In this document: piece after piece, positions 1 through 64,000 of the stretch
Layout of the letters: each line of letters opens with the position of its first letter
Numbering within the stretch: position 1 is the first letter of the stretch
Origin: Chloroflexota bacterium
GTDB lineage: Bacteria > Chloroflexota > Anaerolineae > Anaerolineales > Villigracilaceae
Reading direction: 5' to 3'
NCBI GenBank assembly: GCA_016223135.1
Contig: JACRPQ010000004.1
Coordinates: 744,001-808,000, forward strand
DNA: 64,000 nt
Translations under genes and position numbers: made by a program
Notes under the pieces: model-generated
The model's database searches: none
What the model saw: the letters and a program-made list of their open reading frames with translations, nothing else
What the model was told of the DNA's origin: nothing

Positions 1-776
1 TGCGCAATGGCTTGCAGGGCTTCTTTTTCGTTGGGGTGGGGATGGTGTCCTTCCGGCACATACAACACCAACACCCCCAACACCTTTTCACGGTGGATGA
101 TCGGTACGTTGTAATGCCCGTGCGGTTTTATTCCTTCGTAACGGATTTCATGCTGCTCATCCACGCAATCGGTGAAAAGGATTTTTCGGGATTGCGCCGC
201 CCGTCCACACAAGCAAGTGCCGAACGGCACGCGCGCACACGACTTGAGGAGCGGCGCTGCCATGTTGTGGGAAGCGCGTAACAGCAGGATGTTCGGATTG
301 TCTTCAGAGGTCAGGAATATGCCGCCTTTTGGATCCGTCGGCAGCCAGGGGATGGTGACGATGCGCTCCAATGCCTGTTCGAGCATTTCCTGCAGGGAAA
401 GGTTCCCCAGCGAAAGGCGTAAGAGGGCGTTCAAAATCTCTTGAACCTGGGAGGATTCCTGCAGTTCTGTTGTGCGCTGCGTCACCTTTTCTTCGAGCGA
501 TGCCGCCAACTTGATCATGAGGTCTTGCTGCCTGCCAAGGAAATAGCCTATTGCTCCCAGCACCAGCGGACCCAGCATAAAAACCCATAAAATCGGATCT
601 TTTCTGAATGCGTAACTCACCGCCCACAGTGAAAAGGGCAATTTTTGAAAGTAAAGTTCTGCCAGGATGGCTAGCACGGGCGGTAATATTCCCAATACCA
701 CTCCCAGCCAGAAATACAACACCACATGCCCTTTACGTCGGTTGAGTTGGAATACCTTCTCCATCATTTTCTCCAT
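1..776 (-). CDS. Membrane-anchored GAF-domain sensor protein (3' end outside the window)
   Basis: Reverse-strand open frame from ATG at 776 (MEKMMEKVFQLNRRKGHVVLYFWLGVVLGILPPVLAIL...) to the window edge without a stop; two hydrophobic segments, then GAF-like text (YNVPIIHREKVLGVLVLYVPEGHHPHPNEKEALQAIA). Absent from the supplied ORF track because it is truncated. Confidence 0.75.
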   Translation of the reverse strand, partial: MEKMMEKVFQLNRRKGHVVLYFWLGVVLGILPPVLAILAELYFQKLPFSLWAVSYAFRKDPILWVFMLGPLVLGAIGYFLGRQQDLMIKLAASLEEKVTQRTTELQESSQVQEILNALLRLSLGNLSLQEMLEQALERIVTIPWLPTDPKGGIFLTSEDNPNILLLRASHNMAAPLLKSCARVPFGTCLCGRAAQSRKILFTDCVDEQHEIRYEGIKPHGHYNVPIIHREKVLGVLVLYVPEGHHPHPNEKEALQAIA

Positions 777-1196
777 GCTATTTATTGCCAATAAGACCTG
801 TTTTTTGTAACTGCGGCTCAGCGCGAATCGCCGTGATTAACATTTTTGTACACGGATTTGCACGGATTTTATCCATAAAGTTCGTGTACCAAATCACGGA
901 GGCTCCCGGAGAGTCGAAATTCTGTCTATCCTGTTTGGAGCAGCAGGCTGTTACAAGAGAGCAATTTTTTCCATTATACGGCGTCCTTTTCTGTTTCATA
1001 GTAATTTTTCGCAAACTGTAACGCCGCTGAAAGGCAGGGACGATATAAGCACATGCTATACTTTGACAAGCCCATAGCGCTTGCCGACTTGTACAATTTC
1101 AGCGGCTGATAAAAGCGCGTATTTGGCGGCATCCTTGCGTTGCCCGCCGTGACAGGGTCTATACCAGTGAATACTGAATTTGAGGAGGTAGGTCTC

Positions 1197-2423
1197 ATGG
1201 GTATTGATATTCTCGTTGTAGATGATGACCCCCTGAGCCGGAAGATTACGACCGGAGTTTTGCAATCCGCCGGTTTCACCCCCATCACTGCTGAGAGCGG
1301 CGAAGAGGCGCTGGCGCTCGTGAAGACGACCGTGCCTGCGCTTGCCGTGCTCGATGTGTTGATGCCCGACATGGATGGCTTCGAACTTTGCCGCCGCCTG
1401 CGCCGCTTGCCTGAAACTGCCCAAATTCCCATCGTTATTTTGACCGGACTGAAAGAACTCGATGACCGTTTGCAGGCATACGATGCTGGCGCAGACGATT
1501 TCATCCCCAAACCCCTCGAACCTGCCGAGTTTGTAGCGCGCGTGAAAGCGCTGCTGCGGCGTTCTTCCGTGATCGTTGAACCGGTTGCGGTTACGCCAAA
1601 ATCCGATAATCGCACTATTGCTGTCTTTTCCTTGCGCGGCGGAAGCGGCGTTTCCACCCTGGCGGTGAATTTGGCGGTGGGACTTACCCAAATCTGGGAA
1701 TACAAAACCGCGTTGGTGGACCTGGCATTGACCAACGGACAAGCCGCTTTGATGCTGGATGTCCCCCTGCGAAACAGCTGGGCTGACCTTGCTCCCATCC
1801 CTCCCGACGAAATGGAGCCGGACCTGTTTCGTCGCGTGCTTCTCCGTCATCCGTCCGGGCTGGACGTGCTGGCAACTCCCCGCGAACCGGAGCTCACGGA
1901 GGCTCTTGTCAAAGACCAGGTGGAACATGTGCTGTCAGTGCTGAAATCGCAATATGAATATGTGGTCATTGACCTGCCGCACGATTTTCGCGATACCACG
2001 CTTGCCGCCCTCGACGCCGCCGATGTAATTGTGTTGATGCTTACCCCCGAATTGGCTTCCATACAAAACGCCAATTCGGCTTTGCGCGTCTTCGATAAAC
2101 TCGGCTATTCGCCGCAGCAAATCGAACTTGTCTTGAACTGGACCTTTAAAGGGAATGGTTTGTCGCGGGCGCAAATCGAAAAATCCCTCAAACGTTCCAT
2201 TCGTGTTGCCATCCCCAATGGCGGCGATGCCTTTTCCACAGCGATTACGCTGGGCAAGCCGCTGACCTATGCCCAGCCTGAGAGCCCGTTTGCCGCTCTG
2301 TTCGAGGACCTTGCCTTTCATTGGAGCAATCCCATTCATAAATCTACTGTTCCGAAATCTCCAAAGGAAGGGTATCAGCGCGTTCAGACGAGAATCAAAA
2401 GCCGAAAGGAGAAGCAGAAATGA
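1197..2423 (+). CDS. CpaE/TadZ-like protein: N-terminal receiver domain plus MinD/ParA-like ATPase
   Basis: AGGAGG upstream of ATG 1197; receiver motif DILVVDDDPLSRKI...VLDVLMPDMDGFELC...GADDFIPKP; MinD-like AVFSLRGGSGVSTLAVNLAVGL. Confidence 0.85.
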   Translation: MGIDILVVDDDPLSRKITTGVLQSAGFTPITAESGEEALALVKTTVPALAVLDVLMPDMDGFELCRRLRRLPETAQIPIVILTGLKELDDRLQAYDAGADDFIPKPLEPAEFVARVKALLRRSSVIVEPVAVTPKSDNRTIAVFSLRGGSGVSTLAVNLAVGLTQIWEYKTALVDLALTNGQAALMLDVPLRNSWADLAPIPPDEMEPDLFRRVLLRHPSGLDVLATPREPELTEALVKDQVEHVLSVLKSQYEYVVIDLPHDFRDTTLAALDAADVIVLMLTPELASIQNANSALRVFDKLGYSPQQIELVLNWTFKGNGLSRAQIEKSLKRSIRVAIPNGGDAFSTAITLGKPLTYAQPESPFAALFEDLAFHWSNPIHKSTVPKSPKEGYQRVQTRIKSRKEKQK

Positions 2424-2570
2424 ATCACATGCGCCTTTCAGTGTGCCGGCTGGCGAACAGTCGCTGATTATTCTCGCTGAAAACGGCGGGAACGAAGTGC
2501 GCATCTATATCCCACGCGGCGAGACGTATCAAGTGGGGGTGGTGCGCTTTGTCGAGACAGCCATGCTTTA

Positions 2571-2597
2571 GTTGAGCAAGTCTTAGACTTGCTCAAC
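2571..2597. repeat. Perfect palindrome GTTGAGCAAGTC-TTA-GACTTGCTCAAC at convergent gene ends
   Basis: Direct reading; core GAGCAAGTCT/AGACTTGCTC recurs at 3581-3610. Confidence 0.8.
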
Positions 2598-3275
2598 GAT
2601 TTTATGCAGGGGCTTTATAAATTTTTCCTTTGGCTGCTCATCCGCATACCCCATAAACACCATTGCCTGCGGCTGCCACGTTTCGGGCAAGCCCAATGCC
2701 AAGCGCGTCTCTTCCTGGGCGTAGAGGCTCCAGCAAATCCAGTTGCCGCCTAGTCCTTCGGCGTGTGCGGCGAGCAGAAGATACGTCGCTGCATTGGCGA
2801 CAGATTGGATGGACATGATTTCTTCTTCGCGGCTGTCTTCGCGGATGGCGGTCACGTCGCGGCAAAGGAGGATGATAACGGGCGCTTCGTTCAGACGTTT
2901 GAGCGAGCGCGCCACCCTGGACTCGATCTCCGCTGGGGGCGCGCCTTCGGCGGTCATGTCGCGGCGCAGGGTTGAGGTGAGGGTGTGGGCGAGACGGGTT
3001 CGGCTGTCTGGGCTTTGTACGATGGCAAAGCGCCAAGGCTGCAGGTTGTGGGCGGAGGGGGCAAAGGCGGCGGTGTGGAGAATGTTTTGGATGACCGAAT
3101 CAGGTACCGGGTCCGGTTTGAAGCGGCGGATGGAGCGGCGCGTCCGCAAAAAGTCGTGCAGGTCAGTGCGGGTCGAAGCGAAGCGGTCTGATTTTGTAGA
3201 TGATCCGCTTTTGTCCTTTGCGGTATGTCCAGGGTTGGTTGTCGTATTTGAGGGAGAGTTGGTTGATGTGTTCAT
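2583..3275 (-). CDS. Nitroreductase family protein (start uncertain, overlaps upstream gene)
   Basis: FLRTRRSIRRFKPDPVPDSVIQNILHTAAFAPSAHNLQPWRFAIV nitroreductase signature; adjacent to cofE. Confidence 0.85.
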   Translation of the reverse strand: MNTSTNSPSNTTTNPGHTAKDKSGSSTKSDRFASTRTDLHDFLRTRRSIRRFKPDPVPDSVIQNILHTAAFAPSAHNLQPWRFAIVQSPDSRTRLAHTLTSTLRRDMTAEGAPPAEIESRVARSLKRLNEAPVIILLCRDVTAIREDSREEEIMSIQSVANAATYLLLAAHAEGLGGNWICWSLYAQEETRLALGLPETWQPQAMVFMGYADEQPKEKFIKPLHKIVEQV

Positions 3276-3555
3276 CGGCGCCTTCGCGGGTGTATTCCGC
3301 CACCTCGCCGCGAATCTGGAGATAGCGATAGGGATCGGACGGGTCTTGAATGACCATTGCCACCTGGGGGCGGGCTTTCATGTTGCGGTCTTTCACGCGC
3401 CCTTCGTTGGTGTTGATGAGGATGTATTCGCCGTCGGTGTTGAACCAAACGGGCGTAACCTGCGGCGAGCCGTCGGGCATGATGGTGGCGAGATAAAGGA
3501 GGGCTTTGGTTTCGTCCCTGAAGATGTCTTGATATTCGGAAGGGAAGGGGTTCAT
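3163..3555 (-). CDS. PPOX-class (pyridoxamine 5'-phosphate oxidase-like) protein, possibly F420-dependent
   Basis: LYLATIMPDGSPQVTPVWFNTDGEYILINTNEGRVKDRNMKARPQVAMVIQDP typical of the family. Confidence 0.8.
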   Translation of the reverse strand: MNPFPSEYQDIFRDETKALLYLATIMPDGSPQVTPVWFNTDGEYILINTNEGRVKDRNMKARPQVAMVIQDPSDPYRYLQIRGEVAEYTREGADEHINQLSLKYDNQPWTYRKGQKRIIYKIRPLRFDPH

Positions 3556-3580
3556 TGAGGCGCTCCTGCGTAGAGCAAAC

Positions 3581-3610
3581 CGTAGAGCAAGTCTGCAGAC
3601 TTGCTCTACG
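3581..3610. repeat. Palindrome CGTAGAGCAAGTCTGCAGACTTGCTCTACG
   Basis: Direct reading; shares core with 2571-2597. Confidence 0.8.
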
Positions 3611-3615
3611 CAAAA

Positions 3616-4422
3616 CTATCGAAACATGTCCTGTTCTTTGGGGCGAAGCAGTTCCTTGAGCGAGCCTTCGCGCAGCGGATAGGGGAATCCGCGCACGTGG
3701 ACGGCCGGCGTGCCTTCGGCGGCTTGTCCCATGACGAGCGATGCGGCGGCGGCGAGTTCGTCTGCCGCGCCGACGATGGTGATTTTCAACTCGTAGCCAA
3801 ACAAGTCCTTCCAGCCGCGTTCATCCACCACAGCGGGGACGCCGCTCAATCCGATGCACACGCCCACTGTGCCGATGCGCCAGGCGCGTCCGTGAGAATC
3901 GATGATCATGACGCCGATTTTCTTTCCCGTTGTGGTTTCGATTTTTTCACGGATCATGCGGGACGAGGCGTCGGGGTCGAGGGGGAGGAGGAGAACCCCC
4001 TCCCCCGGCCCCTCCCCCATTTTCTCTGAAAATGGGGGAGGGGAGTCAGGGGAGGGGGCGGGGTCCACGTTCGAATGGTCAATCCCCGCGTTGGCGCAGA
4101 CGAAGCCGAGACGGTGTTCGACAATGACGGTGCCGGGGCGGACGCGCAGGACTTCACGGCTCTCTTGCAGGATGAGTTCGCACAGGCGCGGATCTTTTTC
4201 GCTGCGCGTTCCCAATTCAACCGCCGCGGCGGAGGGCGTCACTGCCTGCAGGTTCACCATCCGCCCTTCAGCCTTGCTGACAATTTTTGAGGTGAGTACG
4301 AGAATATCGCCATCGGCGAGTTTGATGTCGTTGGCATGCAGGGCTGACACAAGAATATCCGCCAGGTTGTCGCCGTGGCGGATGAGAGGGATGTGCTGAA
4401 GGGGGGTGAGGGTGAGGGGCAT
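3616..4422 (-). CDS. cofE: Coenzyme F420-0:L-glutamate ligase (CofE/FbiB N-terminal type) with an internal Pro/Gly-rich insertion
   Basis: DGDILVLTSKIVSKAEGR, VCANAGIDHSN, LPLDPDASSRMIREKI, VMIIDSHGRAWRIGTVGVCIGLSG. Confidence 0.85.
   Translation of the reverse strand: MPLTLTPLQHIPLIRHGDNLADILVSALHANDIKLADGDILVLTSKIVSKAEGRMVNLQAVTPSAAAVELGTRSEKDPRLCELILQESREVLRVRPGTVIVEHRLGFVCANAGIDHSNVDPAPSPDSPPPFSEKMGEGPGEGVLLLPLDPDASSRMIREKIETTTGKKIGVMIIDSHGRAWRIGTVGVCIGLSGVPAVVDERGWKDLFGYELKITIVGAADELAAAASLVMGQAAEGTPAVHVRGFPYPLREGSLKELLRPKEQDMFR
3996..4058. repeat. GC-rich palindromic element inside cofE
   Basis: CCCCCTCCCCCGGCCCCTCCCCCATTTTCtctGAAAATGGGGGAGGGGAGTCAGGGGAGGGG; related elements at 24181-24310, 24716-24753, 62650-62705. 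Confidence 0.8.
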
Positions 4423-4436
4423 GGTAATGAGTCGTT

Positions 4437-4480
4437 GGTAATTGGTAATTGGTAAGTGGCAATTACCAATTACCAATTAC
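4437..4480. repeat. GGTAATT/AATTACC heptamer-type repeat forming an inverted repeat
   Basis: GGTAATTGGTAATTGGTAAGTGGCAATTACCAATTACCAATTAC between cofE and the F420:NADPH reductase gene. Confidence 0.8.
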
Positions 4481-5157
4481 TTTTTATGTACGCCGGTTAT
4501 TCTGATTCCCGCGTGCGTGCTGCCGTAGGTCTTGTTGATGTTGATCAGCACGCTGGTCAGCCCTTCCACGACGACGGAGTTTTCGATGGGACCGGCGTCC
4601 CAGCCCCTCAGCCCGGCGGCTTCGACGAGTTTGAGGGTTTCGGCGCGGGCTTCCTTGCTCGAGCCGGTGACGAGGACATCGCATTCCACTTCTTCGTCGG
4701 TCAGCAGGTGTTCGTGAGAGATGTTCTGGAAGGCGGCAGCCACCTGCACATCATCGCCGAGGATTTGCTTTGCCTCCTGCGCGGCAGAGCCGGCTGGCGG
4801 CATCTGCACCTTGGTCACTTTGGGCGGCACGAGCGGCACGGTGACGTCAATCAGCAGTTTGCCTTTGAGCGCGTCTTTGACGCTTTCGAGCGTGTCACGG
4901 TGGGCGGCGTAGGGGACGGTCAGCACGACAATATTCGCTTGTTGGGCGGCTTCGAGGTTCGATGCGCCCACCACCGAGGAAGAACCCTCCAGCCGTTCGA
5001 TGATTTCGGATGCGGCGCTGATGGCTTTTTCGGGGGTGCGCGAGCCGATGATGACTTTGTAGCCTGCTCTTGCCCAGCGGTAGGCAAGTCCTTTGCCTTC
5101 TTTGCCGGTGCCGCCGAGGACAGCAATGGTCAATAAGAGGGGGGCTTTTTCTTCCAT
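4477..5157 (-). CDS. F420-dependent NADP reductase (NpdG/Fno family)
   Basis: LTIAVLGGTGKEGKGLAYRWARAGYKVIIGSRTPEKA ... VTVPLVPP family motifs; start chosen at MEEKAPLL. Confidence 0.85.
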   Translation of the reverse strand: MEEKAPLLLTIAVLGGTGKEGKGLAYRWARAGYKVIIGSRTPEKAISAASEIIERLEGSSSVVGASNLEAAQQANIVVLTVPYAAHRDTLESVKDALKGKLLIDVTVPLVPPKVTKVQMPPAGSAAQEAKQILGDDVQVAAAFQNISHEHLLTDEEVECDVLVTGSSKEARAETLKLVEAAGLRGWDAGPIENSVVVEGLTSVLININKTYGSTHAGIRITGVHKK

Positions 5158-5178
5158 GAAAACTCCTGTTGGCTTTTT

Positions 5179-5240
5179 TGCGGCGGATGTTAGAGAACGT
5201 GCGCCGCGCTGCGCAGGATGCGCTCTCTTGCGCATCCGCC
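5179..5240. repeat. Divergent copy of the GTTCTCTAAC/GTTAGAGAAC double-hairpin repeat
   Basis: CGGATGTTAGAGAACGTGCGCC...GGATGCGCTCTCTTGCGCATCCGCC in the npdG-ssnA gap. Confidence 0.6.
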
Positions 5241-5242
5241 AT

Positions 5243-6586
5243 TTACAGAACCTTCGCCACTTCCTTTTGGTAGCGTTCCCACACCTTCGGCGCAATTTCA
5301 CGGGCTTTGGCGGCGATTTCTTTTTCGTCCAGCGTCAGCAGTTGGCGGTCTTTCATCAGGACTTTGCCCGCCACGATGGTAGTAGTGACCATGCTTTGCT
5401 GGAAGCCGAAGACGATGTGCCAGGGCAGGTTGGCGGGAGTGAGCGGGGTGTTGGGGTGGTAATCCACGAAAATCATATCCGCAAAGGCGCCGGGGATGAG
5501 TTGCCCTATGGTTGCAGATGGGAAGAATGTGTTTGCGAGAGCCGCGTTGTTGTAGATTGCCATCTGTTGAAGGTCGTAGCCGTTCATGCGGCGCGGGTCG
5601 CGGTGGTGGACTTTGTGCAGGAGGTAGGCGGCTTTCCATTCCTCCCACATGGCGTTGGAGAAGCCGTCGTTTCCCAGGCAGACCCGCACGCCCGCCCGCA
5701 TCATCGATTCGATGGGCGCCACGCCGACGCCGTTGTTCATGTTCGAGCGCGGCTGGTGAGTGAGCCATGTGCGCGTTTCGGCGAGCAGTTGGATTTCGCG
5801 CGCGTCGAAGTGGACGCCGTGCGCAGTGATGGTTTTTGGTCCGAGGATGCCGTGTTTGTGCAGGCGGTCTATCACGCGCAGACCGGATTTGTGCAAACTG
5901 TCGTATTCATCGGCTTCGTGTTCGGCGGTGTGGATGTGAAAGCCGATGTCTGCGGGGACGGATTGGCGGCACAAAGCCAGGGATGAGTCGGAAAGCGTGA
6001 GGCTGGCGTGCAGTCCAAAGGTCCCAGCCAGAAGCGGGCTTTTGGTTCGTTTGAGGAAGCGCAGGTTTTCCTCGATGCCGGCTTTCATCTTCGCTTCGCC
6101 GTCGCGGTCGGTCACTTCGTAGCACAGGACGGCGCGCAGCCCCGCTTTTTCCACTTCTTCAGCGATGATGTCGAGCGAGCCGGGGATGGCGTTGGGCGAG
6201 GCGTGATGGTCGAAGAGGGTTGTCGTGCCGTGTTTGACGGCGTCTACCAGGCAGGGCAGGACGGAGTAGCGGATGCTTTCCGCATCAAGCGAACGGTCGA
6301 GGGGCCACCACAACTTTTGCAGTATCTCCGGGAAGTCTTTGGGCGCCGGACCGGGGATTGCCATGCCGCGCGCGTAGGCGCCGTAGAAGTGGGTGTGGGC
6401 GCAGATACTGCCGGGCATCACATATTGACCGCGCGCGTCGAGTTTTTCTTCGCGGGGGTATTTGGCGGCGAGGTCTTGTGTTGTGCCGATCTCGCGGATG
6501 CGGTCGTTTTCGATGAGCAGGGCGTGGTCTTCGAGGACGCGGTTCTCCGCCTCCCAAGTGATGAGGGTCGCATTTGTGATGAGCAT
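5243..6586 (-). CDS. Amidohydrolase, SsnA-like
   Basis: MLITNATLITWEAENRVLEDHALLIENDRI...GSICAHTHFYGAYARGM...HTAEHEADEYDS...AHGVHFDAREI...CLGNDGFSNAMWEEWK amidohydrolase metal-binding pattern. Confidence 0.75.
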   Translation of the reverse strand: MLITNATLITWEAENRVLEDHALLIENDRIREIGTTQDLAAKYPREEKLDARGQYVMPGSICAHTHFYGAYARGMAIPGPAPKDFPEILQKLWWPLDRSLDAESIRYSVLPCLVDAVKHGTTTLFDHHASPNAIPGSLDIIAEEVEKAGLRAVLCYEVTDRDGEAKMKAGIEENLRFLKRTKSPLLAGTFGLHASLTLSDSSLALCRQSVPADIGFHIHTAEHEADEYDSLHKSGLRVIDRLHKHGILGPKTITAHGVHFDAREIQLLAETRTWLTHQPRSNMNNGVGVAPIESMMRAGVRVCLGNDGFSNAMWEEWKAAYLLHKVHHRDPRRMNGYDLQQMAIYNNAALANTFFPSATIGQLIPGAFADMIFVDYHPNTPLTPANLPWHIVFGFQQSMVTTTIVAGKVLMKDRQLLTLDEKEIAAKAREIAPKVWERYQKEVAKVL

Positions 6587-6587
6587 G

Positions 6588-9098
6588 TCAGCCGAGTCCG
6601 TATTGGTTGGGGTGAGGGATGGGGACGCCGTCTGCGGCGAGTTCCTGAAGGGCGAGGAAGCAGGCTTCGCGGACTTCGGGGTCGTCGCCGTAGATGCCGT
6701 TGTAGAATGCGCCGAAAACGCCTTCGCTGGGGGTCTGTTTGAGATAGGGGATGGCGGCGAGGCGTTCTTCGGTGCTGCCAAAGCGCATTGCCTTGAGCAG
6801 GATATCGGTGGCGGGACCGCCGCGCGGAATGCCGACGCCCTGCTTGCCGGCAAATTCGACGAGCCACGGCGTTTCGGATGGCGGGGTGAGTTTGCGGGGG
6901 ACGCGCGGGTCGCGGTTGGAGATTTCCTCCACGTATTGGTTCGCCAGATTTCGCACTGCCCACTGGTCGTCATCGGTTTGCATGCGCTGGAGCATTTCGA
7001 ACGCCCAGGGTTCTTCGACGCGGGCAAGCCCATGGACGACGGCGCGGCGCACCATGATGTCGGAGAGGGTGGCGCCTTCACGCAGAACGTCGTAGCCTTC
7101 GGTGGGGTCGTTCGCCAGCGCCTGTGCGGCGGCGCGGCGCAATTCTTCGTCTCCCTGAAGCAGGGCGCGGGCGACGGCTTCGATGGCTTTGTCCATGCCG
7201 ATGGCGACGAGGGCAAGGCATGCCGCCCGCCTCACCGCGCCAAAGGGCGCCTGCAAAACTTCCTCAAGGAGCGGCACGGCTTTGCGGTCGCGCAGGGCGC
7301 CGCTGCCGAGGGCGGCGAGCGGAATGACTTCAAAGGAACGGGAGGTGAGCAGTTGACGGAAAAGGGGCGCGGCGCCCGGGTCGCGGCTGGCGATAAACGC
7401 CGCCATTGCCTGCGCCCGCAGGGTGAGGGGATTTCCTTCCGTTTGAAGGATGGAGAGCAGGCTGGCAAAGACTTTGGCGCGCCACTTTGCTTCTTTGGGA
7501 GCATCTTTGAGCCAGCGCGCCGCTTCTAAGGTTCCGCCATAGAAGGGCAGATCCGACTGCTTGAGCATGGCGTCCACGGCTTTCGATGCGTCGCCGTAAG
7601 CGGCAAAGTAGTGCAGGGTGGTGGTTTTTCCAAGCCATTCCGGCTGGGCGAGCAGGTCGTTTTCGGCGTTAAGCGCGCTCGCTCCCTTGCCTGCCAAATA
7701 GCCATTGAAAAGCGGATGCAGAAAACGCATTTTTTCATTTGGATGCGCGACGAGCAACCCGCTTTCGACCAGTTTGCTGATTAAGCCGTAAGTGGGCGCG
7801 GTGAGGCTGGTCTTGGATTTTCTGCCTCCGGTCTTCGACGCTTCAACTGCTGGCAGCGGCTCGCCCTCTTCGCCCTCGAGTTCTGCTTCTGTGCCGGGCT
7901 GGGCTTCGGCTGGTTCAAATTTCTGAACCCATGTGCGGGCTGTGCGCGGATTAAAGATGGGCTGTACGTTCAGCACGACCTGCAGGGCAAGCGTTTCTAG
8001 CACGTTGGGAGGAGTGCCTGGAGCAAGGCGGCGAATGTGGGCGGCGATGAAGTCGAGAACGCTCGCGCCGCGGTTGTCGCCGGCGTAGGCGCCCCAGGCT
8101 TTGAGGGTCAGTTCCAGCGGAGTCAGACCCGTATTGTCCATGTCCAGCCATTCGTTGAGCAGGAGCGGGTCCACGCTGAGCGGAGTTTGGGGAAGGTTGC
8201 GCGTCCAAGCCTCGCCCCATTGGTGGATGAAGCGGGTCATGGTGCGCTCATCCCATGCCATGAGCGTCAGGGGGTGAAAGCCGAGTCCAAGCAGTCCGTG
8301 CAGTTGACCCGGTGCGGCGGTGGTGACGATGCGGGCGCGGGGGTATGCCTCGCCGAGCGCTTTGAACCATTCCACGACCTGGCTTTGGGTTTGCGGGTCT
8401 GCCTCATCGAAGCCATCCACCAGCAGGAGCGCCCGGCCGTCTGCGAAAGTTTGTTTGACGAATGTGGGCAGGCGGCGCAGGTCGAAGACGGGAGCGCGTT
8501 CGGCGGCGGCATTGACAACAATGTTCAACGGATCTTTGGCGGGATCGAAGGGGAGTTGTAAATCGGCGACGTGATAGAGGAAGGGGACCGCCTCTTTGCC
8601 CGCTTCCAACTGGACCTGGGAATTTGCCGCCAGCGAAGCAAGACGCGCCAGCGCGACAGTTTTTCCCGCGCCCGCCGCGCCGACGATGACGACGTTTGCC
8701 TCGCCGGTTACCGCCTCCACCAGTCCCAGCGTGGGGGAGCGGTAGATGGCTGCCAGTTCGGTCCATTCGGGCATGTAAGGCAGGGTTTGGGTGACGATAT
8801 CTTCCATCACGCTGACTTTGCCCGGCTGCACTTGGGCGGGCGGCGCGATGAGTTTGGGTTCCTGCAAAATTTCATCGAGGGCGAACAGAGGCGCGGCAAG
8901 GTGCATCCCTTGGGCGCGGCGCAGGGTGAGGCGGCGATGGTTGTCTTCCAGCCCGCTGGTGCGGCGGATTTTTGCCTCTTCGCGCTGTTGGCGGGCGTTT
9001 TCACGGATTTGCCGCAGCAAGGGACGCACACGTCCCACCAAAATGGTGGCGGCGACGCCCAGCAGAAACCCAATGATCAAAGCAGTGGGGGTGTTCAT
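6588..9098 (-). CDS. Membrane-anchored NACHT-type STAND NTPase with C-terminal HEAT-like repeats
   Basis: N-terminal TM (ALIIGFLLGVAATILVG), P-loop GAAGAGKTVALARLA, Walker B ALLLVDGFDEADP, C-terminal repeats (GSGALRDRKAVPLLEEVLQAPFGAVRRAACLALVAIG...). Confidence 0.8.
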   Translation of the reverse strand: MNTPTALIIGFLLGVAATILVGRVRPLLRQIRENARQQREEAKIRRTSGLEDNHRRLTLRRAQGMHLAAPLFALDEILQEPKLIAPPAQVQPGKVSVMEDIVTQTLPYMPEWTELAAIYRSPTLGLVEAVTGEANVVIVGAAGAGKTVALARLASLAANSQVQLEAGKEAVPFLYHVADLQLPFDPAKDPLNIVVNAAAERAPVFDLRRLPTFVKQTFADGRALLLVDGFDEADPQTQSQVVEWFKALGEAYPRARIVTTAAPGQLHGLLGLGFHPLTLMAWDERTMTRFIHQWGEAWTRNLPQTPLSVDPLLLNEWLDMDNTGLTPLELTLKAWGAYAGDNRGASVLDFIAAHIRRLAPGTPPNVLETLALQVVLNVQPIFNPRTARTWVQKFEPAEAQPGTEAELEGEEGEPLPAVEASKTGGRKSKTSLTAPTYGLISKLVESGLLVAHPNEKMRFLHPLFNGYLAGKGASALNAENDLLAQPEWLGKTTTLHYFAAYGDASKAVDAMLKQSDLPFYGGTLEAARWLKDAPKEAKWRAKVFASLLSILQTEGNPLTLRAQAMAAFIASRDPGAAPLFRQLLTSRSFEVIPLAALGSGALRDRKAVPLLEEVLQAPFGAVRRAACLALVAIGMDKAIEAVARALLQGDEELRRAAAQALANDPTEGYDVLREGATLSDIMVRRAVVHGLARVEEPWAFEMLQRMQTDDDQWAVRNLANQYVEEISNRDPRVPRKLTPPSETPWLVEFAGKQGVGIPRGGPATDILLKAMRFGSTEERLAAIPYLKQTPSEGVFGAFYNGIYGDDPEVREACFLALQELAADGVPIPHPNQYGLG

Positions 9099-9107
9099 TG
9101 CGGTCGG

Positions 9108-9806
9108 TTATCCGGCGTAAAGCACTCTGCCGCAGGTGGGGCAGTAGAAGAGTTGAGGTAAACGGGCAAATTGCTGTTGAGAAGCGGTCAGCGTGGTGCC
9201 GCAGGCGGAGCAGGAATCTTCGCTGAGCAGCGCCACAGCGACGCCGCGTTTGTGCTGGCGCAGTCCCTCATAGGTCTTGAGCGACTGCTCGTCCACGTTA
9301 CGCACAACCGCCTGCCGTTCCGCTTCGAGGCGCTCCAAGTCTTTGTTCAGCGTTTCGCTTTCACCAACCAGGTCGCGGCGTTGTGTCAGGAGCCTCGATT
9401 GGATGTCCGCCAGCTGCGCCTTTGCATCTTCCAGTTTTTTTTCGGTTTCTTCGGCGCGCAGCATGGCTTCCAGTTCGCGTTCTTCCAGCGTGGCGAGGTG
9501 TTTTTTGAGCGAGACGATTTCCGATTGCAGGTCTTGCAGTTCTTTGGGATTTTTCACGCTGCCGCTGTAGAGGCTGGCTTCGGTCTGTTTGATTTTGGCG
9601 CTTTGCCGCTCGACCTCGGCTTCGCTTTGTTTCAGCGCGTTGGCGGCTTGCTTGTGAAAGGCTTCGGCGGCAGAGCAGGCTTCGGCAGCGGCGCGCAGTT
9701 CCAGGTCATTTTCGAGCGTTTGATGAATGACCGCCAGGCGCGCCCGGATTGCATCCATTTGGCTGTCCACCTGTTGGAGTCGGTAAAGTCCCAGCGCCGC
9801 GCTCAT
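9108..9806 (-). CDS. Coiled-coil protein with C4-type zinc ribbon
   Basis: MSAALGLYRLQQVDSQMDAIRARL coiled coil; C-terminal CSACGTTLT...LFYCPTCGRVLY. Confidence 0.8.
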   Translation of the reverse strand: MSAALGLYRLQQVDSQMDAIRARLAVIHQTLENDLELRAAAEACSAAEAFHKQAANALKQSEAEVERQSAKIKQTEASLYSGSVKNPKELQDLQSEIVSLKKHLATLEERELEAMLRAEETEKKLEDAKAQLADIQSRLLTQRRDLVGESETLNKDLERLEAERQAVVRNVDEQSLKTYEGLRQHKRGVAVALLSEDSCSACGTTLTASQQQFARLPQLFYCPTCGRVLYAG

Positions 9807-9820
9807 GGTTCGATTATATC

Positions 9821-11323
9821 TTATTGCCCCGGCAGGTTGTAAAAATTGTAAACCGCCTGCGAAAGTTGGGCGAATAACAGCGAGACCGGCTCCCACACCG
9901 TTTGCACGGGATGGTAGGCGTAGATGGCGAGCACGTAATTTCCGCCGGGCGTATAGACGATGGCGGCGTCGCTGATGTTTTTGATGACGCCGGAAGCGGG
10001 ATCGCTGATCCAGCCGTGTTTGTGGGCGACGCGCGTCCCTTCGGGAACGCCCGCTTCAATCAGGACCCCAATTTTGTTCGCCGTCAAAAAGTCAATCATC
10101 CGCCGGCAGATTTCCGACGTGATGCTTTGCGGGAATGCCGCAATCAATGCTCCGCCGCCGCTTTCGGCGCACTGATAGATGTCTGCCAGCAACATGCCGC
10201 TGTCGGAGGGGGTGGTCTGGTTGAAGATGTCGGGGTCGGTGAAAACATCGGTGCGCTGGTTGGCGGGGGTGTTGATGCGCTGAAGGAGCGGGCAGGGCGC
10301 TTCTGCGCTGCAGAAGAAGCCTGCCAGGAAGGTGTTTTCCAATCCGATTTTGCGCATGTCCTCGGTCACCACCAGCGGACCGCGCGCCGGGTCGAGCGCG
10401 CTCATCAGGCGGTCGGCTGGCGGGTTTTCGGATTTGCGGATCATGTCGAGGATGAGGGCTGTGGAGGTTTCATCCAGTGCGGCGGAACCGTTGTGGATGA
10501 AGTAGGAGACCATGACGGGAATCTTGACCGTGCTGGAGGATGTGAACGCCACATCGGGGTTGACGGAGATGGGTTCGCCCTTGTCCATGGCGAAGTGAAT
10601 TTCCTGTCCGTTTTGCAGGTCGAGCATGTACACGCCGATGACGCCGTCGAAGCCGGCGGCAAGAATGTTTTGCTGGAGCAGGATTTCCAGGTTTTGGATG
10701 GTGGGGCGCGCGGCGACGCTCTGCTGGAAGGGAATCACAACCTTGCGGTTGTTGGGTGAGCGCAGGGTGTCTTCAATCAGACGCACGGCGCGCGGAATGT
10801 CAAGGACGCGTCCCGGTTCGCCGGGGGTGAAGGTGGTGCTGCCGGGTACAGGCTGGGCGGGGGTGGGGGGCTGGTCGTAGCGGGCGGAGATTTCGTTCTG
10901 GAGGTAGGCAACCAGTCTCTCTTCCGAGAGCGAAGCGCTGAGGGGAATTTCCACCGGCTGTGGCTGGCGGTTCCACAGGTAGTTCCAAAATCCGCCCCAG
11001 AACGAGCCGCCGGTGCGGACTAAATCTGCCGCGGCGATCATGCTTTCGATGTCCACCTCGAAGCCCACCAGCGACGGGTCAATATGAATGACTGCGTCGC
11101 CGTAGTGTACCTCGATGGGCGAGGAATACACCTGCAGGACGCGCTCGGCGGCAATCTGCGGGCTGACGCCTCCCACCGGCACGCCGGCGATGGTCATGCC
11201 GCTGGGATAATTATTGCGCGTGCGGCTGTAACCGATGAGCGCCACAATGGTGATGACAATGGCGATGGAAAGGAAGGCAATGGAAATCCCGCGCAAGACG
11301 GGGACAGAACTGCGATTTCTCAA
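9821..11323 (-). CDS. Membrane-anchored class A beta-lactamase-like serine hydrolase with YoaR/VanW-type N-terminal domain
   Basis: N-terminal TM; GMTIAGVPVGGVSPQIAAERVL; FTSSSTVKIPVMVSYF (SxxK); HKHGWI. Confidence 0.75.
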   Translation of the reverse strand: MRNRSSVPVLRGISIAFLSIAIVITIVALIGYSRTRNNYPSGMTIAGVPVGGVSPQIAAERVLQVYSSPIEVHYGDAVIHIDPSLVGFEVDIESMIAAADLVRTGGSFWGGFWNYLWNRQPQPVEIPLSASLSEERLVAYLQNEISARYDQPPTPAQPVPGSTTFTPGEPGRVLDIPRAVRLIEDTLRSPNNRKVVIPFQQSVAARPTIQNLEILLQQNILAAGFDGVIGVYMLDLQNGQEIHFAMDKGEPISVNPDVAFTSSSTVKIPVMVSYFIHNGSAALDETSTALILDMIRKSENPPADRLMSALDPARGPLVVTEDMRKIGLENTFLAGFFCSAEAPCPLLQRINTPANQRTDVFTDPDIFNQTTPSDSGMLLADIYQCAESGGGALIAAFPQSITSEICRRMIDFLTANKIGVLIEAGVPEGTRVAHKHGWISDPASGVIKNISDAAIVYTPGGNYVLAIYAYHPVQTVWEPVSLLFAQLSQAVYNFYNLPGQ

Positions 11324-11465
11324 CGTTTCACCTCAAAAACCTCACCCTTGAAGGTGAGTTTCATAATAGAAAAAGTATAACACTCTATTTTTTCGTTTGT
11401 GCTAGAATACCTTGCGTACCGCGGCAGCCCGCCGCGTAAAATCTATCTCACCGCAGGACGGGACG

Positions 11466-12431
11466 ATGCTACGATCTTTTCTCATCTATCTTTCCAAAGC
11501 CGCTTGGGCGCAAAAACTGGTCACGGGGTGGAGTGTTGCCTGGCGGGCAGCGTCCAGGTTCATTGCAGGAGAAAAGCCAGAAGACGCCATTCGGACGGTT
11601 CGTGAACTGAATGCCAAAGGCATCAACGCCACGCTCGACCATTTGGGCGAACACACCTCCACTGTCGAAGAAGCGAACAAAGCGGCAGATGACATTCTGA
11701 CAATTTTGGATGAAATAGATAAAGCGGGGGTTAAATCCAACGTCTCCATCAAATTGACCCAAATCGGCATGGGGCTGGACGAGGAAATCTGCCGGCAAAA
11801 CCTCATCCGCATCCTGGAGCAGGCGCGCAAGCACGGCAATTTCATCCGCATTGACATCGAAGATACGCCCTACACCGACCTCACCATCTCCATCTATAAG
11901 TCCGTGCTGGAGCGCGGCTTCACCCCGCAGACGGTGGGCATGGCGGTGCAGGCATATCTTTACCGCGCCGAAGCCGATGTGAAAGCCCTGCTCGAACTTG
12001 GCACGCGCTTCCGTCTCGTCAAAGGCGCCTACAAAGAACCGCCCGACAAAGCCTACCCCAAAAAGGCGGACGTGGACGCCAACTACGACCTGCTTGCCAA
12101 AGTTCTGATGGATGCCGCCCTCAAAGCCGGCGCCACCCCTCTAAGCGCAGACGGGCGCATCCCCCCCATCCCTGCCATTGCTACGCACGACGAAAAACGC
12201 ATCGCCTTTGCCAGGCAATACGCCGAGAAAATCGGCTTGCCGAAGAACGCCATCGAGTTTCAAATGCTCTACGGCATCCGCCGCGACTTGCAGGAACAAC
12301 TGGTGAAGGAGGGCTACCCCGTCCGCGTGTACGTTCCCTACGGCACGCACTGGTATCCCTACTTCATGCGCCGCCTTGCCGAGCGGCCCGCGAACATTTG
12401 GTTCTTCGTCTCGAATTTCTTTAAGAAGTAA
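11466..12431 (+). CDS. Proline dehydrogenase
   Basis: SNVSIKLTQIGMGLDEEICRQNL, IDIEDTPYTDLTISIYK, RLVKGAYKEPPDKAY, ATHDEKRI. Confidence 0.85.
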   Translation: MLRSFLIYLSKAAWAQKLVTGWSVAWRAASRFIAGEKPEDAIRTVRELNAKGINATLDHLGEHTSTVEEANKAADDILTILDEIDKAGVKSNVSIKLTQIGMGLDEEICRQNLIRILEQARKHGNFIRIDIEDTPYTDLTISIYKSVLERGFTPQTVGMAVQAYLYRAEADVKALLELGTRFRLVKGAYKEPPDKAYPKKADVDANYDLLAKVLMDAALKAGATPLSADGRIPPIPAIATHDEKRIAFARQYAEKIGLPKNAIEFQMLYGIRRDLQEQLVKEGYPVRVYVPYGTHWYPYFMRRLAERPANIWFFVSNFFKK

Positions 12432-12556
12432 AGAGATAAACAAGTAGACAAGTACACAAGTAGACAGGTGGACGGGAATCTTGTTTCTACCTGTCTACTT
12501 TTTTACGTGTCTACGTGTCTACGTGTTTACGTGTCTACGTGTATACTTGGATACGT
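12428..12556. repeat. AAGTAGACA / TCTACGTG heptamer-type repeat patch in inverted arrangement
   Basis: caagtagacaagtacacaagtagacagg...cctgtctacttttttacgtgtctacgtgtctacgtgtttacgtgtctacgtgtatac. Confidence 0.85.
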
Positions 12557-13268
12557 GTCCACTCCCCGCCCCCTCGCCCTTGTGACCGGCGCCGCGCACA
12601 GACTGGGAAAAGCCTTTGCCCTGACCCTTGCCCGCCTGGGATACGACATCGTCCTCCACTACCATGCCTCGCAGGACGAAGCGCTTCGGACTCAAACTGA
12701 AATCGAATCCCTCTCAAGACGCGTTTTCCCCGCCCAAGCCGACCTGACCCAGCCTGCCGAAGTCACGTCTCTGCTTTCCACCTTCCCATCATTGGATGTC
12801 CTTGTCAATTCCGCCGCCTTCATGCCGCACGGCAGCGTGGATTCGCTCTCCCTTGAGGCTTGGGATGCCGCCCTTGACCTCAACCTGCGCGCCCCCTTTC
12901 TGCTTGCCCAAGCCTGCGCCTCCAAAATGACCGATGGCGGACTCATCGTCAACATCACAGACGTGGGCGCGCAAAAGACATGGAGCCGCTACCCCTCTTA
13001 TACCGTCAGCAAAGCCGCGCTGGAATCATTGACCCGCGTCCTTGCCCGCGCCCTCGCGCCCAAGATTCGCGTCAACGCCATTGCGCCGGGCTTCGTCCTG
13101 CCATCGGATATTGTCTCTGCTGAGGAGTGGGAAAGGCTTGTTGGGCGAATCCCGCTCAAACGTCCCGCCAGAATCGAGGAGGTGACATCCGCACTGGAGT
13201 TCCTGATTCACAATCAATACATCACCGGGCAAACCATCGTCGTGGATGGGGGCTATTCGCTGGTGTAG
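12555..13268 (+). CDS. SDR-family oxidoreductase
   Basis: PLALVTGAAHRLGKAFALTLA; YPSYTVSKAALESLTRVLA; start GTG 12555 proposed because everything upstream is repeat-encoded. Confidence 0.8.
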   Translation: MSTPRPLALVTGAAHRLGKAFALTLARLGYDIVLHYHASQDEALRTQTEIESLSRRVFPAQADLTQPAEVTSLLSTFPSLDVLVNSAAFMPHGSVDSLSLEAWDAALDLNLRAPFLLAQACASKMTDGGLIVNITDVGAQKTWSRYPSYTVSKAALESLTRVLARALAPKIRVNAIAPGFVLPSDIVSAEEWERLVGRIPLKRPARIEEVTSALEFLIHNQYITGQTIVVDGGYSLV

Positions 13269-13289
13269 GCGTCCTCCATCACCGTTCAG

Positions 13290-13316
13290 GTGTAGGTGGC
13301 GTTCTCTAACGTCACA
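13290..13316. repeat. Single-hairpin relative of the GTTCTCTAAC repeat
   Basis: GTGTAGGTGGCGTTCTCTAACGTCACATTG. Confidence 0.5.
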
Positions 13317-13336
13317 TTGTTTACAGGAGCAATCTC

Positions 13337-13807
13337 ATGTCCGAACTTAATGACCTTGCCGAAAAACTCAAAACCGAGGGCGAAAAGTTTTTTGCGCTCT
13401 TCGCGGGTCTCACAGACGAGCAATGGAACCTGAAGGTGTACACCGAAGGCGAAACATGGACGATCCGCAGCGTGCTGGCGCACTTTGTCACCTCCGAGCG
13501 CGGGTTGGTGCGTCTCTTCGAGCGCATCCGCCTGACGGGGGAGGGCGCCTCGGAGGATTTTTCGATTGACCGTTACAACGCCTCACAACAAGAAAAGACG
13601 AAAGACTTGTCTCCGCAGGAACTGCTCGAACAATACAAAGCCGTCCGCGCCGATTCGATTGCCTGGACCCTCTCGCTCGAGGAAGCCGACCTCGACAAAC
13701 AGGGACGCCATCCCTTCCTCGGCATGACCACCCTGCGCGAAATGATCAAGATGCTCTACCTGCACAACCAGATCCATTACCGCGACATGAAGAAAGCATT
13801 GAAATAA
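13337..13807 (+). CDS. DinB-like family protein
   Basis: EQWNLKVYTEGETWTIRSVLAHFVTSERGLVRLF ... LREMIKMLYLHNQIHYRDMKKAL. Confidence 0.7.
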   Translation: MSELNDLAEKLKTEGEKFFALFAGLTDEQWNLKVYTEGETWTIRSVLAHFVTSERGLVRLFERIRLTGEGASEDFSIDRYNASQQEKTKDLSPQELLEQYKAVRADSIAWTLSLEEADLDKQGRHPFLGMTTLREMIKMLYLHNQIHYRDMKKALK

Positions 13808-13910
13808 ATTAACCACAAAGGACACGAAGTACACAACGGGAAAATCCAAGGAGAGTCTTCCAGTTGCGCCGACCGACAAACCTTGGTGCTCTTTGTGTCC
13901 TTCGTGGTAA
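13808..13910. repeat. Inverted repeat ACCACAAAGGACACGAAG...CTTTGTGTCCTTCGTGGT
   Basis: Arms read directly; about 60 bp interior; ends 4 bp before the downstream ATG. Confidence 0.8.
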
Positions 13911-13914
13911 AAAA

Positions 13915-15048
13915 ATGAATCTCCCTCCTTTCAAACTCGAACGCTATTTTGCCAAATACGAATTCAACACCGAATACCTGCTCTGTTCTTCCGACTGTGA
14001 AGCCATGTCCATCGCAGACTTGCTTGCATTGGAAGAGGATGCGGCGGAGAAGTTTCAACGCGTCTGGCTGGGTTACACCGAATCGCAGGGAAGCCCCGCA
14101 CTGCGGAAAGAGATTGCCAAAATCTACGAAACCATCCAGCCCGAAGAGATACTGGTTCACACGGGCGCGGAGGAAGCCATCTTCCTCTTCATGCTGGCGG
14201 TATTGAAGCCAGGCGACCATGTGATTGTCCATGCGCCGCATTATCAATCCCTGAGCGCGGTGGCAAAAGGTATCGGTTGTGAGGTCAGTTTGTGGCAGGC
14301 GCGGGAGGAAAACGGCTGGAGACTCGATATTTACGAATTGCAAAAACTACTGCGCTCAAAGACAAAAGCCGTGATTATCAACACGCCCCATAACCCGACC
14401 GGCTATCTCATGTCGCGGGAAGACTATGATGTGATTCACGGCTTTGTTCAGGAATATAGCCTGCTGTTGTTTTCCGATGAGGTCTATCGCGAATCCGAAT
14501 ACGACCCATCCATGCGTCTGCCCGCCGCTTGTGATTTGGGTGATCATGCCGTCTCGCTGGGCGTGACCTCCAAAACCTACGGGCTCGCCGGTCTGCGCAT
14601 TGGCTGGATTGCCACGAAGAACAAAAAGGTTTACGATGCGATGGCTTCGCTGAAGGACTACACTACCATTTGCAACTCTGCTCCCAGCGAATTCCTCGCC
14701 GAGGTTGCCATGCGCAACAGGCAGGTACTCGCCGCGCGCAATCTTGGTATCATCATGGGCAACCTTGAAGTAATGGATGAATTCATCCTTCATCATTCCT
14801 CCTTGTTTAATTGGGTGCGTCCGCAGGCTGGCTCGATGGGCTTCCCCAAACTCCTGCAAGGGGAGGTCGAAGACTTTTGTGATAAGGTTGTCCGTGAAGC
14901 GGGCGTCCTGCTCCTGCCTGGCACGATGTACGACGACACCGGCAACCACTTCCGCGTGGGGCTGGGACGCAAGAACCTCCCGCAGGCGGTGGCACGGTTG
15001 GATGAATTTCTTTCCTCTCCCACCTTTCATCGCCTCACCGCTCACTGA
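13915..15048 (+). CDS. PLP-dependent aminotransferase class I/II
   Basis: HTGAEEAIFLFMLAVLKPGDHVIV, NTPHNPTGYLMSREDY, LLLFSDEVYRESEY, SLGVTSKTYGLAGLRIGWIA. Confidence 0.85.
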   Translation: MNLPPFKLERYFAKYEFNTEYLLCSSDCEAMSIADLLALEEDAAEKFQRVWLGYTESQGSPALRKEIAKIYETIQPEEILVHTGAEEAIFLFMLAVLKPGDHVIVHAPHYQSLSAVAKGIGCEVSLWQAREENGWRLDIYELQKLLRSKTKAVIINTPHNPTGYLMSREDYDVIHGFVQEYSLLLFSDEVYRESEYDPSMRLPAACDLGDHAVSLGVTSKTYGLAGLRIGWIATKNKKVYDAMASLKDYTTICNSAPSEFLAEVAMRNRQVLAARNLGIIMGNLEVMDEFILHHSSLFNWVRPQAGSMGFPKLLQGEVEDFCDKVVREAGVLLLPGTMYDDTGNHFRVGLGRKNLPQAVARLDEFLSSPTFHRLTAH

Positions 15049-15132
15049 TCACCGTTCAGTGATCACTGATTACTGATCACTGATTACTGATCACTGCTCA
15101 CTTGCTCACTAATCCCTGATGACCAATTACCG
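15045..15132. repeat. GATCACTGATTACT heptamer-type repeat patch
   Basis: ctcactgatcaccgttcagtgatcactgattactgatcactgattactgatcactgctcactt. Confidence 0.85.
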
Positions 15133-16002
15133 ATGACTTCCCTCCTCCGCCTCACCCGTCCCCTCCACCTCCTCTTCGCCGCCCTCGCCTACCTCCTCGG
15201 CGCAGGCATTGCCGATTACCTCGGCATTACCTTCCGCCCGCTCCCTTTTTGGCTGGGATTGTTAGGCGTCCTCCTCGCGCAATTCACCATGTCCATCCTG
15301 CCCGAAATCTTTCGTCTCGATAACGAACCGCTTGCCGAAGGCGAAACCCGCCGCGAACGCCAGACCTTGCGCAATAATGTCCTCTATATTTCCATCGCCT
15401 CCCTCGCGTCGCTTGTCATCATCTTCTACTCGCTGCTTGCATCCAGACAACTTCCACTTTCCACTTTCTACTTTCCAGCATTATCTCTCCTCGTTATCCT
15501 CGCGCACTCCCTTCCTCCCGTGCGTCTCATCAATCGCGGCTTTGGCGAACTCCTCCTCGCCATCCACCTTGCCTATATCATCCCCACCATTGCCTTTATC
15601 TTTCAGGCGGGGAACACGCATCGCTTTCTTGCCATCACCCTCCCGTTGACCTTTCTTGCTTTTGCGTATTTCATCGTTTCCAACTTCCCGACCTTTGCGC
15701 AGGATCGAAAATACGGACGAGTCACCTTCCTCACCCGCCTCGGCTGGGAGCGCGTCGTCCCGCTTCATCACATCTTCGTCATCTTTGCTTATCTCTTTTT
15801 CCTCGTCATGCCCGCCTTTGGACTTACCCTGCCCTTGCTGGCTTCCGCCTTCCTTACTCTGCCTTTTGCACTCTACCAAATCCTTCAACTCCGCAACATT
15901 GCCCTCGGCTTGCCTCCCAACTGGAAAATCCTGCAAGCCACCGCCAGCGCCGTATTCGGGCTAACCGCCTACTTCCTCGCCCTTACCTTCTGGATTCGCT
16001 AA
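15133..16002 (+). CDS. UbiA-like prenyltransferase family membrane protein
   Basis: MTSLLRLTRPLHLLFAALAYLLGAGIADYLG with multiple TM segments. Confidence 0.6.
   Translation: MTSLLRLTRPLHLLFAALAYLLGAGIADYLGITFRPLPFWLGLLGVLLAQFTMSILPEIFRLDNEPLAEGETRRERQTLRNNVLYISIASLASLVIIFYSLLASRQLPLSTFYFPALSLLVILAHSLPPVRLINRGFGELLLAIHLAYIIPTIAFIFQAGNTHRFLAITLPLTFLAFAYFIVSNFPTFAQDRKYGRVTFLTRLGWERVVPLHHIFVIFAYLFFLVMPAFGLTLPLLASAFLTLPFALYQILQLRNIALGLPPNWKILQATASAVFGLTAYFLALTFWIR
15447..15478. repeat. ACTTTCC/ACTTTCT heptamer-type repeat inside the UbiA-like CDS
   Basis: acaacttccactttccactttctactttccag, translated RQLPLSTFYFPA. Confidence 0.6.
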
Positions 16003-16003
16003 A

Positions 16004-16106
16004 CCCTCGACCTTCGACCTTCGACCTTCGACATTCGACTTTTGACCTTCGACATTCGACCTTCAACCTTCGACCTTCAACCTTCAACCTTCGACTTTCG
16101 ACTTGA
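16004..16106. repeat. CTTCGAC heptamer array
   Basis: cgaccttcgaccttcgaccttcgacattcgacttttgaccttcgac... about 100 bp between ubiA-like and moeA. Confidence 0.9.
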
Positions 16107-16109
16107 AAC

Positions 16110-17390
16110 ATGCCCGAATTCCTCACCCTCCTCCCTCCCGACGAAGCCCGCGCCCTCCTGCTCTCGCATCTCGCTTCGCGCGCGCCGGAGCCTGATTCTG
16201 AACAAATCAGCGTTCCCAACGCCTTGAACCGTATCCTCGCCGAAGACATCCTTGCCCCTCACCCGCTCCCCGAATTCCAGCGCTCCACCGTGGACGGGTA
16301 CGCCGTCCGTGCGCAGGATACCTTCGGCGCCTCCGACTCCCTGCCCGCTTACCTGACCCTCGCCGGCGAAGTGCCGATGGGCGACGCCCCCGCCTTTGAA
16401 ATCGAAGCGGGGCAATGCGCCCTCATCCACACCGGCGGCATGTTGCCCAAAGGCGCGGATGCGGTCGTGATGCTGGAGTACACACAACAGACATCCGAAG
16501 CCTCCAAAGACTTTGGAAGTCTAAAGAACCTGGAAATTGAAATCTTCCGCGCCGTTGCCACTGGAGAGAATATCATCCACATCGGCGAGGACGTGGCGCA
16601 GGGAGAACGCATCCTGCCCAAAGGCACGTTCCTGCGCCCTGCTGAAATTGGCGGCTTGATGGCGCTGGGCATCACGTCTGTGCGTGTGGTCAAACCTGTG
16701 AAAGTGGGGTTGATTTCAACAGGCGATGAAGTCATTGACCCAAGCCAAACGCCCCGTCCCGGGCAGGTGCGCGACATCAACTCCTACTCGCTGGGGGCGT
16801 TGGTCGAAAAAAGCGGAGGCGTGGCAAAACGCTATGGGATTATCAGCGACCAGTTTCAGGCGTTGAAAGAAGCGGCGGCGCAGGCGCTGTCTGAATGCGA
16901 TGCGCTCATCATCACGGCTGGCTCATCCGCATCCACCCGCGACATGACCGCCGAAGTCATCCGCTCGCTGGGTGAACCCGGCGTCCTCGTGCATGGCATC
17001 AACACCCGTCCCGGCAAACCGACCATCCTCGGCGTGTGCGGCGGCAAAGCCGTGATTGGATTGCCCGGCAACCCCGTCAGCGCGCTGGTCAACGGTTATC
17101 TGTTTGTCATGCCGGTGATTGAAAAGTTGCTGGGCGCGCTCCCCAAACCCAAAGCAGCGGTGCGGGCAAGGCTGACCGTCAACCTGCCCTCGCAAGCCGG
17201 GCGCGAAGACTGGTGGCCCGTGAAACTAATCGTACATCGTCAATCGAAAATCATAAATTACGATGCCGAGCCGATTTTCGGCAAAAGCAATTTGATTTTC
17301 ACACTGGCGGGCGCAGATGGACTCTTGCGCATCCCCCCCGACGCGACAGGCTTGAGCGCCGGTGAGGACGTGGATGTGATGTTGATTTAA
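16110..17390 (+). CDS. moeA: Molybdopterin molybdenumtransferase
   Basis: EFQRSTVDGYAVRAQD, GADAVVMLEYT, STGDEVIDPSQTPRPGQVRDINSYSL, GLPGNPVSALV. Confidence 0.9.
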   Translation: MPEFLTLLPPDEARALLLSHLASRAPEPDSEQISVPNALNRILAEDILAPHPLPEFQRSTVDGYAVRAQDTFGASDSLPAYLTLAGEVPMGDAPAFEIEAGQCALIHTGGMLPKGADAVVMLEYTQQTSEASKDFGSLKNLEIEIFRAVATGENIIHIGEDVAQGERILPKGTFLRPAEIGGLMALGITSVRVVKPVKVGLISTGDEVIDPSQTPRPGQVRDINSYSLGALVEKSGGVAKRYGIISDQFQALKEAAAQALSECDALIITAGSSASTRDMTAEVIRSLGEPGVLVHGINTRPGKPTILGVCGGKAVIGLPGNPVSALVNGYLFVMPVIEKLLGALPKPKAAVRARLTVNLPSQAGREDWWPVKLIVHRQSKIINYDAEPIFGKSNLIFTLAGADGLLRIPPDATGLSAGEDVDVMLI

Positions 17391-18335
17391 TCACTGCCAC
17401 GGCAATTTGTTCAAGTCCACGTTGCCGCCGCTGAGGATAACGCCAACCTTCAGCCCCGATAAATCAATCTTCTTTTCCCATAACACACCCACCGCCACCG
17501 CCGCCGACGGCTCGATGACGATTTTGACCCGCTCCCATACGAACCTCATCGCCTCGATGATGCCCCGCTCGCTGACCGTGACAATCTGCTCGACGTTTTG
17601 GCGGATGATGGGAAAGGTCAGCGCGCCGAGCGAGGTGAGCAAGCCGTCGGCAATCGTCTTCGGGTTGACCGAAGGGACGATTTTCCCCGCTTGCATCGAA
17701 CGATAGGCGTCGTCTGCCAATTCGGGTTCGGCGGCGATGACGCGGATGCCGGGCTTGAGTCCCTTTGCCGCGATGGAAGTTCCGCTCAACAGCCCGCCGC
17801 CGCCGACGGGCGCGATGACCACATCCAGGTCGGGGATTTCGGTCAGCAGTTCGAGCGCGGCGGTTCCCTGTCCGGCGATGACGCGTTCGTTGTCATAAGG
17901 ATGCACCACGGTCGCGCCCGTCTCAAGCCTGATTCTCCCCATCGTGCTTTCCCTCGCTTCGAGCGTTGGCTTGCAAAACGTGATCTGACCGCCGTAGCCC
18001 GCCACCGCGTCCTTTTTGACCTGCGGCGCGTTATCGGGCATGACGATGTAGGCGGGGATGCCGCACAGCCTCGCCGCGAGCGCCAGCGCCTGCGCGTGAT
18101 TCCCCGAAGAGTGCGTGACCACGCCGCGCTTCGCTTCCTCATCGCTCAATGAAAAGACCGCATTGCACGCGCCCCGAAATTTGAACGCCCCCACCTTTTG
18201 CATATTCTCGCACTTGAGAAACACCTGCACGCCCACGCGCTGATTGAGGCTTTCATTGGTTAGCACAGGCGTCCGATGTGCAAAGGGACGAATCCGTTCG
18301 GCGGCTTGCTGAATTTCAACGAGCGTGACAGACAT
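17391..18335 (-). CDS. Threonine/serine dehydratase (PLP)
   Basis: KCENMQKVGAFKFRGACNAVFSL, THSSGNHAQALALAARL, APVGGGGLLSGTSIA. Confidence 0.9.
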   Translation of the reverse strand: MSVTLVEIQQAAERIRPFAHRTPVLTNESLNQRVGVQVFLKCENMQKVGAFKFRGACNAVFSLSDEEAKRGVVTHSSGNHAQALALAARLCGIPAYIVMPDNAPQVKKDAVAGYGGQITFCKPTLEARESTMGRIRLETGATVVHPYDNERVIAGQGTAALELLTEIPDLDVVIAPVGGGGLLSGTSIAAKGLKPGIRVIAAEPELADDAYRSMQAGKIVPSVNPKTIADGLLTSLGALTFPIIRQNVEQIVTVSERGIIEAMRFVWERVKIVIEPSAAVAVGVLWEKKIDLSGLKVGVILSGGNVDLNKLPWQ

Positions 18336-18393
18336 GGGACTCCTCATTAATCGCGAAGGTCACAAAGGAACACAAAGGAAATGCTCTTCATCT

Positions 18394-18487
18394 AACTCAT
18401 GTTACCTGGTAGCGCGGGATTTCTCTCGCGTTTTCAAGCGATATGAATGTCGCACTACGAAGGAACTGCGTAAGGTGAGCCTATTAA
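18394..18487. repeat. Cloverleaf-type repeat, copy 1 (degenerate)
   Basis: aactcatgttacctggtagcgcgggatttctctcgcgttttcaagcgatatgaatgtcgcactacgaaggaactgcgtaaggtgagc. Confidence 0.8.
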
Positions 18488-18547
18488 TCTTCGTGTACGT
18501 TGTGGTTAAAAACCTTTTTGCAGTGAACTCACCAATTACCAATCGCT

Positions 18548-19459
18548 CTAATATCCTTTCTCGAAATCCACCTGATACTTCAACGGCTTGCCCTCAAGAT
18601 ACAGCCGATAGTTTTCCGCAAATATTTTGACAATATCTTCGGGGTAACTTCTGGCGGAGGTATGAAAGGTGAGATACAGATTGGGGGTTGCCCAGAAGGG
18701 ATGATGCGGCGGAAGCGGCTCGGGGTCGGTGACGTCCAGCACGGCGGCGGCAAGTTTTCCCTGCGTCAGCGCCTCGACCAACGCGGAGTCATCCACCGCA
18801 TTCCCTCGCCCGACGTTGATCAGCACTGCGTGCCGCGGCAGAGCGTCGAGCAGGGCGGCGTCCACGAGGCGGTTTGTTCCTTCCGTGCGCGGCAGGACGC
18901 AGACCAGGTAATCCAATCCGCTGGCAAATTTCAAAATGTCGGGAGGATGAAAATAGGCGTCCACATGACTGCAATCCTCGCTGGCGCGGGTGAAACCTCG
19001 CACCTGCATTCCGAAAAATTTTGCCGCGGCTGCCAGATGCGAACCGATCGAACCCACGCCCAGCAAACCAAGGGTTTTCCCCCGCAGGCGTCCAGATTCA
19101 GTGTTATCCCAGCGCCTTACCTGTTGGGAATGAATGCGTTCGAAAATTTTCTTCTCGAAAGCGAGAAGATAGCCGAACACATACTCAGTCATCAGTTCGC
19201 CAAACACGCCGCGGGCGTTGGTCAAAATGTAATCGCGGCGATGTCCCGGCTCGACCAGGTATTCCACGCCGGCATAAACGGATTGAATCCACTTCAGGCG
19301 GGTCAGATGCGGGAGCATGTCGCGGATGCGGCGCGGCTCGCCGAGGACGATGTCGCATTCGGCGGGATCGGTCACAACCTCCAAATGCGGCAGATTTGCC
19401 TCTCGAATCCACTGAACATACTCGTCGGCATCGTGGGAAACAATGAGCAGTTTTGGCAT
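18548..19459 (-). CDS. D-2-hydroxyacid dehydrogenase, NAD-binding
   Basis: GKTLGLLGVGSIGSHLAAAAKFFGMQVRGF; LINVGRGNAVDDSALVEAL. Confidence 0.85.
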   Translation of the reverse strand: MPKLLIVSHDADEYVQWIREANLPHLEVVTDPAECDIVLGEPRRIRDMLPHLTRLKWIQSVYAGVEYLVEPGHRRDYILTNARGVFGELMTEYVFGYLLAFEKKIFERIHSQQVRRWDNTESGRLRGKTLGLLGVGSIGSHLAAAAKFFGMQVRGFTRASEDCSHVDAYFHPPDILKFASGLDYLVCVLPRTEGTNRLVDAALLDALPRHAVLINVGRGNAVDDSALVEALTQGKLAAAVLDVTDPEPLPPHHPFWATPNLYLTFHTSARSYPEDIVKIFAENYRLYLEGKPLKYQVDFEKGY

Positions 19460-19463
19460 AACG

Positions 19464-19712
19464 TCATCGCACCAGTCTTGCCGCCAAAATCAAGGCTACT
19501 GCACCGCCCACAGCCACAAGAAAGCCCGTGAGGCTGAGACCCTGCGGCACAGCGATGCCCAGCGTGTTCAAAATCCCTGCGCCGACAAACGCGCCAAAGA
19601 TGCCGATGACGATGTTGGCAAGCGCGCCCATTCTGCGGTTCTTGCCCGTGAGAATGCTGGCGACCCATCCCGCCAGCGCGCCGAAAATAAGCCATACAAT
19701 GAAGTTGATCAT
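19464..19712 (-). CDS. GlsB/YeaQ/YmgE family membrane protein
   Basis: LIFGALAGWVASILTGKNRRMGALANIVIGIFGAFVGAGIL. Confidence 0.85.
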   Translation of the reverse strand: MINFIVWLIFGALAGWVASILTGKNRRMGALANIVIGIFGAFVGAGILNTLGIAVPQGLSLTGFLVAVGGAVALILAARLVR

Positions 19713-19770
19713 GTGTGCCTCCGAGTTTTGTTTTTATCCACAGATGAACACTGATAAAAGGAATTTGATT

Positions 19771-19856
19771 AACTTACCTTACGCGGTAGCGCGAGATTTA
19801 TCTCGCGTTTTCGGGCGACATAAATGTCGCGCTACGAAGGAACTGCGTAAGGTGAG
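19771..19856. repeat. Cloverleaf-type repeat, copy 2 (best preserved)
   Basis: ACCTTACGC/GCGTAAGGT outer stem, GTAGC/GCTAC, hairpins GCGAGAT-TT-ATCTCGC and GCGACAT-AA-ATGTCGC. Confidence 0.9.
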
Positions 19857-19890
19857 TGATTAATTTCATTTGTGTTTATCTGTGGCGAAC

Positions 19891-21156
19891 TTACCTTCTT
19901 ATCACCGCTTCCCTCTGCGGACCCACCCCAATCCACTTCACAGGGATGCCTGCCGCAGTCTCGACCATTTTCACGTAGTTCTGCGCCGGGGCGGGCAGTT
20001 GCTCGAATGACCTTGCTTTGCTGATGTCCTCGCTCCAGCCGGCGACGGTTTGATAAACGCACTCGACTCGCTCCAAGCCATAGGAATCCACCTCCGCGTA
20101 ACGGACGGCTTTCCCGTCCAGTTTGTAGCCCACGCAGACCTGAATCGCATCCAGCCCGCTCAGAATGTCCAACTTGGTCAGACATAGTTCGGTGATGCCG
20201 CTCAACTCGACGGCAGTGCGCACCAGTTCCAGGTCCAGCCAGCCGACGCGGCGGATGCGCCCGGTAGTGGCGGCGACCTCGCCGAACTTTCGGTATGCTT
20301 CGCTGGCGGTGTCGTGAATCTCCGTCGGCATGGGTCCCGCGCCAACGCGCGTGGTGTATGCCTTCGTTACGCCGACCACGTCCGTGATGTAACGCGGCGG
20401 GATGCCCAGCCCAGCCGAGGCGGCGGAGGGAATCGTCGTCGAAGCGGTGACGAACGGATACGTGCCCCAGTCCGTGTCCAGGAACGTTCCCATCGCCTGT
20501 TCGAGCAAAAAGTTTTTGTTCGCCTTCAAGCCCGCCTGCACGATGGGGAACAACTCCTTGATGTAGGGTTTGAGTTTCTCGTAATAGCCGCGATAGGTTT
20601 CGCGCACGTTTTCATATTGCAGCGTCTCGCCGCCCAGCGCAGCGATGATTTTGTTCTTCAACTCCAACTGCACCTTCAGCCGCTTCTCGAACGCATCGCT
20701 GGCGAAGTCGCTCCAGCGGATGCCGTTGTAACTGACCTTGTCGGCAAACACGGGACCGATGCCGCGCCGCGTCGTGCCTGTTGCGCCGGCGCCCTTCGCC
20801 TCCTCATACAAGCCATCCAAAATCTTGTGATACGGCATGATGATGTGCGAGCGCGGCGAGACCCACAGCCGCCCATCCACGTTCACGCCTGCTTTGTTGA
20901 GTGTCTCGATTTCCTCGAGCAGCACGGCGGGATCAACCACCACGCCGCCGCCAATCAGCCCCACCGTATTTTGCGCGAAGATGCCCGATGGCACGAGATG
21001 AATCTTGAACGTCCCAAACTCGTTGATGACCGTATGCCCGGCGTTGTTCCCGCCGTTGAAGCGCGCCACATAATCCGCGCGTTCTGCGAGAAAATCCACC
21101 GCTTTGCCCTTGCCCTCGTCGCCCCATTGTGTGCCAACCACTGCTGTAACAGACAT
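19891..21156 (-). CDS. purA: Adenylosuccinate synthase
   Basis: VVGTQWGDEGKGKAVDFLAERADYVARFNGGNNAGHTV; GTTRRGIGP. Confidence 0.95.
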   Translation of the reverse strand: MSVTAVVGTQWGDEGKGKAVDFLAERADYVARFNGGNNAGHTVINEFGTFKIHLVPSGIFAQNTVGLIGGGVVVDPAVLLEEIETLNKAGVNVDGRLWVSPRSHIIMPYHKILDGLYEEAKGAGATGTTRRGIGPVFADKVSYNGIRWSDFASDAFEKRLKVQLELKNKIIAALGGETLQYENVRETYRGYYEKLKPYIKELFPIVQAGLKANKNFLLEQAMGTFLDTDWGTYPFVTASTTIPSAASAGLGIPPRYITDVVGVTKAYTTRVGAGPMPTEIHDTASEAYRKFGEVAATTGRIRRVGWLDLELVRTAVELSGITELCLTKLDILSGLDAIQVCVGYKLDGKAVRYAEVDSYGLERVECVYQTVAGWSEDISKARSFEQLPAPAQNYVKMVETAAGIPVKWIGVGPQREAVIRR

Positions 21157-21158
21157 CT

Positions 21159-21235
21159 GACCTCCGACTTTCGACCTTCGACTTTTGACTTTCGACTTTC
21201 GACTTTTGACTTATGACCGTTGACTACCAACTAAC
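21159..21235. repeat. TTCGACT / TTTGACT heptamer array
   Basis: ccgactttcgaccttcgacttttgactttcgactttcgacttttgacttatgaccgttgac between purB and purA. Confidence 0.9.
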
Positions 21236-22623
21236 GACTCTCGAATCACCTCATCCGTCAACTCGACCGCCAGCCCAATATAGGATTCCGGCGAGAGACT
21301 CATCAGCCTGCCGCGCGTTTCCTCGTCCACATCCAGCGCCTCCACCCAGACCCGATAACTGATACTGTCCATTTGGCGTCCCCTCGTCTGTGACTTGAGC
21401 GACTCGTACGCGTCGCTGCGCCCCGCCGCGCGCAGGATGGTCTGCGCCCCCTCGCTGACGACCTCCCAATGCTGGTTCAACTCGGCTTTGATTTTCTCCT
21501 CGTCCGCCTCCACACGAGACATGCCGCGCGTGATGTTATTCCATGCCAGCAGTGTATGTCCCAGCGCAACGCCAAACGAACGCCGCACCGTCGAGTCAGA
21601 AAGGTCGCGCTGCAGGCGTGAGACCGCCAGTTTTTGGATGTAGTGGGTGAGCAGGGAGTTGGCGATTCCCAAATTGCCTTCCGCGTTCTCGAAGTCAATC
21701 GGGTTGACCTTCTGCGGCATGGTGGATGACCCGACCTCGCCTTCGACGACTTTCTGCTTGAGCCATCCCTCGCTGATGTACCGCCACATATCCTGCGCGT
21801 AGTCAAGAAGGATGGAGTTGGTTAGTTGAAGGGACTGGAAGTAGCGCAGCCAGTTGTCGTAGGGCAGGATTTGGGTTGTGACCAAATTTGGCTTCAAGCC
21901 GAGGCTTTGGATGAAGTCGCGGCTGAAGGCGAGCCAATCTATATTCGGGAAGGCGGCGTGCAGGGCGTTGAAATTCCCGACTGCGCCCGTGAGTTTTGCC
22001 TCGAATTTGTGAGCGGCGATTTCCTCGCGGCATTTGAGGAGGCGGGCAAGGTACACCGCAACCTCTTTGCCCAGCGTGGTCGGCACAGCGGGCTGACCGT
22101 GAGTCCGCGCGAGCATGGGCAGGGCGCGGTATCGCTTGGCAAAGTCACGCAGGGAGGCGAGCAGGGCGTCGAGCGCGGGGAGCAGGACCTGGTCGCGCGA
22201 GTCGCGCAGGGCGAGGGCTTGGGCGATGTTGTTTACGTCCTCGGAAGTCAAGCCGAAGTGGATGTAGGGCAGGATGCTGTTTTCTTCTTCCGTTGCGTAG
22301 GATGCGTTCTCTAACGCATCAGGGGGCGACGTTAGAGAACGTCGCTTACGCGATAAGAGTTCACGCAGAAAGTATTCAATCGCTTTGACGTCGTGCCGCG
22401 TGGTCTTTTCGTATTCCTGAATTTGGCGCGCGTCTTCATCCGTGAAGGCATCGAGGGAAAGGCTGAGGGGAGGGCAAATGCCAATTTTGGAAAGCGCAGA
22501 TAAAAAGTCCAGTTCGAGGCGGGCGCGGGAGCGGAGATAGGCAAATTCGGAGAAGAAGTCCCGCAGGGGGGAGGTGTCGTTCTCGTAGCGTCCATCGAGA
22601 GGCGAAAGAGCGTGAAGAGCCAT
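21211..22623 (-). CDS. purB: Adenylosuccinate lyase with an internal repeat-encoded segment
   Basis: ALHALSPLDGRYENDTSPLRDFFSE; IHFGLTSEDVNNIAQALAL; EGEVGSSTMPQKVNPIDFENAEGNL. Confidence 0.95.
   Translation of the reverse strand: MALHALSPLDGRYENDTSPLRDFFSEFAYLRSRARLELDFLSALSKIGICPPLSLSLDAFTDEDARQIQEYEKTTRHDVKAIEYFLRELLSRKRRSLTSPPDALENASYATEEENSILPYIHFGLTSEDVNNIAQALALRDSRDQVLLPALDALLASLRDFAKRYRALPMLARTHGQPAVPTTLGKEVAVYLARLLKCREEIAAHKFEAKLTGAVGNFNALHAAFPNIDWLAFSRDFIQSLGLKPNLVTTQILPYDNWLRYFQSLQLTNSILLDYAQDMWRYISEGWLKQKVVEGEVGSSTMPQKVNPIDFENAEGNLGIANSLLTHYIQKLAVSRLQRDLSDSTVRRSFGVALGHTLLAWNNITRGMSRVEADEEKIKAELNQHWEVVSEGAQTILRAAGRSDAYESLKSQTRGRQMDSISYRVWVEALDVDEETRGRLMSLSPESYIGLAVELTDEVIRESLVGSQRS
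22295..22351. repeat. 57-bp double-hairpin repeat located in-frame within purB
   Basis: GCGTAGGATGCGTTCTCTAACGCATCAGGGGGCGACGTTAGAGAACGTCGCTTACGC. Confidence 0.85.
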
Positions 22624-22662
22624 CAGCAAGCATTATAATTCGGGCGGTTCGTTCGCATAAGA

Positions 22663-22716
22663 GCGTAGGACATGTTCTCTAACGTGTCCGTCGGCGTTAG
22701 AGAACGCCGAGTACGC
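22663..22716. repeat. Double-hairpin repeat in the purB-guaB divergent intergenic region
   Basis: GCGTAGGACATGTTCTCTAACGTGTCCGTCGGCGTTAGAGAACGCCGAGTACGC. Confidence 0.85.
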
Positions 22717-22737
22717 AGTAATGTTTCAGGAGGCGGT

Positions 22738-24177
22738 ATGAAAATTTTGCCCGATGTGGCTTTGACGTACGACGATGTGCTGTTGGTGCCGCAGTATTCC
22801 GATGTGGAGTCGCGGCGGACGCTTTCGACGAAGAGTTGGTTGACGCGGAAGATTGCTTTGCAGTCGCCGATTGTTTCGGCAAACATGGACGTGGTGACCG
22901 AGAGCGAGATGGCGATTGCGATGGCGCGCGAAGGCGGGATCGGAATCATCCACCGCTTTATGACGATTGCCGAGCAGGCACGGCAGATCGAGCGCGTGAA
23001 GAAGGCGGAGTCTTTTATGGTGGATCATCCGATTACGATGACCGACCGTCAGACGGTGGGGGAGGTGAAGCGCATTGTGGAGGAGACAGGCACAGGCGGT
23101 ATTTTGATTCTCGATAAGGATGAGAAACTGGTCGGCATCGTCTCGACGCGCGATTTGTTGTTCGAGGGCGACGACGGCAAGCCTGTGACCGAAATCATGA
23201 CGCGCGAGGTGCACAGCGCTGCGCCTGGCACGTCGCTGAAGGAGGCGGAACAATTGTTACACAAGTTCCGCATCGAGAAACTTCCGCTCGTGGACGGCGA
23301 AGGCAAAGTGGTGGGGTTGATTACGCTGAAAGACATCATGAAGATTACGCAGTATCCCAAGGCAACGAAGGACGCGAAGGGACGGCTGGCAGTCGGTGCG
23401 GCAGTGGGGGTGCGTGATAAAGAGATGCGCCGCGTGGAGGCGGCTTTGGCAGCCGGCGCGGACTGTATCGTGGTGGATATTGCGCACGGCGATTCGCAAC
23501 TTGAAATCGAGATGATCAAGAGTATCCGCAGGCATTTTCCCGAAGCACAAATTATCGGTGGAAATGTGGCGACGGCGGATGGAACGAAGCGTTTGATTGA
23601 CGCGGGCGCGGATGCGGTAAAGGTCGGTGTGGGTCCCGGCTCGATTTGCATCACGCGGCAGGTGGCAGGTTCAGGCGTTCCGCAACTGACAGCCATCATC
23701 GAGTGCGCGGAGGCGGCGCGTCCGTATGGCATTCCCATTATTGCCGACGGCGGCATCCGCTACCCTGGCGATGTGGCGAAGGCGATTGCGGCGGGCGCCA
23801 GCACGGTGATGGTCGGGTCGCTGCTGGCAGGGACGGACGAAAGCCCGGGGCTCATCATGACGCGGCGCGGTCACCGTTACAAGGCGTCGCGCGGCATGGC
23901 GTCGCTGACAGCGAATATTGATCGCAACAAGCGCGAAGGCAACGACCTGACCCGCGAAGAGATCGAGGAGTACGTTGCCGAGGGCGTCGAGGCGGCGGTT
24001 CCATACCGCGGCAAGGTGCGCGAGGTGTTAACTCAACTGGTCGGTGGCTTGCAGTCGGGGATGAGTTACAGCGGCGCGCACACCATCGAGGAGTTTCAGC
24101 AAAAAGCCATTTTCGTGCGGATGACCGGAGCAGGGTTGCGGGAGTCGGGTCCGCATGATGTGGAGGTGTTGGGGTAA
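22738..24177 (+). CDS. guaB: IMP dehydrogenase
   Basis: [52 protein letters not shown]-type active-site loop; CBS region. Confidence 0.95.
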
Positions 24178-24180
24178 GCC

Positions 24181-24310
24181 CCAGCCCCACCCCCTTCCCC
24201 TCCCCGACAAAGCGGGGAGGGGAGTACCCTCACCCTGGCTCCTCGCCGATAATCAGGGAGGGGAACGCCCCCACCCCCAGCCCATCCCCTATAAACGGAG
24301 AGGGGAGTAA
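24181..24310. repeat. GC-rich palindromic repeat cluster (about three hairpin units)
   Basis: cccttcccctccccgacaaagcggggaggggagtaccctcaccctggctcctcgccgataatcagggagggg...cccatcccctataaacggagaggggag. Confidence 0.85.
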
Positions 24311-24312
24311 GG

Positions 24313-24768
24313 ATGAAAATGAAAAACGATTTTCCGCGCCTCATTGTTTCTCCTGAAATTCGCCGCAAGATGATTGAGGTCGCCCGTCAGTTTCGCAAGG
24401 AGCCGACAAGAAGCGAGGCTATGCTTTGGCAGGCTTTGCGTGGAAAGAAACTGGATGGAATCAAATTTCGGCGGCAACAGCCAATTGGAAATTTTGTTGT
24501 GGATTTTTATAATTCCGTTTATCGGCTTGTTGTCGAAGTAGATGGGTCCGTTCATGACAGCCAGATCGAGTTGGATCGAGAGAGGCAAACCATACTCGAA
24601 CAACTTGGGCTGAATGTTTTGCGGGTCAAATCGGAGGATGTGGAAAAGAACCTTTCTTCCGTTCTTGAGACGATACGTTCAAAAATCAATGAACTCAAAA
24701 TGAAAACCAGCAAGTCCCCCTCTCCGCTTGTCGGAGAGGGGTTAGGGGAGAGGCTGGAAGAAGAATAA
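24313..24768 (+). CDS. DUF559-type endonuclease-like (Vsr/PDDEXK-related) protein with repeat-encoded C-terminus
   Basis: ARQFRKEPTRSEAMLWQALRGKKLDGIKFRRQQPIGNFVVDFYNSVYRLVVEVDGSVHDSQIELDRERQTILEQLGLNVLRVKSEDVEKN; C-term SPSPLVGEGLGERLEEE. Confidence 0.9.
   Translation: MKMKNDFPRLIVSPEIRRKMIEVARQFRKEPTRSEAMLWQALRGKKLDGIKFRRQQPIGNFVVDFYNSVYRLVVEVDGSVHDSQIELDRERQTILEQLGLNVLRVKSEDVEKNLSSVLETIRSKINELKMKTSKSPSPLVGEGLGERLEEE
24716..24753. repeat. GC-rich palindrome CCCCCTCTCCGCTTGTCGGAGAGGGGTTAGGGGAGAGG at the 3' end of the DUF559 gene
   Basis: Direct reading. Confidence 0.85.
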
Positions 24769-24783
24769 AGATTGGAGACTACC

Positions 24784-26118
24784 ATGACCGACAACACACA
24801 ACAATGGATCGAAAAAGACAAAAAGCAGTTGCATCCCGTGTACCACCCCAAGTCGCATGCCAATCCGCTGGTGATTGAGCGCGGCGAGGGCGTCTGGCTC
24901 TATACCACCAACGGGCAGAAGATTCTCGACGGCATGGCAGGGCTGTGGAACGTCAACGCCGGCTATGGACGCGAGGAACTCGCCCAAGCCGCCTATGAGC
25001 AGATGAAGGTATTGGCGTTCACATCCAATTTTGCGGGGATGACGAATCTTCCCTCCATTCGGCTGGCGGATAAACTCGCAGGCTTTGCCTACCCCGGACT
25101 GAATACCACCTTCTTCACGTCGGGCGGCTCCGAATCGAACGACTCGGCGTTCAAGACGGCGCGCTACTACTGGAAGCGCAAAGGCAAGCCGACCAAGTAC
25201 AAGGTCATCGCGCGCAAAGGTTCGTATCACGGCGTGACGCTTTCCGCCACGTTTGCGACGGGACTGGAAAAATACCAGACGATGTTCGGACCCGCGCCCG
25301 ATGGATTTGTCCACATCCCCGCGCCGAATCCGTACCGTTACGAAGGCGAGGTGAAACCCGGCGAGACGGTCGGGCAGGCGGCGGCGCGGGCGCTTGAAGA
25401 GGCGATTCTGCGCGAAGGAGCGGATACCGTTGCGGCATTCATCGCCGAACCGGTCATGGGCGTTGGCGGCGTCATCGTCCCGCCCGATGACTACTTCCCG
25501 CTCGTCCGCCAGATTTGCGACAAATACGAAGTGCTGTTCATTGCCGATGAAGTCATCACCGGTTTCGGGCGCACGGGTGAGTGGTTCGCGCTCAAGCATT
25601 GGGGCGTCAAACCCGACATTCTTTCGTTTGCCAAAGCCATCACCAGCGGATACGCCCAACTGGGCGGCATCCAGATTTCGGATGAAATCCGCGAGACGAT
25701 GGAATCGGCGGCGGAGTCCGAGGCGTACATGCACGGCTTCACGTATTCGGGTCACGCCATGGCGTGCGCGGTCGGCTTGAAGAATCTCGAAATCATGGAA
25801 AAGGAGAACTATCCTGTCCGCGCGAAGGAACTCGGCAAACGTCTGCTCGAAGGCTTGAAGTCACTGTTGGAGTTCCCCTTTGTCGGCGATGTACGCGGAC
25901 TGGGTCTGATTTGCGGCGTGGAAATCGTCGCGGACAAAGCCGCCAAAACGCCCGACCCCGCGATGGCGATGAAGATTTTCAAAGCCGCGCAGGAACGCGG
26001 ACTGCGGACTCGTCCGCTGGGGAGCACGCTGGCGTTCGCGCCGCCGCTGATGATCAACGAAGAGGAAGTGGATGAAATCGTCAAACGCCTCGGCGCGGCG
26101 ATGGATTCGGTTCGGTAA
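24784..26118 (+). CDS. Class III aminotransferase (PLP)
   Basis: TFFTSGGSESNDSAFKTARYYWK; FIADEVITGFGRTGEWFAL; SFAKAITSGYAQLGG. Confidence 0.9.
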   Translation: MTDNTQQWIEKDKKQLHPVYHPKSHANPLVIERGEGVWLYTTNGQKILDGMAGLWNVNAGYGREELAQAAYEQMKVLAFTSNFAGMTNLPSIRLADKLAGFAYPGLNTTFFTSGGSESNDSAFKTARYYWKRKGKPTKYKVIARKGSYHGVTLSATFATGLEKYQTMFGPAPDGFVHIPAPNPYRYEGEVKPGETVGQAAARALEEAILREGADTVAAFIAEPVMGVGGVIVPPDDYFPLVRQICDKYEVLFIADEVITGFGRTGEWFALKHWGVKPDILSFAKAITSGYAQLGGIQISDEIRETMESAAESEAYMHGFTYSGHAMACAVGLKNLEIMEKENYPVRAKELGKRLLEGLKSLLEFPFVGDVRGLGLICGVEIVADKAAKTPDPAMAMKIFKAAQERGLRTRPLGSTLAFAPPLMINEEEVDEIVKRLGAAMDSVR

Positions 26119-26206
26119 TCGGTAAATGGCAATCACCAGTTACCAATTACCCTCACTCAATCGCAAATCTAAAATCTAAAATCGTAAATCTAAAATCGCA
26201 AATCGC
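26118..26206. repeat. CAATTACC and AAATCTAAAATC heptamer-type repeat patch
   Basis: ggtaaatggcaatcaccagttaccaattaccctcactcaatcgcaaatctaaaatctaaaatcgtaaatctaaaatcgcaaatcgc. Confidence 0.85.
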
Positions 26207-28255
26207 ATGTCCGTTTACCTCCACGACATTCCCCTCGCTCAAGCACAAGCCCGTCTCAAGCAGGCGCTTCAAAACGCGGACCTGTGGCGGGTTCTTGGAC
26301 CTGAAACCATCCCCCTCGACGAAAACGCGCTGGGGCGCGTCACTGCCGAGCCGATCTGGGCAAGGATTTCGTCGCCGCATTATCACGCCTCCGCCATGGA
26401 CGGGTTCGCGGTGCGGGCGGAAGATACGAGCGGGGCGCAGCCGACTTCGCCTGTCCAATTACAAGTTACCAATTACCAAGCGCCAGTAAACAGTGATCAG
26501 TTATCAGTAATCAGTGGCGGTCAGGCTCAGTATGTGGATACCGGCGATCCGCTCCCTGAGTGGGCGAATGCGGTCATTCCCATCGAAAACACCGAGCCGC
26601 TGGATGAGAACGGGCAAATTGCCTCCGCTATCCGCCAGCCTGCGTTCATCCGCATCCGCGCCGCCGTCGCGCCGTGGAGTCACGTCCGCCCGTTGGGAGA
26701 GGACATCGTCGCCACGCAGCTCGTCCTGCCTGCGGGACACGTCCTCCGTCCCGCCGACTTGGGAGCCATCGCCGCGGCGGGACATCAAGAAATCGTCGTT
26801 GCCCGCAAGCCGAGGGTGGCGATTCTTCCCACAGGCACGGAACTTGTCCCCATTGGCTCGCAACTCAAAGCGGGCGACATCCTCGAATACAACTCGCTGG
26901 TCATCGCCGCGCAGGTCAAAGCGATGGGCGGCGAACCGACACGCTATCCCATCACGAAAGACGACTTCGACCTGATCTGTGAGCGCGTCGCCGAAGCCGC
27001 CCAAACGCACGACTTGGTTTTGCTCAATGCGGGTTCTTCTGCAGGCGCGGAGGATTTCTCTGCCAGAGTGGTCGAAAAACTCGGCACGCTCCTCGTTCAC
27101 GGCGTCGCAGTCAGACCGGGACATCCAGTCATCTTGGGAATGCTTCATAAACAAGAAGAAAGTGGAAAGACGAAAGCGGAAGAGACTTTTGACGTTCGAC
27201 CTTTGACGCCGATCATCGGCGTGCCTGGTTATCCAGTATCAGCGGCTCTCACAATAGATATCTTCGTCGAGCCGCTCATGGCGGTCTGGCTGGGGCGGCG
27301 TCCGTTGGAGTTGCCAACCGAAGAAGCCACCCTCACGCGCAAACTCGTTTCTCCCGCAGGCGACGATGACTTCGTGCGCGTGGCGGTTGGGAAGGTGGGA
27401 GATAAACTCCTTGCCGCGCCGCTCTCGCGCGGAGCCGGCGTCATCACCTCGCTGGTGCAGGCGGATGGCATTGCCGTCATCCCCAGCGGCGTGCAGGGAC
27501 TGGAAGCCGGCGAGAAGGTGCAGGTTCGCCTCTACCGCAGCAAAGCCGAAATCGAAAAGACCATCCTTTCCATCGGTTCGCACGACCTGACCCTCGACCT
27601 GATGGCGCAATTCCTCGCCGCGCATGACCGGCGGCTTGCCTCCGCCAACGTCGGTTCGCAGGGCGGGCTGGTGGCGCTGCGGCGCGGCGAGGCGCATTTT
27701 GCCGGCTCGCATCTGCTCGACCCGAAGACGGGCGAATACAACATCTCCTACATCCGCCAGTACATGCCGGGAATACCGGTCAAAGTCGTTGCGCTGGTGG
27801 GGCGCGAGCAGGGCTTGATTGTGAGGAGGGGAAACCCAAAGGGAATCAAAAGCCTGGAAGACCTCACCCGGCCCGAGGTCCGTTTTGTGAACCGTCAGCG
27901 CGGCGCCGGCACGCGCGTCCTGCTCGACTATCATTTGAATTTGATGACAATTTCCCCCGCTTCCATTGAAGGCTATCAACAGGAAGAGTATACTCATCTT
28001 GGCGTTGCGGCATCCGTGGCTTCGGGGCGCGCCGACTGCGGATTGGGAATCGCCGCCGCCGCGCAGGCTTTGGATTTGGACTTCGTGCCGCTCTTTCAGG
28101 AACGCTACGACCTCGTGATCCCAAAGCGATTCGCCGAAGACGAACTGCTTGCGCCTCTCTTCGGACTGTTGGCTGACTCTGCCTTCCGAGACGCTGTCTC
28201 CCGCCTGCCGGGCTATGACGTTTCTGTGATGGGCACGGTCATTCTGGAGGACTAG
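26207..28255 (+). CDS. MoeA-domain protein fused to a periplasmic-binding-like domain
   Basis: YHASAMDGFAVRAEDT; LPTGTELVPIGSQLKAGDILEYNSLV; GVPGYPVSAAL; C-term NVGSQGGLVALRRGEAHFAGSHLLDPKTGEYN...VNRQRGAGTRVLLDYHL. Confidence 0.85.
   Translation: MSVYLHDIPLAQAQARLKQALQNADLWRVLGPETIPLDENALGRVTAEPIWARISSPHYHASAMDGFAVRAEDTSGAQPTSPVQLQVTNYQAPVNSDQLSVISGGQAQYVDTGDPLPEWANAVIPIENTEPLDENGQIASAIRQPAFIRIRAAVAPWSHVRPLGEDIVATQLVLPAGHVLRPADLGAIAAAGHQEIVVARKPRVAILPTGTELVPIGSQLKAGDILEYNSLVIAAQVKAMGGEPTRYPITKDDFDLICERVAEAAQTHDLVLLNAGSSAGAEDFSARVVEKLGTLLVHGVAVRPGHPVILGMLHKQEESGKTKAEETFDVRPLTPIIGVPGYPVSAALTIDIFVEPLMAVWLGRRPLELPTEEATLTRKLVSPAGDDDFVRVAVGKVGDKLLAAPLSRGAGVITSLVQADGIAVIPSGVQGLEAGEKVQVRLYRSKAEIEKTILSIGSHDLTLDLMAQFLAAHDRRLASANVGSQGGLVALRRGEAHFAGSHLLDPKTGEYNISYIRQYMPGIPVKVVALVGREQGLIVRRGNPKGIKSLEDLTRPEVRFVNRQRGAGTRVLLDYHLNLMTISPASIEGYQQEEYTHLGVAASVASGRADCGLGIAAAAQALDLDFVPLFQERYDLVIPKRFAEDELLAPLFGLLADSAFRDAVSRLPGYDVSVMGTVILED
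26456..26516. repeat. CAATTACC + CAGTGATCAGTTATCAGTAATCAGT repeat inside the MoeA-PBP CDS
   Basis: ccaattacaagttaccaattaccaagcgccagtaaacagtgatcagttatcagtaatcagtgg, same words as the intergenic patches at 4437, 15045 and 26118. Confidence 0.8.
27150..27210. repeat. Second repeat-like segment inside the MoeA-PBP CDS
   Basis: acaagaagaaagtggaaagacgaaagcggaagagacttttgacgttcgacctttgacgcc; contains GTGGAAAG and TTTTGACGTTCGACCTTTGAC words. Confidence 0.55.
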
Positions 28256-28627
28256 ATGACGGAAGGCTTGATCATAGACGACAACCGCCAGACGGCGGAC
28301 GCGCTGGCGCAAATGCTGGATGTGCTGGGCTTCAAAGCGCGCGTGGCGTACGGTTCCAGCCCGGCGATGGAAATATTGGGCAAGGGGTTTGTGCCCCGCT
28401 TTATCTGCCTGGACATCAACATGCCCGGCGCAGACGGCACTGAAGTGCTGGCGTTTCTCAAGCGCGAGCCGCAGTTGCAGCCGGTTCCGGTTATCATCAT
28501 CACCTCCGACGACCAGCCGGAGACACGCAGCAAGGTAATGAAGCTGGGCGCGGCGACGATGATCATCAAGCCCGCGACGATTGATGCCCTTGAAACTGCC
28601 CTAAAACAAGCGAAATTGCTCGCCTGA
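28256..28627 (+). CDS. Single-domain response regulator (receiver)
   Basis: GLIIDDNRQTADALAQML ... FICLDINMPGADGTEVL ... IIIKPA. Confidence 0.85.
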   Translation: MTEGLIIDDNRQTADALAQMLDVLGFKARVAYGSSPAMEILGKGFVPRFICLDINMPGADGTEVLAFLKREPQLQPVPVIIITSDDQPETRSKVMKLGAATMIIKPATIDALETALKQAKLLA

Positions 28628-28646
28628 TTTTTTCCCTTCCTTTCGC

Positions 28647-28672
28647 CGCCGCAGTAGCGGCGTTTTTTTTTT
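28647..28672 (+). terminator. Rho-independent terminator
   Basis: CGCCGC-AGTA-GCGGCG followed by a T tract. Confidence 0.85.
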
Positions 28673-28719
28673 GTCTGCCGGCAAATGGGAGTATAATCAC
28701 CGCCCGAAGGAGACAAAAC

Positions 28720-29187
28720 ATGCCTATTTCATCAGGTATTCCTGCGCCGGATTTTGCGCTCTACGACGACACCAACACCCTGCGCAAATTGTCCGATTTT
28801 CGCGGCAAGAACGTTATTTTGTACTTCTATCCGAAGGATGATACGCCTGGCTGTACTGCCGAAGCCTGCAACTTTCGCGACGACTACTCCGCTTACGAGA
28901 AGGCGGGGGTGGTCATCCTCGGCGTCAGCCCCGATAGCGTTCAATCGCACGTGAAATTCAAGCAAAAATTCAACCTGCCCTTCCCCCTGCTGACAGACGA
29001 AGGTCACAAGGTCTGTGATTTATACGGCGTGTGGGGACCCAAAAAGTTCATGGGCAAGTCTTATGAAGGGGTTCTGCGCACCACCTTTCTAATTGACGGT
29101 AACGGAACCATCGTTCGGGTGTTTGAGAATGTGCGCCCTGCCGAGCACAGTGCAGAAGTGCTGTCGGCGTTGGGAGAGGTTGCTTAG
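28720..29187 (+). CDS. Peroxiredoxin, BCP/PrxQ type
   Basis: PAPDFALYDDTNTLRKLSDFRGKNVILYFYPKDDTPGCTAEACNFRDD. Confidence 0.95.
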   Translation: MPISSGIPAPDFALYDDTNTLRKLSDFRGKNVILYFYPKDDTPGCTAEACNFRDDYSAYEKAGVVILGVSPDSVQSHVKFKQKFNLPFPLLTDEGHKVCDLYGVWGPKKFMGKSYEGVLRTTFLIDGNGTIVRVFENVRPAEHSAEVLSALGEVA

Positions 29188-29322
29188 TCAGAGCCCTTTA
29201 GCGGTGTGGCGGGAAGCGCTTTTTGTTTTCTTAATTCGTGACAAATAATAGAAAATTTGGTAAATTAGAACGGTTGTGGACCGGGGAGGTCTGCGTTCGA
29301 TTTTGTAACAGGAGAGAGTCGT

Positions 29323-30330
29323 ATGCGACATTTTGTAATTGTGGGAATTTTGGTGATTGCGCTGGCGGTTCTCACATACGTGGGGCTGAATTCGGCGGGG
29401 TTGATGCCTGTGCCTGCCAGCGCGCAGGCGGGACCGATTGACTGGCTGTGGGATGTGCAGGTCAAAGCCATGTCGTTCCTGTTTGCCCTGATTGTTGTGC
29501 CAATGCTATACAGCCTGCTGGTCTTCCGCCGGAAAAAGGGCGATACCACCGACGCCGTTCACGTGGAAGGGAACACGACGCTGGAAATAGCCTGGACGAT
29601 CATCCCGTTGTTCGTGGTGCTGGGGATGGCATACATTGGCGCACAAAACCTGGGCGAAATCCGCCGCGCGGACCCCAACGCGATGGTGGTCAACGTGACG
29701 GGTTTTCAATGGGGCTGGTCGTTCGAATATCCCGACTACGGCATTACTTCCAAAGAATTGTACCTGCCGGTGAACAAGCAGGTTCTGTTGAAAATGACAT
29801 CGAGAGATGTGATTCACTCCTTCTGGGTGCCTGAGTTCCGCGTCAAACAGGACCTTGTGCCGGGGCGCATCACCGAATTGCGCATCACCCCGACGATGCT
29901 GGGCGACACCTACAAAGTGCGCTGTGCCGAAATCTGCGGCACGTCCCATGCCTATATGGAACAGCCCGTGATTGTAGTGGAGAAGGTCGCTTTTGACGCC
30001 TGGGTGGCGGAACAGCAGGCGCTTGCGGCGGGAGCGGGACAGACCCCCGAAGGGCGTGGTCTGGCGCTGGTGACGGCAAACGGCTGCCGCGGCTGTCACT
30101 CGATTGACGGCGCGCCGGGCGTCGGTCCAACCTGGTTCCAGTTGGCTGGTTCCGAAGTGCCGCTCAGCGGCGGCGGAACAGTTACCGCCGACGATGCCTA
30201 CTTGGCGGAGTCCATCCTTCAACCTCAGGCGAAGATTGTGGCTGGTTTCGAAACGCAGCAAATGCCCACTTACAACTTCACTGAGGAGCAGCTTGCCGAC
30301 ATCATTGCATATATTAAGACGCTGAAATAA
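29323..30330 (+). CDS. Cytochrome c oxidase subunit II with C-terminal cytochrome c domain
   Basis: VEGNTTLEIAWTIIP; VRCAEICGTSHAYM (CuA); NGCRGCHSIDGAPGVGP haem c motif. Confidence 0.95.
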   Translation: MRHFVIVGILVIALAVLTYVGLNSAGLMPVPASAQAGPIDWLWDVQVKAMSFLFALIVVPMLYSLLVFRRKKGDTTDAVHVEGNTTLEIAWTIIPLFVVLGMAYIGAQNLGEIRRADPNAMVVNVTGFQWGWSFEYPDYGITSKELYLPVNKQVLLKMTSRDVIHSFWVPEFRVKQDLVPGRITELRITPTMLGDTYKVRCAEICGTSHAYMEQPVIVVEKVAFDAWVAEQQALAAGAGQTPEGRGLALVTANGCRGCHSIDGAPGVGPTWFQLAGSEVPLSGGGTVTADDAYLAESILQPQAKIVAGFETQQMPTYNFTEEQLADIIAYIKTLK

Positions 30331-30348
30331 TTGGCGGAGGAATTGAGA

Positions 30349-32403
30349 ATGAAAAGAAAATACTCTGTAGGAAACGGTTTGTCCTTCCTGCTGCTTGCCG
30401 GGGTGGTTGGCTACTTCATCGGTCTGGGCATTGACGCCGTCATCATGAAGAACATCCGCTGGACAGCCCCCGTGCCTTCGGCTTTTTCGCTGTTGTGTGC
30501 CTTCACGGCGTTCTTCTTCGGCGTATATGGCTACCGCGGCATCACACGCGGATTGGTTTACCAGGTCGTGTGGACGCTGATTGGCGGCTTGCTCGTGACC
30601 GGCATCCGCGCTTTGCTGGGACTTTCGGCATTCGGCGGTTTCTTCTTTACGGAGCCTGCCTGGGTGTTCGGCGCTCTGGTGGGTGCGGTTGCCTTCCTGT
30701 TCGGCGTGGGCGTGATGGATGACTGGGTCAAATGGGCGCGCGGGATAGACACGCCCGAATTTCACGAAGACGAACCCGGCTGGGAAAAATATCTGGGCGT
30801 TTCGCTCGATCACAAGGTCATTGGCATCCAATACACAGTGACCGCTCTGTTTTTGATTGCCGTGGGCGGCACGTTCGCCTTGATTTTCCGCACCGAACTG
30901 GCGGCTTCCGGCTTGCAATTCCTGAATGTGGGAATGAACCTCTTCGGTCAAAACGGACCGCAGCTCTACAACACGCTCATGTCCCTGCACGGCATGATCA
31001 TGATCGTCTCGATTTTGCTGGGCATCGCCGGCATCATCAACTATGCCGTGCCGATGCTGGTCGGCGCGCATGACATGGCGTTCCCGCGCCTGAACGCCTT
31101 TGCTTACTGGGTTTCCGTGCCTGCGGCGGTGCTGCTGCTCATGAGCCTGGTGCTGGGCGGTTTCGATACTGGCTGGACGGGCTACCCCCCGCTCTCGGTC
31201 AAAGCGCCGGTCGGTCAGCAGATGTTCTTCTTGGGCGTGTTCGTCGCCGGCTGGTCGTCCATCCTGGGCGCGCTGAACGTGATCGCTACTGTCGTCCGTA
31301 TGCGCGCCAAAGGGATGACCGCTTGGCGCATGCCCATTCTCGTTTGGGCGTCGGTTGCCACCTCCCTCATTGCCCTCACCGCCACGCAGTTGATTGGTCT
31401 CTCGTTCCAGTTGGTCATGTTCCAGCGCCTGTTCGGCATGGGCTTCTTTGACCCGGCGAAAGGCGGCAACCCGGTGCTCTTCCAGCATTTGTTCTGGTTC
31501 TACTCGCACCCGGCGGTATATGTGTTCGTGCTTCCCGGTTTGGGCGTCATTTCCGAACTTCTGCCGGTCTTTGTCCGCAAGCCGTTGTTCGGCTACCGCT
31601 GGGTTGCCATGTCCTCGCTGGGCATTGCGCTGGTCGGCTTTTTGGTGTGGGCGCATCACATGTTCACCTCCGGTATGAACGAATACCTGCGCGTGCCGTT
31701 CATGTACAGCACCCTGCTGGTTGCCGTTCCTACCGGCGTCAAGTTCTTCTCCTGGGTGGCGACCATCTGGAACGGCAAGATTTCGACTCCCACCCCCATG
31801 CTCTTCGTATTGGGCGCCATCGTTGTCTTCCTGATGGGCGGTCTTTCTGGACCTCCGAACGCCACCATCTCCGTGGACCTGCACCTGCACGACACCTACT
31901 TCATCGTCGGTCACTTCCACGATACCATCTTCGGCGGCTTTGTCTTCCCGTTCTTTGCCGCCATCTACTACTGGTTCCCCAAAGCGACCGGGCGCCGCAT
32001 GAGCGAGTTCTGGGGCAAGGTGCATTTCTGGCTGATGACCCCCTCGTTCTTCGTCCTGACCTTTGGCATGATGCGCGTGGGGCTGCTTGGCATGCGCCGC
32101 CGCATCGCAGACTATGACCCGGCGCAGGGCTTCGATACCACCCACCTCATTCTGACCATCGCTGCTTTTGCGATTGCGCTTTCGGTGCTCATCTTCCTCA
32201 TCAACTTCTTCCACAGCATCAAGCATGGGGAGAAGGCGGAAGGCAACATCTGGAACTCGCGCTCGCCGGAGTGGCAGGTCCCCTCGCCGATGCCCGCGCA
32301 CAATTACGAGACCCCCTTCGAGGTCGTGGGTGAGCCGTATGATTACGGTCTGCCCGGCGCGAAGTACATCGAATTCATGCCCGCCCAGGGCGGAAAACAC
32401 TAA
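30349..32403 (+). CDS. Cytochrome c oxidase subunit I (A2-like) with an about 150-aa N-terminal membrane extension
   Basis: FYSHPAVYVFVLPGLGVISE; VWAHHMFTSGM; PTGVKFFSWVATIW; HDTYFIVGHFHDTIFGG. Confidence 0.95.
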   Translation: MKRKYSVGNGLSFLLLAGVVGYFIGLGIDAVIMKNIRWTAPVPSAFSLLCAFTAFFFGVYGYRGITRGLVYQVVWTLIGGLLVTGIRALLGLSAFGGFFFTEPAWVFGALVGAVAFLFGVGVMDDWVKWARGIDTPEFHEDEPGWEKYLGVSLDHKVIGIQYTVTALFLIAVGGTFALIFRTELAASGLQFLNVGMNLFGQNGPQLYNTLMSLHGMIMIVSILLGIAGIINYAVPMLVGAHDMAFPRLNAFAYWVSVPAAVLLLMSLVLGGFDTGWTGYPPLSVKAPVGQQMFFLGVFVAGWSSILGALNVIATVVRMRAKGMTAWRMPILVWASVATSLIALTATQLIGLSFQLVMFQRLFGMGFFDPAKGGNPVLFQHLFWFYSHPAVYVFVLPGLGVISELLPVFVRKPLFGYRWVAMSSLGIALVGFLVWAHHMFTSGMNEYLRVPFMYSTLLVAVPTGVKFFSWVATIWNGKISTPTPMLFVLGAIVVFLMGGLSGPPNATISVDLHLHDTYFIVGHFHDTIFGGFVFPFFAAIYYWFPKATGRRMSEFWGKVHFWLMTPSFFVLTFGMMRVGLLGMRRRIADYDPAQGFDTTHLILTIAAFAIALSVLIFLINFFHSIKHGEKAEGNIWNSRSPEWQVPSPMPAHNYETPFEVVGEPYDYGLPGAKYIEFMPAQGGKH

Positions 32404-32421
32404 TAGGGGAGGAAGAGAACA

Positions 32422-33189
32422 ATGGCACACAAACAAGATAAAGCCTCCATGCTCAACCAGGGCGTATTCATCTTCGTCTATCTGGCGATCCTCACCGTCC
32501 TGGAATTTCTCGTGGCGGCTTCCTTCAATTCCACCGCTGTCCTGATCGCTGTCGCCTTGGTTAAAGGGGCGCTGGTGGTGTACTACTACATGCACGTCTA
32601 TAAATTGAGCGCCGACCATGAAGGCGACCACAACTCCTATGAATACAAAACCGGAACAAACCGCCTCGGTCTCTGGCTGTTCCTGATTTCGGATGCCTTC
32701 GTCTTTGGCGGTTTGCTGGTCATGCGCATGAACCTGCTCGGGCTGACCCGCCCCCACCTCAATCAACTCCTAGGCTTGGGCGTGACCTCCATTCTGCTCA
32801 TCTCGTCCTTCTTCATGAACCGCGGCGAGACCATGATCGCGCACGGCGACCGCAAGGGCTTCCTCAACAACACCCTCATCACCTTCCTGTTGGGGCTGGG
32901 CTTTCTCATCGGTGTGGTGTTCGTCGAATGGCGGCTGGCGGCGCACGAGGGACTGACCCCTTCCTCCGGCGCGGCTGGCGCGGTGTTCTACATGATGACC
33001 GGCATGCACGCCTTCCACGTGCTGACCGGGCTGGTCTTCCTCGCCATTGTCTGGATCAACGGACGGCGCGGTCTGTACGACGAGAAGCACTACCCCGTTG
33101 AAGCGGCGGCGGTTTATTGGCACTTTGTGGACGTGGTTTGGATTGTGTTCTACCCCGCCCTCTACCTGGTGGGAACCGCCATTGTGTAG
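32422..33189 (+). CDS. Fused cytochrome oxidase subunit IV-like + subunit III protein
   Basis: N-term FVYLAILTVLEFLVAASFNSTAVLIAVALVKGALVVYYYMHVYKL (COX4-like) then NRLGLWLFLISDAFVFGGLLV...GMHAFHVLTGLVFLAIVW...YWHFVDVVWIVFYPALYL (COX3). Confidence 0.9.
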   Translation: MAHKQDKASMLNQGVFIFVYLAILTVLEFLVAASFNSTAVLIAVALVKGALVVYYYMHVYKLSADHEGDHNSYEYKTGTNRLGLWLFLISDAFVFGGLLVMRMNLLGLTRPHLNQLLGLGVTSILLISSFFMNRGETMIAHGDRKGFLNNTLITFLLGLGFLIGVVFVEWRLAAHEGLTPSSGAAGAVFYMMTGMHAFHVLTGLVFLAIVWINGRRGLYDEKHYPVEAAAVYWHFVDVVWIVFYPALYLVGTAIV

Positions 33190-33227
33190 TTTTTTGTGCG
33201 TGAGAGCTTGATTAGAATTTGCACGCC

Positions 33228-33261
33228 ATCGGGGCGATCCGCGCGGGTCGCCCCGATTTTT
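33228..33261 (+). terminator. Rho-independent terminator after the coxBAC genes
   Basis: ATCGGGGCGA-tccgcgcggg-TCGCCCCGATTTTT. Confidence 0.8.
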
Positions 33262-33273
33262 CGGAGTATCATT

Positions 33274-33383
33274 AACTCATGTTACGCGGTAGCGCGAGAT
33301 TCTTGCCCTGAGCCTGCCGAAGGGCATCTTGCGTTTTTGGGCGACATGAATGTCGCCCTACGAAGAAATTGCGTAAGGTGAGT
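33274..33383. repeat. Cloverleaf-type repeat, copy 3, with a CCCTGAGCCTGCCGAAGGG insert in hairpin 1
   Basis: aactcatgttacgcggtagcgcgagattcttgccctgagcctgccgaagggcatcttgcgtttttgggcgacatgaatgtcgccctacgaagaaattgcgtaaggtgagt. Confidence 0.9.
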
Positions 33384-33390
33384 CATTAAT

Positions 33391-33536
33391 TGATGTTACG
33401 CGGTAGCGCGAGATTCTTGCCCTGCCTGCGCCAGTGCTACAGGCACAGGTGAGCCTGCCGAAGGGTATCTCGCGTTTTCAGGCGACATGAATGTCGCGCT
33501 ACGGGAAAACTGCATGAATAAACTGCATAACATCAG
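33391..33536. repeat. Cloverleaf-type repeat, copy 4, with nested inserts in hairpin 1
   Basis: tgatgttacgcggtagcgcgagattcttgccctgcctgcgccagtgctacaggcacaggtgagcctgccgaagggtatctcgcgttttcaggcgacatgaatgtcgcgctacgggaaaactgcatgaataaactgcataacatcagt. Confidence 0.9.
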
Positions 33537-33561
33537 TGACTTTACTGCAAAGAGCTCATTT

Positions 33562-33630
33562 CACTGCCGAGCCGCAGAGGACGCGGAGACATACCAAAAA
33601 AACTCTGCGCTCTCCGCGTCTCTGCGGTGA
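33562..33630. repeat. Inverted repeat GCCGCAGAGGACGCGGAGA...TCTCCGCGTCTCTGCGGTG
   Basis: Direct reading. Confidence 0.8.
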
Positions 33631-33681
33631 GTTCGTACAGCGGACTCATCAGTCAGTTACCTTTTCACAGTTGAGGAAACC

Positions 33682-34293
33682 ATGGATCGAAAAATTCTCC
33701 TGGTTGGCATTGGCTCGCTCCTGCTGATAGGCATTGTTGCCGTGTGGGCAATATTTGCCGCAGCGCCGGCGCGCTTTCGCGGGACAACTTACGCCGAACC
33801 GTATCCTGCGGCTCCCGATTTCGTACTGCTGCGGGATGACGGCTCAACGTTCCGTTTGAGCGGGATGCGGGGCAAGGTCGTCCTGCTCTTTTTCGGCTAC
33901 ACCTCCTGCCCGGATGTCTGCCCTACCACGCTGGGAGAATTGAATCAGGCGCTGAAGCAATTGGGCAAAGATGCAGACCGCGTGCAGGTGTTGTTCGTTT
34001 CAGTAGACCCCCAGCGCGACACCCCCGAACGGGTTCAGGAATACGTCAATCACTTCAACCCTAATTTCATCGGCTTGAGCGGCACCGAAACGACATTGAA
34101 CAAGGTTTGGAAGGACTATGGCGTTTTCCGCGAAATTGTCGAAGGGACCTCCGCCCTGGGATACATCGTCAACCACACGGCGCGGGTTACGCTGATTGAT
34201 GCGAATGGCAGCCTGCGCATCTCGTTCGGTTTTGAAACGCCCGTCGAAGACATCGTTCACGACCTGAAATTGATACTCAAGGAAGAGAAATAA
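33682..34293 (+). CDS. SCO1/SenC family copper chaperone
   Basis: APDFVLLRDDGSTFRLSGMRGKVVLLFFGYTSCPDVCPTTLGELNQALKQLG. Confidence 0.95.
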   Translation: MDRKILLVGIGSLLLIGIVAVWAIFAAAPARFRGTTYAEPYPAAPDFVLLRDDGSTFRLSGMRGKVVLLFFGYTSCPDVCPTTLGELNQALKQLGKDADRVQVLFVSVDPQRDTPERVQEYVNHFNPNFIGLSGTETTLNKVWKDYGVFREIVEGTSALGYIVNHTARVTLIDANGSLRISFGFETPVEDIVHDLKLILKEEK

Positions 34294-34793
34294 TGCCTCC
34301 CCTAAACATTCTCCTCAAGCGGCTCAGTGTGTCGCTTTTGATTGGCTTGTTCATCGGCGCGGCGGTCAGTGAAATCCCGTTCCTCTTTTTGCGCGAGACC
34401 GCACGCCCGCCGCAGGAAATCGTGCTGACCATCCCGCGCGGCACCGCCGAACAGGTGGCGCGCGGCGAACAGCCGCCCACCCTTCCCACCGATATGATTT
34501 TTGTGGTGGGCGATACGCTGGTCATCAAAAACGAGGATGTGGTGGATCATAAACTGGGACCCTTGTGGATTCCCGCCAACGCCTCGGCGCAGTTGTCGCT
34601 TGGGCGGGCGGAGAGCCTTGCCTACGAGTGCAGTTTCCAGCCGGGCAATTATTTTGGGCTGGATGTGCGCGAGGCGCTCACAACCGGCACGCGCATTTAC
34701 GGAATTTTGTATGCCGGGCTGCCCTTGGGAATTCTGATTGCGCTCTATAGTTTCATCATCCCCGTCAAGAAAAACGACCATGCTCCTGCGTAG
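34293..34793 (+). CDS. Membrane protein with cupredoxin-like central region
   Basis: N- and C-terminal TM; VGDTLVIKNEDVVDHKLGPLWIPANASAQL...YECSFQPGNYFGLDV; translationally coupled to SCO1 and SURF1. Confidence 0.6.
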   Translation: MPPLNILLKRLSVSLLIGLFIGAAVSEIPFLFLRETARPPQEIVLTIPRGTAEQVARGEQPPTLPTDMIFVVGDTLVIKNEDVVDHKLGPLWIPANASAQLSLGRAESLAYECSFQPGNYFGLDVREALTTGTRIYGILYAGLPLGILIALYSFIIPVKKNDHAPA

Positions 34794-35514
34794 AATGTTC
34801 AGCCGCAAATGGCTGGCAACCACCTTGCTGGTCTTTCTGGGGACGGCGGTGTGCATTCGCCTGGGCATCTGGCAGTTGGACCGTCTCGAAGAACGGCGCG
34901 CCTTCAACGCGCAGGTCGCCTCCATGCGCGCCCTGCCGCCGCTGGATTTGAACGCGGACCCTGCCGCCCCTGTCACGACGATGGAATGGCGTGCGGTGAC
35001 GGTGAGGGGAGAATACGACTTTGAGAATCAGATTGCCCTTCGGAATCAGTACCACAACAACCAATACGGCTACCACCTCCTCACCCCGCTTCATTTCGAC
35101 GGGGGAACTGTTCTGGTGGACCGCGGCTGGATCCCCGCTGACGGCAATTCCGCGCCAGCCGACTGGCGCAAATACGACCAGCCCGGCGCGGTCACGGTCA
35201 CGGGGCAGATTCGGCTGGGGCAGAGCAAACCCGCTTTCGGCGGAGTCGCCGATGCGCTGCCTGCGGACGGGAGTCCGCTGTGGTTGTGGAATAATGCCGA
35301 TGTCGAGAAGATGGCGCTCCAGATGCCGTATCCCATTCTGAAGGTGTATATTCAGCCGAATGTCGATCCTGCGGACGAGACGCCGCCCATCCCTTACCAG
35401 CCCGAAGTCGAGTTGACGGAAGGACCGCATTTTGGGTATGCTTTGCAGTGGTTCACGTTTGCGGCGATTTTGTTTGGCGGGTACCCATTCTTTTTGAGGA
35501 AACAGGAAGCATGA
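34780..35514 (+). CDS. SURF1 family protein
   Basis: LGTAVCIRLGIWQLDRLEERRAFNAQV; GGTVLVDRGWIPAD; GYALQWFTFAAILFGGYPFFL. Confidence 0.9.
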   Translation: MLLRRMFSRKWLATTLLVFLGTAVCIRLGIWQLDRLEERRAFNAQVASMRALPPLDLNADPAAPVTTMEWRAVTVRGEYDFENQIALRNQYHNNQYGYHLLTPLHFDGGTVLVDRGWIPADGNSAPADWRKYDQPGAVTVTGQIRLGQSKPAFGGVADALPADGSPLWLWNNADVEKMALQMPYPILKVYIQPNVDPADETPPIPYQPEVELTEGPHFGYALQWFTFAAILFGGYPFFLRKQEA

Positions 35515-36827
35515 AATATTTGTTCCGCTCTTCTTTTTCGCGCTATGTGCTCGTGTTGTTTTTTGCCGTGATTGCCCTGACGGTGGCAGGGCGGGTTGTG
35601 ACGTTGACCGGCGCGGAGGCGTTTTGCAAGGGCTGGCCCCTGTGCAAGCCCACTGCGCCTGCAGGGTGGATGAAACTCGCGCATATTTCAACGGTGGGCA
35701 TTGCCTCGCTGTTGATGCTGGCGGTCTTCCGCAAGGCATGGCGGGAACAACGCGACCAGCGTGTGCTGCTGCCGCTGACGACAATTTTGACAGTCATATT
35801 TTTCGGTCAGGCGCTGGTGGGGGCGGTGCAGGTGACACAGCCCGGCGCGGGTCATTTGATTCTCCTGCATCGTCTGACCACCTGGGCGTTGTGGATTTCG
35901 CTCTTCCTGCTGTTGTACGCTTCGGGTGTGCTGGCAAAGGATACCGAACCGGTCGCGCTCGATCGAAGACAGCGCCTGAAGGATTTTTTTGCCCTTTCCA
36001 AGCCCTTGATTGTCGGCTTGCTGCTCATTACGACGTATGGCGGGTTGGTGGCTGGCGGGAAGCAGTTCCCCTCGTTTTCGCTCACTCTGTGGACTCTGCT
36101 GGGCGGGGCGCTGGCGGCGGGCGGCTCAAGCGCGTTGAACCAGTACATTGACCGCGAACTGGACAAGAACATGCAGCGCACGGCGAAGCGTCCGCTGGCG
36201 GATGGAAGGCTGACCGACGCGGAGGGGCTGGCGTTTGGGCTGGGGCTGTCGCTGGCAAGTTATTACATTCTGGCGAGTTTCGTCAACGCGCTGGCGGCGC
36301 TGCTTTCGCTGGCGGGGATTGGGTACTACGTCATCCTGTACAGCATCTGGCTGAAGAAGGCGACGGTGCAGAACATCGTCATTGGCGGGGGAGCGGGGGC
36401 GATTCCGCCCATGGTGGGGTATGCCGCCGCCACCGGTCAATTGGATTGGACGGCGTGGCTTCTCTTCCTCATCATCTTTATGTGGACGCCGCCGCACTTT
36501 TGGGCGCTGGCAATCGTCCGCATGAAGGATTACGAACGGGCGGGCGTGCCGATGATGCCGGTGGTGCGCGGCGAAATGGAAACGCGCCGCCAGATTCTGA
36601 TGTACACCGTTGCGCTGGTCGTTGTCACTTTGCTGCTTCCCCTCTTCAACCTGGCAGGGACGATTTATCTGGTTTCAGCGCTGGCGCTGGGCGGGGCGCT
36701 GCTCTATGCCGCCTGGGAGGTTTGGAAAGGGGGCGGAAACAAGGCTGCCTGGCGAATGTATAAATGGTCCAGTTCGTATTTGGTGTTCATCTTTGCGGCG
36801 ATTATGGTGGATGCGGTGGTCAGATAA
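35511..36827 (+). CDS. Fusion of a short CtaA/COX15-like domain with protohaem IX farnesyltransferase (CtaB)
   Basis: N-term VLFFAVIALTVAGRVVTLTGAEAFCKGWPLCKP...AHISTVGIASLL...LHRLTTWALW; then FFALSKPLIVGLLLITTYGGLV...NQYIDRELDKNMQRTAKRPLADGRL...MWTPPHFWALAI. Confidence 0.9.
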   Translation: MKYLFRSSFSRYVLVLFFAVIALTVAGRVVTLTGAEAFCKGWPLCKPTAPAGWMKLAHISTVGIASLLMLAVFRKAWREQRDQRVLLPLTTILTVIFFGQALVGAVQVTQPGAGHLILLHRLTTWALWISLFLLLYASGVLAKDTEPVALDRRQRLKDFFALSKPLIVGLLLITTYGGLVAGGKQFPSFSLTLWTLLGGALAAGGSSALNQYIDRELDKNMQRTAKRPLADGRLTDAEGLAFGLGLSLASYYILASFVNALAALLSLAGIGYYVILYSIWLKKATVQNIVIGGGAGAIPPMVGYAAATGQLDWTAWLLFLIIFMWTPPHFWALAIVRMKDYERAGVPMMPVVRGEMETRRQILMYTVALVVVTLLLPLFNLAGTIYLVSALALGGALLYAAWEVWKGGGNKAAWRMYKWSSSYLVFIFAAIMVDAVVR

Positions 36828-36865
36828 AGCCGTCAAAAACAAACGCCGAACGAAATAAGATGATC

Positions 36866-36934
36866 TTCCACGAAGGACACGAATTTTCACGAAAAAATAA
36901 GAGAAATTCGTGATCCTTCGTGAACTTCGTGGAT
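36866..36934. repeat. Inverted repeat TCCACGAAGGACACGAATTT...AAATTCGTGATCCTTCGTGAACTTCGTGGA
   Basis: Direct reading. Confidence 0.8.
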
Positions 36935-36988
36935 AAAAAGTTAATTCCGGTAAAGTTTAGGATAAACAGGATTTTCTGAAATCTTATA

Positions 36989-38191
36989 ATGAAACCGTTG
37001 AACGTGCGCCGCATCCTGACCGCTGCAGCAATTCTGTCGCTGGTCGTTTACTATGCCCTGACATGGACGAACATGCTGGGGGATTTGTATGAACGGACGG
37101 GTTCGGATTTCATGGGGTTCTACACCTTCGGGCGGATTTCTCAAAGCCGCGGCTACCCTTCCATCTATAAAATCGAAGAACAGCAAAAATTGCAGGAGGA
37201 AATCGTCGGTCACCCTGTGACGCCGATTTTTTACACCCACCTGCCGTTCATTGCGCCGCTGGCAAAAGCGCTGGTTGTCGAGGATTACATTGCCTCGTTC
37301 AAACGCTGGGCGCTTGTGCTGTTGTTCATGAATGCCCTGAATGTTTACCTGCTCATGAACTTGCTGCCGCTCTCGAACTTTACGAAATGGAATCTTGTGG
37401 TCTTGGGTTTGGGGGCGTATCTGTTCGATCCTACCTTCAGCGGTTTTATGAATGGACAGGATACAGCCATTTTGCTGACCGGCGCGGCGCTGTGGGCGTA
37501 TGGTTTGTTTACGGACAAAGATTTCCCCGCTGGTTTGGGCTTAAGCCTGACCACCGTCCGCCCGCAGATTGCGTTGTTTCTTGCCATTCCGTTTCTGTTT
37601 CACCGCCGGCGGGTCTTTTGGGGATTCGCGCTGGGGGCGGCGGCGCTGGCGCTCGTCAGTATTGGGCTGCTCGGAAAAGACGGGACAGTGCGATTTATCG
37701 AGAGCATCCGCTACATCGAAGGGACTGTCTGGCGGGAAAATCACGCGCTGGATATGCCGACCATTTCAGGCATCATCCGGCGGAACTTTACAATTTCCAA
37801 TTACGAGCCGCTGCAAAAAATGGTGTGGCTGTGTTATGTGCTGGGCATTGCCGCCTTTGCTCTGTGGTGGAGGAAAACGCCGTTACTTGACGAGCGGCAC
37901 ATTGGGCTGTTGTCTCTCTCTGCTATTTTCTTTGTGCCGTATGCCCACTATCATGATTTGATTCTTCTGCTCATCCCAATCTTTTGTCTGATCCGCTTCT
38001 TTCAACGCCTTGGGCTGGTTCACCAAAATTACCTTGCCCTTCTCCCTTTGACCGTTTCCTGGCTGTTGAACATCGGCTTTGCCGGAGCGGGGCAGTTGAA
38101 GTTCCCCATGGTTTACACGATCATGGCTTTACTGGCGTATCTTCTCGTGAGGGCTGAAAAAATCCCCCAACTCAAGATGGGCGGACGTTAG
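36989..38191 (+). CDS. GT87/DUF2029-like membrane glycosyltransferase
   Basis: DFMGFYTFGRISQSRGYPSIY ... NGQDTAILLTGAALWAYGLFT; multi-TM. Confidence 0.65.
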   Translation: MKPLNVRRILTAAAILSLVVYYALTWTNMLGDLYERTGSDFMGFYTFGRISQSRGYPSIYKIEEQQKLQEEIVGHPVTPIFYTHLPFIAPLAKALVVEDYIASFKRWALVLLFMNALNVYLLMNLLPLSNFTKWNLVVLGLGAYLFDPTFSGFMNGQDTAILLTGAALWAYGLFTDKDFPAGLGLSLTTVRPQIALFLAIPFLFHRRRVFWGFALGAAALALVSIGLLGKDGTVRFIESIRYIEGTVWRENHALDMPTISGIIRRNFTISNYEPLQKMVWLCYVLGIAAFALWWRKTPLLDERHIGLLSLSAIFFVPYAHYHDLILLLIPIFCLIRFFQRLGLVHQNYLALLPLTVSWLLNIGFAGAGQLKFPMVYTIMALLAYLLVRAEKIPQLKMGGR

Positions 38192-38215
38192 AGAGTGTCT
38201 GAAAAGTCTTTGGAA

Positions 38216-38305
38216 ATCACAGATAAATGCAGAGGAACGCCAATTTTAAGATGAACCGTTGCTTTGGTCGCCGAAGTCCTTTTTTATCTGCGTTCATCTG
38301 CAGTT
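38216..38305. repeat. Inverted repeat CACAGATAAATGCAGA...TATCTGCGTTCATCTGCAG
   Basis: Direct reading. Confidence 0.6.
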
Positions 38306-38337
38306 AATTTGAGTTTTCAGCTTGGAACGTTCGCTGG

Positions 38338-39819
38338 CTATGGCTTGCGCAGGATGACGGCGGTGTCATCCTGATAGAGAATCGTCCAGCCGCTCTTTTC
38401 CAGTCCCTTGGCAATTGGCGTTTGTGGGCGGACAATCGCCCACTGAATCTGATACTGTTCCAGAATTTTTTCCCATCCCTCTCCCAGCGACATGACGGTT
38501 TCATACTCGCGCGTAAGCGTCTCGCCGTAAATGTGGGTGTGACCGTCCATGAAGATTTGTTGTTGGGGATACAAGTGCAGGAGCAGATACCCTCCCCAGT
38601 CGAATTCGTTGAACATGTGCCCGCTTTGCGGATGGGATTCCAGCCAGTCCACAGCCTGCACGGGGAAGAAGCGGTTATCGAAGGTGTTGCCTCTCCCTTC
38701 GGGGTCGAAGCGGGTTCCCTGATGGAGCAGGAGGGTCGTCCCCAAAACGATAAGAATTAACCAAATCCAGCCGCTGACGGAGGCGTTGGTCAGCGTGAGA
38801 CGCTGGTCGAGGTTCAGCAGAGGGCTGTGCGGGTATTCCTCCCGCAGCCAGCCGGCGAGCGCTTTTGCCGTTAGCGGCGTGATGACGATGGCAAACAAGG
38901 GGATCATCCTGCTGGTGTAGAGCGCCAGGAAGGTAAAGGCGACGGTCAGGAGGAGTGGTGTCCAGCCGATTTTTGGAGAGCGGGCGAAGGCTGTGATGGT
39001 GAGGAGCAGAAGCGCCACGAAAAGCCAGGTCTCCGGCTGGTGAAAATTGGCAGACTGATATTCGGTGATTTTCGACGTGATATAGGCGTTGCTGCCCAGT
39101 GAAACGATAGCCTCCCAAATGTGGACTCCGGAGGGGGAAAAGAAGGTTGCCAGCAGAGAAAATACACCAGCGAGCGCCAGCGCTTTTGTCTTTTTTGCGG
39201 TGAACCAGCTTGTTGAGGGGTGTTCGAGAAAATCTGCAGTCAGGTAGATGCCCCACAGGATGACCCCAAGCACGAACATGCCGTGCAGGTTCACCCAACC
39301 CAGCATGGTGAGCGGCAAAAGCCACCATTTGCCCGGCGCCTTGTCTCCGATATATTCCAATAGACCGACCCAAATGGTGGTCAGAAGGTAGGTAAAGAGG
39401 TGCGGGCGCGGCAGGACGTGGATTTGAGCGGCTCCCGCCGCAAGCGCAACGAGGAGCAGCGAAATCAGCAAACTGCGCGAGCGGACATACGCTTCTCGAA
39501 ACACGAGCAGCCAGACTGTCATCATCAGAACGGCGGCGAGCAGAACGACTCCGTTGAGGCCCAGCCACGCATACGCGCCCGCCATGATGACTTGCGAGAG
39601 CCATTCGTGCGGGATGGCTGGAAAGCCCGTTGTGCGGAACGAGAAAACGTCAACGGTGGAGACGCTGCGGGTTTGCAGGATCAGCCGTCCCATTAAGAGA
39701 TGACGCGGCAGATCGCCGTCGAAGTTCAAGATTCTTGGTCCATTGGCAATCACGCTCCAGAAAAGCGCCATGACCAAAACATATTCAATGCGAGGAACGA
39801 GGAGACGTGTCAGTTTCAT
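38338..39819 (-). CDS. Multi-TM membrane protein, possible glycosyltransferase-C-like
   Basis: Many TM segments; periplasmic C-terminal text FNEFDWGGYLLLHLYPQQQIFMDGHTHIYG. Confidence 0.6.
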   Translation of the reverse strand: MKLTRLLVPRIEYVLVMALFWSVIANGPRILNFDGDLPRHLLMGRLILQTRSVSTVDVFSFRTTGFPAIPHEWLSQVIMAGAYAWLGLNGVVLLAAVLMMTVWLLVFREAYVRSRSLLISLLLVALAAGAAQIHVLPRPHLFTYLLTTIWVGLLEYIGDKAPGKWWLLPLTMLGWVNLHGMFVLGVILWGIYLTADFLEHPSTSWFTAKKTKALALAGVFSLLATFFSPSGVHIWEAIVSLGSNAYITSKITEYQSANFHQPETWLFVALLLLTITAFARSPKIGWTPLLLTVAFTFLALYTSRMIPLFAIVITPLTAKALAGWLREEYPHSPLLNLDQRLTLTNASVSGWIWLILIVLGTTLLLHQGTRFDPEGRGNTFDNRFFPVQAVDWLESHPQSGHMFNEFDWGGYLLLHLYPQQQIFMDGHTHIYGETLTREYETVMSLGEGWEKILEQYQIQWAIVRPQTPIAKGLEKSGWTILYQDDTAVILRKP

Positions 39820-39822
39820 GGT

Positions 39823-41199
39823 TTATGCCACCCAACCCCAGAGGAAGAATTGACCGCTCAGGTACAGGTTCAACAAAATGGACAAGTAGATAATCACCCG
39901 GCGCGAAAGCGGTCCTTTGCCGGTCACGCTCAAGATGTAAAATGACGGAAAAAGAGTCAACGCATAGCGGGACATGGACACCAAAGGCTGGGTTTCAACC
40001 ATGCGGCTCAGGAGGATTGCCAGGCTGACGGCAGTGAAGAGATTGTACTCCAGAGGTATTTTTTTCCAGCCTGCGACGAGCAAAATCAAAAAGAGTGTGG
40101 TGATAGCCCAGTTCAGGAAATCAATGAAGGCGGCGCTGCCCGAGAATAAGGCATGGACGGCGTAGGCGTATGATTGCCAGGGGAAGACAAGGCGGGCATG
40201 CAAGTCTGTCTCCACGAGCGGGAGGGTGTCTTTCGCCGAAATCGAGCGCAGGTACAGGTATAACAATCCTCCGCTTGCGGCAACCAGCAGCCCTGCCCAA
40301 TGCGAAAGCCTTCTCAAGAAGGGGCGGTCCTGCCGCATGAGAAACAGCATGGGCGCCAGTAACGCCACGCCCTGCAAACGGATGAGAAACGCGCAGAAAA
40401 TCCAAAACCCTGCCCAATGCCATGAGCGCTTGTGCATTGCCTTGAATGCCAGGAGCGCGGCAGCGAGAAATAACGGTTCTGAATAGGCGCTGAAGAGGAA
40501 AAACACGGCGGGATACACGACGAAGAAGAGAAACGCGCGTCTGCCCGTGTTTGGTTCGCCCCAGCCGAGGAAGAGTTCATATAAAAACTTTAACGCAAAC
40601 AGCGCTGCCAGATGCGAGAGGAATAAGCCAGCCAGAAACGAACTTCCAAAGACGGGCTGGAGGGTGCGTATGAGCAAGGGAAAGAGGGGCGGAAAATGGA
40701 TGTCACCGGGAATTTGCCCGTAGCCGTTTTCGGCAATGGAGATGTACCAGTTCGCGTCGAATCTTTGCCAGACGGAAAGCCAAATACCGGGATATGGGGC
40801 GACGCCATGATAGGGGAAAAGCCGTGAGGGAGGGGTTTTCGACGGGCGTAATACTGTGCCTTTGTATTTTCCCTGTATTGCCATGCCGGTTGAGATGTCC
40901 CACACGCTCCCCGTTTCCCGGTCTGTGAGGTGTTCTGTCCCTGCGGGTGTAAACGTAAGGATTTCGCCGTTCACTTCCCGAAGATAGGTGTAAGCCTGGC
41001 TGTCTTTCAGGTTGAAAATGGAAAGGATGGGCTCCCCCGCAAACTCAAAGTTTTGAACGGCGAGCGGCTGAAAGGTAAAAATCGCCCATGACCAGAGTGT
41101 GTACAACAGCCGCAAGAGGATGAAAGCGACAATGGCATACCGCCACGCTTCGTTGACCTTTTGCCAGGATTGGAGGAGTGTTGTTTTGAGTTTTGGCAT
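39823..41199 (-). CDS. PIG-V-like mannosyltransferase membrane protein
   Basis: WQRFDANWYISIAENGYG ... HFPPLFPLLIRTL ... VVYPAVFFLFSAYSEPLFLAAALLAF. Confidence 0.7.
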   Translation of the reverse strand: MPKLKTTLLQSWQKVNEAWRYAIVAFILLRLLYTLWSWAIFTFQPLAVQNFEFAGEPILSIFNLKDSQAYTYLREVNGEILTFTPAGTEHLTDRETGSVWDISTGMAIQGKYKGTVLRPSKTPPSRLFPYHGVAPYPGIWLSVWQRFDANWYISIAENGYGQIPGDIHFPPLFPLLIRTLQPVFGSSFLAGLFLSHLAALFALKFLYELFLGWGEPNTGRRAFLFFVVYPAVFFLFSAYSEPLFLAAALLAFKAMHKRSWHWAGFWIFCAFLIRLQGVALLAPMLFLMRQDRPFLRRLSHWAGLLVAASGGLLYLYLRSISAKDTLPLVETDLHARLVFPWQSYAYAVHALFSGSAAFIDFLNWAITTLFLILLVAGWKKIPLEYNLFTAVSLAILLSRMVETQPLVSMSRYALTLFPSFYILSVTGKGPLSRRVIIYLSILLNLYLSGQFFLWGWVA

Positions 41200-41246
41200 G
41201 GGAGGCGTTTTTTGAATTTTAAAGTGACTGCTCAGCCAACTCTTTT

Positions 41247-41347
41247 GTCCACTAATCCACATACATTTTCACCGACCTTGTTCGAGAAATGTGTGCATAC
41301 GCATGCTGAGCACCAAAATTCGTGAAGATTAGTGTAGATTAGTGGAT
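41247..41347. repeat. Inverted repeat TCCACTAATCCACA...GATTAGTGTAGATTAGTGGA
   Basis: Direct reading. Confidence 0.65.
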
Positions 41348-41386
41348 TCTTCTGCCTATGACTGAGTAGTTACATTTTAAAGCAAA

Positions 41387-41411
41387 ACGGGACGAGTTTG
41401 AGTCGTCCCGT
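41387..41411 (-). terminator. Rho-independent terminator of the sigma factor gene
   Basis: ACGGGACGA-gtttgag-TCGTCCCGT with a T-rich flank on the minus strand. Confidence 0.75.
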
Positions 41412-41419
41412 TGCCAATT

Positions 41420-42634
<1,215 letters not shown>

Positions 42635-42780
42635 TCTTTACTGAGCCACTTTCTTTTTTTTTATCAGAATACGCTTTTTTGAGCCAAAATGCAATACGGT
42701 TTCATTGCTCTTTATAGACGCTGTTTTGTACGAAATGTTACGTTTTCAGCGGAGGAAATTGCCGGGGCTGTGCAGCCAGC

Positions 42781-43365
42781 CTAAGGCGCGGGAGGAGACG
42801 GCGTTTCCGCGGCGGCTGTAGGAGTCGCCGTCGGCGCATAGGGCGGGGTGGTCAACAGCCCCACCAGCGCATCCACAGCGCTGCGGCTGACGATCACAAT
42901 GCTGCTTTTCTCACTGCGCACATAGTAGCCGCTTTCGGTGGGCGTCAAACTGCCCACTTCCACTGTCCGCTCGCCGCCCGGGAATTGAAACGTGAAGGTG
43001 TATTCGGGGACATCCAATCCGACCGCTTCGGGAGAGAGGCTGGGGACGCGGTCCACGATGCGCATGGTGGTGACCTGCGTTGCCGCCGCCTCCGACGACG
43101 CCTGGTCTGCTTCTGCTTCTTCGGGCAAAATCAACACCCAGGCATTTTCCTCGTTACGCGCCACCTCGACGACTTTTCCATCCTTCGACTCGACGCGGAT
43201 GCGCGTGGGAAAACCCTCCGAGGGGGAGAATAGATATTCGATGGGAGGCGTGGTTGCCTCGGGGGTGGCTTCGGCTTCGGCGGTTTTGGCGCGGCTGTTG
43301 AAGTAATACGCTGCTGCCACGACGAGCAGAAAGAGAATCAGGGTGACGATGGTTGAACGCCGCAT
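42781..43365 (-). CDS. DUF4340-like protein
   Basis: TM then LFSPSEGFPTRIRVESKDGKVVEVARNEENAWVLILPEEAEADQASSEAAATQV; downstream of Gld-type genes. Confidence 0.75.
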   Translation of the reverse strand: MRRSTIVTLILFLLVVAAAYYFNSRAKTAEAEATPEATTPPIEYLFSPSEGFPTRIRVESKDGKVVEVARNEENAWVLILPEEAEADQASSEAAATQVTTMRIVDRVPSLSPEAVGLDVPEYTFTFQFPGGERTVEVGSLTPTESGYYVRSEKSSIVIVSRSAVDALVGLLTTPPYAPTATPTAAAETPSPPAP

Positions 43366-43369
43366 AGAT

Positions 43370-44992
43370 TTATCCCTGCCGCCTGCGCGCCAGCCAGGAG
43401 GAAATACCGGCAAATACCACCAGTCCCGGCAGGAGCAGCACCGAACCCAGCAGGATAATCAACATTTGGATCGAGCTGGGCGGGATGAAGGTGCGCTGGG
43501 TGGGCGTGTTGGGCGTGATGTTGATGAGGTTTTCCTGCTCTGCCGCCCAGTCCACCGAGTTGATGAAGAAGTTGCCGTTGCCGTACACGTCGAACATCTG
43601 ATCGGTGGCGAAGAAGGAGTTGCCGAAGACAACCACACGTCCCTTGGTGGTTGTGTTTTCAGCAGCAACCGCCATGGTGAGGGGACCGGGCAGATCCTGG
43701 TTGGCGTCGAACGAGATTTGCTCGCCTTGTGCGTTGGTGAAGTTTGTTTCGCCCCACGAGTTGGGAGATGTGAACAACAGGGCGGTTTGGGTAATCTCTG
43801 CCGCCGGGGTGTTCAGGGTGATGGAACGCGCCTGCGGCATGACAATCAGGTAATTGGCGCTCAGGTTTCGGGTGATGGGATGCTCCCCGGCGGAGGCGGA
43901 GATGGCATTGAGCGCCTGCTGGCTGTTCAGGTCAATGATGATGTCGTTGTTGAGGTGGATGCCCCAGTCGGAGGCGAGGTAGTCGGCGAGGGGGTCGGGC
44001 GAGCTGCCAAATTCGGTCAGCAGAAGCGGGTCTTCCATGACGACCAGCGCGCCGCCTCCCTCGACATATTGCTTGAGAAGTTTGACCTCGTATTCCGATA
44101 CCTGCTTGACGGGACCGGCAATGATGATCGCCAGGGCGTCTTCGGGAATTTTATTTTCCGCCAGCAGGTTCAGGCTGTTGACCGTGTAGTTTTTGCTTTC
44201 GAGCGTGCGCTTGGCAGTGGAAAGACTGACCTCGCCAGCGGCTTCGAGCGAGGGTTCGCCGTGACCGCTCAGGAAATAGACCGTGCGGGCTTCGGGGTTG
44301 ATGAGTTTGATGAGCGCTTTGGTCAGTTCGGTTTCGGCTGCGAAGTTGGCAACCTCTTTGCGGTCGCCCATGCGCAGCAGAATTTTTCCGTCGCCGGTGA
44401 TGCCCGCCTCGCGCGCGGCAAGCGGGTCGGTATCGGGGTTGACGAAGCGGTAGGTGAACTTGCCCTTGCTGTTGGCTTTGAATTTGTCGAGCAAGTCGGT
44501 GGCGCTTTCTCTGGAAAGGCTGGCGTAGAAGGCAACCGCTTCGACGGGCTGGGGCAAGGTTTCGAGCGCCTGAAGCGTTTCGGGGGCGAGGGTATTGGAT
44601 TTGTCCTGCGTCAAATCGAGGTCAAATAAGTCGGGATATTGAATCGTCAATGTGCGGGCGAGCAGGTTGGACGCGATCAACATACCGATGAAGGCGATAG
44701 CAGTAATGGTGATATTGCTGCCGTATTTTGCCTGCCGCCCGGTGAATGTCTGCCGTACTTTGTCGGGTTCGAGCATGGCATAGGCTGCCAGGGCAAGGAT
44801 AGCCACGCCCAGGCTGATGAACGTGCCGCGGTTCAGGGTGTCGGTCGTTGCGCCGCTGAACATGCCGATGTTGAGCAGTCCTCGCGTGACGAGGAACAGG
44901 AATGTGCTGAGCAATGCAAGCCCGGCAACGATCAAGGCAATGAAGGTGTAGCGATGCCAGGCGGGTTGTTGTTTCTTTGCCATTATTTCCAT
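43370..44992 (-). CDS. GldG-like ABC-type auxiliary membrane protein
   Basis: GHGEPSLEAAGEVSLSTAKRTLESKNYTVNSLNLL...GGALVVMEDPLL; N- and C-terminal TMs. Confidence 0.85.
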   Translation of the reverse strand: MEIMAKKQQPAWHRYTFIALIVAGLALLSTFLFLVTRGLLNIGMFSGATTDTLNRGTFISLGVAILALAAYAMLEPDKVRQTFTGRQAKYGSNITITAIAFIGMLIASNLLARTLTIQYPDLFDLDLTQDKSNTLAPETLQALETLPQPVEAVAFYASLSRESATDLLDKFKANSKGKFTYRFVNPDTDPLAAREAGITGDGKILLRMGDRKEVANFAAETELTKALIKLINPEARTVYFLSGHGEPSLEAAGEVSLSTAKRTLESKNYTVNSLNLLAENKIPEDALAIIIAGPVKQVSEYEVKLLKQYVEGGGALVVMEDPLLLTEFGSSPDPLADYLASDWGIHLNNDIIIDLNSQQALNAISASAGEHPITRNLSANYLIVMPQARSITLNTPAAEITQTALLFTSPNSWGETNFTNAQGEQISFDANQDLPGPLTMAVAAENTTTKGRVVVFGNSFFATDQMFDVYGNGNFFINSVDWAAEQENLINITPNTPTQRTFIPPSSIQMLIILLGSVLLLPGLVVFAGISSWLARRRQG

Positions 44993-45747
44993 CTCCTCAT
45001 TTCCACAGCGGCGGTCCCTGTGAACAAGCCCAGGGCAATCAGGCTGAGGTAATAGACGATGTCTGAAAGGTTGACGATGCCCGAATCCAGCGCGTTATAG
45101 AAGTGTGTTTTCATGTCAAGGTATTCGAACAGGCGGGCGCTGTCGCTGTTGATGACCTGGGCGGGGAAGCCAATCAGCCACCACAAGGTGATAAAGAGCG
45201 CCAGCGTCACAAAAAAGGCATTGACCTGGTTGGTGAACATGGCGGAGATTGCCGTGCCGAGGGCAAGGAACACGCCCGCCACCAAAATCATGCCGAGATA
45301 GGAGGTCAACACCACGTTCCAGTCAATGCCCGGCGTGACAAAGCGGCTGGTGACGATGGGATAGACCAGGGTAATGACCAGCAGGGAGAGAATGTAGAGC
45401 ATGGCGCCCAGCCATTTGCCGATGACCAGTTCATGGTCACGGATGGGGGCGGTGAGAAGCAGTTCCAGCGTGCCCATCCGCGCTTCGTCGGAGATCAGTC
45501 TCATGGTCAGGGCGGGAGCCGAAAGCACGAGCAGGAAGACGAAAGTGCCGGCGATGGGGGAAAAGTCCGGCGCGCCGGCTCCAAAACCCTGGTAGGCGTT
45601 CTGGGCGTAGTAGTAGAAGTTGATTGCAAACAGTACGCCGGTGGTGAAGAGGATGACAAACGCCACCACGTAAGCCACCGGGCTGATGAAGTATTGGTCG
45701 TATTCGCGTTTTGCGATGGTCCAGATGTTTCGCATGGTTTCCCTCAC
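44983..45747 (-). CDS. ABC-2 type permease (GldF-like)
   Basis: IAKREYDQYFISPVAYVVAFVILFTTGVLFAINFY...ALTMRLISDEARMGTLELLLTAPIRDHELVIGKWLGA. Confidence 0.9.
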   Translation of the reverse strand: MRETMRNIWTIAKREYDQYFISPVAYVVAFVILFTTGVLFAINFYYYAQNAYQGFGAGAPDFSPIAGTFVFLLVLSAPALTMRLISDEARMGTLELLLTAPIRDHELVIGKWLGAMLYILSLLVITLVYPIVTSRFVTPGIDWNVVLTSYLGMILVAGVFLALGTAISAMFTNQVNAFFVTLALFITLWWLIGFPAQVINSDSARLFEYLDMKTHFYNALDSGIVNLSDIVYYLSLIALGLFTGTAAVEMRRWK

Positions 45748-46676
45748 GAGCGTTTGCCAGTCGGTTTTTCGTCGGTCAGTTCAAGGAAGATTTCTTCGAG
45801 GCTCATTCCCACCGGGCGCATTTCGATGAGTTCATAGCCGGCTTCCACAACGGATTTCGCCACCTGCGGGCGGACGTCCTGCCCGGCGGAGAGTTCGAAT
45901 TCCACTGCGGTTTCGTCTTTGAACGTGACTTTGCGTGTGCCGCGAACTTCTTTGACGACTTTTTCCAATCCATCGGCGTCGCCGCGCACGCGCAGGAGAA
46001 TGCGCTCAGCGCCCAGCACGCGGGATTGCAGGTTTTCGGGGGTATCTTCGGCGACGAGTTTGCCCTTGTTGATGATCAGCACCCGGTCGCAGATTTGCTG
46101 CGCCTCAGAGAGAATGTGGGTGGAGAAGAGGACAGTGCGGTCCTTGCCGATTTCCCGAATCAAGTTGCGGACCTCGACCACCTGCGCGGGGTCCAAACCG
46201 ATGGTCGGTTCATCCAGGATGATAACCTCGGGGCGGTGCAGGAGCGCTTGCGCCAGCCCAACGCGCTGACGCATGCCTTTGGAAAAGTTGCCGATGTAAC
46301 TGTTGGCGCGCTCGTCGAGGTCCACCAATTCGAGGGTTTCCCAAGCGCGGTCTTCGGCGTTGGGAAGGCTGCGCAGTTCCGCCATGAACTTAAGGTAGTC
46401 GAGCGCGGTCATGTCGTTGTAGAGAGGGACGGTTTCCGGCAGGTAGCCAACGCGCTTGCGGACTTCGAGCGATTCCTCCACCACGTCATACCCCGCCACG
46501 ATGGCTTGCCCGTCGGTGGGGGGCATGTAACCGGTCAGGATGCGCATGGTGGTGGTTTTGCCGGCGCCATTCGGACCAAGGAAGCCAACGATTTCGCCCT
46601 GTTTGGCATCGAAGGTGATGTTATCGAGGGCGCGGCGGGCTCCATAGTCTTTGATCAGACCATTGACCTGGATCAT
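45744..46676 (-). CDS. ABC transporter ATP-binding protein (GldA-like)
   Basis: GFLGPNGAGKTTTMRILTGYMPPTDGQA; FSKGMRQRVGLAQALLHRPEVIILDEPTIGLDPAQ. Confidence 0.95.
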   Translation of the reverse strand: MIQVNGLIKDYGARRALDNITFDAKQGEIVGFLGPNGAGKTTTMRILTGYMPPTDGQAIVAGYDVVEESLEVRKRVGYLPETVPLYNDMTALDYLKFMAELRSLPNAEDRAWETLELVDLDERANSYIGNFSKGMRQRVGLAQALLHRPEVIILDEPTIGLDPAQVVEVRNLIREIGKDRTVLFSTHILSEAQQICDRVLIINKGKLVAEDTPENLQSRVLGAERILLRVRGDADGLEKVVKEVRGTRKVTFKDETAVEFELSAGQDVRPQVAKSVVEAGYELIEMRPVGMSLEEIFLELTDEKPTGKRS

Positions 46677-46848
46677 GAGTTCTCCTCAATCAAGGGATTT
46701 GGGTAATATGCGAAACAAAAGGCACGCCTGCCGGGGGGCAATCCGTGCCAGATGATGCTCCTGTTTACTATACAGAAATTCAAATTCAAAGTCAAGCAAG
46801 CCAATGATTTCTAATCAAACGCTAATTTTGTTGCACAATTCACAATCA

Positions 46849-47349
46849 TCAGCGGATGATGAAATACCAGACGCCAACCGCGAGCAGAAAACATAAGATT
46901 GCCAGAAAGACGCCAAGCAGGACGAGCATCCAGCCGTTCGAGGTGTCGGGGGCGATGGTTGGGGAGGCGGGCGCCGTCGGGCGTGAAGCGGAGCGCGGCG
47001 CGGATGGAACTGTGGTGCCCGGTTGGTCAGGGATGGATGAAGACATCCCCAACATTCCCTCCAAAATATCAGGCATGCCGTTGTGATTTTTGTCCAACAT
47101 GCTCATCGCCTGCTCGTATTTTGCGCGGGCTTCGGGCGACAGGTCTTCAATGCGGTCGTATTCTTTTCCATCCACAACGAACTTCATGCTGCTGGTCAGG
47201 AAGGATGCGGAAGGGTCCGGTTGGGATGCCTGCGGCGTCTCCTTTCGCACAGATTCCATCGCCTGCTCATACCGTGCGCGAACCTCCGGGGGCATTTCGT
47301 CCACGCTGTGGTAGGTTCTGCCGTCCATGATAATGAGTTGGGGCTTCAT
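46849..47349 (-). CDS. Uncharacterised tail-anchored protein with a duplicated motif
   Basis: MDGRTYHSVDEMPPEVRARYEQAM and VDGKEYDRIEDLSPEARAKYEQAM; DKNHNGMPDILEGM; C-terminal TM. Confidence 0.75.
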   Translation of the reverse strand: MKPQLIIMDGRTYHSVDEMPPEVRARYEQAMESVRKETPQASQPDPSASFLTSSMKFVVDGKEYDRIEDLSPEARAKYEQAMSMLDKNHNGMPDILEGMLGMSSSIPDQPGTTVPSAPRSASRPTAPASPTIAPDTSNGWMLVLLGVFLAILCFLLAVGVWYFIIR

Positions 47350-47497
47350 GAATTTAATTGTACCGCCATTGGCAAAACCTGCCGGGTGGGGGAGCGGCAG
47401 GTGAAGGAAAGTAAGAATAATGGGGCATTCCATCAATTTGCCTGTAGAAGACTCGGATGGGATATACTTTGCCCAAACTCAAGGAAAGGAGAATGCA

Positions 47498-47908
47498 ATG
47501 AAAAATAAGTTGACTGTTTTGTTGGCTGTCCTGGCGCTGGTCGCTGCGAGCCTTGCTTGTTCGTTCGGTGACCCGTCCCTGGACAATGTCCGCACGGCGA
47601 AAGATCAGGATGGCAACCAGCCTGCCACCGTGTTTTCGCCGTCGGATACCGTTTACGTGGTGAGCGACCTCTCGAACGGCAAAGCGGGGAATGTGGTCAC
47701 CTCCAAGTGGTATGCGGTGAGCGTGGAGGGCATTGAGGCAAACCTGAAATTCGACGAAGCGGATATCACCATCGAGGATGAGACGTTCAATGGGAATGTG
47801 TATTTCTACTACCCCCCGCCCGAGGGCGGCTGGCCCCTTGGCTCCTACAAGGTGGAAATCTATTTCAACGACACGCTGGTGAGCACAGTTGAATTTTCAG
47901 TGCAATAA
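47498..47908 (+). CDS. Putative lipoprotein
   Basis: MKNKLTVLLAVLALVAASLACSFGD signal/lipobox; RBS GGAAAGGAG. Confidence 0.75.
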   Translation: MKNKLTVLLAVLALVAASLACSFGDPSLDNVRTAKDQDGNQPATVFSPSDTVYVVSDLSNGKAGNVVTSKWYAVSVEGIEANLKFDEADITIEDETFNGNVYFYYPPPEGGWPLGSYKVEIYFNDTLVSTVEFSVQ

Positions 47909-47920
47909 CGTGTCTGTAAG

Positions 47921-47953
47921 CAAAATGACCGCCAGCGACGGCGGTCATTTTTT
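47921..47953 (+). terminator. Terminator hairpin
   Basis: AAAATGACCGCC-agcgac-GGCGGTCATTTTTT; nearly symmetric, could serve both strands. Confidence 0.75.
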
Positions 47954-47999
47954 ACGGACGTTGCCTGCCCTCAAAAAAAACGCCCTGCATGGGCGGCTG

Positions 48000-48368
48000 T
48001 CAACGGTTGTTGAGTTGTTCGCGAATGCTCGCATACAGTTCGTCCAGGCGGAAGGGTTTGGTCAGATAGTCGTTGGCGCCGGCGCCAATGGCAACGATGC
48101 GGCTGTCGGTATCGTTGAGGGCGGTGACGATAATGATGGGGGTGAAGCGAAATTCAGGTTCCTTGCGGAGCATACGACACAACTTGAAGCCGTCGGGTTC
48201 GGGCATCATCAAATCCAGCACGAATAAATCCGGCCTTTCCCGCTTGGCAATTGCAACCGCTGTTGCGCTGTCATTTACTGTAATTGGCTCATACCCTTCC
48301 GCTTTGAGAACCTCCTCAAACAGGGCGGTGGCGTCTTTGTCGTCGTCCACGACCATAATCTTTGTCAT
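48000..48368 (-). CDS. Single-domain response regulator
   Basis: MTKIMVVDDDKDATALFEEVL...LFVLDLMMPEPDGFKLCRML...GANDYLTKPF. Confidence 0.9.
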   Translation of the reverse strand: MTKIMVVDDDKDATALFEEVLKAEGYEPITVNDSATAVAIAKRERPDLFVLDLMMPEPDGFKLCRMLRKEPEFRFTPIIIVTALNDTDSRIVAIGAGANDYLTKPFRLDELYASIREQLNNR

Positions 48369-48489
48369 AAACTATTCCAAGCAGTGATGAATTTTTTCCA
48401 ATAGAGCCGTCTTGGCGGCACGTCAGCGTTGTAATTATACGCCGGAACCCGCCGCCTTTTTCTTTCGGAAACGTTGAAATTTTGGAGGG

Positions 48490-48855
48490 TCATATCGTTA
48501 CGAAGAATTTGACCCTCTCCAGGAATTCGTCCACGTCGAAAGGTTTGATCAGGTAGTCCCGGGCGCCGGCGGCAAACGCTCGTTCACGGCTGCGCGGATC
48601 GTCCTTGGCGCTGATGATGATGATGGGCGTTTCCGCGAACGCCGGATCGCTATGCAAAAGTTCACATAACTCAAAACCGTTCAACCCCGGCATCATCAAA
48701 TCCAGCGTGATCAGGTCGGGATTTGTCAAACGGGCAGTCTCCATCGCCAGCAGGCTGTCGTTGACTATTGTCGGCTGGTGACCATCCATGATGACCAGCG
48801 CTTTCATCAATTCGGTGATGATAACGTCATCATCAACGATCAGAATTTTTGCCAT
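48490..48855 (-). CDS. Single-domain response regulator
   Basis: MAKILIVDDDVIITELMKALV...LITLDLMMPGLNGFELCELL...GARDYLIKPF. Confidence 0.9.
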   Translation of the reverse strand: MAKILIVDDDVIITELMKALVIMDGHQPTIVNDSLLAMETARLTNPDLITLDLMMPGLNGFELCELLHSDPAFAETPIIIISAKDDPRSRERAFAAGARDYLIKPFDVDEFLERVKFFVTI

Positions 48856-48972
48856 GACTGCTTCTTTTGTCTCCGAAACCGTCGTTATTTTACGCGCAGG
48901 CGGCGTTCTCTGCGCCGCTGTATCTTACAATCAATGGGAAAATATGACAAGCGTGGAATGCCGGAACGGACA

Positions 48973-49749
48973 CTAAAAGAGCGGTTTGCGTTTCTCCGCA
49001 AAGGCGCGCAGTCCCTCCTGCCCGTTGGGATGTGCGGCGCAGGCGCTAATGCCCTGCCGCTCCAGTTCCAACTGCGTTTCCAGCGTGTTGTGAAACGACT
49101 CCAGAAACAGCCGCTTCGACCATCCGAACGAATGCAGCGCCGTCTGCGACAGCCGTTCGAGCATCGCCAACGCCTCTTTGCGGACCTCCGACTCGGGCGC
49201 CACCTTCGTCACCAATCCCCACTCCCGCGCCTTTGCCGCCGAAATCGGCTCATCGAACGCGGCAATTTCGAGGGCGCGCGCCAGCCCCACCAGGCGCGGC
49301 AGGGCAAACGTCCCGCCGCCGTCAATGCTCAAGCCGTTGGAGGTGTACCCCTGCTTGAGGATTGCCGTCTCTGCCATCACGCGGAAATCGCAAGCGAGCG
49401 CCAGTGAAAACCCTCCGCCCGCTGCAACGCCGTTGATTGCCGCCACCACCGGCTTTGCCATGCGTCGAATTTCGATAATCGCAATATGAAACTGGGGCGC
49501 CAGACGATGCAAAACGGCTCCCCCCGCCTCCGCCTGCTGGCTGATCCACTTCAGGTCGCCGCCCGCGCAGAACGCCTTCCCTGCGCCTGTGAGCAGGACG
49601 CCTTTTATGTTATTGTCGGTTGCGGCAACCGCCATCGCCTCACTGAGCGCCGTCACCATTTCCAGATCGAAGGCGTTATATGCCTCCGGGCGGTTGAGGG
49701 TGATTTCCAAAATGACGCCGTGTTGTTGAACGAGAACAGAAGCGGGCAT
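48973..49749 (-). CDS. Enoyl-CoA hydratase/isomerase family protein
   Basis: EITLNRPEAYNAFDLEMVTAL; LTGAGKAFCAGGDLKWI; AAINGVAAGGGFSLALACDFRVMAE. Confidence 0.9.
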   Translation of the reverse strand: MPASVLVQQHGVILEITLNRPEAYNAFDLEMVTALSEAMAVAATDNNIKGVLLTGAGKAFCAGGDLKWISQQAEAGGAVLHRLAPQFHIAIIEIRRMAKPVVAAINGVAAGGGFSLALACDFRVMAETAILKQGYTSNGLSIDGGGTFALPRLVGLARALEIAAFDEPISAAKAREWGLVTKVAPESEVRKEALAMLERLSQTALHSFGWSKRLFLESFHNTLETQLELERQGISACAAHPNGQEGLRAFAEKRKPLF

Positions 49750-49825
49750 GAAAGTTTCCTCCTTTGAAAAATGACAGCCGCCCGCGGAGCGACTGTTATA
49801 TGCCGGGCTCGGTCACTCTGCCGGC

Positions 49826-50197
49826 TCAATTCGACTCGCTGAGCAGAATATTGATGCGCTGTTTCAGCTCGTTTACGTGAAACGGCTTGGTGAGGTAATC
49901 GTTGGCGCCGGCGCCCATGGCAATCAGCCGGCTGTCCAGGTCGGTAAGCGCTGTGACGATGATGATGGGAATGTCTTTGAGGACAGGGTCTGCTCGAATC
50001 ATGCGGCATAGTTGAAACCCGTCAATATCGGGCATCATCAGGTCTATCACAAAGACATCCGGTCTGGAAAGATATGCCAGTTCGAGCGCCGAGGCGCTTT
50101 GGTTGACTCCGCTGGCGTCGAAACCGGCTGCCCTGAGCGCCGCCTTGTATAAATTGGTGAAATCCTCGTCATCGTCAATGACCATTACTTTTTTCAT
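49826..50197 (-). CDS. Single-domain response regulator
   Basis: MKKVMVIDDDEDFTNLYKAAL...VFVIDLMMPDIDGFQLCRMI...GANDYLTKPF. Confidence 0.9.
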   Translation of the reverse strand: MKKVMVIDDDEDFTNLYKAALRAAGFDASGVNQSASALELAYLSRPDVFVIDLMMPDIDGFQLCRMIRADPVLKDIPIIIVTALTDLDSRLIAMGAGANDYLTKPFHVNELKQRINILLSESN

Positions 50198-50231
50198 TAT
50201 GTTCGCTCCATGGGGTGGTCGTTGACTGATT

Positions 50232-51608
50232 TTACCCTGCCATCAAGGAATCCACTGCCTCTGTCAATTCCCGCAAATTGCCCACCTTCAGCACGCGGTC
50301 GCACAGCGGCGCGTACTTGGGCATGTCGCTGTCGCCGTGCCAGAGGTGAGGGGGTTCAGGATTCAGCCAAAGGGTCCGTGCGGCGCGGCGGGTGATCTCG
50401 GAGAAAATGTCCAGGCGGGGGTCGTAATAGTTGTTGCGTCCGTCGCCCACGATGATGAGCGTCGTTCCCCCGTTGAGTGTGTCCATGTAGCCGTCCTGAA
50501 AGTTTTGCAGAGCCCACCCGAGGTCGGTGTTGTAATGTCCGCTGGGCATGCGCTGTAAAACGGAAGCAATCGCCTCGTCCGCGTTCGAGCCGCTGAAGTC
50601 TTCCGAAATGTATTCGAGATGGTCAATGAACGCGAAGGCGTGGGTCTTGCGCACCTGTCCCTGAAGCGCATGGAGAAAACTCAACATCAACTCCGAACAA
50701 AAACGCATCGAAGTGCTGATGTCGCAAATCACCACAATCTTCGGCTTATGCACGCGGTCTTTGTGACGGATTTCCATCGGCACGCCGTGATATTTGAGGT
50801 TGGCGCGGATGGTCGCCTTTGGGTCGAGTTGACCGCTCTTGGCGCGCTTCTGCCGCAGGGCAATGCGCGTGCGCAGCATGGCGGCGAGCCGTTTCACTTC
50901 GCGCTGTAAAATCTTTTTCTCCTCCTCCGAGAGCGCATGAAACGGACGGTTGAGCAGATTATCCATGCTTTCGCCGCGCGGTTTTTCACTCAAATTTTCG
51001 GCAATGCGCTCGCCTGCAAAACGTTCGATTTGCTCGCGCATGCCCTCCAGGTTTTGTTGAATCATTGTGCGCATCTGCTCGAGACGGTCGCGGCTCATGC
51101 CCATCTGCTGGAGTTGTTCCATCAGCTCCTTCAACGCCTCGCGGACTTCGGGGAAGGCTAAAGCCCGCATCATGCGCTGCGCCATCCAGTTTTGATAACG
51201 GAGATCATCCGCCTGATTCAAGCCGACCAATTGCGCCAGCGCCTCCAATTCGGACCTCGAAAGCGGCTCGCCGTTCATCAGCCTTTCCATCCGCTGACGG
51301 AGATTCTGCGCAAACTGACGTAATGCATCCGCCAGCATCTGCGCTTCTTCGGGCGTCATGTCGTCCATTGGATTTCCGCCCATCGCCGGCGGCTGTCCCG
51401 AACCGAAGAATAACGGAAACAATTTCTCGAATATGGGGATGTCCCTCGCGTCTTTGATGAGCGTGGCGCGCAGAGACAGGCGAAATTCCTCGCGGTCTTG
51501 AATCCCCATGATGTCCACCGCCGAAAACGCCTCCGCCGATTCCGCCAGCGAAACGCGCACCCCGCTGGCGCGCAAGGCTGCAATTAACTGTAAGATGCGG
51601 GATTCCAT
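50232..51608 (-). CDS. VWA (CoxE-like) domain protein
   Basis: RHKDRVHKPKIVVICDISTSMRFCSELMLSFLHALQGQVRKTHAFAFIDHLEYIS; TTLIIVGDGRNNYYD. Confidence 0.85.
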   Translation of the reverse strand: MESRILQLIAALRASGVRVSLAESAEAFSAVDIMGIQDREEFRLSLRATLIKDARDIPIFEKLFPLFFGSGQPPAMGGNPMDDMTPEEAQMLADALRQFAQNLRQRMERLMNGEPLSRSELEALAQLVGLNQADDLRYQNWMAQRMMRALAFPEVREALKELMEQLQQMGMSRDRLEQMRTMIQQNLEGMREQIERFAGERIAENLSEKPRGESMDNLLNRPFHALSEEEKKILQREVKRLAAMLRTRIALRQKRAKSGQLDPKATIRANLKYHGVPMEIRHKDRVHKPKIVVICDISTSMRFCSELMLSFLHALQGQVRKTHAFAFIDHLEYISEDFSGSNADEAIASVLQRMPSGHYNTDLGWALQNFQDGYMDTLNGGTTLIIVGDGRNNYYDPRLDIFSEITRRAARTLWLNPEPPHLWHGDSDMPKYAPLCDRVLKVGNLRELTEAVDSLMAG

Positions 51609-51627
51609 GACAACTTCACTTATGCGC

Positions 51628-52119
51628 TCATTCTTCTCTAACCGTCATCAGAATTTGTGAAATCAGTTTTTCATCCAGGTGCAGACCGGCAGCCTGCAAG
51701 GCTCGTAAAAGTTGTTTTGCAGAAGGAATGAGACCACGCCTCTTTGCAAGAACAATCACGGCGAGCGAACCTTTGACAGGAACGCCAAAACTAGTTGCAC
51801 ATTTCCGCGCAGCAGCATCATCGAGGATGGCTGTCCAGTCTGGATTGCTTAATGCAAACGAAATGACCGAGGTTTCGCCCGCACCTAAATCCCATGCCAT
51901 GAGTTCAGGGGAGGCGGGAGGCGCTTCAACAATTGGGAATTTTCCCGCTTCGATGGCTAAACGGGCAGCGTCGTTTTCCGGTCCCGCTTTTATTTCTTCT
52001 GCCACGGCAGCGGGAAGAACGACTTTCTGCGCGATTGCCGTAAACAGATCAATCTGTCCAATTTTCCCCATCACGATCAAAGGCGATGCGTTCAGGACCC
52101 AGCGATCACTCATCGTCAC
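51628..52119 (-). CDS. DUF3368 (PIN-like) toxin candidate
   Basis: VLNASPLIVMGKIGQIDLFTAIAQKVVLPAAVAEEI ... DLGAGETSVISFAL ... AILDDAAARKCA. Confidence 0.85.
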   Translation of the reverse strand: MTMSDRWVLNASPLIVMGKIGQIDLFTAIAQKVVLPAAVAEEIKAGPENDAARLAIEAGKFPIVEAPPASPELMAWDLGAGETSVISFALSNPDWTAILDDAAARKCATSFGVPVKGSLAVIVLAKRRGLIPSAKQLLRALQAAGLHLDEKLISQILMTVREE

Positions 52120-52363
52120 TCTCGGCTATGATTTCCTTTGCGCTATATTGAAAAGGAGAAACTGCAAACCTTCCGAGCGCCGTCACAAATTCTGCCCTTG
52201 AGATTCCCGCAACTTCCGCGGCTTTCGATTGCGAGATCATGCCGATTTCGTACCACTTGATGGCTGCGGCAAGGCGCATTTCTCTGCCAAACGACGCGGG
52301 ATCCAGCCTCAATGTGGAAAGGACGCTGCGCGGTAACTCCACGGATACGTGTATGTTTGTCAT
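52106..52363 (-). CDS. UPF0175 antitoxin candidate
   Basis: VSVELPRSVLSTL...MRLAAAIKWYEIGMISQSKAAEVAGISRAEFVTALGRFAVSPFQ; overlaps the toxin gene. Confidence 0.85.
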   Translation of the reverse strand: MTNIHVSVELPRSVLSTLRLDPASFGREMRLAAAIKWYEIGMISQSKAAEVAGISRAEFVTALGRFAVSPFQYSAKEIIAESDDE

Positions 52364-52395
52364 GCTTCACCTCAAAGCGATTATAAACCTGCTGT

Positions 52396-53355
52396 TCAAT
52401 TCCCGGAAAACCTTCCCAACTCGTCGGGCGGTTTCTGCCTCGGCTGAGGCGGGTTGACCATCTGCCGCTTCGCCTTTTGCAAATCCGCTTCGTGTTTGAG
52501 CAGCACGGAGAGCGTCTCCTCCAGCGTTTCCTTATCCAGATTGGACGCATTCAGCGCGACGAGCGCATTCGCCCAGTCCAGCGTCTCACTGATGGAAGGG
52601 GATTTGCGCAGGTCTCCGTTCCGCAATTTGTGGACGAATTCCACCGCCTGCCGTGCGAGTTTGGGATTCAAGTCCGGCACTTTCAGGCGGACAACTGCCA
52701 ATTCTTCTTCGATGGTGGGGTAATCAATGAACAGATACAAGCACCGCCGCTTCAGCGCTTCGGAGAGTTCGCGCGTGTTGTTGGAAGTCAGCACAACGAA
52801 CGGCTTGTGCTTCGCGGTCAGCGTTCCCAGTTCAGGCACCGACACTTGAAAATCGCTCAGCACTTCGAGCAGAAAGGCTTCGAACTCAGCGTCGGCGCGG
52901 TCAATTTCGTCAATCAATAATACGGTCGGCTGCTCGCTCAGGATTGCCTTCAACAGCGGACGCTGAAGCAGGAAACGCTCCGAAAAGAAGACGTCCTCCT
53001 CCTTTGCCAGTTTGTCGGCGGCTTCGGCGAGGGTTTCCGCTTTGCCGAGCGTGTCGTTCAACTTGTCGCGCAGGAGTTGTGTATAAAGCAACTGTTTCGA
53101 GTATTCCCACTCGTACAATGCCTTCGACTCATCCAGTCCCTCGTAGCATTGGAGCCGAATCAATTCCCGCCCTGTCGCGCCCGCGATGGCTTTGGCGAGT
53201 TCGGTCTTGCCCACGCCTGCGGGTCCTTCCGCCAGGAGCGGCTTGCCGAGTTTATGCGCCAGGTACACGATGGTGGCAAGCTCATCCGAGGCGATGTACT
53301 TTTGCCGGTTGAGTTCCGTTTTGACGTTTTGGGTGGATTCAAAAAAAGTGGTCAT
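52396..53355 (-). CDS. MoxR-family AAA ATPase
   Basis: KPLLAEGPAGVGKTELAKAIAGATGRELIRLQCYEGLDESKALYEWEYSKQLLY; TVLLIDEIDRADAEFEAFLLEVL; TSNNTRELSEALKRRCLY. Confidence 0.95.
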   Translation of the reverse strand: MTTFFESTQNVKTELNRQKYIASDELATIVYLAHKLGKPLLAEGPAGVGKTELAKAIAGATGRELIRLQCYEGLDESKALYEWEYSKQLLYTQLLRDKLNDTLGKAETLAEAADKLAKEEDVFFSERFLLQRPLLKAILSEQPTVLLIDEIDRADAEFEAFLLEVLSDFQVSVPELGTLTAKHKPFVVLTSNNTRELSEALKRRCLYLFIDYPTIEEELAVVRLKVPDLNPKLARQAVEFVHKLRNGDLRKSPSISETLDWANALVALNASNLDKETLEETLSVLLKHEADLQKAKRQMVNPPQPRQKPPDELGRFSGN

Positions 53356-53417
53356 GGCAATCCTGTACTCTCTTCCAATAACTAGCGACCTGACAGTTTC
53401 AAACAGGACGCTGAAAA

Positions 53418-53590
53418 ACGCAGATAAAACAACTTCTGGACTTACGCAAAATGGCTTTCCTGTCCGCTAATCTACGCCAATCTTCGCGAATTTTGAACGA
53501 ATTAGCGCAGTCCAGTCAAGCTTGGTGGATTGAATTCAGGTTTTGCGTAAGTCAAGAACTTAAATCAGCGTAAGTCAGCGTTCATCTGCG
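53418..53590. repeat. Three-level nested inverted repeat
   Basis: ACGCAGATA...ATCTGCGT outer; GACTTACGCAAAA...TTTTGCGTAAGTC middle; CGCTAAT...ATTAGCG inner. Confidence 0.75.
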
Positions 53591-53659
53591 TCCTAAAACA
53601 AAAGTGTCGGATGGCTAGTCCAATAATAACTATTTCGATGCGGTGAGGTGACCTGTCCC

Positions 53660-53947
53660 TTACATGCGAATTTCGAGACGTAATGTGACAATGTCGCCTT
53701 CTTTGAGATGCTCGGCTCTTTGTGCGCTCATTCGTATCGGCACAAGATACCTGCCGTCTTTGGGGAACAGCGAGGTTTGCCACTCGGTCTTGCCAATCTG
53801 CACGCGGACCGGAATCACGCCCCACCCATAGGTGACCAGTCTCGAAATTGCCTTGATTTCCCCGCTTTGCCCCGGCGGAACTGTAACGAAGAGATAGGGG
53901 GCAGGTCCGCGCCAGTGAAAAATCTTGCCGCTGAATTCGAAGTTCAT
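53660..53947 (-). CDS. DUF1905 family protein
   Basis: FEFSGKIFHWRGPAPYLFVTVPPGQSGEIKAISRLVTYGWGVIPVRVQIGKTEWQTSLFPKDGRYLVPI. Confidence 0.85.
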   Translation of the reverse strand: MNFEFSGKIFHWRGPAPYLFVTVPPGQSGEIKAISRLVTYGWGVIPVRVQIGKTEWQTSLFPKDGRYLVPIRMSAQRAEHLKEGDIVTLRLEIRM

Positions 53948-54064
53948 TGAAGTAGTATATCAAGCCTGCAAGGTTTCGACAAACCCATAGGCGTTGTTTT
54001 ACAGTACAATCAACCCGTTTCGTCGTTGCCGCTTTCCACTTTTCCATTTTCTACTGGAATCTCT

Positions 54065-54946
54065 ATGCGCCTCAAAGCAGACCTTACCCTTCTCTTCATA
54101 GCCGTCATTTGGGGAACGGCGTTCGTGGCACAGCGCCTGGCTGGGCAGTTGGGCAGTGTTTACCTGTTCAACGGCGTGCGTTACACGCTGGCGGGCGTGG
54201 TGGTTATTCCATTTGTGCGGCGGGATAATGCCTCACCTTATCCGCGTGAGCAATATCAATGGATGTTCATCGCAGGGTCGCTGCTCTTTATCGCGGCGGC
54301 GCTTCAGCAGGCGGGGATGCAGTTCACCACGGCGGGTAATGCGGGCTTCATTACGAGCCTTTATGTTGTCTTGGTTCCGCTGGTGCTATTTTTCGGGTGG
54401 CGCGAAAGACCTCACTGGCTCTCGGTTGTGGCAGTGGGACTGGCGGGGGCGGGGGCATACCTCCTTTCGACGGGGGGCAGGTTCGAGGTCCAGAGAGGCG
54501 ACGCGCTCGAACTGGCGGGCGCGCTGTTTTGGGCGCTGCATGTCGTGGTGCTTGGCAAGTTCGCATCCCGCTTCGAGCCGATGTCCTTTTCGGTGGGACA
54601 ACTGATCATCTGCGGACTACTCAACATAGCGGCTGGTCTCTTTCTCGAACAGCCGGTCTTTTCCTGGACCTGGGCGGGGGCGGCGGTCTATACGGCGGTT
54701 CTTTCGCTGGGACTTTGTTACACGCTCCAGGTCTGGGCGCAGCGACACACCCCGCCCTCCGATGCGGCGCTCATCCTGAGTCTTGAATCGGTGTTTGCGG
54801 TGCTGGCGGGCTGGTTCCTGCTGAATGAACGCCTGATGCCCGTTCAGGTGTTTGGATGTTTGTTGATTTTCCTGGCGGTGGGGCTTTCGCAGGTGAAAAA
54901 TTATTCAGGTACAATTGACCGAAACCACCTCGTGGAGGGCAGATGA
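54065..54946 (+). CDS. EamA/DMT family transporter
   Basis: LTLLFIAVIWGTAFVAQRLA; ten TM segments; duplicated EamA organisation. Confidence 0.9.
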   Translation: MRLKADLTLLFIAVIWGTAFVAQRLAGQLGSVYLFNGVRYTLAGVVVIPFVRRDNASPYPREQYQWMFIAGSLLFIAAALQQAGMQFTTAGNAGFITSLYVVLVPLVLFFGWRERPHWLSVVAVGLAGAGAYLLSTGGRFEVQRGDALELAGALFWALHVVVLGKFASRFEPMSFSVGQLIICGLLNIAAGLFLEQPVFSWTWAGAAVYTAVLSLGLCYTLQVWAQRHTPPSDAALILSLESVFAVLAGWFLLNERLMPVQVFGCLLIFLAVGLSQVKNYSGTIDRNHLVEGR

Positions 54947-55845
54947 CCGCCAGGGTAATTTTGAACCCGCACTCGAATCGTTGGAACGCACAAAAACGCT
55001 GGTCACAAGCAGAGGCGGCGCTGAAAGCCGCGGGTGTGGATTTTGATGTGGTTGTTTCGGAGAAAAAGGGCGCCATTACCGGACTGGCGGAAGAGGCAGC
55101 GCGGGCGGGTTTTTCGCCCATCATTGCCGCCGGCGGCGACGGCACCATCGGCGAGACGGTGAACGGTATGTTGAAGGCGGCAGGCTCGCCGGAGAAACTG
55201 TCCATCCCGTTGGGGGTCATTCCGCTTGGTTCGGCGAACGACCTGGCATTCAACATCGGTCTGCCAACGGATTTGAACGAGGCGGCAAAGGTCATTGCGG
55301 GCGGAAAGGTGCGGGGAATTGACCTGTGCAAATGCAACGAGCGTTATTTCATCAACAACTCGGCTTGCGGGCTGGAACCGTATATGTCCACCAAGCACGA
55401 GCGCATTCACTGGATTAAGGGCATCACGCGCTATCTCGTCGCGGCGATTTGGGCAATCATGGATAAGCCCGAATGGCGCGGGAAGGTCGTTTGGGATGAC
55501 GGCTCGTATGAGGGAATGCTCTCTCTGGTATCCGTTGGCAACGGGCGGCGGACGGGCGGTTTCTTCATAACGCCGCACGCCGATCCTTTCGACGGCAAAT
55601 TAACCCTCGCTTTCGGGTATCGTCCCACCCGTCTGGGATTGTTGTTGGCTTTGCCGAAGGCATTCAATGAAGACAAGGGCAGTTACATTGAAATGGAGGG
55701 CATGCGGGAAGTTCACTCGACGCGGGTGTCCATCCATCTCGATAGACCGTCTTACGCGCACACCGACGGGGAGTTGTTCCCGCAGCAGGTGCAGAATCTC
55801 GAATACCAAATCTTTCCCGGAAAACTGAATATTCTCGTGCCATGA
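54943..55845 (+). CDS. Diacylglycerol/lipid kinase family protein
   Basis: VILNPHSNRWNAQKRW; IIAAGGDGTIGETVNGML; GVIPLGSANDLAFNIGLP. Confidence 0.9.
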   Translation: MTARVILNPHSNRWNAQKRWSQAEAALKAAGVDFDVVVSEKKGAITGLAEEAARAGFSPIIAAGGDGTIGETVNGMLKAAGSPEKLSIPLGVIPLGSANDLAFNIGLPTDLNEAAKVIAGGKVRGIDLCKCNERYFINNSACGLEPYMSTKHERIHWIKGITRYLVAAIWAIMDKPEWRGKVVWDDGSYEGMLSLVSVGNGRRTGGFFITPHADPFDGKLTLAFGYRPTRLGLLLALPKAFNEDKGSYIEMEGMREVHSTRVSIHLDRPSYAHTDGELFPQQVQNLEYQIFPGKLNILVP

Positions 55846-56411
55846 TTATCGAAGAACTTTCCATTAAACCCCTCAAGCGAAATCTGTGGACGGACCTCGA
55901 GGAACTCTTTGGCTTGAATGGCGCCTGCGGCGGGTGCTGGTGCATGTACTGGAAACTGCGCGGCAAGGCGTTTGAGGAGGCAAAAGGCTTTGGCACGCGC
56001 CAGATGCACAAATCCATCGTGGATGCGGGAACGGTGACGGGCTTGCTTGCCTACCTCGATGGGGAGGTGGTGGGCTGGGTGGCAGTGGAGCCGCGCAACG
56101 CATACGAACGGCTGGCGCATTCGCGCACGCTCCAGCCGCTGGATGACCAGCCTGTCTGGTCGGTGACGTGTTTCTTCGTGGCGAAGCGTTATCGCCGCCG
56201 CGGAATCGCTTTGGGGTTGTTGAAGGCGGCGGTGGAATATGTCCGCCAGCAGGGCGGGAAGATCGTGGAGGGGTATCCGGTGGAGGTCAAAGAGAAGACC
56301 GCGCCTCCGTTTATTTTTACCGGCACACCGTCCATCTTCCGTGAAGCGGGGTTCGTGGAAGCGGTGCGCCGCACGCCCACCCGTCCCATTTATCGTTTTG
56401 TCATAGAATAA
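55842..56411 (+). CDS. GNAT family acetyltransferase
   Basis: GEVVGWVAVEPRNAYERLAHS...WSVTCFFVAKRYRRRGIALGLLKAAVEYVRQQGG. Confidence 0.85.
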   Translation: MIIEELSIKPLKRNLWTDLEELFGLNGACGGCWCMYWKLRGKAFEEAKGFGTRQMHKSIVDAGTVTGLLAYLDGEVVGWVAVEPRNAYERLAHSRTLQPLDDQPVWSVTCFFVAKRYRRRGIALGLLKAAVEYVRQQGGKIVEGYPVEVKEKTAPPFIFTGTPSIFREAGFVEAVRRTPTRPIYRFVIE

Positions 56412-56415
56412 GCAA

Positions 56416-57681
56416 ATGGCGTTTCAAGACATTCGAAAATCACGCCGGCGGCTAAGCCCGGAAGAGGCGGGAGTGCTCCTGCTTGCGTTGATTTTGCTCG
56501 CAGGTTTGCTGGCGCTCAACGTGTACCTTTCACAGACGCTGCCCGGCGGCGAGCAGTTTTTCCTGCGCTGGAGCGGGGCGCGCGGCTTTTTGCGGGGAGA
56601 TGTCGAACCGTACAGTTCCGAGATTGCACAGCAGACGCAAAACCTCGTCTATGGGCGGCGGGCGCAGACGGACGAATACCCCTACGCGCTGAATGACCCG
56701 TTCCCGATTGTTTTGTTGTACACGCCTTTGGCGTTGTTTTCCAATTTTGCCCTGGCGCGCGGAATTTGGATGCTGCTCTCTCAAATTGCGCTGCTTTGGC
56801 TGATGGTGTCCTTCATCCGCGCTTTGGAATGGGAGCCGCCGCCCTGGTTGTTTGCCCTCCTTTTGCTGACCGGCGTTTTCGGATATTACAGTCTCGCCGC
56901 TTTGGGAGCAGGGACGCCCGCTGTCTTTTTGGCGGCGTTGTTCTTTGCCATTTTATATGCCCTGCATTCCTCCTCCGATGAACTGGCGGGCGCGTTGCTC
57001 TGTCTGACCTTCTATCAATGGGAGGTCAGCGCCTTGTTTGTTTCCTTCGTCTTTGTGTTTGTTTTTAACAACCGCCGCTGGCGGGTGTTATCGGGCTTTG
57101 GCATGACGCTGGTCGTTCTGCTGGTGGTTTCCTTCCTTGCATATCCCGGCTGGGGACTTCCATATCTGCGCGGCGTGCTGTCAGATTGGTATCGCAGCGA
57201 CGCCCTGCGCTTCGGCGCATTTGCCTCCCGCTGGTTTCCAGAAGCAAAGTTTTCCATCGGGCAATGGACTGCCATCCTGCTGGGCGTGTTGGTCTTTTGG
57301 GAATGGATTCAGGCGGCTCATTCCCATTTCCGTCACATGATTTGGGCTGCCTGTCTGTCGCTGGCGGTCACGCCGCTGATGGGGTTTGCCGTCTTTCCAT
57401 CCAATCACGTGGTACTGCTGCCGTCCCTTTTCCTCATCGTCATGCTCGTGTGGGAACGTTGGACGCGCCGGCGCGGCTGGTTTCCTCCACTCATTTTGCT
57501 GACGGCATTTGGCGCGCCCTTTTGGCTGTACGTTCAAGCCAACACCGGCGCAGCGCGTCTCTATGCCGACCTGTTGACCGTCCTGCCGCCCATTGCATCC
57601 CTCCTCGGTTTGTACTGGGTGCGCTGGTGGGCGGTGCGTCCGCTGCGCATTTGGGCAGACCAACTTGGAGGTCGAAGATGA
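56416..57681 (+). CDS. GT87/DUF2029-like multi-TM protein
   Basis: GGEQFFLRWSGARGFLRGDVEPYSSEIAQQTQ...LNDPFPIVLLYTPLALFSNFALARGIWMLL. Confidence 0.65.
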   Translation: MAFQDIRKSRRRLSPEEAGVLLLALILLAGLLALNVYLSQTLPGGEQFFLRWSGARGFLRGDVEPYSSEIAQQTQNLVYGRRAQTDEYPYALNDPFPIVLLYTPLALFSNFALARGIWMLLSQIALLWLMVSFIRALEWEPPPWLFALLLLTGVFGYYSLAALGAGTPAVFLAALFFAILYALHSSSDELAGALLCLTFYQWEVSALFVSFVFVFVFNNRRWRVLSGFGMTLVVLLVVSFLAYPGWGLPYLRGVLSDWYRSDALRFGAFASRWFPEAKFSIGQWTAILLGVLVFWEWIQAAHSHFRHMIWAACLSLAVTPLMGFAVFPSNHVVLLPSLFLIVMLVWERWTRRRGWFPPLILLTAFGAPFWLYVQANTGAARLYADLLTVLPPIASLLGLYWVRWWAVRPLRIWADQLGGRR

Positions 57682-59243
57682 AGCGCTGGCATTATGTTGT
57701 CCTCTTCCTTGCCGGGCTGTTGGTCCCGTATCTCGTTTCGCGTTTTCAGTCTGTTCCGGGGTATATGGATGCCGACTATTACTTTACCAGTGGACTTCAA
57801 CTGGCGCAGGGCAGGGGCTTCACTGAACCATACCTCTGGAATTATCTCGACGACCCGCAAGGACTCCCGCATCCCTCTCACACCTATTGGATGCCTCTTG
57901 CCTCCATCGTTTCAGCGCTGGGGATGTGGTTGAGCGGTCAAACCGCCTACGCTGCCGGACGATTGCCGTTCATCCTTCTTTCCGCCTTTGTCCCCGTGCT
58001 GACGGCGGCGCTCGCCTTTGACCTTTCCCGCCAGCCCCGCCTCGCACTGACCTCGGGACTGCTCGCTGTTTTCTCGATGTACTACGCCCCCTTCCTGCCT
58101 GTGCCGGACAACTACGCCCTCTTCATGCTCCTCGGCGGGACCTTTCTGCTCCTCGCCCCGCGCCCGCAAAAATGGATTCCCCTTGCCCTCGGCGCACTGG
58201 CGGGAGCGATGACCCTTGCCCGCAGCGACGGTCTGCTCTGGCTGGGGCTGGCGGGGCTTGCCGTGTGGTGGAATTTTCCAGTTTCTTTCAAAGAGAGTAA
58301 TTGGGCGGAGGAGTTTGCGCGGAAGGTCATTCCGTCAGGTTTGCTCCTCTTGCTTGGCTATCTCCTCATCATGGGCGGATGGCATTATCGCAATTACACC
58401 TTGTTTGGGACACTCATGCCGCCCGGCAGCAGCAGGCTCCTGTGGCTGGAAACCTACAATCAGACCTTCGCTTATCCCGCTTCCAGCGTCACCCGCGAGG
58501 GATTTTTGCGCGCCGGCTTCTCTGCCGCGCTGCAAGACCGTCTTACTGCTCTCAAGTGGAACGCAGGCACCATGCTGGCTCCGCAAGGCGGGATTTTCCT
58601 GTTTCCCTTCATTCTGACAGGTTTGTGGACGTTGCGCGGGCAGTTGCGGACGCGCCTTGCCGTGACCGGCTGGCTGATTCTCTTCGCGGTGATGACGCTG
58701 GTGTTTCCGTTTGCCGGTATGCGCGGCAGTTTTCTCCATGCAGGGGCGGCGTTCCAGCCGTATTGGTGGGCGGCGGCGCCGCTGGGGCTGGATGTCGTCA
58801 TTACGGCGGCGCGCCGGCGCGGCATGTTCGATGAAAATGCCCGCTTGGTTTTTCCCTCCATGCTGGTGATTTTGGCAGCCATCGTAACCGCTTACCTGAT
58901 CGCCTCGCGCGTGATGGGCGGGTGGGGCGCGGAGAGCCGCGTCTATGCCGAGGTGGAGCAAAGGCTGCTCGAAGACGGCGCCAGCCTCGAGGTCGGAGTG
59001 ATCGTCCGCAATCCGCCGGCATACTATCTCTATTCGGGGCGTCCTGTCATGGCGCTGCCTTACGGTGATGAAGAAACCATCCTGCAAGTGGCGGAAAAAT
59101 TCGGCGCGGGGTATCTCATCCTGGAAAAGGGAGGCACGTTCGAGGCAATTCAGGATTTGTACGATCACCCGCAAAGTCATCCGTCCTTTTTCTTCCTCGG
59201 AGAGGTGAATGATGCGAAAATTTATCGTATCCTTCTCCCTTGA
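57678..59243 (+). CDS. Multi-TM glycosyltransferase-like protein
   Basis: SRFQSVPGYMDADYYFTSGLQLAQGRGFTEPYLWNYLDDPQGLPHPSHTYWMPLASI; ATGA overlap with the upstream gene. Confidence 0.65.
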   Translation: MKRWHYVVLFLAGLLVPYLVSRFQSVPGYMDADYYFTSGLQLAQGRGFTEPYLWNYLDDPQGLPHPSHTYWMPLASIVSALGMWLSGQTAYAAGRLPFILLSAFVPVLTAALAFDLSRQPRLALTSGLLAVFSMYYAPFLPVPDNYALFMLLGGTFLLLAPRPQKWIPLALGALAGAMTLARSDGLLWLGLAGLAVWWNFPVSFKESNWAEEFARKVIPSGLLLLLGYLLIMGGWHYRNYTLFGTLMPPGSSRLLWLETYNQTFAYPASSVTREGFLRAGFSAALQDRLTALKWNAGTMLAPQGGIFLFPFILTGLWTLRGQLRTRLAVTGWLILFAVMTLVFPFAGMRGSFLHAGAAFQPYWWAAAPLGLDVVITAARRRGMFDENARLVFPSMLVILAAIVTAYLIASRVMGGWGAESRVYAEVEQRLLEDGASLEVGVIVRNPPAYYLYSGRPVMALPYGDEETILQVAEKFGAGYLILEKGGTFEAIQDLYDHPQSHPSFFFLGEVNDAKIYRILLP

Positions 59244-60672
59244 TTACCGCGCCCTGCTTGCGCTGGCTGCGCTGGCGGGCGTGGCTTTCTTCCTGACGTT
59301 CAGCGCGCTGACTTATCGCATTGGCTTTCCGCTCGACGACGCTTGGATTCACCTCACCTATGCCCGCAACTTTGCCCTGCACGGCGAATGGGCGTTTCGG
59401 CTGGGGCAGGGGTCGGCTGGCTCTACCTCGCCGCTGTGGACGGGGCTGCTGGCGATAGGCTTTCTCCTCCGCCTTGCTCCTTACTTCTGGACGTTTTTTC
59501 TTGGCTGGGCGGCACTCAGCCTGACGGCAATCCGCGCGGAAGACATTGCCCGCCGCGTCCTTCCAACCTACCGCCCTCTAATTCCCTGGGTGGGGCTGTT
59601 CATCGCCCTCGCCTGGCATCTGAGTTGGTTAGCGGTTTCGGGGATGGAGACACTTCTGCATGGATTACTCATCCTGACCGTCCTGGGGATGTTGCTGGAG
59701 CGTTCGCATCGTTATCTGACCTTGGGCTTGCTGGCTGGTTTAAGCGTTTGGGTGCGCCCCGACGGTTTGACTCTGCTCGGACCCATCCTGTTCACGGCAT
59801 TTCTGCAGGAAGCGAATTGGCGGGAGCGCGGCATCGCCTTGTGGAAAGTATTGCTTAGTTTTGGGGCGCTATTTGTGTTTTATCTGCTTTTCAATTTGAT
59901 GCTTTCCGGCACACCTATGCCGAACACCTTCTATGCCAAGCAGGCGGAGTATGCGGCGGCATGGCTTTCCCATCCCCTCTCTGCGCGGTTGATGACATAC
60001 CTGCTCCCCATGCTTGCCAGTCCCTTTGTGGCGATTGTGCCTGGCTTTTTTCTTTGGGTGTATCGGCTTATCCGCGAGCGGAATTGGGGAGGCGCGGCAG
60101 GGATCATCTGGTTTGTGGGATATGTGGGCATTTATCTGACGCGGCTCCCCGCCTATCAGCACGGACGATATATCCTGCCCGCGTTTCCCAGCCTGTACCT
60201 GTGGGGTCTGCTCGGCATGGCGGCATATCTGACTTCTCCGCGCGCCAATCAACAACTCTCGTTCCTGTGGCGTGCGTTGACCATTGCCCTGGTTGTCCTT
60301 TTTCAATGGCTGGGCGCGGCGCAAAACGCCCGCGATGTTGCCTTCATCGAAACGCAAATGGTGCAGACGGCGCATTGGGTGAACGAAAACCTGCCGGCAG
60401 ATGCGTTACTGGCAGTGCATGACATCGGCGCCATCGGCTACTTCACCCAAAACCCGCTGATTGACATGGCTGGATTGATCACGCCGGACGTGGTTCCGTT
60501 CATTCGGGATGAGAACCGCCTGGCGGAATATCTCGACGCCAGCGGCGCGGAGTACCTCGTCACGTTTTCGGAGTGGTATCCGCAACTTGTCGAAGGAAGA
60601 ACCGCGCTTTTCCAGGCGGGGGTTGAACAGTTTCCATTTGACGACAATATCGGGGTGTATCGCTGGCGATGA
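59209..60672 (+). CDS. Multi-TM glycosyltransferase-like protein
   Basis: LDDAWIHLTYARNFALHGEWAFRLGQGSAGSTSPLWTGLLAIGF; WVRPDGLTLLGP; C-term domain VHDIGAIGYFTQNPLIDMAGLI. Confidence 0.7.
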   Translation: MMRKFIVSFSLDYRALLALAALAGVAFFLTFSALTYRIGFPLDDAWIHLTYARNFALHGEWAFRLGQGSAGSTSPLWTGLLAIGFLLRLAPYFWTFFLGWAALSLTAIRAEDIARRVLPTYRPLIPWVGLFIALAWHLSWLAVSGMETLLHGLLILTVLGMLLERSHRYLTLGLLAGLSVWVRPDGLTLLGPILFTAFLQEANWRERGIALWKVLLSFGALFVFYLLFNLMLSGTPMPNTFYAKQAEYAAAWLSHPLSARLMTYLLPMLASPFVAIVPGFFLWVYRLIRERNWGGAAGIIWFVGYVGIYLTRLPAYQHGRYILPAFPSLYLWGLLGMAAYLTSPRANQQLSFLWRALTIALVVLFQWLGAAQNARDVAFIETQMVQTAHWVNENLPADALLAVHDIGAIGYFTQNPLIDMAGLITPDVVPFIRDENRLAEYLDASGAEYLVTFSEWYPQLVEGRTALFQAGVEQFPFDDNIGVYRWR

Positions 60673-60771
60673 GACTTATCACAAATTTGAAATGGAAACC
60701 GCGTGCGGCAAATTGCCCGTCCGTGATGAGTGTGCTATACTCCCGTCAAGACCAATTCAGGGATCAGGCTA

Positions 60772-61476
60772 ATGATGAAAGAAATAACATTGCTTATAGC
60801 AGACGACCATCCGTTATTCCGCCAGGGCGTGGTGGATGCTTTGTCGCTCGAAAAAGATTTTCAGATTATTGCGCAGGCGTCGAACGGCGAGGATGCGATT
60901 GCACAAATCCGTGCATTGCAGCCGATGGTTGCCATCATTGATGTCAATATGCCCGGCATGAACGGTCAGCAGGTGACTCACCAGGTCACTTCCGACCACC
61001 TGCCAACCCGCGTTGTTTTGCTGACCGGCTACGACGATGTGGAACAGGCAATTCATGCCGTGCTGGCGGGTGCGGCGGGTTATTGCGCCAAAGAGATTCA
61101 ACCCGAGGTGCTTTCGCGCACCATCCGCGCCGTTGCCGAGGGGAAATACGCCATTGCGGGCAACATTTTTACCCGCCGCGAATTGGATGCCTGGATTGAC
61201 GAGCAAATGGAAGGCGCCCGCAAATCTTACAGTGAACCTGGCTCGCCCTTTCACCCCCTTTCCGACCGCGAAATGGAAGTGCTCTCCTGCGTGGTACGCG
61301 GTATGAGCAACAAAGAAATCGCCGCCCGCTTGGGTATCAGCCATCAAACCGTCAAGAATCACGTCACGTCCATCCTGCGAAAGTTTAGCGTGGAAGACCG
61401 CACTCAGGCAGTTGTCTATGCCCTCAAACGCGGCTGGGTCAAATTGCAGGATACGGCGGCAAAACATCAGGAGTAG
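60772..61476 (+). CDS. NarL/LuxR-type response regulator
   Basis: LLIADDHPLFRQGVVDALSLEKDFQIIAQASNGEDA; LSDREMEVLSCVVRGMSNKEIAARLGISHQTVKNHVTSILRKFSVEDRTQAVVYAL. Confidence 0.95.
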   Translation: MMKEITLLIADDHPLFRQGVVDALSLEKDFQIIAQASNGEDAIAQIRALQPMVAIIDVNMPGMNGQQVTHQVTSDHLPTRVVLLTGYDDVEQAIHAVLAGAAGYCAKEIQPEVLSRTIRAVAEGKYAIAGNIFTRRELDAWIDEQMEGARKSYSEPGSPFHPLSDREMEVLSCVVRGMSNKEIAARLGISHQTVKNHVTSILRKFSVEDRTQAVVYALKRGWVKLQDTAAKHQE

Positions 61477-61478
61477 TC

Positions 61479-62498
61479 ATGACATTTGAAGATCTGTCCG
61501 CCGACGCGTTCGACGTTCAAAAAGAAATCGAAGAAACCACCCGCGCCCTGCGCGAGGTCACTTTAATGATCGAGCAAAGCCAGGGCGAATTGATGAAGCT
61601 CTCCCAGCGCAATGCCGCCATCACTGCCCATCTTCAACAGGTGCAGAACCAGATGGATACCATCTCGCCAAAGGAACTGCGCAGCGTCTATGACTCGGCG
61701 CTGGATGCTCAGCAGCGTCTCTTTGTGATGCGCGGTCAACTGGAAAAACTCCAGGCGGAAAAAGCCCATCTGGAACGCCTCAAAACCATCCTGGAGCGGG
61801 CTTCCACATTCCAGGCAGGTTCCGCCGCCTCCGCCTCTTCTGCCGCGCGCGGCACGATGGCAAGCGTCGAAATGCTGGTGAACGCCCAGGAAACCGAGCG
61901 TCAGCGTCTCTCCCGTCAAATGCACGACGGTCCTGCCCAGGCGCTTTCCAACTTCATCCTGCAAACCGAAATCGCCATGCGCCTGCTGGATATAGACCCC
62001 CTTCAGGCAAAGGAAGAACTGAACAACCTCAAAACCTCCGCCATGGGAACTTTTCAGAAGGTGCGCAACTATATTTTCGAACTGCGTCCCATGATGCTGG
62101 ATGACCTGGGTTTGGTGCCGACGGTGCGCCGCTATGCCGATGCCTTCAAAGAGCAGGCAGGATTGGATGTAAGCGTGACCATCACCGGCAACGAACGCCG
62201 CCTCGAGTCTTACCTAGAAGTGATGATTTTTCGCGCCATTCAAGAATTATTGGGGAATGCCGCCCGTCACAGTCAAGCGTCACAGGTCAAGGTGCTGCTC
62301 GATATAGGGGATGAACGCGTGCGCGTCAGCGTGGACGATAACGGCCGCGGCTTCGATCCCGAATCCGTTCAGCAGGGGAGCAGCCTCGGGTTAAAGTTGA
62401 TCCGCGAACGGGCGGAGATGCTGGGCGGCACGTTTGAGGTGGATAGCGCCATCGGGCGGGGTACGCGTGTCACCTTTGCTGTGCCAGCCCGTTCGTAA
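61479..62498 (+). CDS. DegS/NarX-like sensor histidine kinase (cytoplasmic, coiled-coil N-terminus)
   Basis: ETERQRLSRQMHDGPAQALSNFILQTEIAMRLLDID; NAARHSQASQVKVLL; VSVDDNGRGFDPESVQQGSSLGLKLIRERAEMLGGTFEVDS. Confidence 0.95.
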   Translation: MTFEDLSADAFDVQKEIEETTRALREVTLMIEQSQGELMKLSQRNAAITAHLQQVQNQMDTISPKELRSVYDSALDAQQRLFVMRGQLEKLQAEKAHLERLKTILERASTFQAGSAASASSAARGTMASVEMLVNAQETERQRLSRQMHDGPAQALSNFILQTEIAMRLLDIDPLQAKEELNNLKTSAMGTFQKVRNYIFELRPMMLDDLGLVPTVRRYADAFKEQAGLDVSVTITGNERRLESYLEVMIFRAIQELLGNAARHSQASQVKVLLDIGDERVRVSVDDNGRGFDPESVQQGSSLGLKLIRERAEMLGGTFEVDSAIGRGTRVTFAVPARS

Positions 62499-62649
62499 GT
62501 CCATACATTGCAATTTGATGAAATTTTGGCTCTGCTGCACGGCAGAGCCTTACTTTTTTACCAACTATGCCCTCAAGTTTTAGGGTTATACTGTATAATA
62601 ATTCAAACCTGCTTCGTTGCAAAAAGAGTCAACAGGATGAAATTTTCCC

Positions 62650-62705
62650 GTCTTGCCCTCACTCCCACCCCTCTCCAATATGGGAGAAGGGCAAGGGGCG
62701 AGAGA
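62650..62705. repeat. GC-rich palindromic element upstream of cpaB
   Basis: cttgccctcactcccacccctctccaatatgggagaagggcaaggggcgagag. Confidence 0.75.
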
Positions 62706-62808
62706 AAAGAAGACGGAAAATGAGCATCAGGCAATCTTTGCAATAGAGCATTTCAAACCAATTGATCTGCCGGAAGTACAGGCGGAGATTCTGGAAGGAG
62801 AAATCCCT

Positions 62809-63882
62809 ATGCGTCGCGGAAGAATATTGCTGTTGGTTGTTTTAATTGTCGTCATTGGACTGGCGATGCTGTATGTCGCCTTTGGGAATTTGGGTGGTGG
62901 CGGGTTTTCTGCCATTTCCACTCCACTGCCAGAGCAAGTGACAAAAGTATATTTTGCCGCGCAAAACATCCCCCCAGGGACGACAATCACCCGTGATATG
63001 CTTGGAACATTTTCCCTTCCGCCGGAAAATGTGACGGAAGTCATGTTTAGCGAGGGCGAGGAAGCCAACTTAATTGGTCAAGTGGCTCGTTTTCAGTTGG
63101 ACCAGGGAACTCTTATCACCTCTGCAATGATTGGCGGAAAAGTGGAACTGCCGCCGCCTTCCTGGTCATATAAGGTGCCGGCTGGCATGGTGGCGGTTGC
63201 CATCCCCACCGACCGTCTAGCGACAGCGGCATACGCCATCAACAGCGGCGCTCACATTAATGTCAACGTCTGCATCACCATCGTGGACGTGGATCCAGCC
63301 TTCCAAACGGCGCTTCCCAATTATTTGTCTTCCATGCAGGATATTTTCTTCCCGCAAGACGGTCGTCCTCTCATTACCATTGATGCCACGACTCAGGAAC
63401 TCCCTGCCCGCCAGGGACGCACTGAACTCGACCCGACCTTCCAAAAACCGATTTACGTGGTTCCTTCTGAAGCCCAGCGTCCCCGTTTGGTGTGTCAGAT
63501 TATCTTGCAGGATGTGGTGGTCTTGAACCTCGGCAATTTCCAACTCTCGCAGGCGCAGCCTGTGGCGGCGGCGCCAACACAAGACGCGAATGCTCCCGCC
63601 GTTCAATCGCAGGCAGAAACCAAGCCGGATATCATCACCCTCATGGTGTCGCCGCAGGATTCCGTTGCGCTGAATTACTTTGTTTACAGCGGCGCGGTCT
63701 TCTCCCTGGCGCTGCGCAACCCCAACGATACCTCGCGGGTGGAAGCGCAATCGGCGACCTTGAACAGTGTCTTGACGCAGTACAACTTCTCTCTGCCGTC
63801 CAAATTGCCGTACGCTCAAAACACGCGTATTGACTTCCTCCAGCCTCCGCTTTTACCGAACGATATTACTCCCCAACAATAG
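62809..63882 (+). CDS. cpaB: CpaB/RcpC-like Flp pilus assembly protein (SAF domain)
   Basis: MRRGRILLLVVLIVVIGLAML TM; VYFAAQNIPPGTTITRDMLGTFSLPPENV SAF-like; VVLNLGNF...DIITLMVSPQDSVALNYF. Confidence 0.8.
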   Translation: MRRGRILLLVVLIVVIGLAMLYVAFGNLGGGGFSAISTPLPEQVTKVYFAAQNIPPGTTITRDMLGTFSLPPENVTEVMFSEGEEANLIGQVARFQLDQGTLITSAMIGGKVELPPPSWSYKVPAGMVAVAIPTDRLATAAYAINSGAHINVNVCITIVDVDPAFQTALPNYLSSMQDIFFPQDGRPLITIDATTQELPARQGRTELDPTFQKPIYVVPSEAQRPRLVCQIILQDVVVLNLGNFQLSQAQPVAAAPTQDANAPAVQSQAETKPDIITLMVSPQDSVALNYFVYSGAVFSLALRNPNDTSRVEAQSATLNSVLTQYNFSLPSKLPYAQNTRIDFLQPPLLPNDITPQQ

Positions 63883-63893
63883 AGGTTTTCCTG

Positions 63894-64000
63894 ATGCCGG
63901 GTGAAAAAATCCGTGTATTGATCGTAGATGATGTCTCTGAAACGCGCGAGAACGTCAAAAAACTGCTGCAATTCGAGTCAGATGTTGAAGTCGTAGGTGT
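63894..64000 (+). CDS. Receiver-domain protein, probably CpaE/TadZ-type (truncated at window edge)
   Basis: ATG 63894: MPGEKIRVLIVDDVSETRENVKKLLQFESDVEVVG. Confidence 0.7.
   Translation, partial: MPGEKIRVLIVDDVSETRENVKKLLQFESDVEVVG

Follow-up and report, generated by a model that had tools for sequence, protein, structure and literature searches.

Palindromic units in the hairpin loops of a probable MITE family from an Anaerolineales-type Chloroflexota genome

GTAG repeats are known from Chloroflexi, and several GTAG families have alternative, partly self-complementary loops (PMC3733652). GTAG-tagged REP dimers (PMC3733652) are similar to the repeats described here in the GTAG head, the stem of 7-8 bp, the 2-nt loop and the head-to-head arrangement as heterodimers. 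Bacterial MITEs (RUP, NEMIS/Correia, ERIC and Nezha; PMC10969869) share with them the short and non-coding character, the terminal TIRs, a target duplication of constant length, the dispersed copies and a hairpin interior. REPINs with RAYTs (PMC3116915, PMC2817692) also have two inverted hairpins in a cloverleaf-like form with compensatory stems, and REP-targeting IS (IS1397, ISKpn1, ISPsy8 and ISPpu9; PMC1525189) are alike in that palindromic repeats are targeted at a fixed point.

The window analysed, a stretch of 64,000 nucleotides, contains four cloverleaf copies. They are probably members of a single MITE family, very small mobile DNA elements in an Anaerolineales-type Chloroflexota genome, with a probability of about 0.7, given jointly for the whole explanation preferred here. 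The genome was available as a 19-contig assembly, and the nearest relatives found were MAGs labelled Anaerolinea sp. TT109_57_62 (G017, the sister species) and Chloroflexi bacterium CFX11. For each DNA search 40 candidates were scored and the sequence was read around the matches; collections of copies are thus lower bounds, and family-wide samples were taken among the matches listed first.

Copies in the window

The interior of the element is GTAG-h1-TTTTCRG-h2-CTAC, that is, two GTAG-tagged hairpins placed head-to-head. Two inverted units, each with its head beside a stem of 6-13 bp, were found as in GTAG-type dimers; the head is GTAC or GTAAC in other genera. The features of the four copies are as follows, with P1 denoting a 23-nt palindromic unit.

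18396-18479, + strand: MITE copy 1, diverged; h1 short and imperfect, GCGGGAT-TT-CTCTCGC
19773-19856, + strand: MITE copy 2; h1 GCGAGAT-TT-ATCTCGC, h1 and h2 both short; target duplication TGATTAA
33269-33275: left target duplication of copy 3, TCATTAA, 7 bp
33276-33382, + strand: MITE copy 3, 107 bp; TIRs CTCATGTTACGC (33276-33287) and GCGTAAGGTGAG (33371-33382)
33294-33332, + strand: h1 of copy 3; arms GCGAGAT (33294-33300) and ATCTTGC (33326-33332), with the P1 unit between them
33302-33324, + strand: P1 unit of copy 3, 23 nt, CTTG-CCCTGAGCCTGCCGAAGGG, at the dyad centre of h1 (T^T)
33340-33357, + strand: h2 of copy 3, GGCGACATGAATGTCGCC
33383-33389: right target duplication of copy 3, TCATTAA, 7 bp; copy 4 begins immediately after it
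33390-33536, + strand: MITE copy 4, 147 bp; left TIR TTGATGTTACGC, right TIR GCATAACATCAG
33408-33473, + strand: h1 of copy 4; arms GCGAGAT (33408-33414) and ATCTCGC (33467-33473), with a 50-nt insert between them
33416-33465, + strand: P1 unit of copy 4, interrupted; parts 33416-33424 and 33452-33465
33425-33451, + strand: 27-nt insert that interrupts the copy 4 P1 unit; one genomic occurrence, fold within the chance range
33481-33498, + strand: h2 of copy 4, GGCGACATGAATGTCGCG

A preliminary description of this DNA had confined the nested insertions to 33301-33475, which covers the inner parts of copies 3 and 4 alone. The short loop that it attributed to copies 1 and 2 is exact in copy 2 but imperfect in copy 1. 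The insert of copy 3, CTTGCCCTGAGCCTGCCGAAGGG, has 23 nt and separates the two T of the h1 loop; the C that follows is a T-to-C change outside the insert. Copy 4 has a small duplication at its right end (AAACTGCAT...AAACTGCAT) and no clear target duplication. Copies 3 and 4 are located in the spacer from the COX3 gene (32422-33189) to the SCO1/SenC gene (33682-34293), and a similar tandem layout was seen again at L051/L166, identical in both species. Additionally, an almost perfect inverted repeat of 15 bp, with T after it, is present at 33228-33257, after COX3 and upstream of the MITE pair. It is likely a terminator, and was absent from a consensus terminator scan probably because the repeat has no loop.

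Ends, target duplications and distribution of the MITE

The alignment of 48 copies gave TIRs of 12 bp, CTCACCTTACGC / GCGTAAGGTGAG, with the variants CTCATG and CTGATG / CATCAG. Immediately outside them an exact direct repeat was read, of 7 bp in 25 of the 48 copies and of 8 bp in four, against 0.2 expected with re-paired flanks, and the target consensus is approximately TTATTAA. The mapping of junctions proposed in the preliminary description revealed duplications at the MITE ends (29/48), but none is visible at the dyad junctions of P1. The 58 full-length copies read are non-coding, dispersed and mostly 84-147 bp long, which leaves no room for a transposase gene. The elements would have moved in trans through their 12-bp TIRs, with formation of the 7-bp target duplication.

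No autonomous transposon with these TIRs was found at TIR sites away from the listed cores, and PF01609 is practically absent. Where TIRs stood apart from any listed MITE core (17 sites read), the interiors were MITE-like or other hairpins, and the sole DDE_Tnp_1 match was weak and partial. The same TIRs were also observed around very different interiors (GTGCGACGCAC; CCCCTCTCCCAGCGGGAGAGGGG) or around a single h1 (L264 1988-2041; L274 2038-2154; L275 2001-2085; L260 1957-2016), as if they captured whichever hairpins stand between them.

The 23-nt unit and its nesting

P1 has the form NYYG-CCCTGAGCNTGNCGAAGGG and occupies the exact centre of h1, where it reads CTTG-CCCTGAGCCTG[T/C]CGAAGGG or a near variant between both T of the loop. 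In the window the palindrome occurs twice, where 0.01 sites are expected, so that the earlier reading of the copy 3 insert as a palindrome is well founded, and at 29 sites in the genome, against two for the reversed pattern. P1 was found in h1, at the same junction, in at least 13 dispersed MITE-type copies of this genome and at least 10 of the sister genome G017; 20 of 22 junctions read enclose exactly 23 nt, one encloses 21 and copy 4 encloses 50. A search of the available literature for the letters of P1 found no match.

Several P1-bearing MITEs have their own 7-bp duplications (L065, which is copy 3, L073, L110 and L123). At the site of the sister genome orthologous to L106 the P1-carrying MITE is wholly absent, which indicates that P1 came with the MITE. 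In the family's other genera P1 is enclosed by GCAAGAT/ATCTTGC, GCGGAAT/ATTCCGC, GCAAAAT/ATTTTGC, GCGAAAT/ATTTCGC and GTGAGAT/ATCTCGC stems, usually with an h2-like hairpin next to it and without MITE ends. Since the junctions are identical in dispersed copies and in the sister species, and the stems of other genera are compensatory, each copy is understood to have transposed with P1 already inside. Judged from these comparisons, P1 travelled within the MITE and no insertion took place at the window locus itself. A short h1 was also found in a MITE copy of another genus (CFX11, L159), and thus both states of h1 are old.

Among 20 distinct sequences with P1, 98.2% of the h1 stem cells are paired, in comparison with 21-58% when the partner is slid, and three outer pairs are changed on both sides (12 cells; 0/500 shuffles as high). 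This covariation identifies the outer hairpin with its P1 loop as a real, long-lived unit. It would also be expected if the hairpins were kept for a function, as an RNA or transcription signal or a nucleoid protein site, the inserts being tolerated neutral length changes and their enrichment survivorship; the placement of inserts so that the arms stay intact and the position of copies 3 and 4 between the COX3 and SCO1 genes agree with such a role. On the other hand, transposition substrates are equally expected to covary and a scan for promoter and terminator signals found none, so we regard a retained function as somewhat unlikely.

In copy 4 the 23 nt of copy 3 are interrupted after CCCTG by 27 nt, exactly as first described. 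This inner insert had also been taken for a hairpin, which is not supported: its fold has z = -0.68 and 55 of 200 shuffles fold equally well, the insert alone has no perfect 5-bp stem, and the arms that had been named, CCTGCGCC/GGCACAGG, contain a mismatch. No second genome copy was found at up to 3 mismatches, and the flanking repeat is at most 2 nt (TG). By its nested position the insert must be younger than P1 in copy 4, or else have been precisely lost elsewhere; it is treated here as a single event.

Further nesting was read in another repeat of this genome, U. Its hairpin occurs empty, GCACGGACG-TTCA-CGTCCGTGC (L038), with CCTG-CCCTGAGCATGCCGAAGGG, i.e. P1 (L104), and with CGCCG-GGCTGAGTTTATCGAAGCC-C in the middle of this P1 (L002, L007, L066 and L259). 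The three states independently back the view that palindromes have recurrently entered the loops of palindromes. P1 within P1 was also found in another genus, g16 (L204), with a different inner palindrome in which CCC/GGG replaces the GGC/GCC ends, and half-site tests detected P1 within P1-like halves in 3 of 140 contexts against 0 in reversed order.

Stretches of repeat U, about 150-250 bp long, were additionally observed between the h1 arms (L267 1708-2016) or the h2 arms (L259 2001-2319; L270 2001-2230) of MITEs. Two copies of repeat U contain P1-bearing MITEs (L073 and L110), whose positions in U differ by a few bases, so that the MITE occurs inside U while U also occurs inside MITE loops.

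Loop preference was measured on a sample of 97 P1 sites, in eight of which the 23-nt unit is immediately enclosed by a stem of 6 bp or longer, against 0.49 expected with mispaired flanks. The excess is about 16-fold, or about 10-fold with the recurring MITE h1 taken as a single case; four of the eight cases are MITE h1, and the distinct host hairpins are about 4-5. With a looser loop geometry the numbers were 10/97 against 3, the excess being clear solely with the exact 23-nt geometry. Of the insert types, 4/7 lie at exact hairpin centres (p ~0.0008), a rough count of insufficiently independent items. The host arms with P1 at their centre are unrelated: GCGAGAT, GCACGGACG, P1 itself and GGCGGGATG. 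The suggestion that loops are preferred targets is in part upheld by this excess, the repeat U series and L204, but the great majority of the P1 sites lie outside any hairpin and larger inserts in L125 and L046 interrupt hairpin arms, with duplications of 9 bp (ATCTCGCGT) and 10 bp (CAGGCGACAT) that coincide with one arm. The excess may reflect survival, as inserts in arms wreck the hairpin, and not targeting.

Loop alleles, origin of the inserts and comparison with known systems

The h1 alleles (short or P1) were found in all four combinations with the alleles of h2, the spacer and the right end, indicating that modules were exchanged among MITE copies or changed repeatedly. With module exchange and separate transposition, copies 1-4 cannot serve as a time series, and short before long is not derivable from them. 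The relative order deduced from the three loop states in the preliminary description is therefore retained for the 27 nt, set after P1 by nesting, but not as a stepwise series at a single locus. At orthologous MITE sites this genome and the sister genome have one common pair (L051 = L166, both short); the others are empty or unrelated.

Three alleles of h2 were distinguished: standard, P2 and 'b'. P2 has GAACCCCCTTCGGGGACGATG in the loop (L100, L119, L263, L266, L268, L269 and L272). The 'b' allele (GACATGAACCCGCC; GACATRACCCGCC) has ACCC in common with the filled P2 and keeps the start of P2, with the 3' arm missing, and by its letters looks like a deletion product of the P2 loop. In L113 (945-1043) h2 has a perfect 15-nt tandem duplication (TTTTCAGGCGACATA), either slippage or the excision scar of an insert like that of L046.

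A long, P1-bearing h1 could instead be ancestral, the short loops being deletion derivatives from which loop palindromes were removed during replication. P1 in h1 with compensatory stems in several genera, outside the MITE, is in agreement with this order, as are the P1 copies (at least 10) of G017, some of them filled in both loops (L241, L291, L299 and L305), the many identical copies of the short form, pointing to a recent burst, and the 'b' allele, in which ACCC of P2 is retained and the 3' arm is missing, the outcome expected of a deletion. Against it, short h1 is present in another genus (CFX11, L159), repeat U independently has an empty hairpin, and frame divergence is alike (long 0.099, short 0.085); moreover, the TT centre is a clean T^T site, and an exact, repeated deletion of 23 nt would need a signal, of which none is visible. 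Deletion as the general origin of the short loops is considered unlikely. Still more improbable is that recombination between repeats (gene conversion or template switching) spread the loop content, P1 having entered very few loops and never been targeted. Such exchange fits the occurrence of all four combinations of alleles at many pairs of sites and the h1/h2 hybrid arms of L259 (5' GCGAGAT, 3' ATGTCGC), but homologous exchange leaves unexplained the same central 23 nt in hairpins with unrelated arms.

Under the preferred explanation, small palindromic units would insert at the dyad centre of hairpin loops and leave no visible duplication; P1 would have entered h1 of an ancestral element, the hairpin loop of another repeat and its own loop, and the composite elements would then have spread as MITEs, swapped modules and at times lost loop content. 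P1 itself may be mobile, with entry at extruded or single-stranded hairpin tips by a Y1/HUH-type transposase reaction or by template switching. That P1 is an independently mobile 23-nt unit, entering extruded hairpin loops at the dyad, its own included, without target duplication, so that palindromes grow by stepwise nesting, is advanced only tentatively. None of the five Y1 transposase genes of the genome is flanked by P1 or h1/h2; their flanks carry other hairpins, and no enzyme is thus assigned to P1. In L032 two copies of GCACGGGGGTTCATCCCCGTGC (~1254 and ~1416), a hairpin that is also part of repeat U, flank a Y1 transposase gene, likely a RAYT-REP pair.

These data bear on how REP-like palindromes arise, vary their loops and spread. 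Two unrelated repeats of the same genome show hairpins in the empty, the once-filled and the twice-filled state, with exact junctions, so that loop insertion and loop deletion are directly testable at orthologous sites. If the mobility of P1 is true, this 23-nt guest would be one of the smallest units for which spread by insertion is shown.

In comparison with bacterial MITEs, the TIR and the 7-bp target of this family were not matched here to a named family, and the interior hairpins have exchangeable nested loops. The REPINs differ in that no RAYT gene flanked by h1/h2 was found in this genome and in that movement of the MITE leaves 7-bp duplications. Unlike in the GTAG-tagged REP dimers, the dimer is here inside an element with TIRs and target duplication, and one of its loop variants is a 23-nt palindrome that is also dispersed on its own. 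Finally, whereas REP-targeting IS are the guests in the described cases, the guests in this family have 23 nt and 27 nt and no transposase gene, and the 23-nt P1 is palindromic, without visible duplication, and self-entering.
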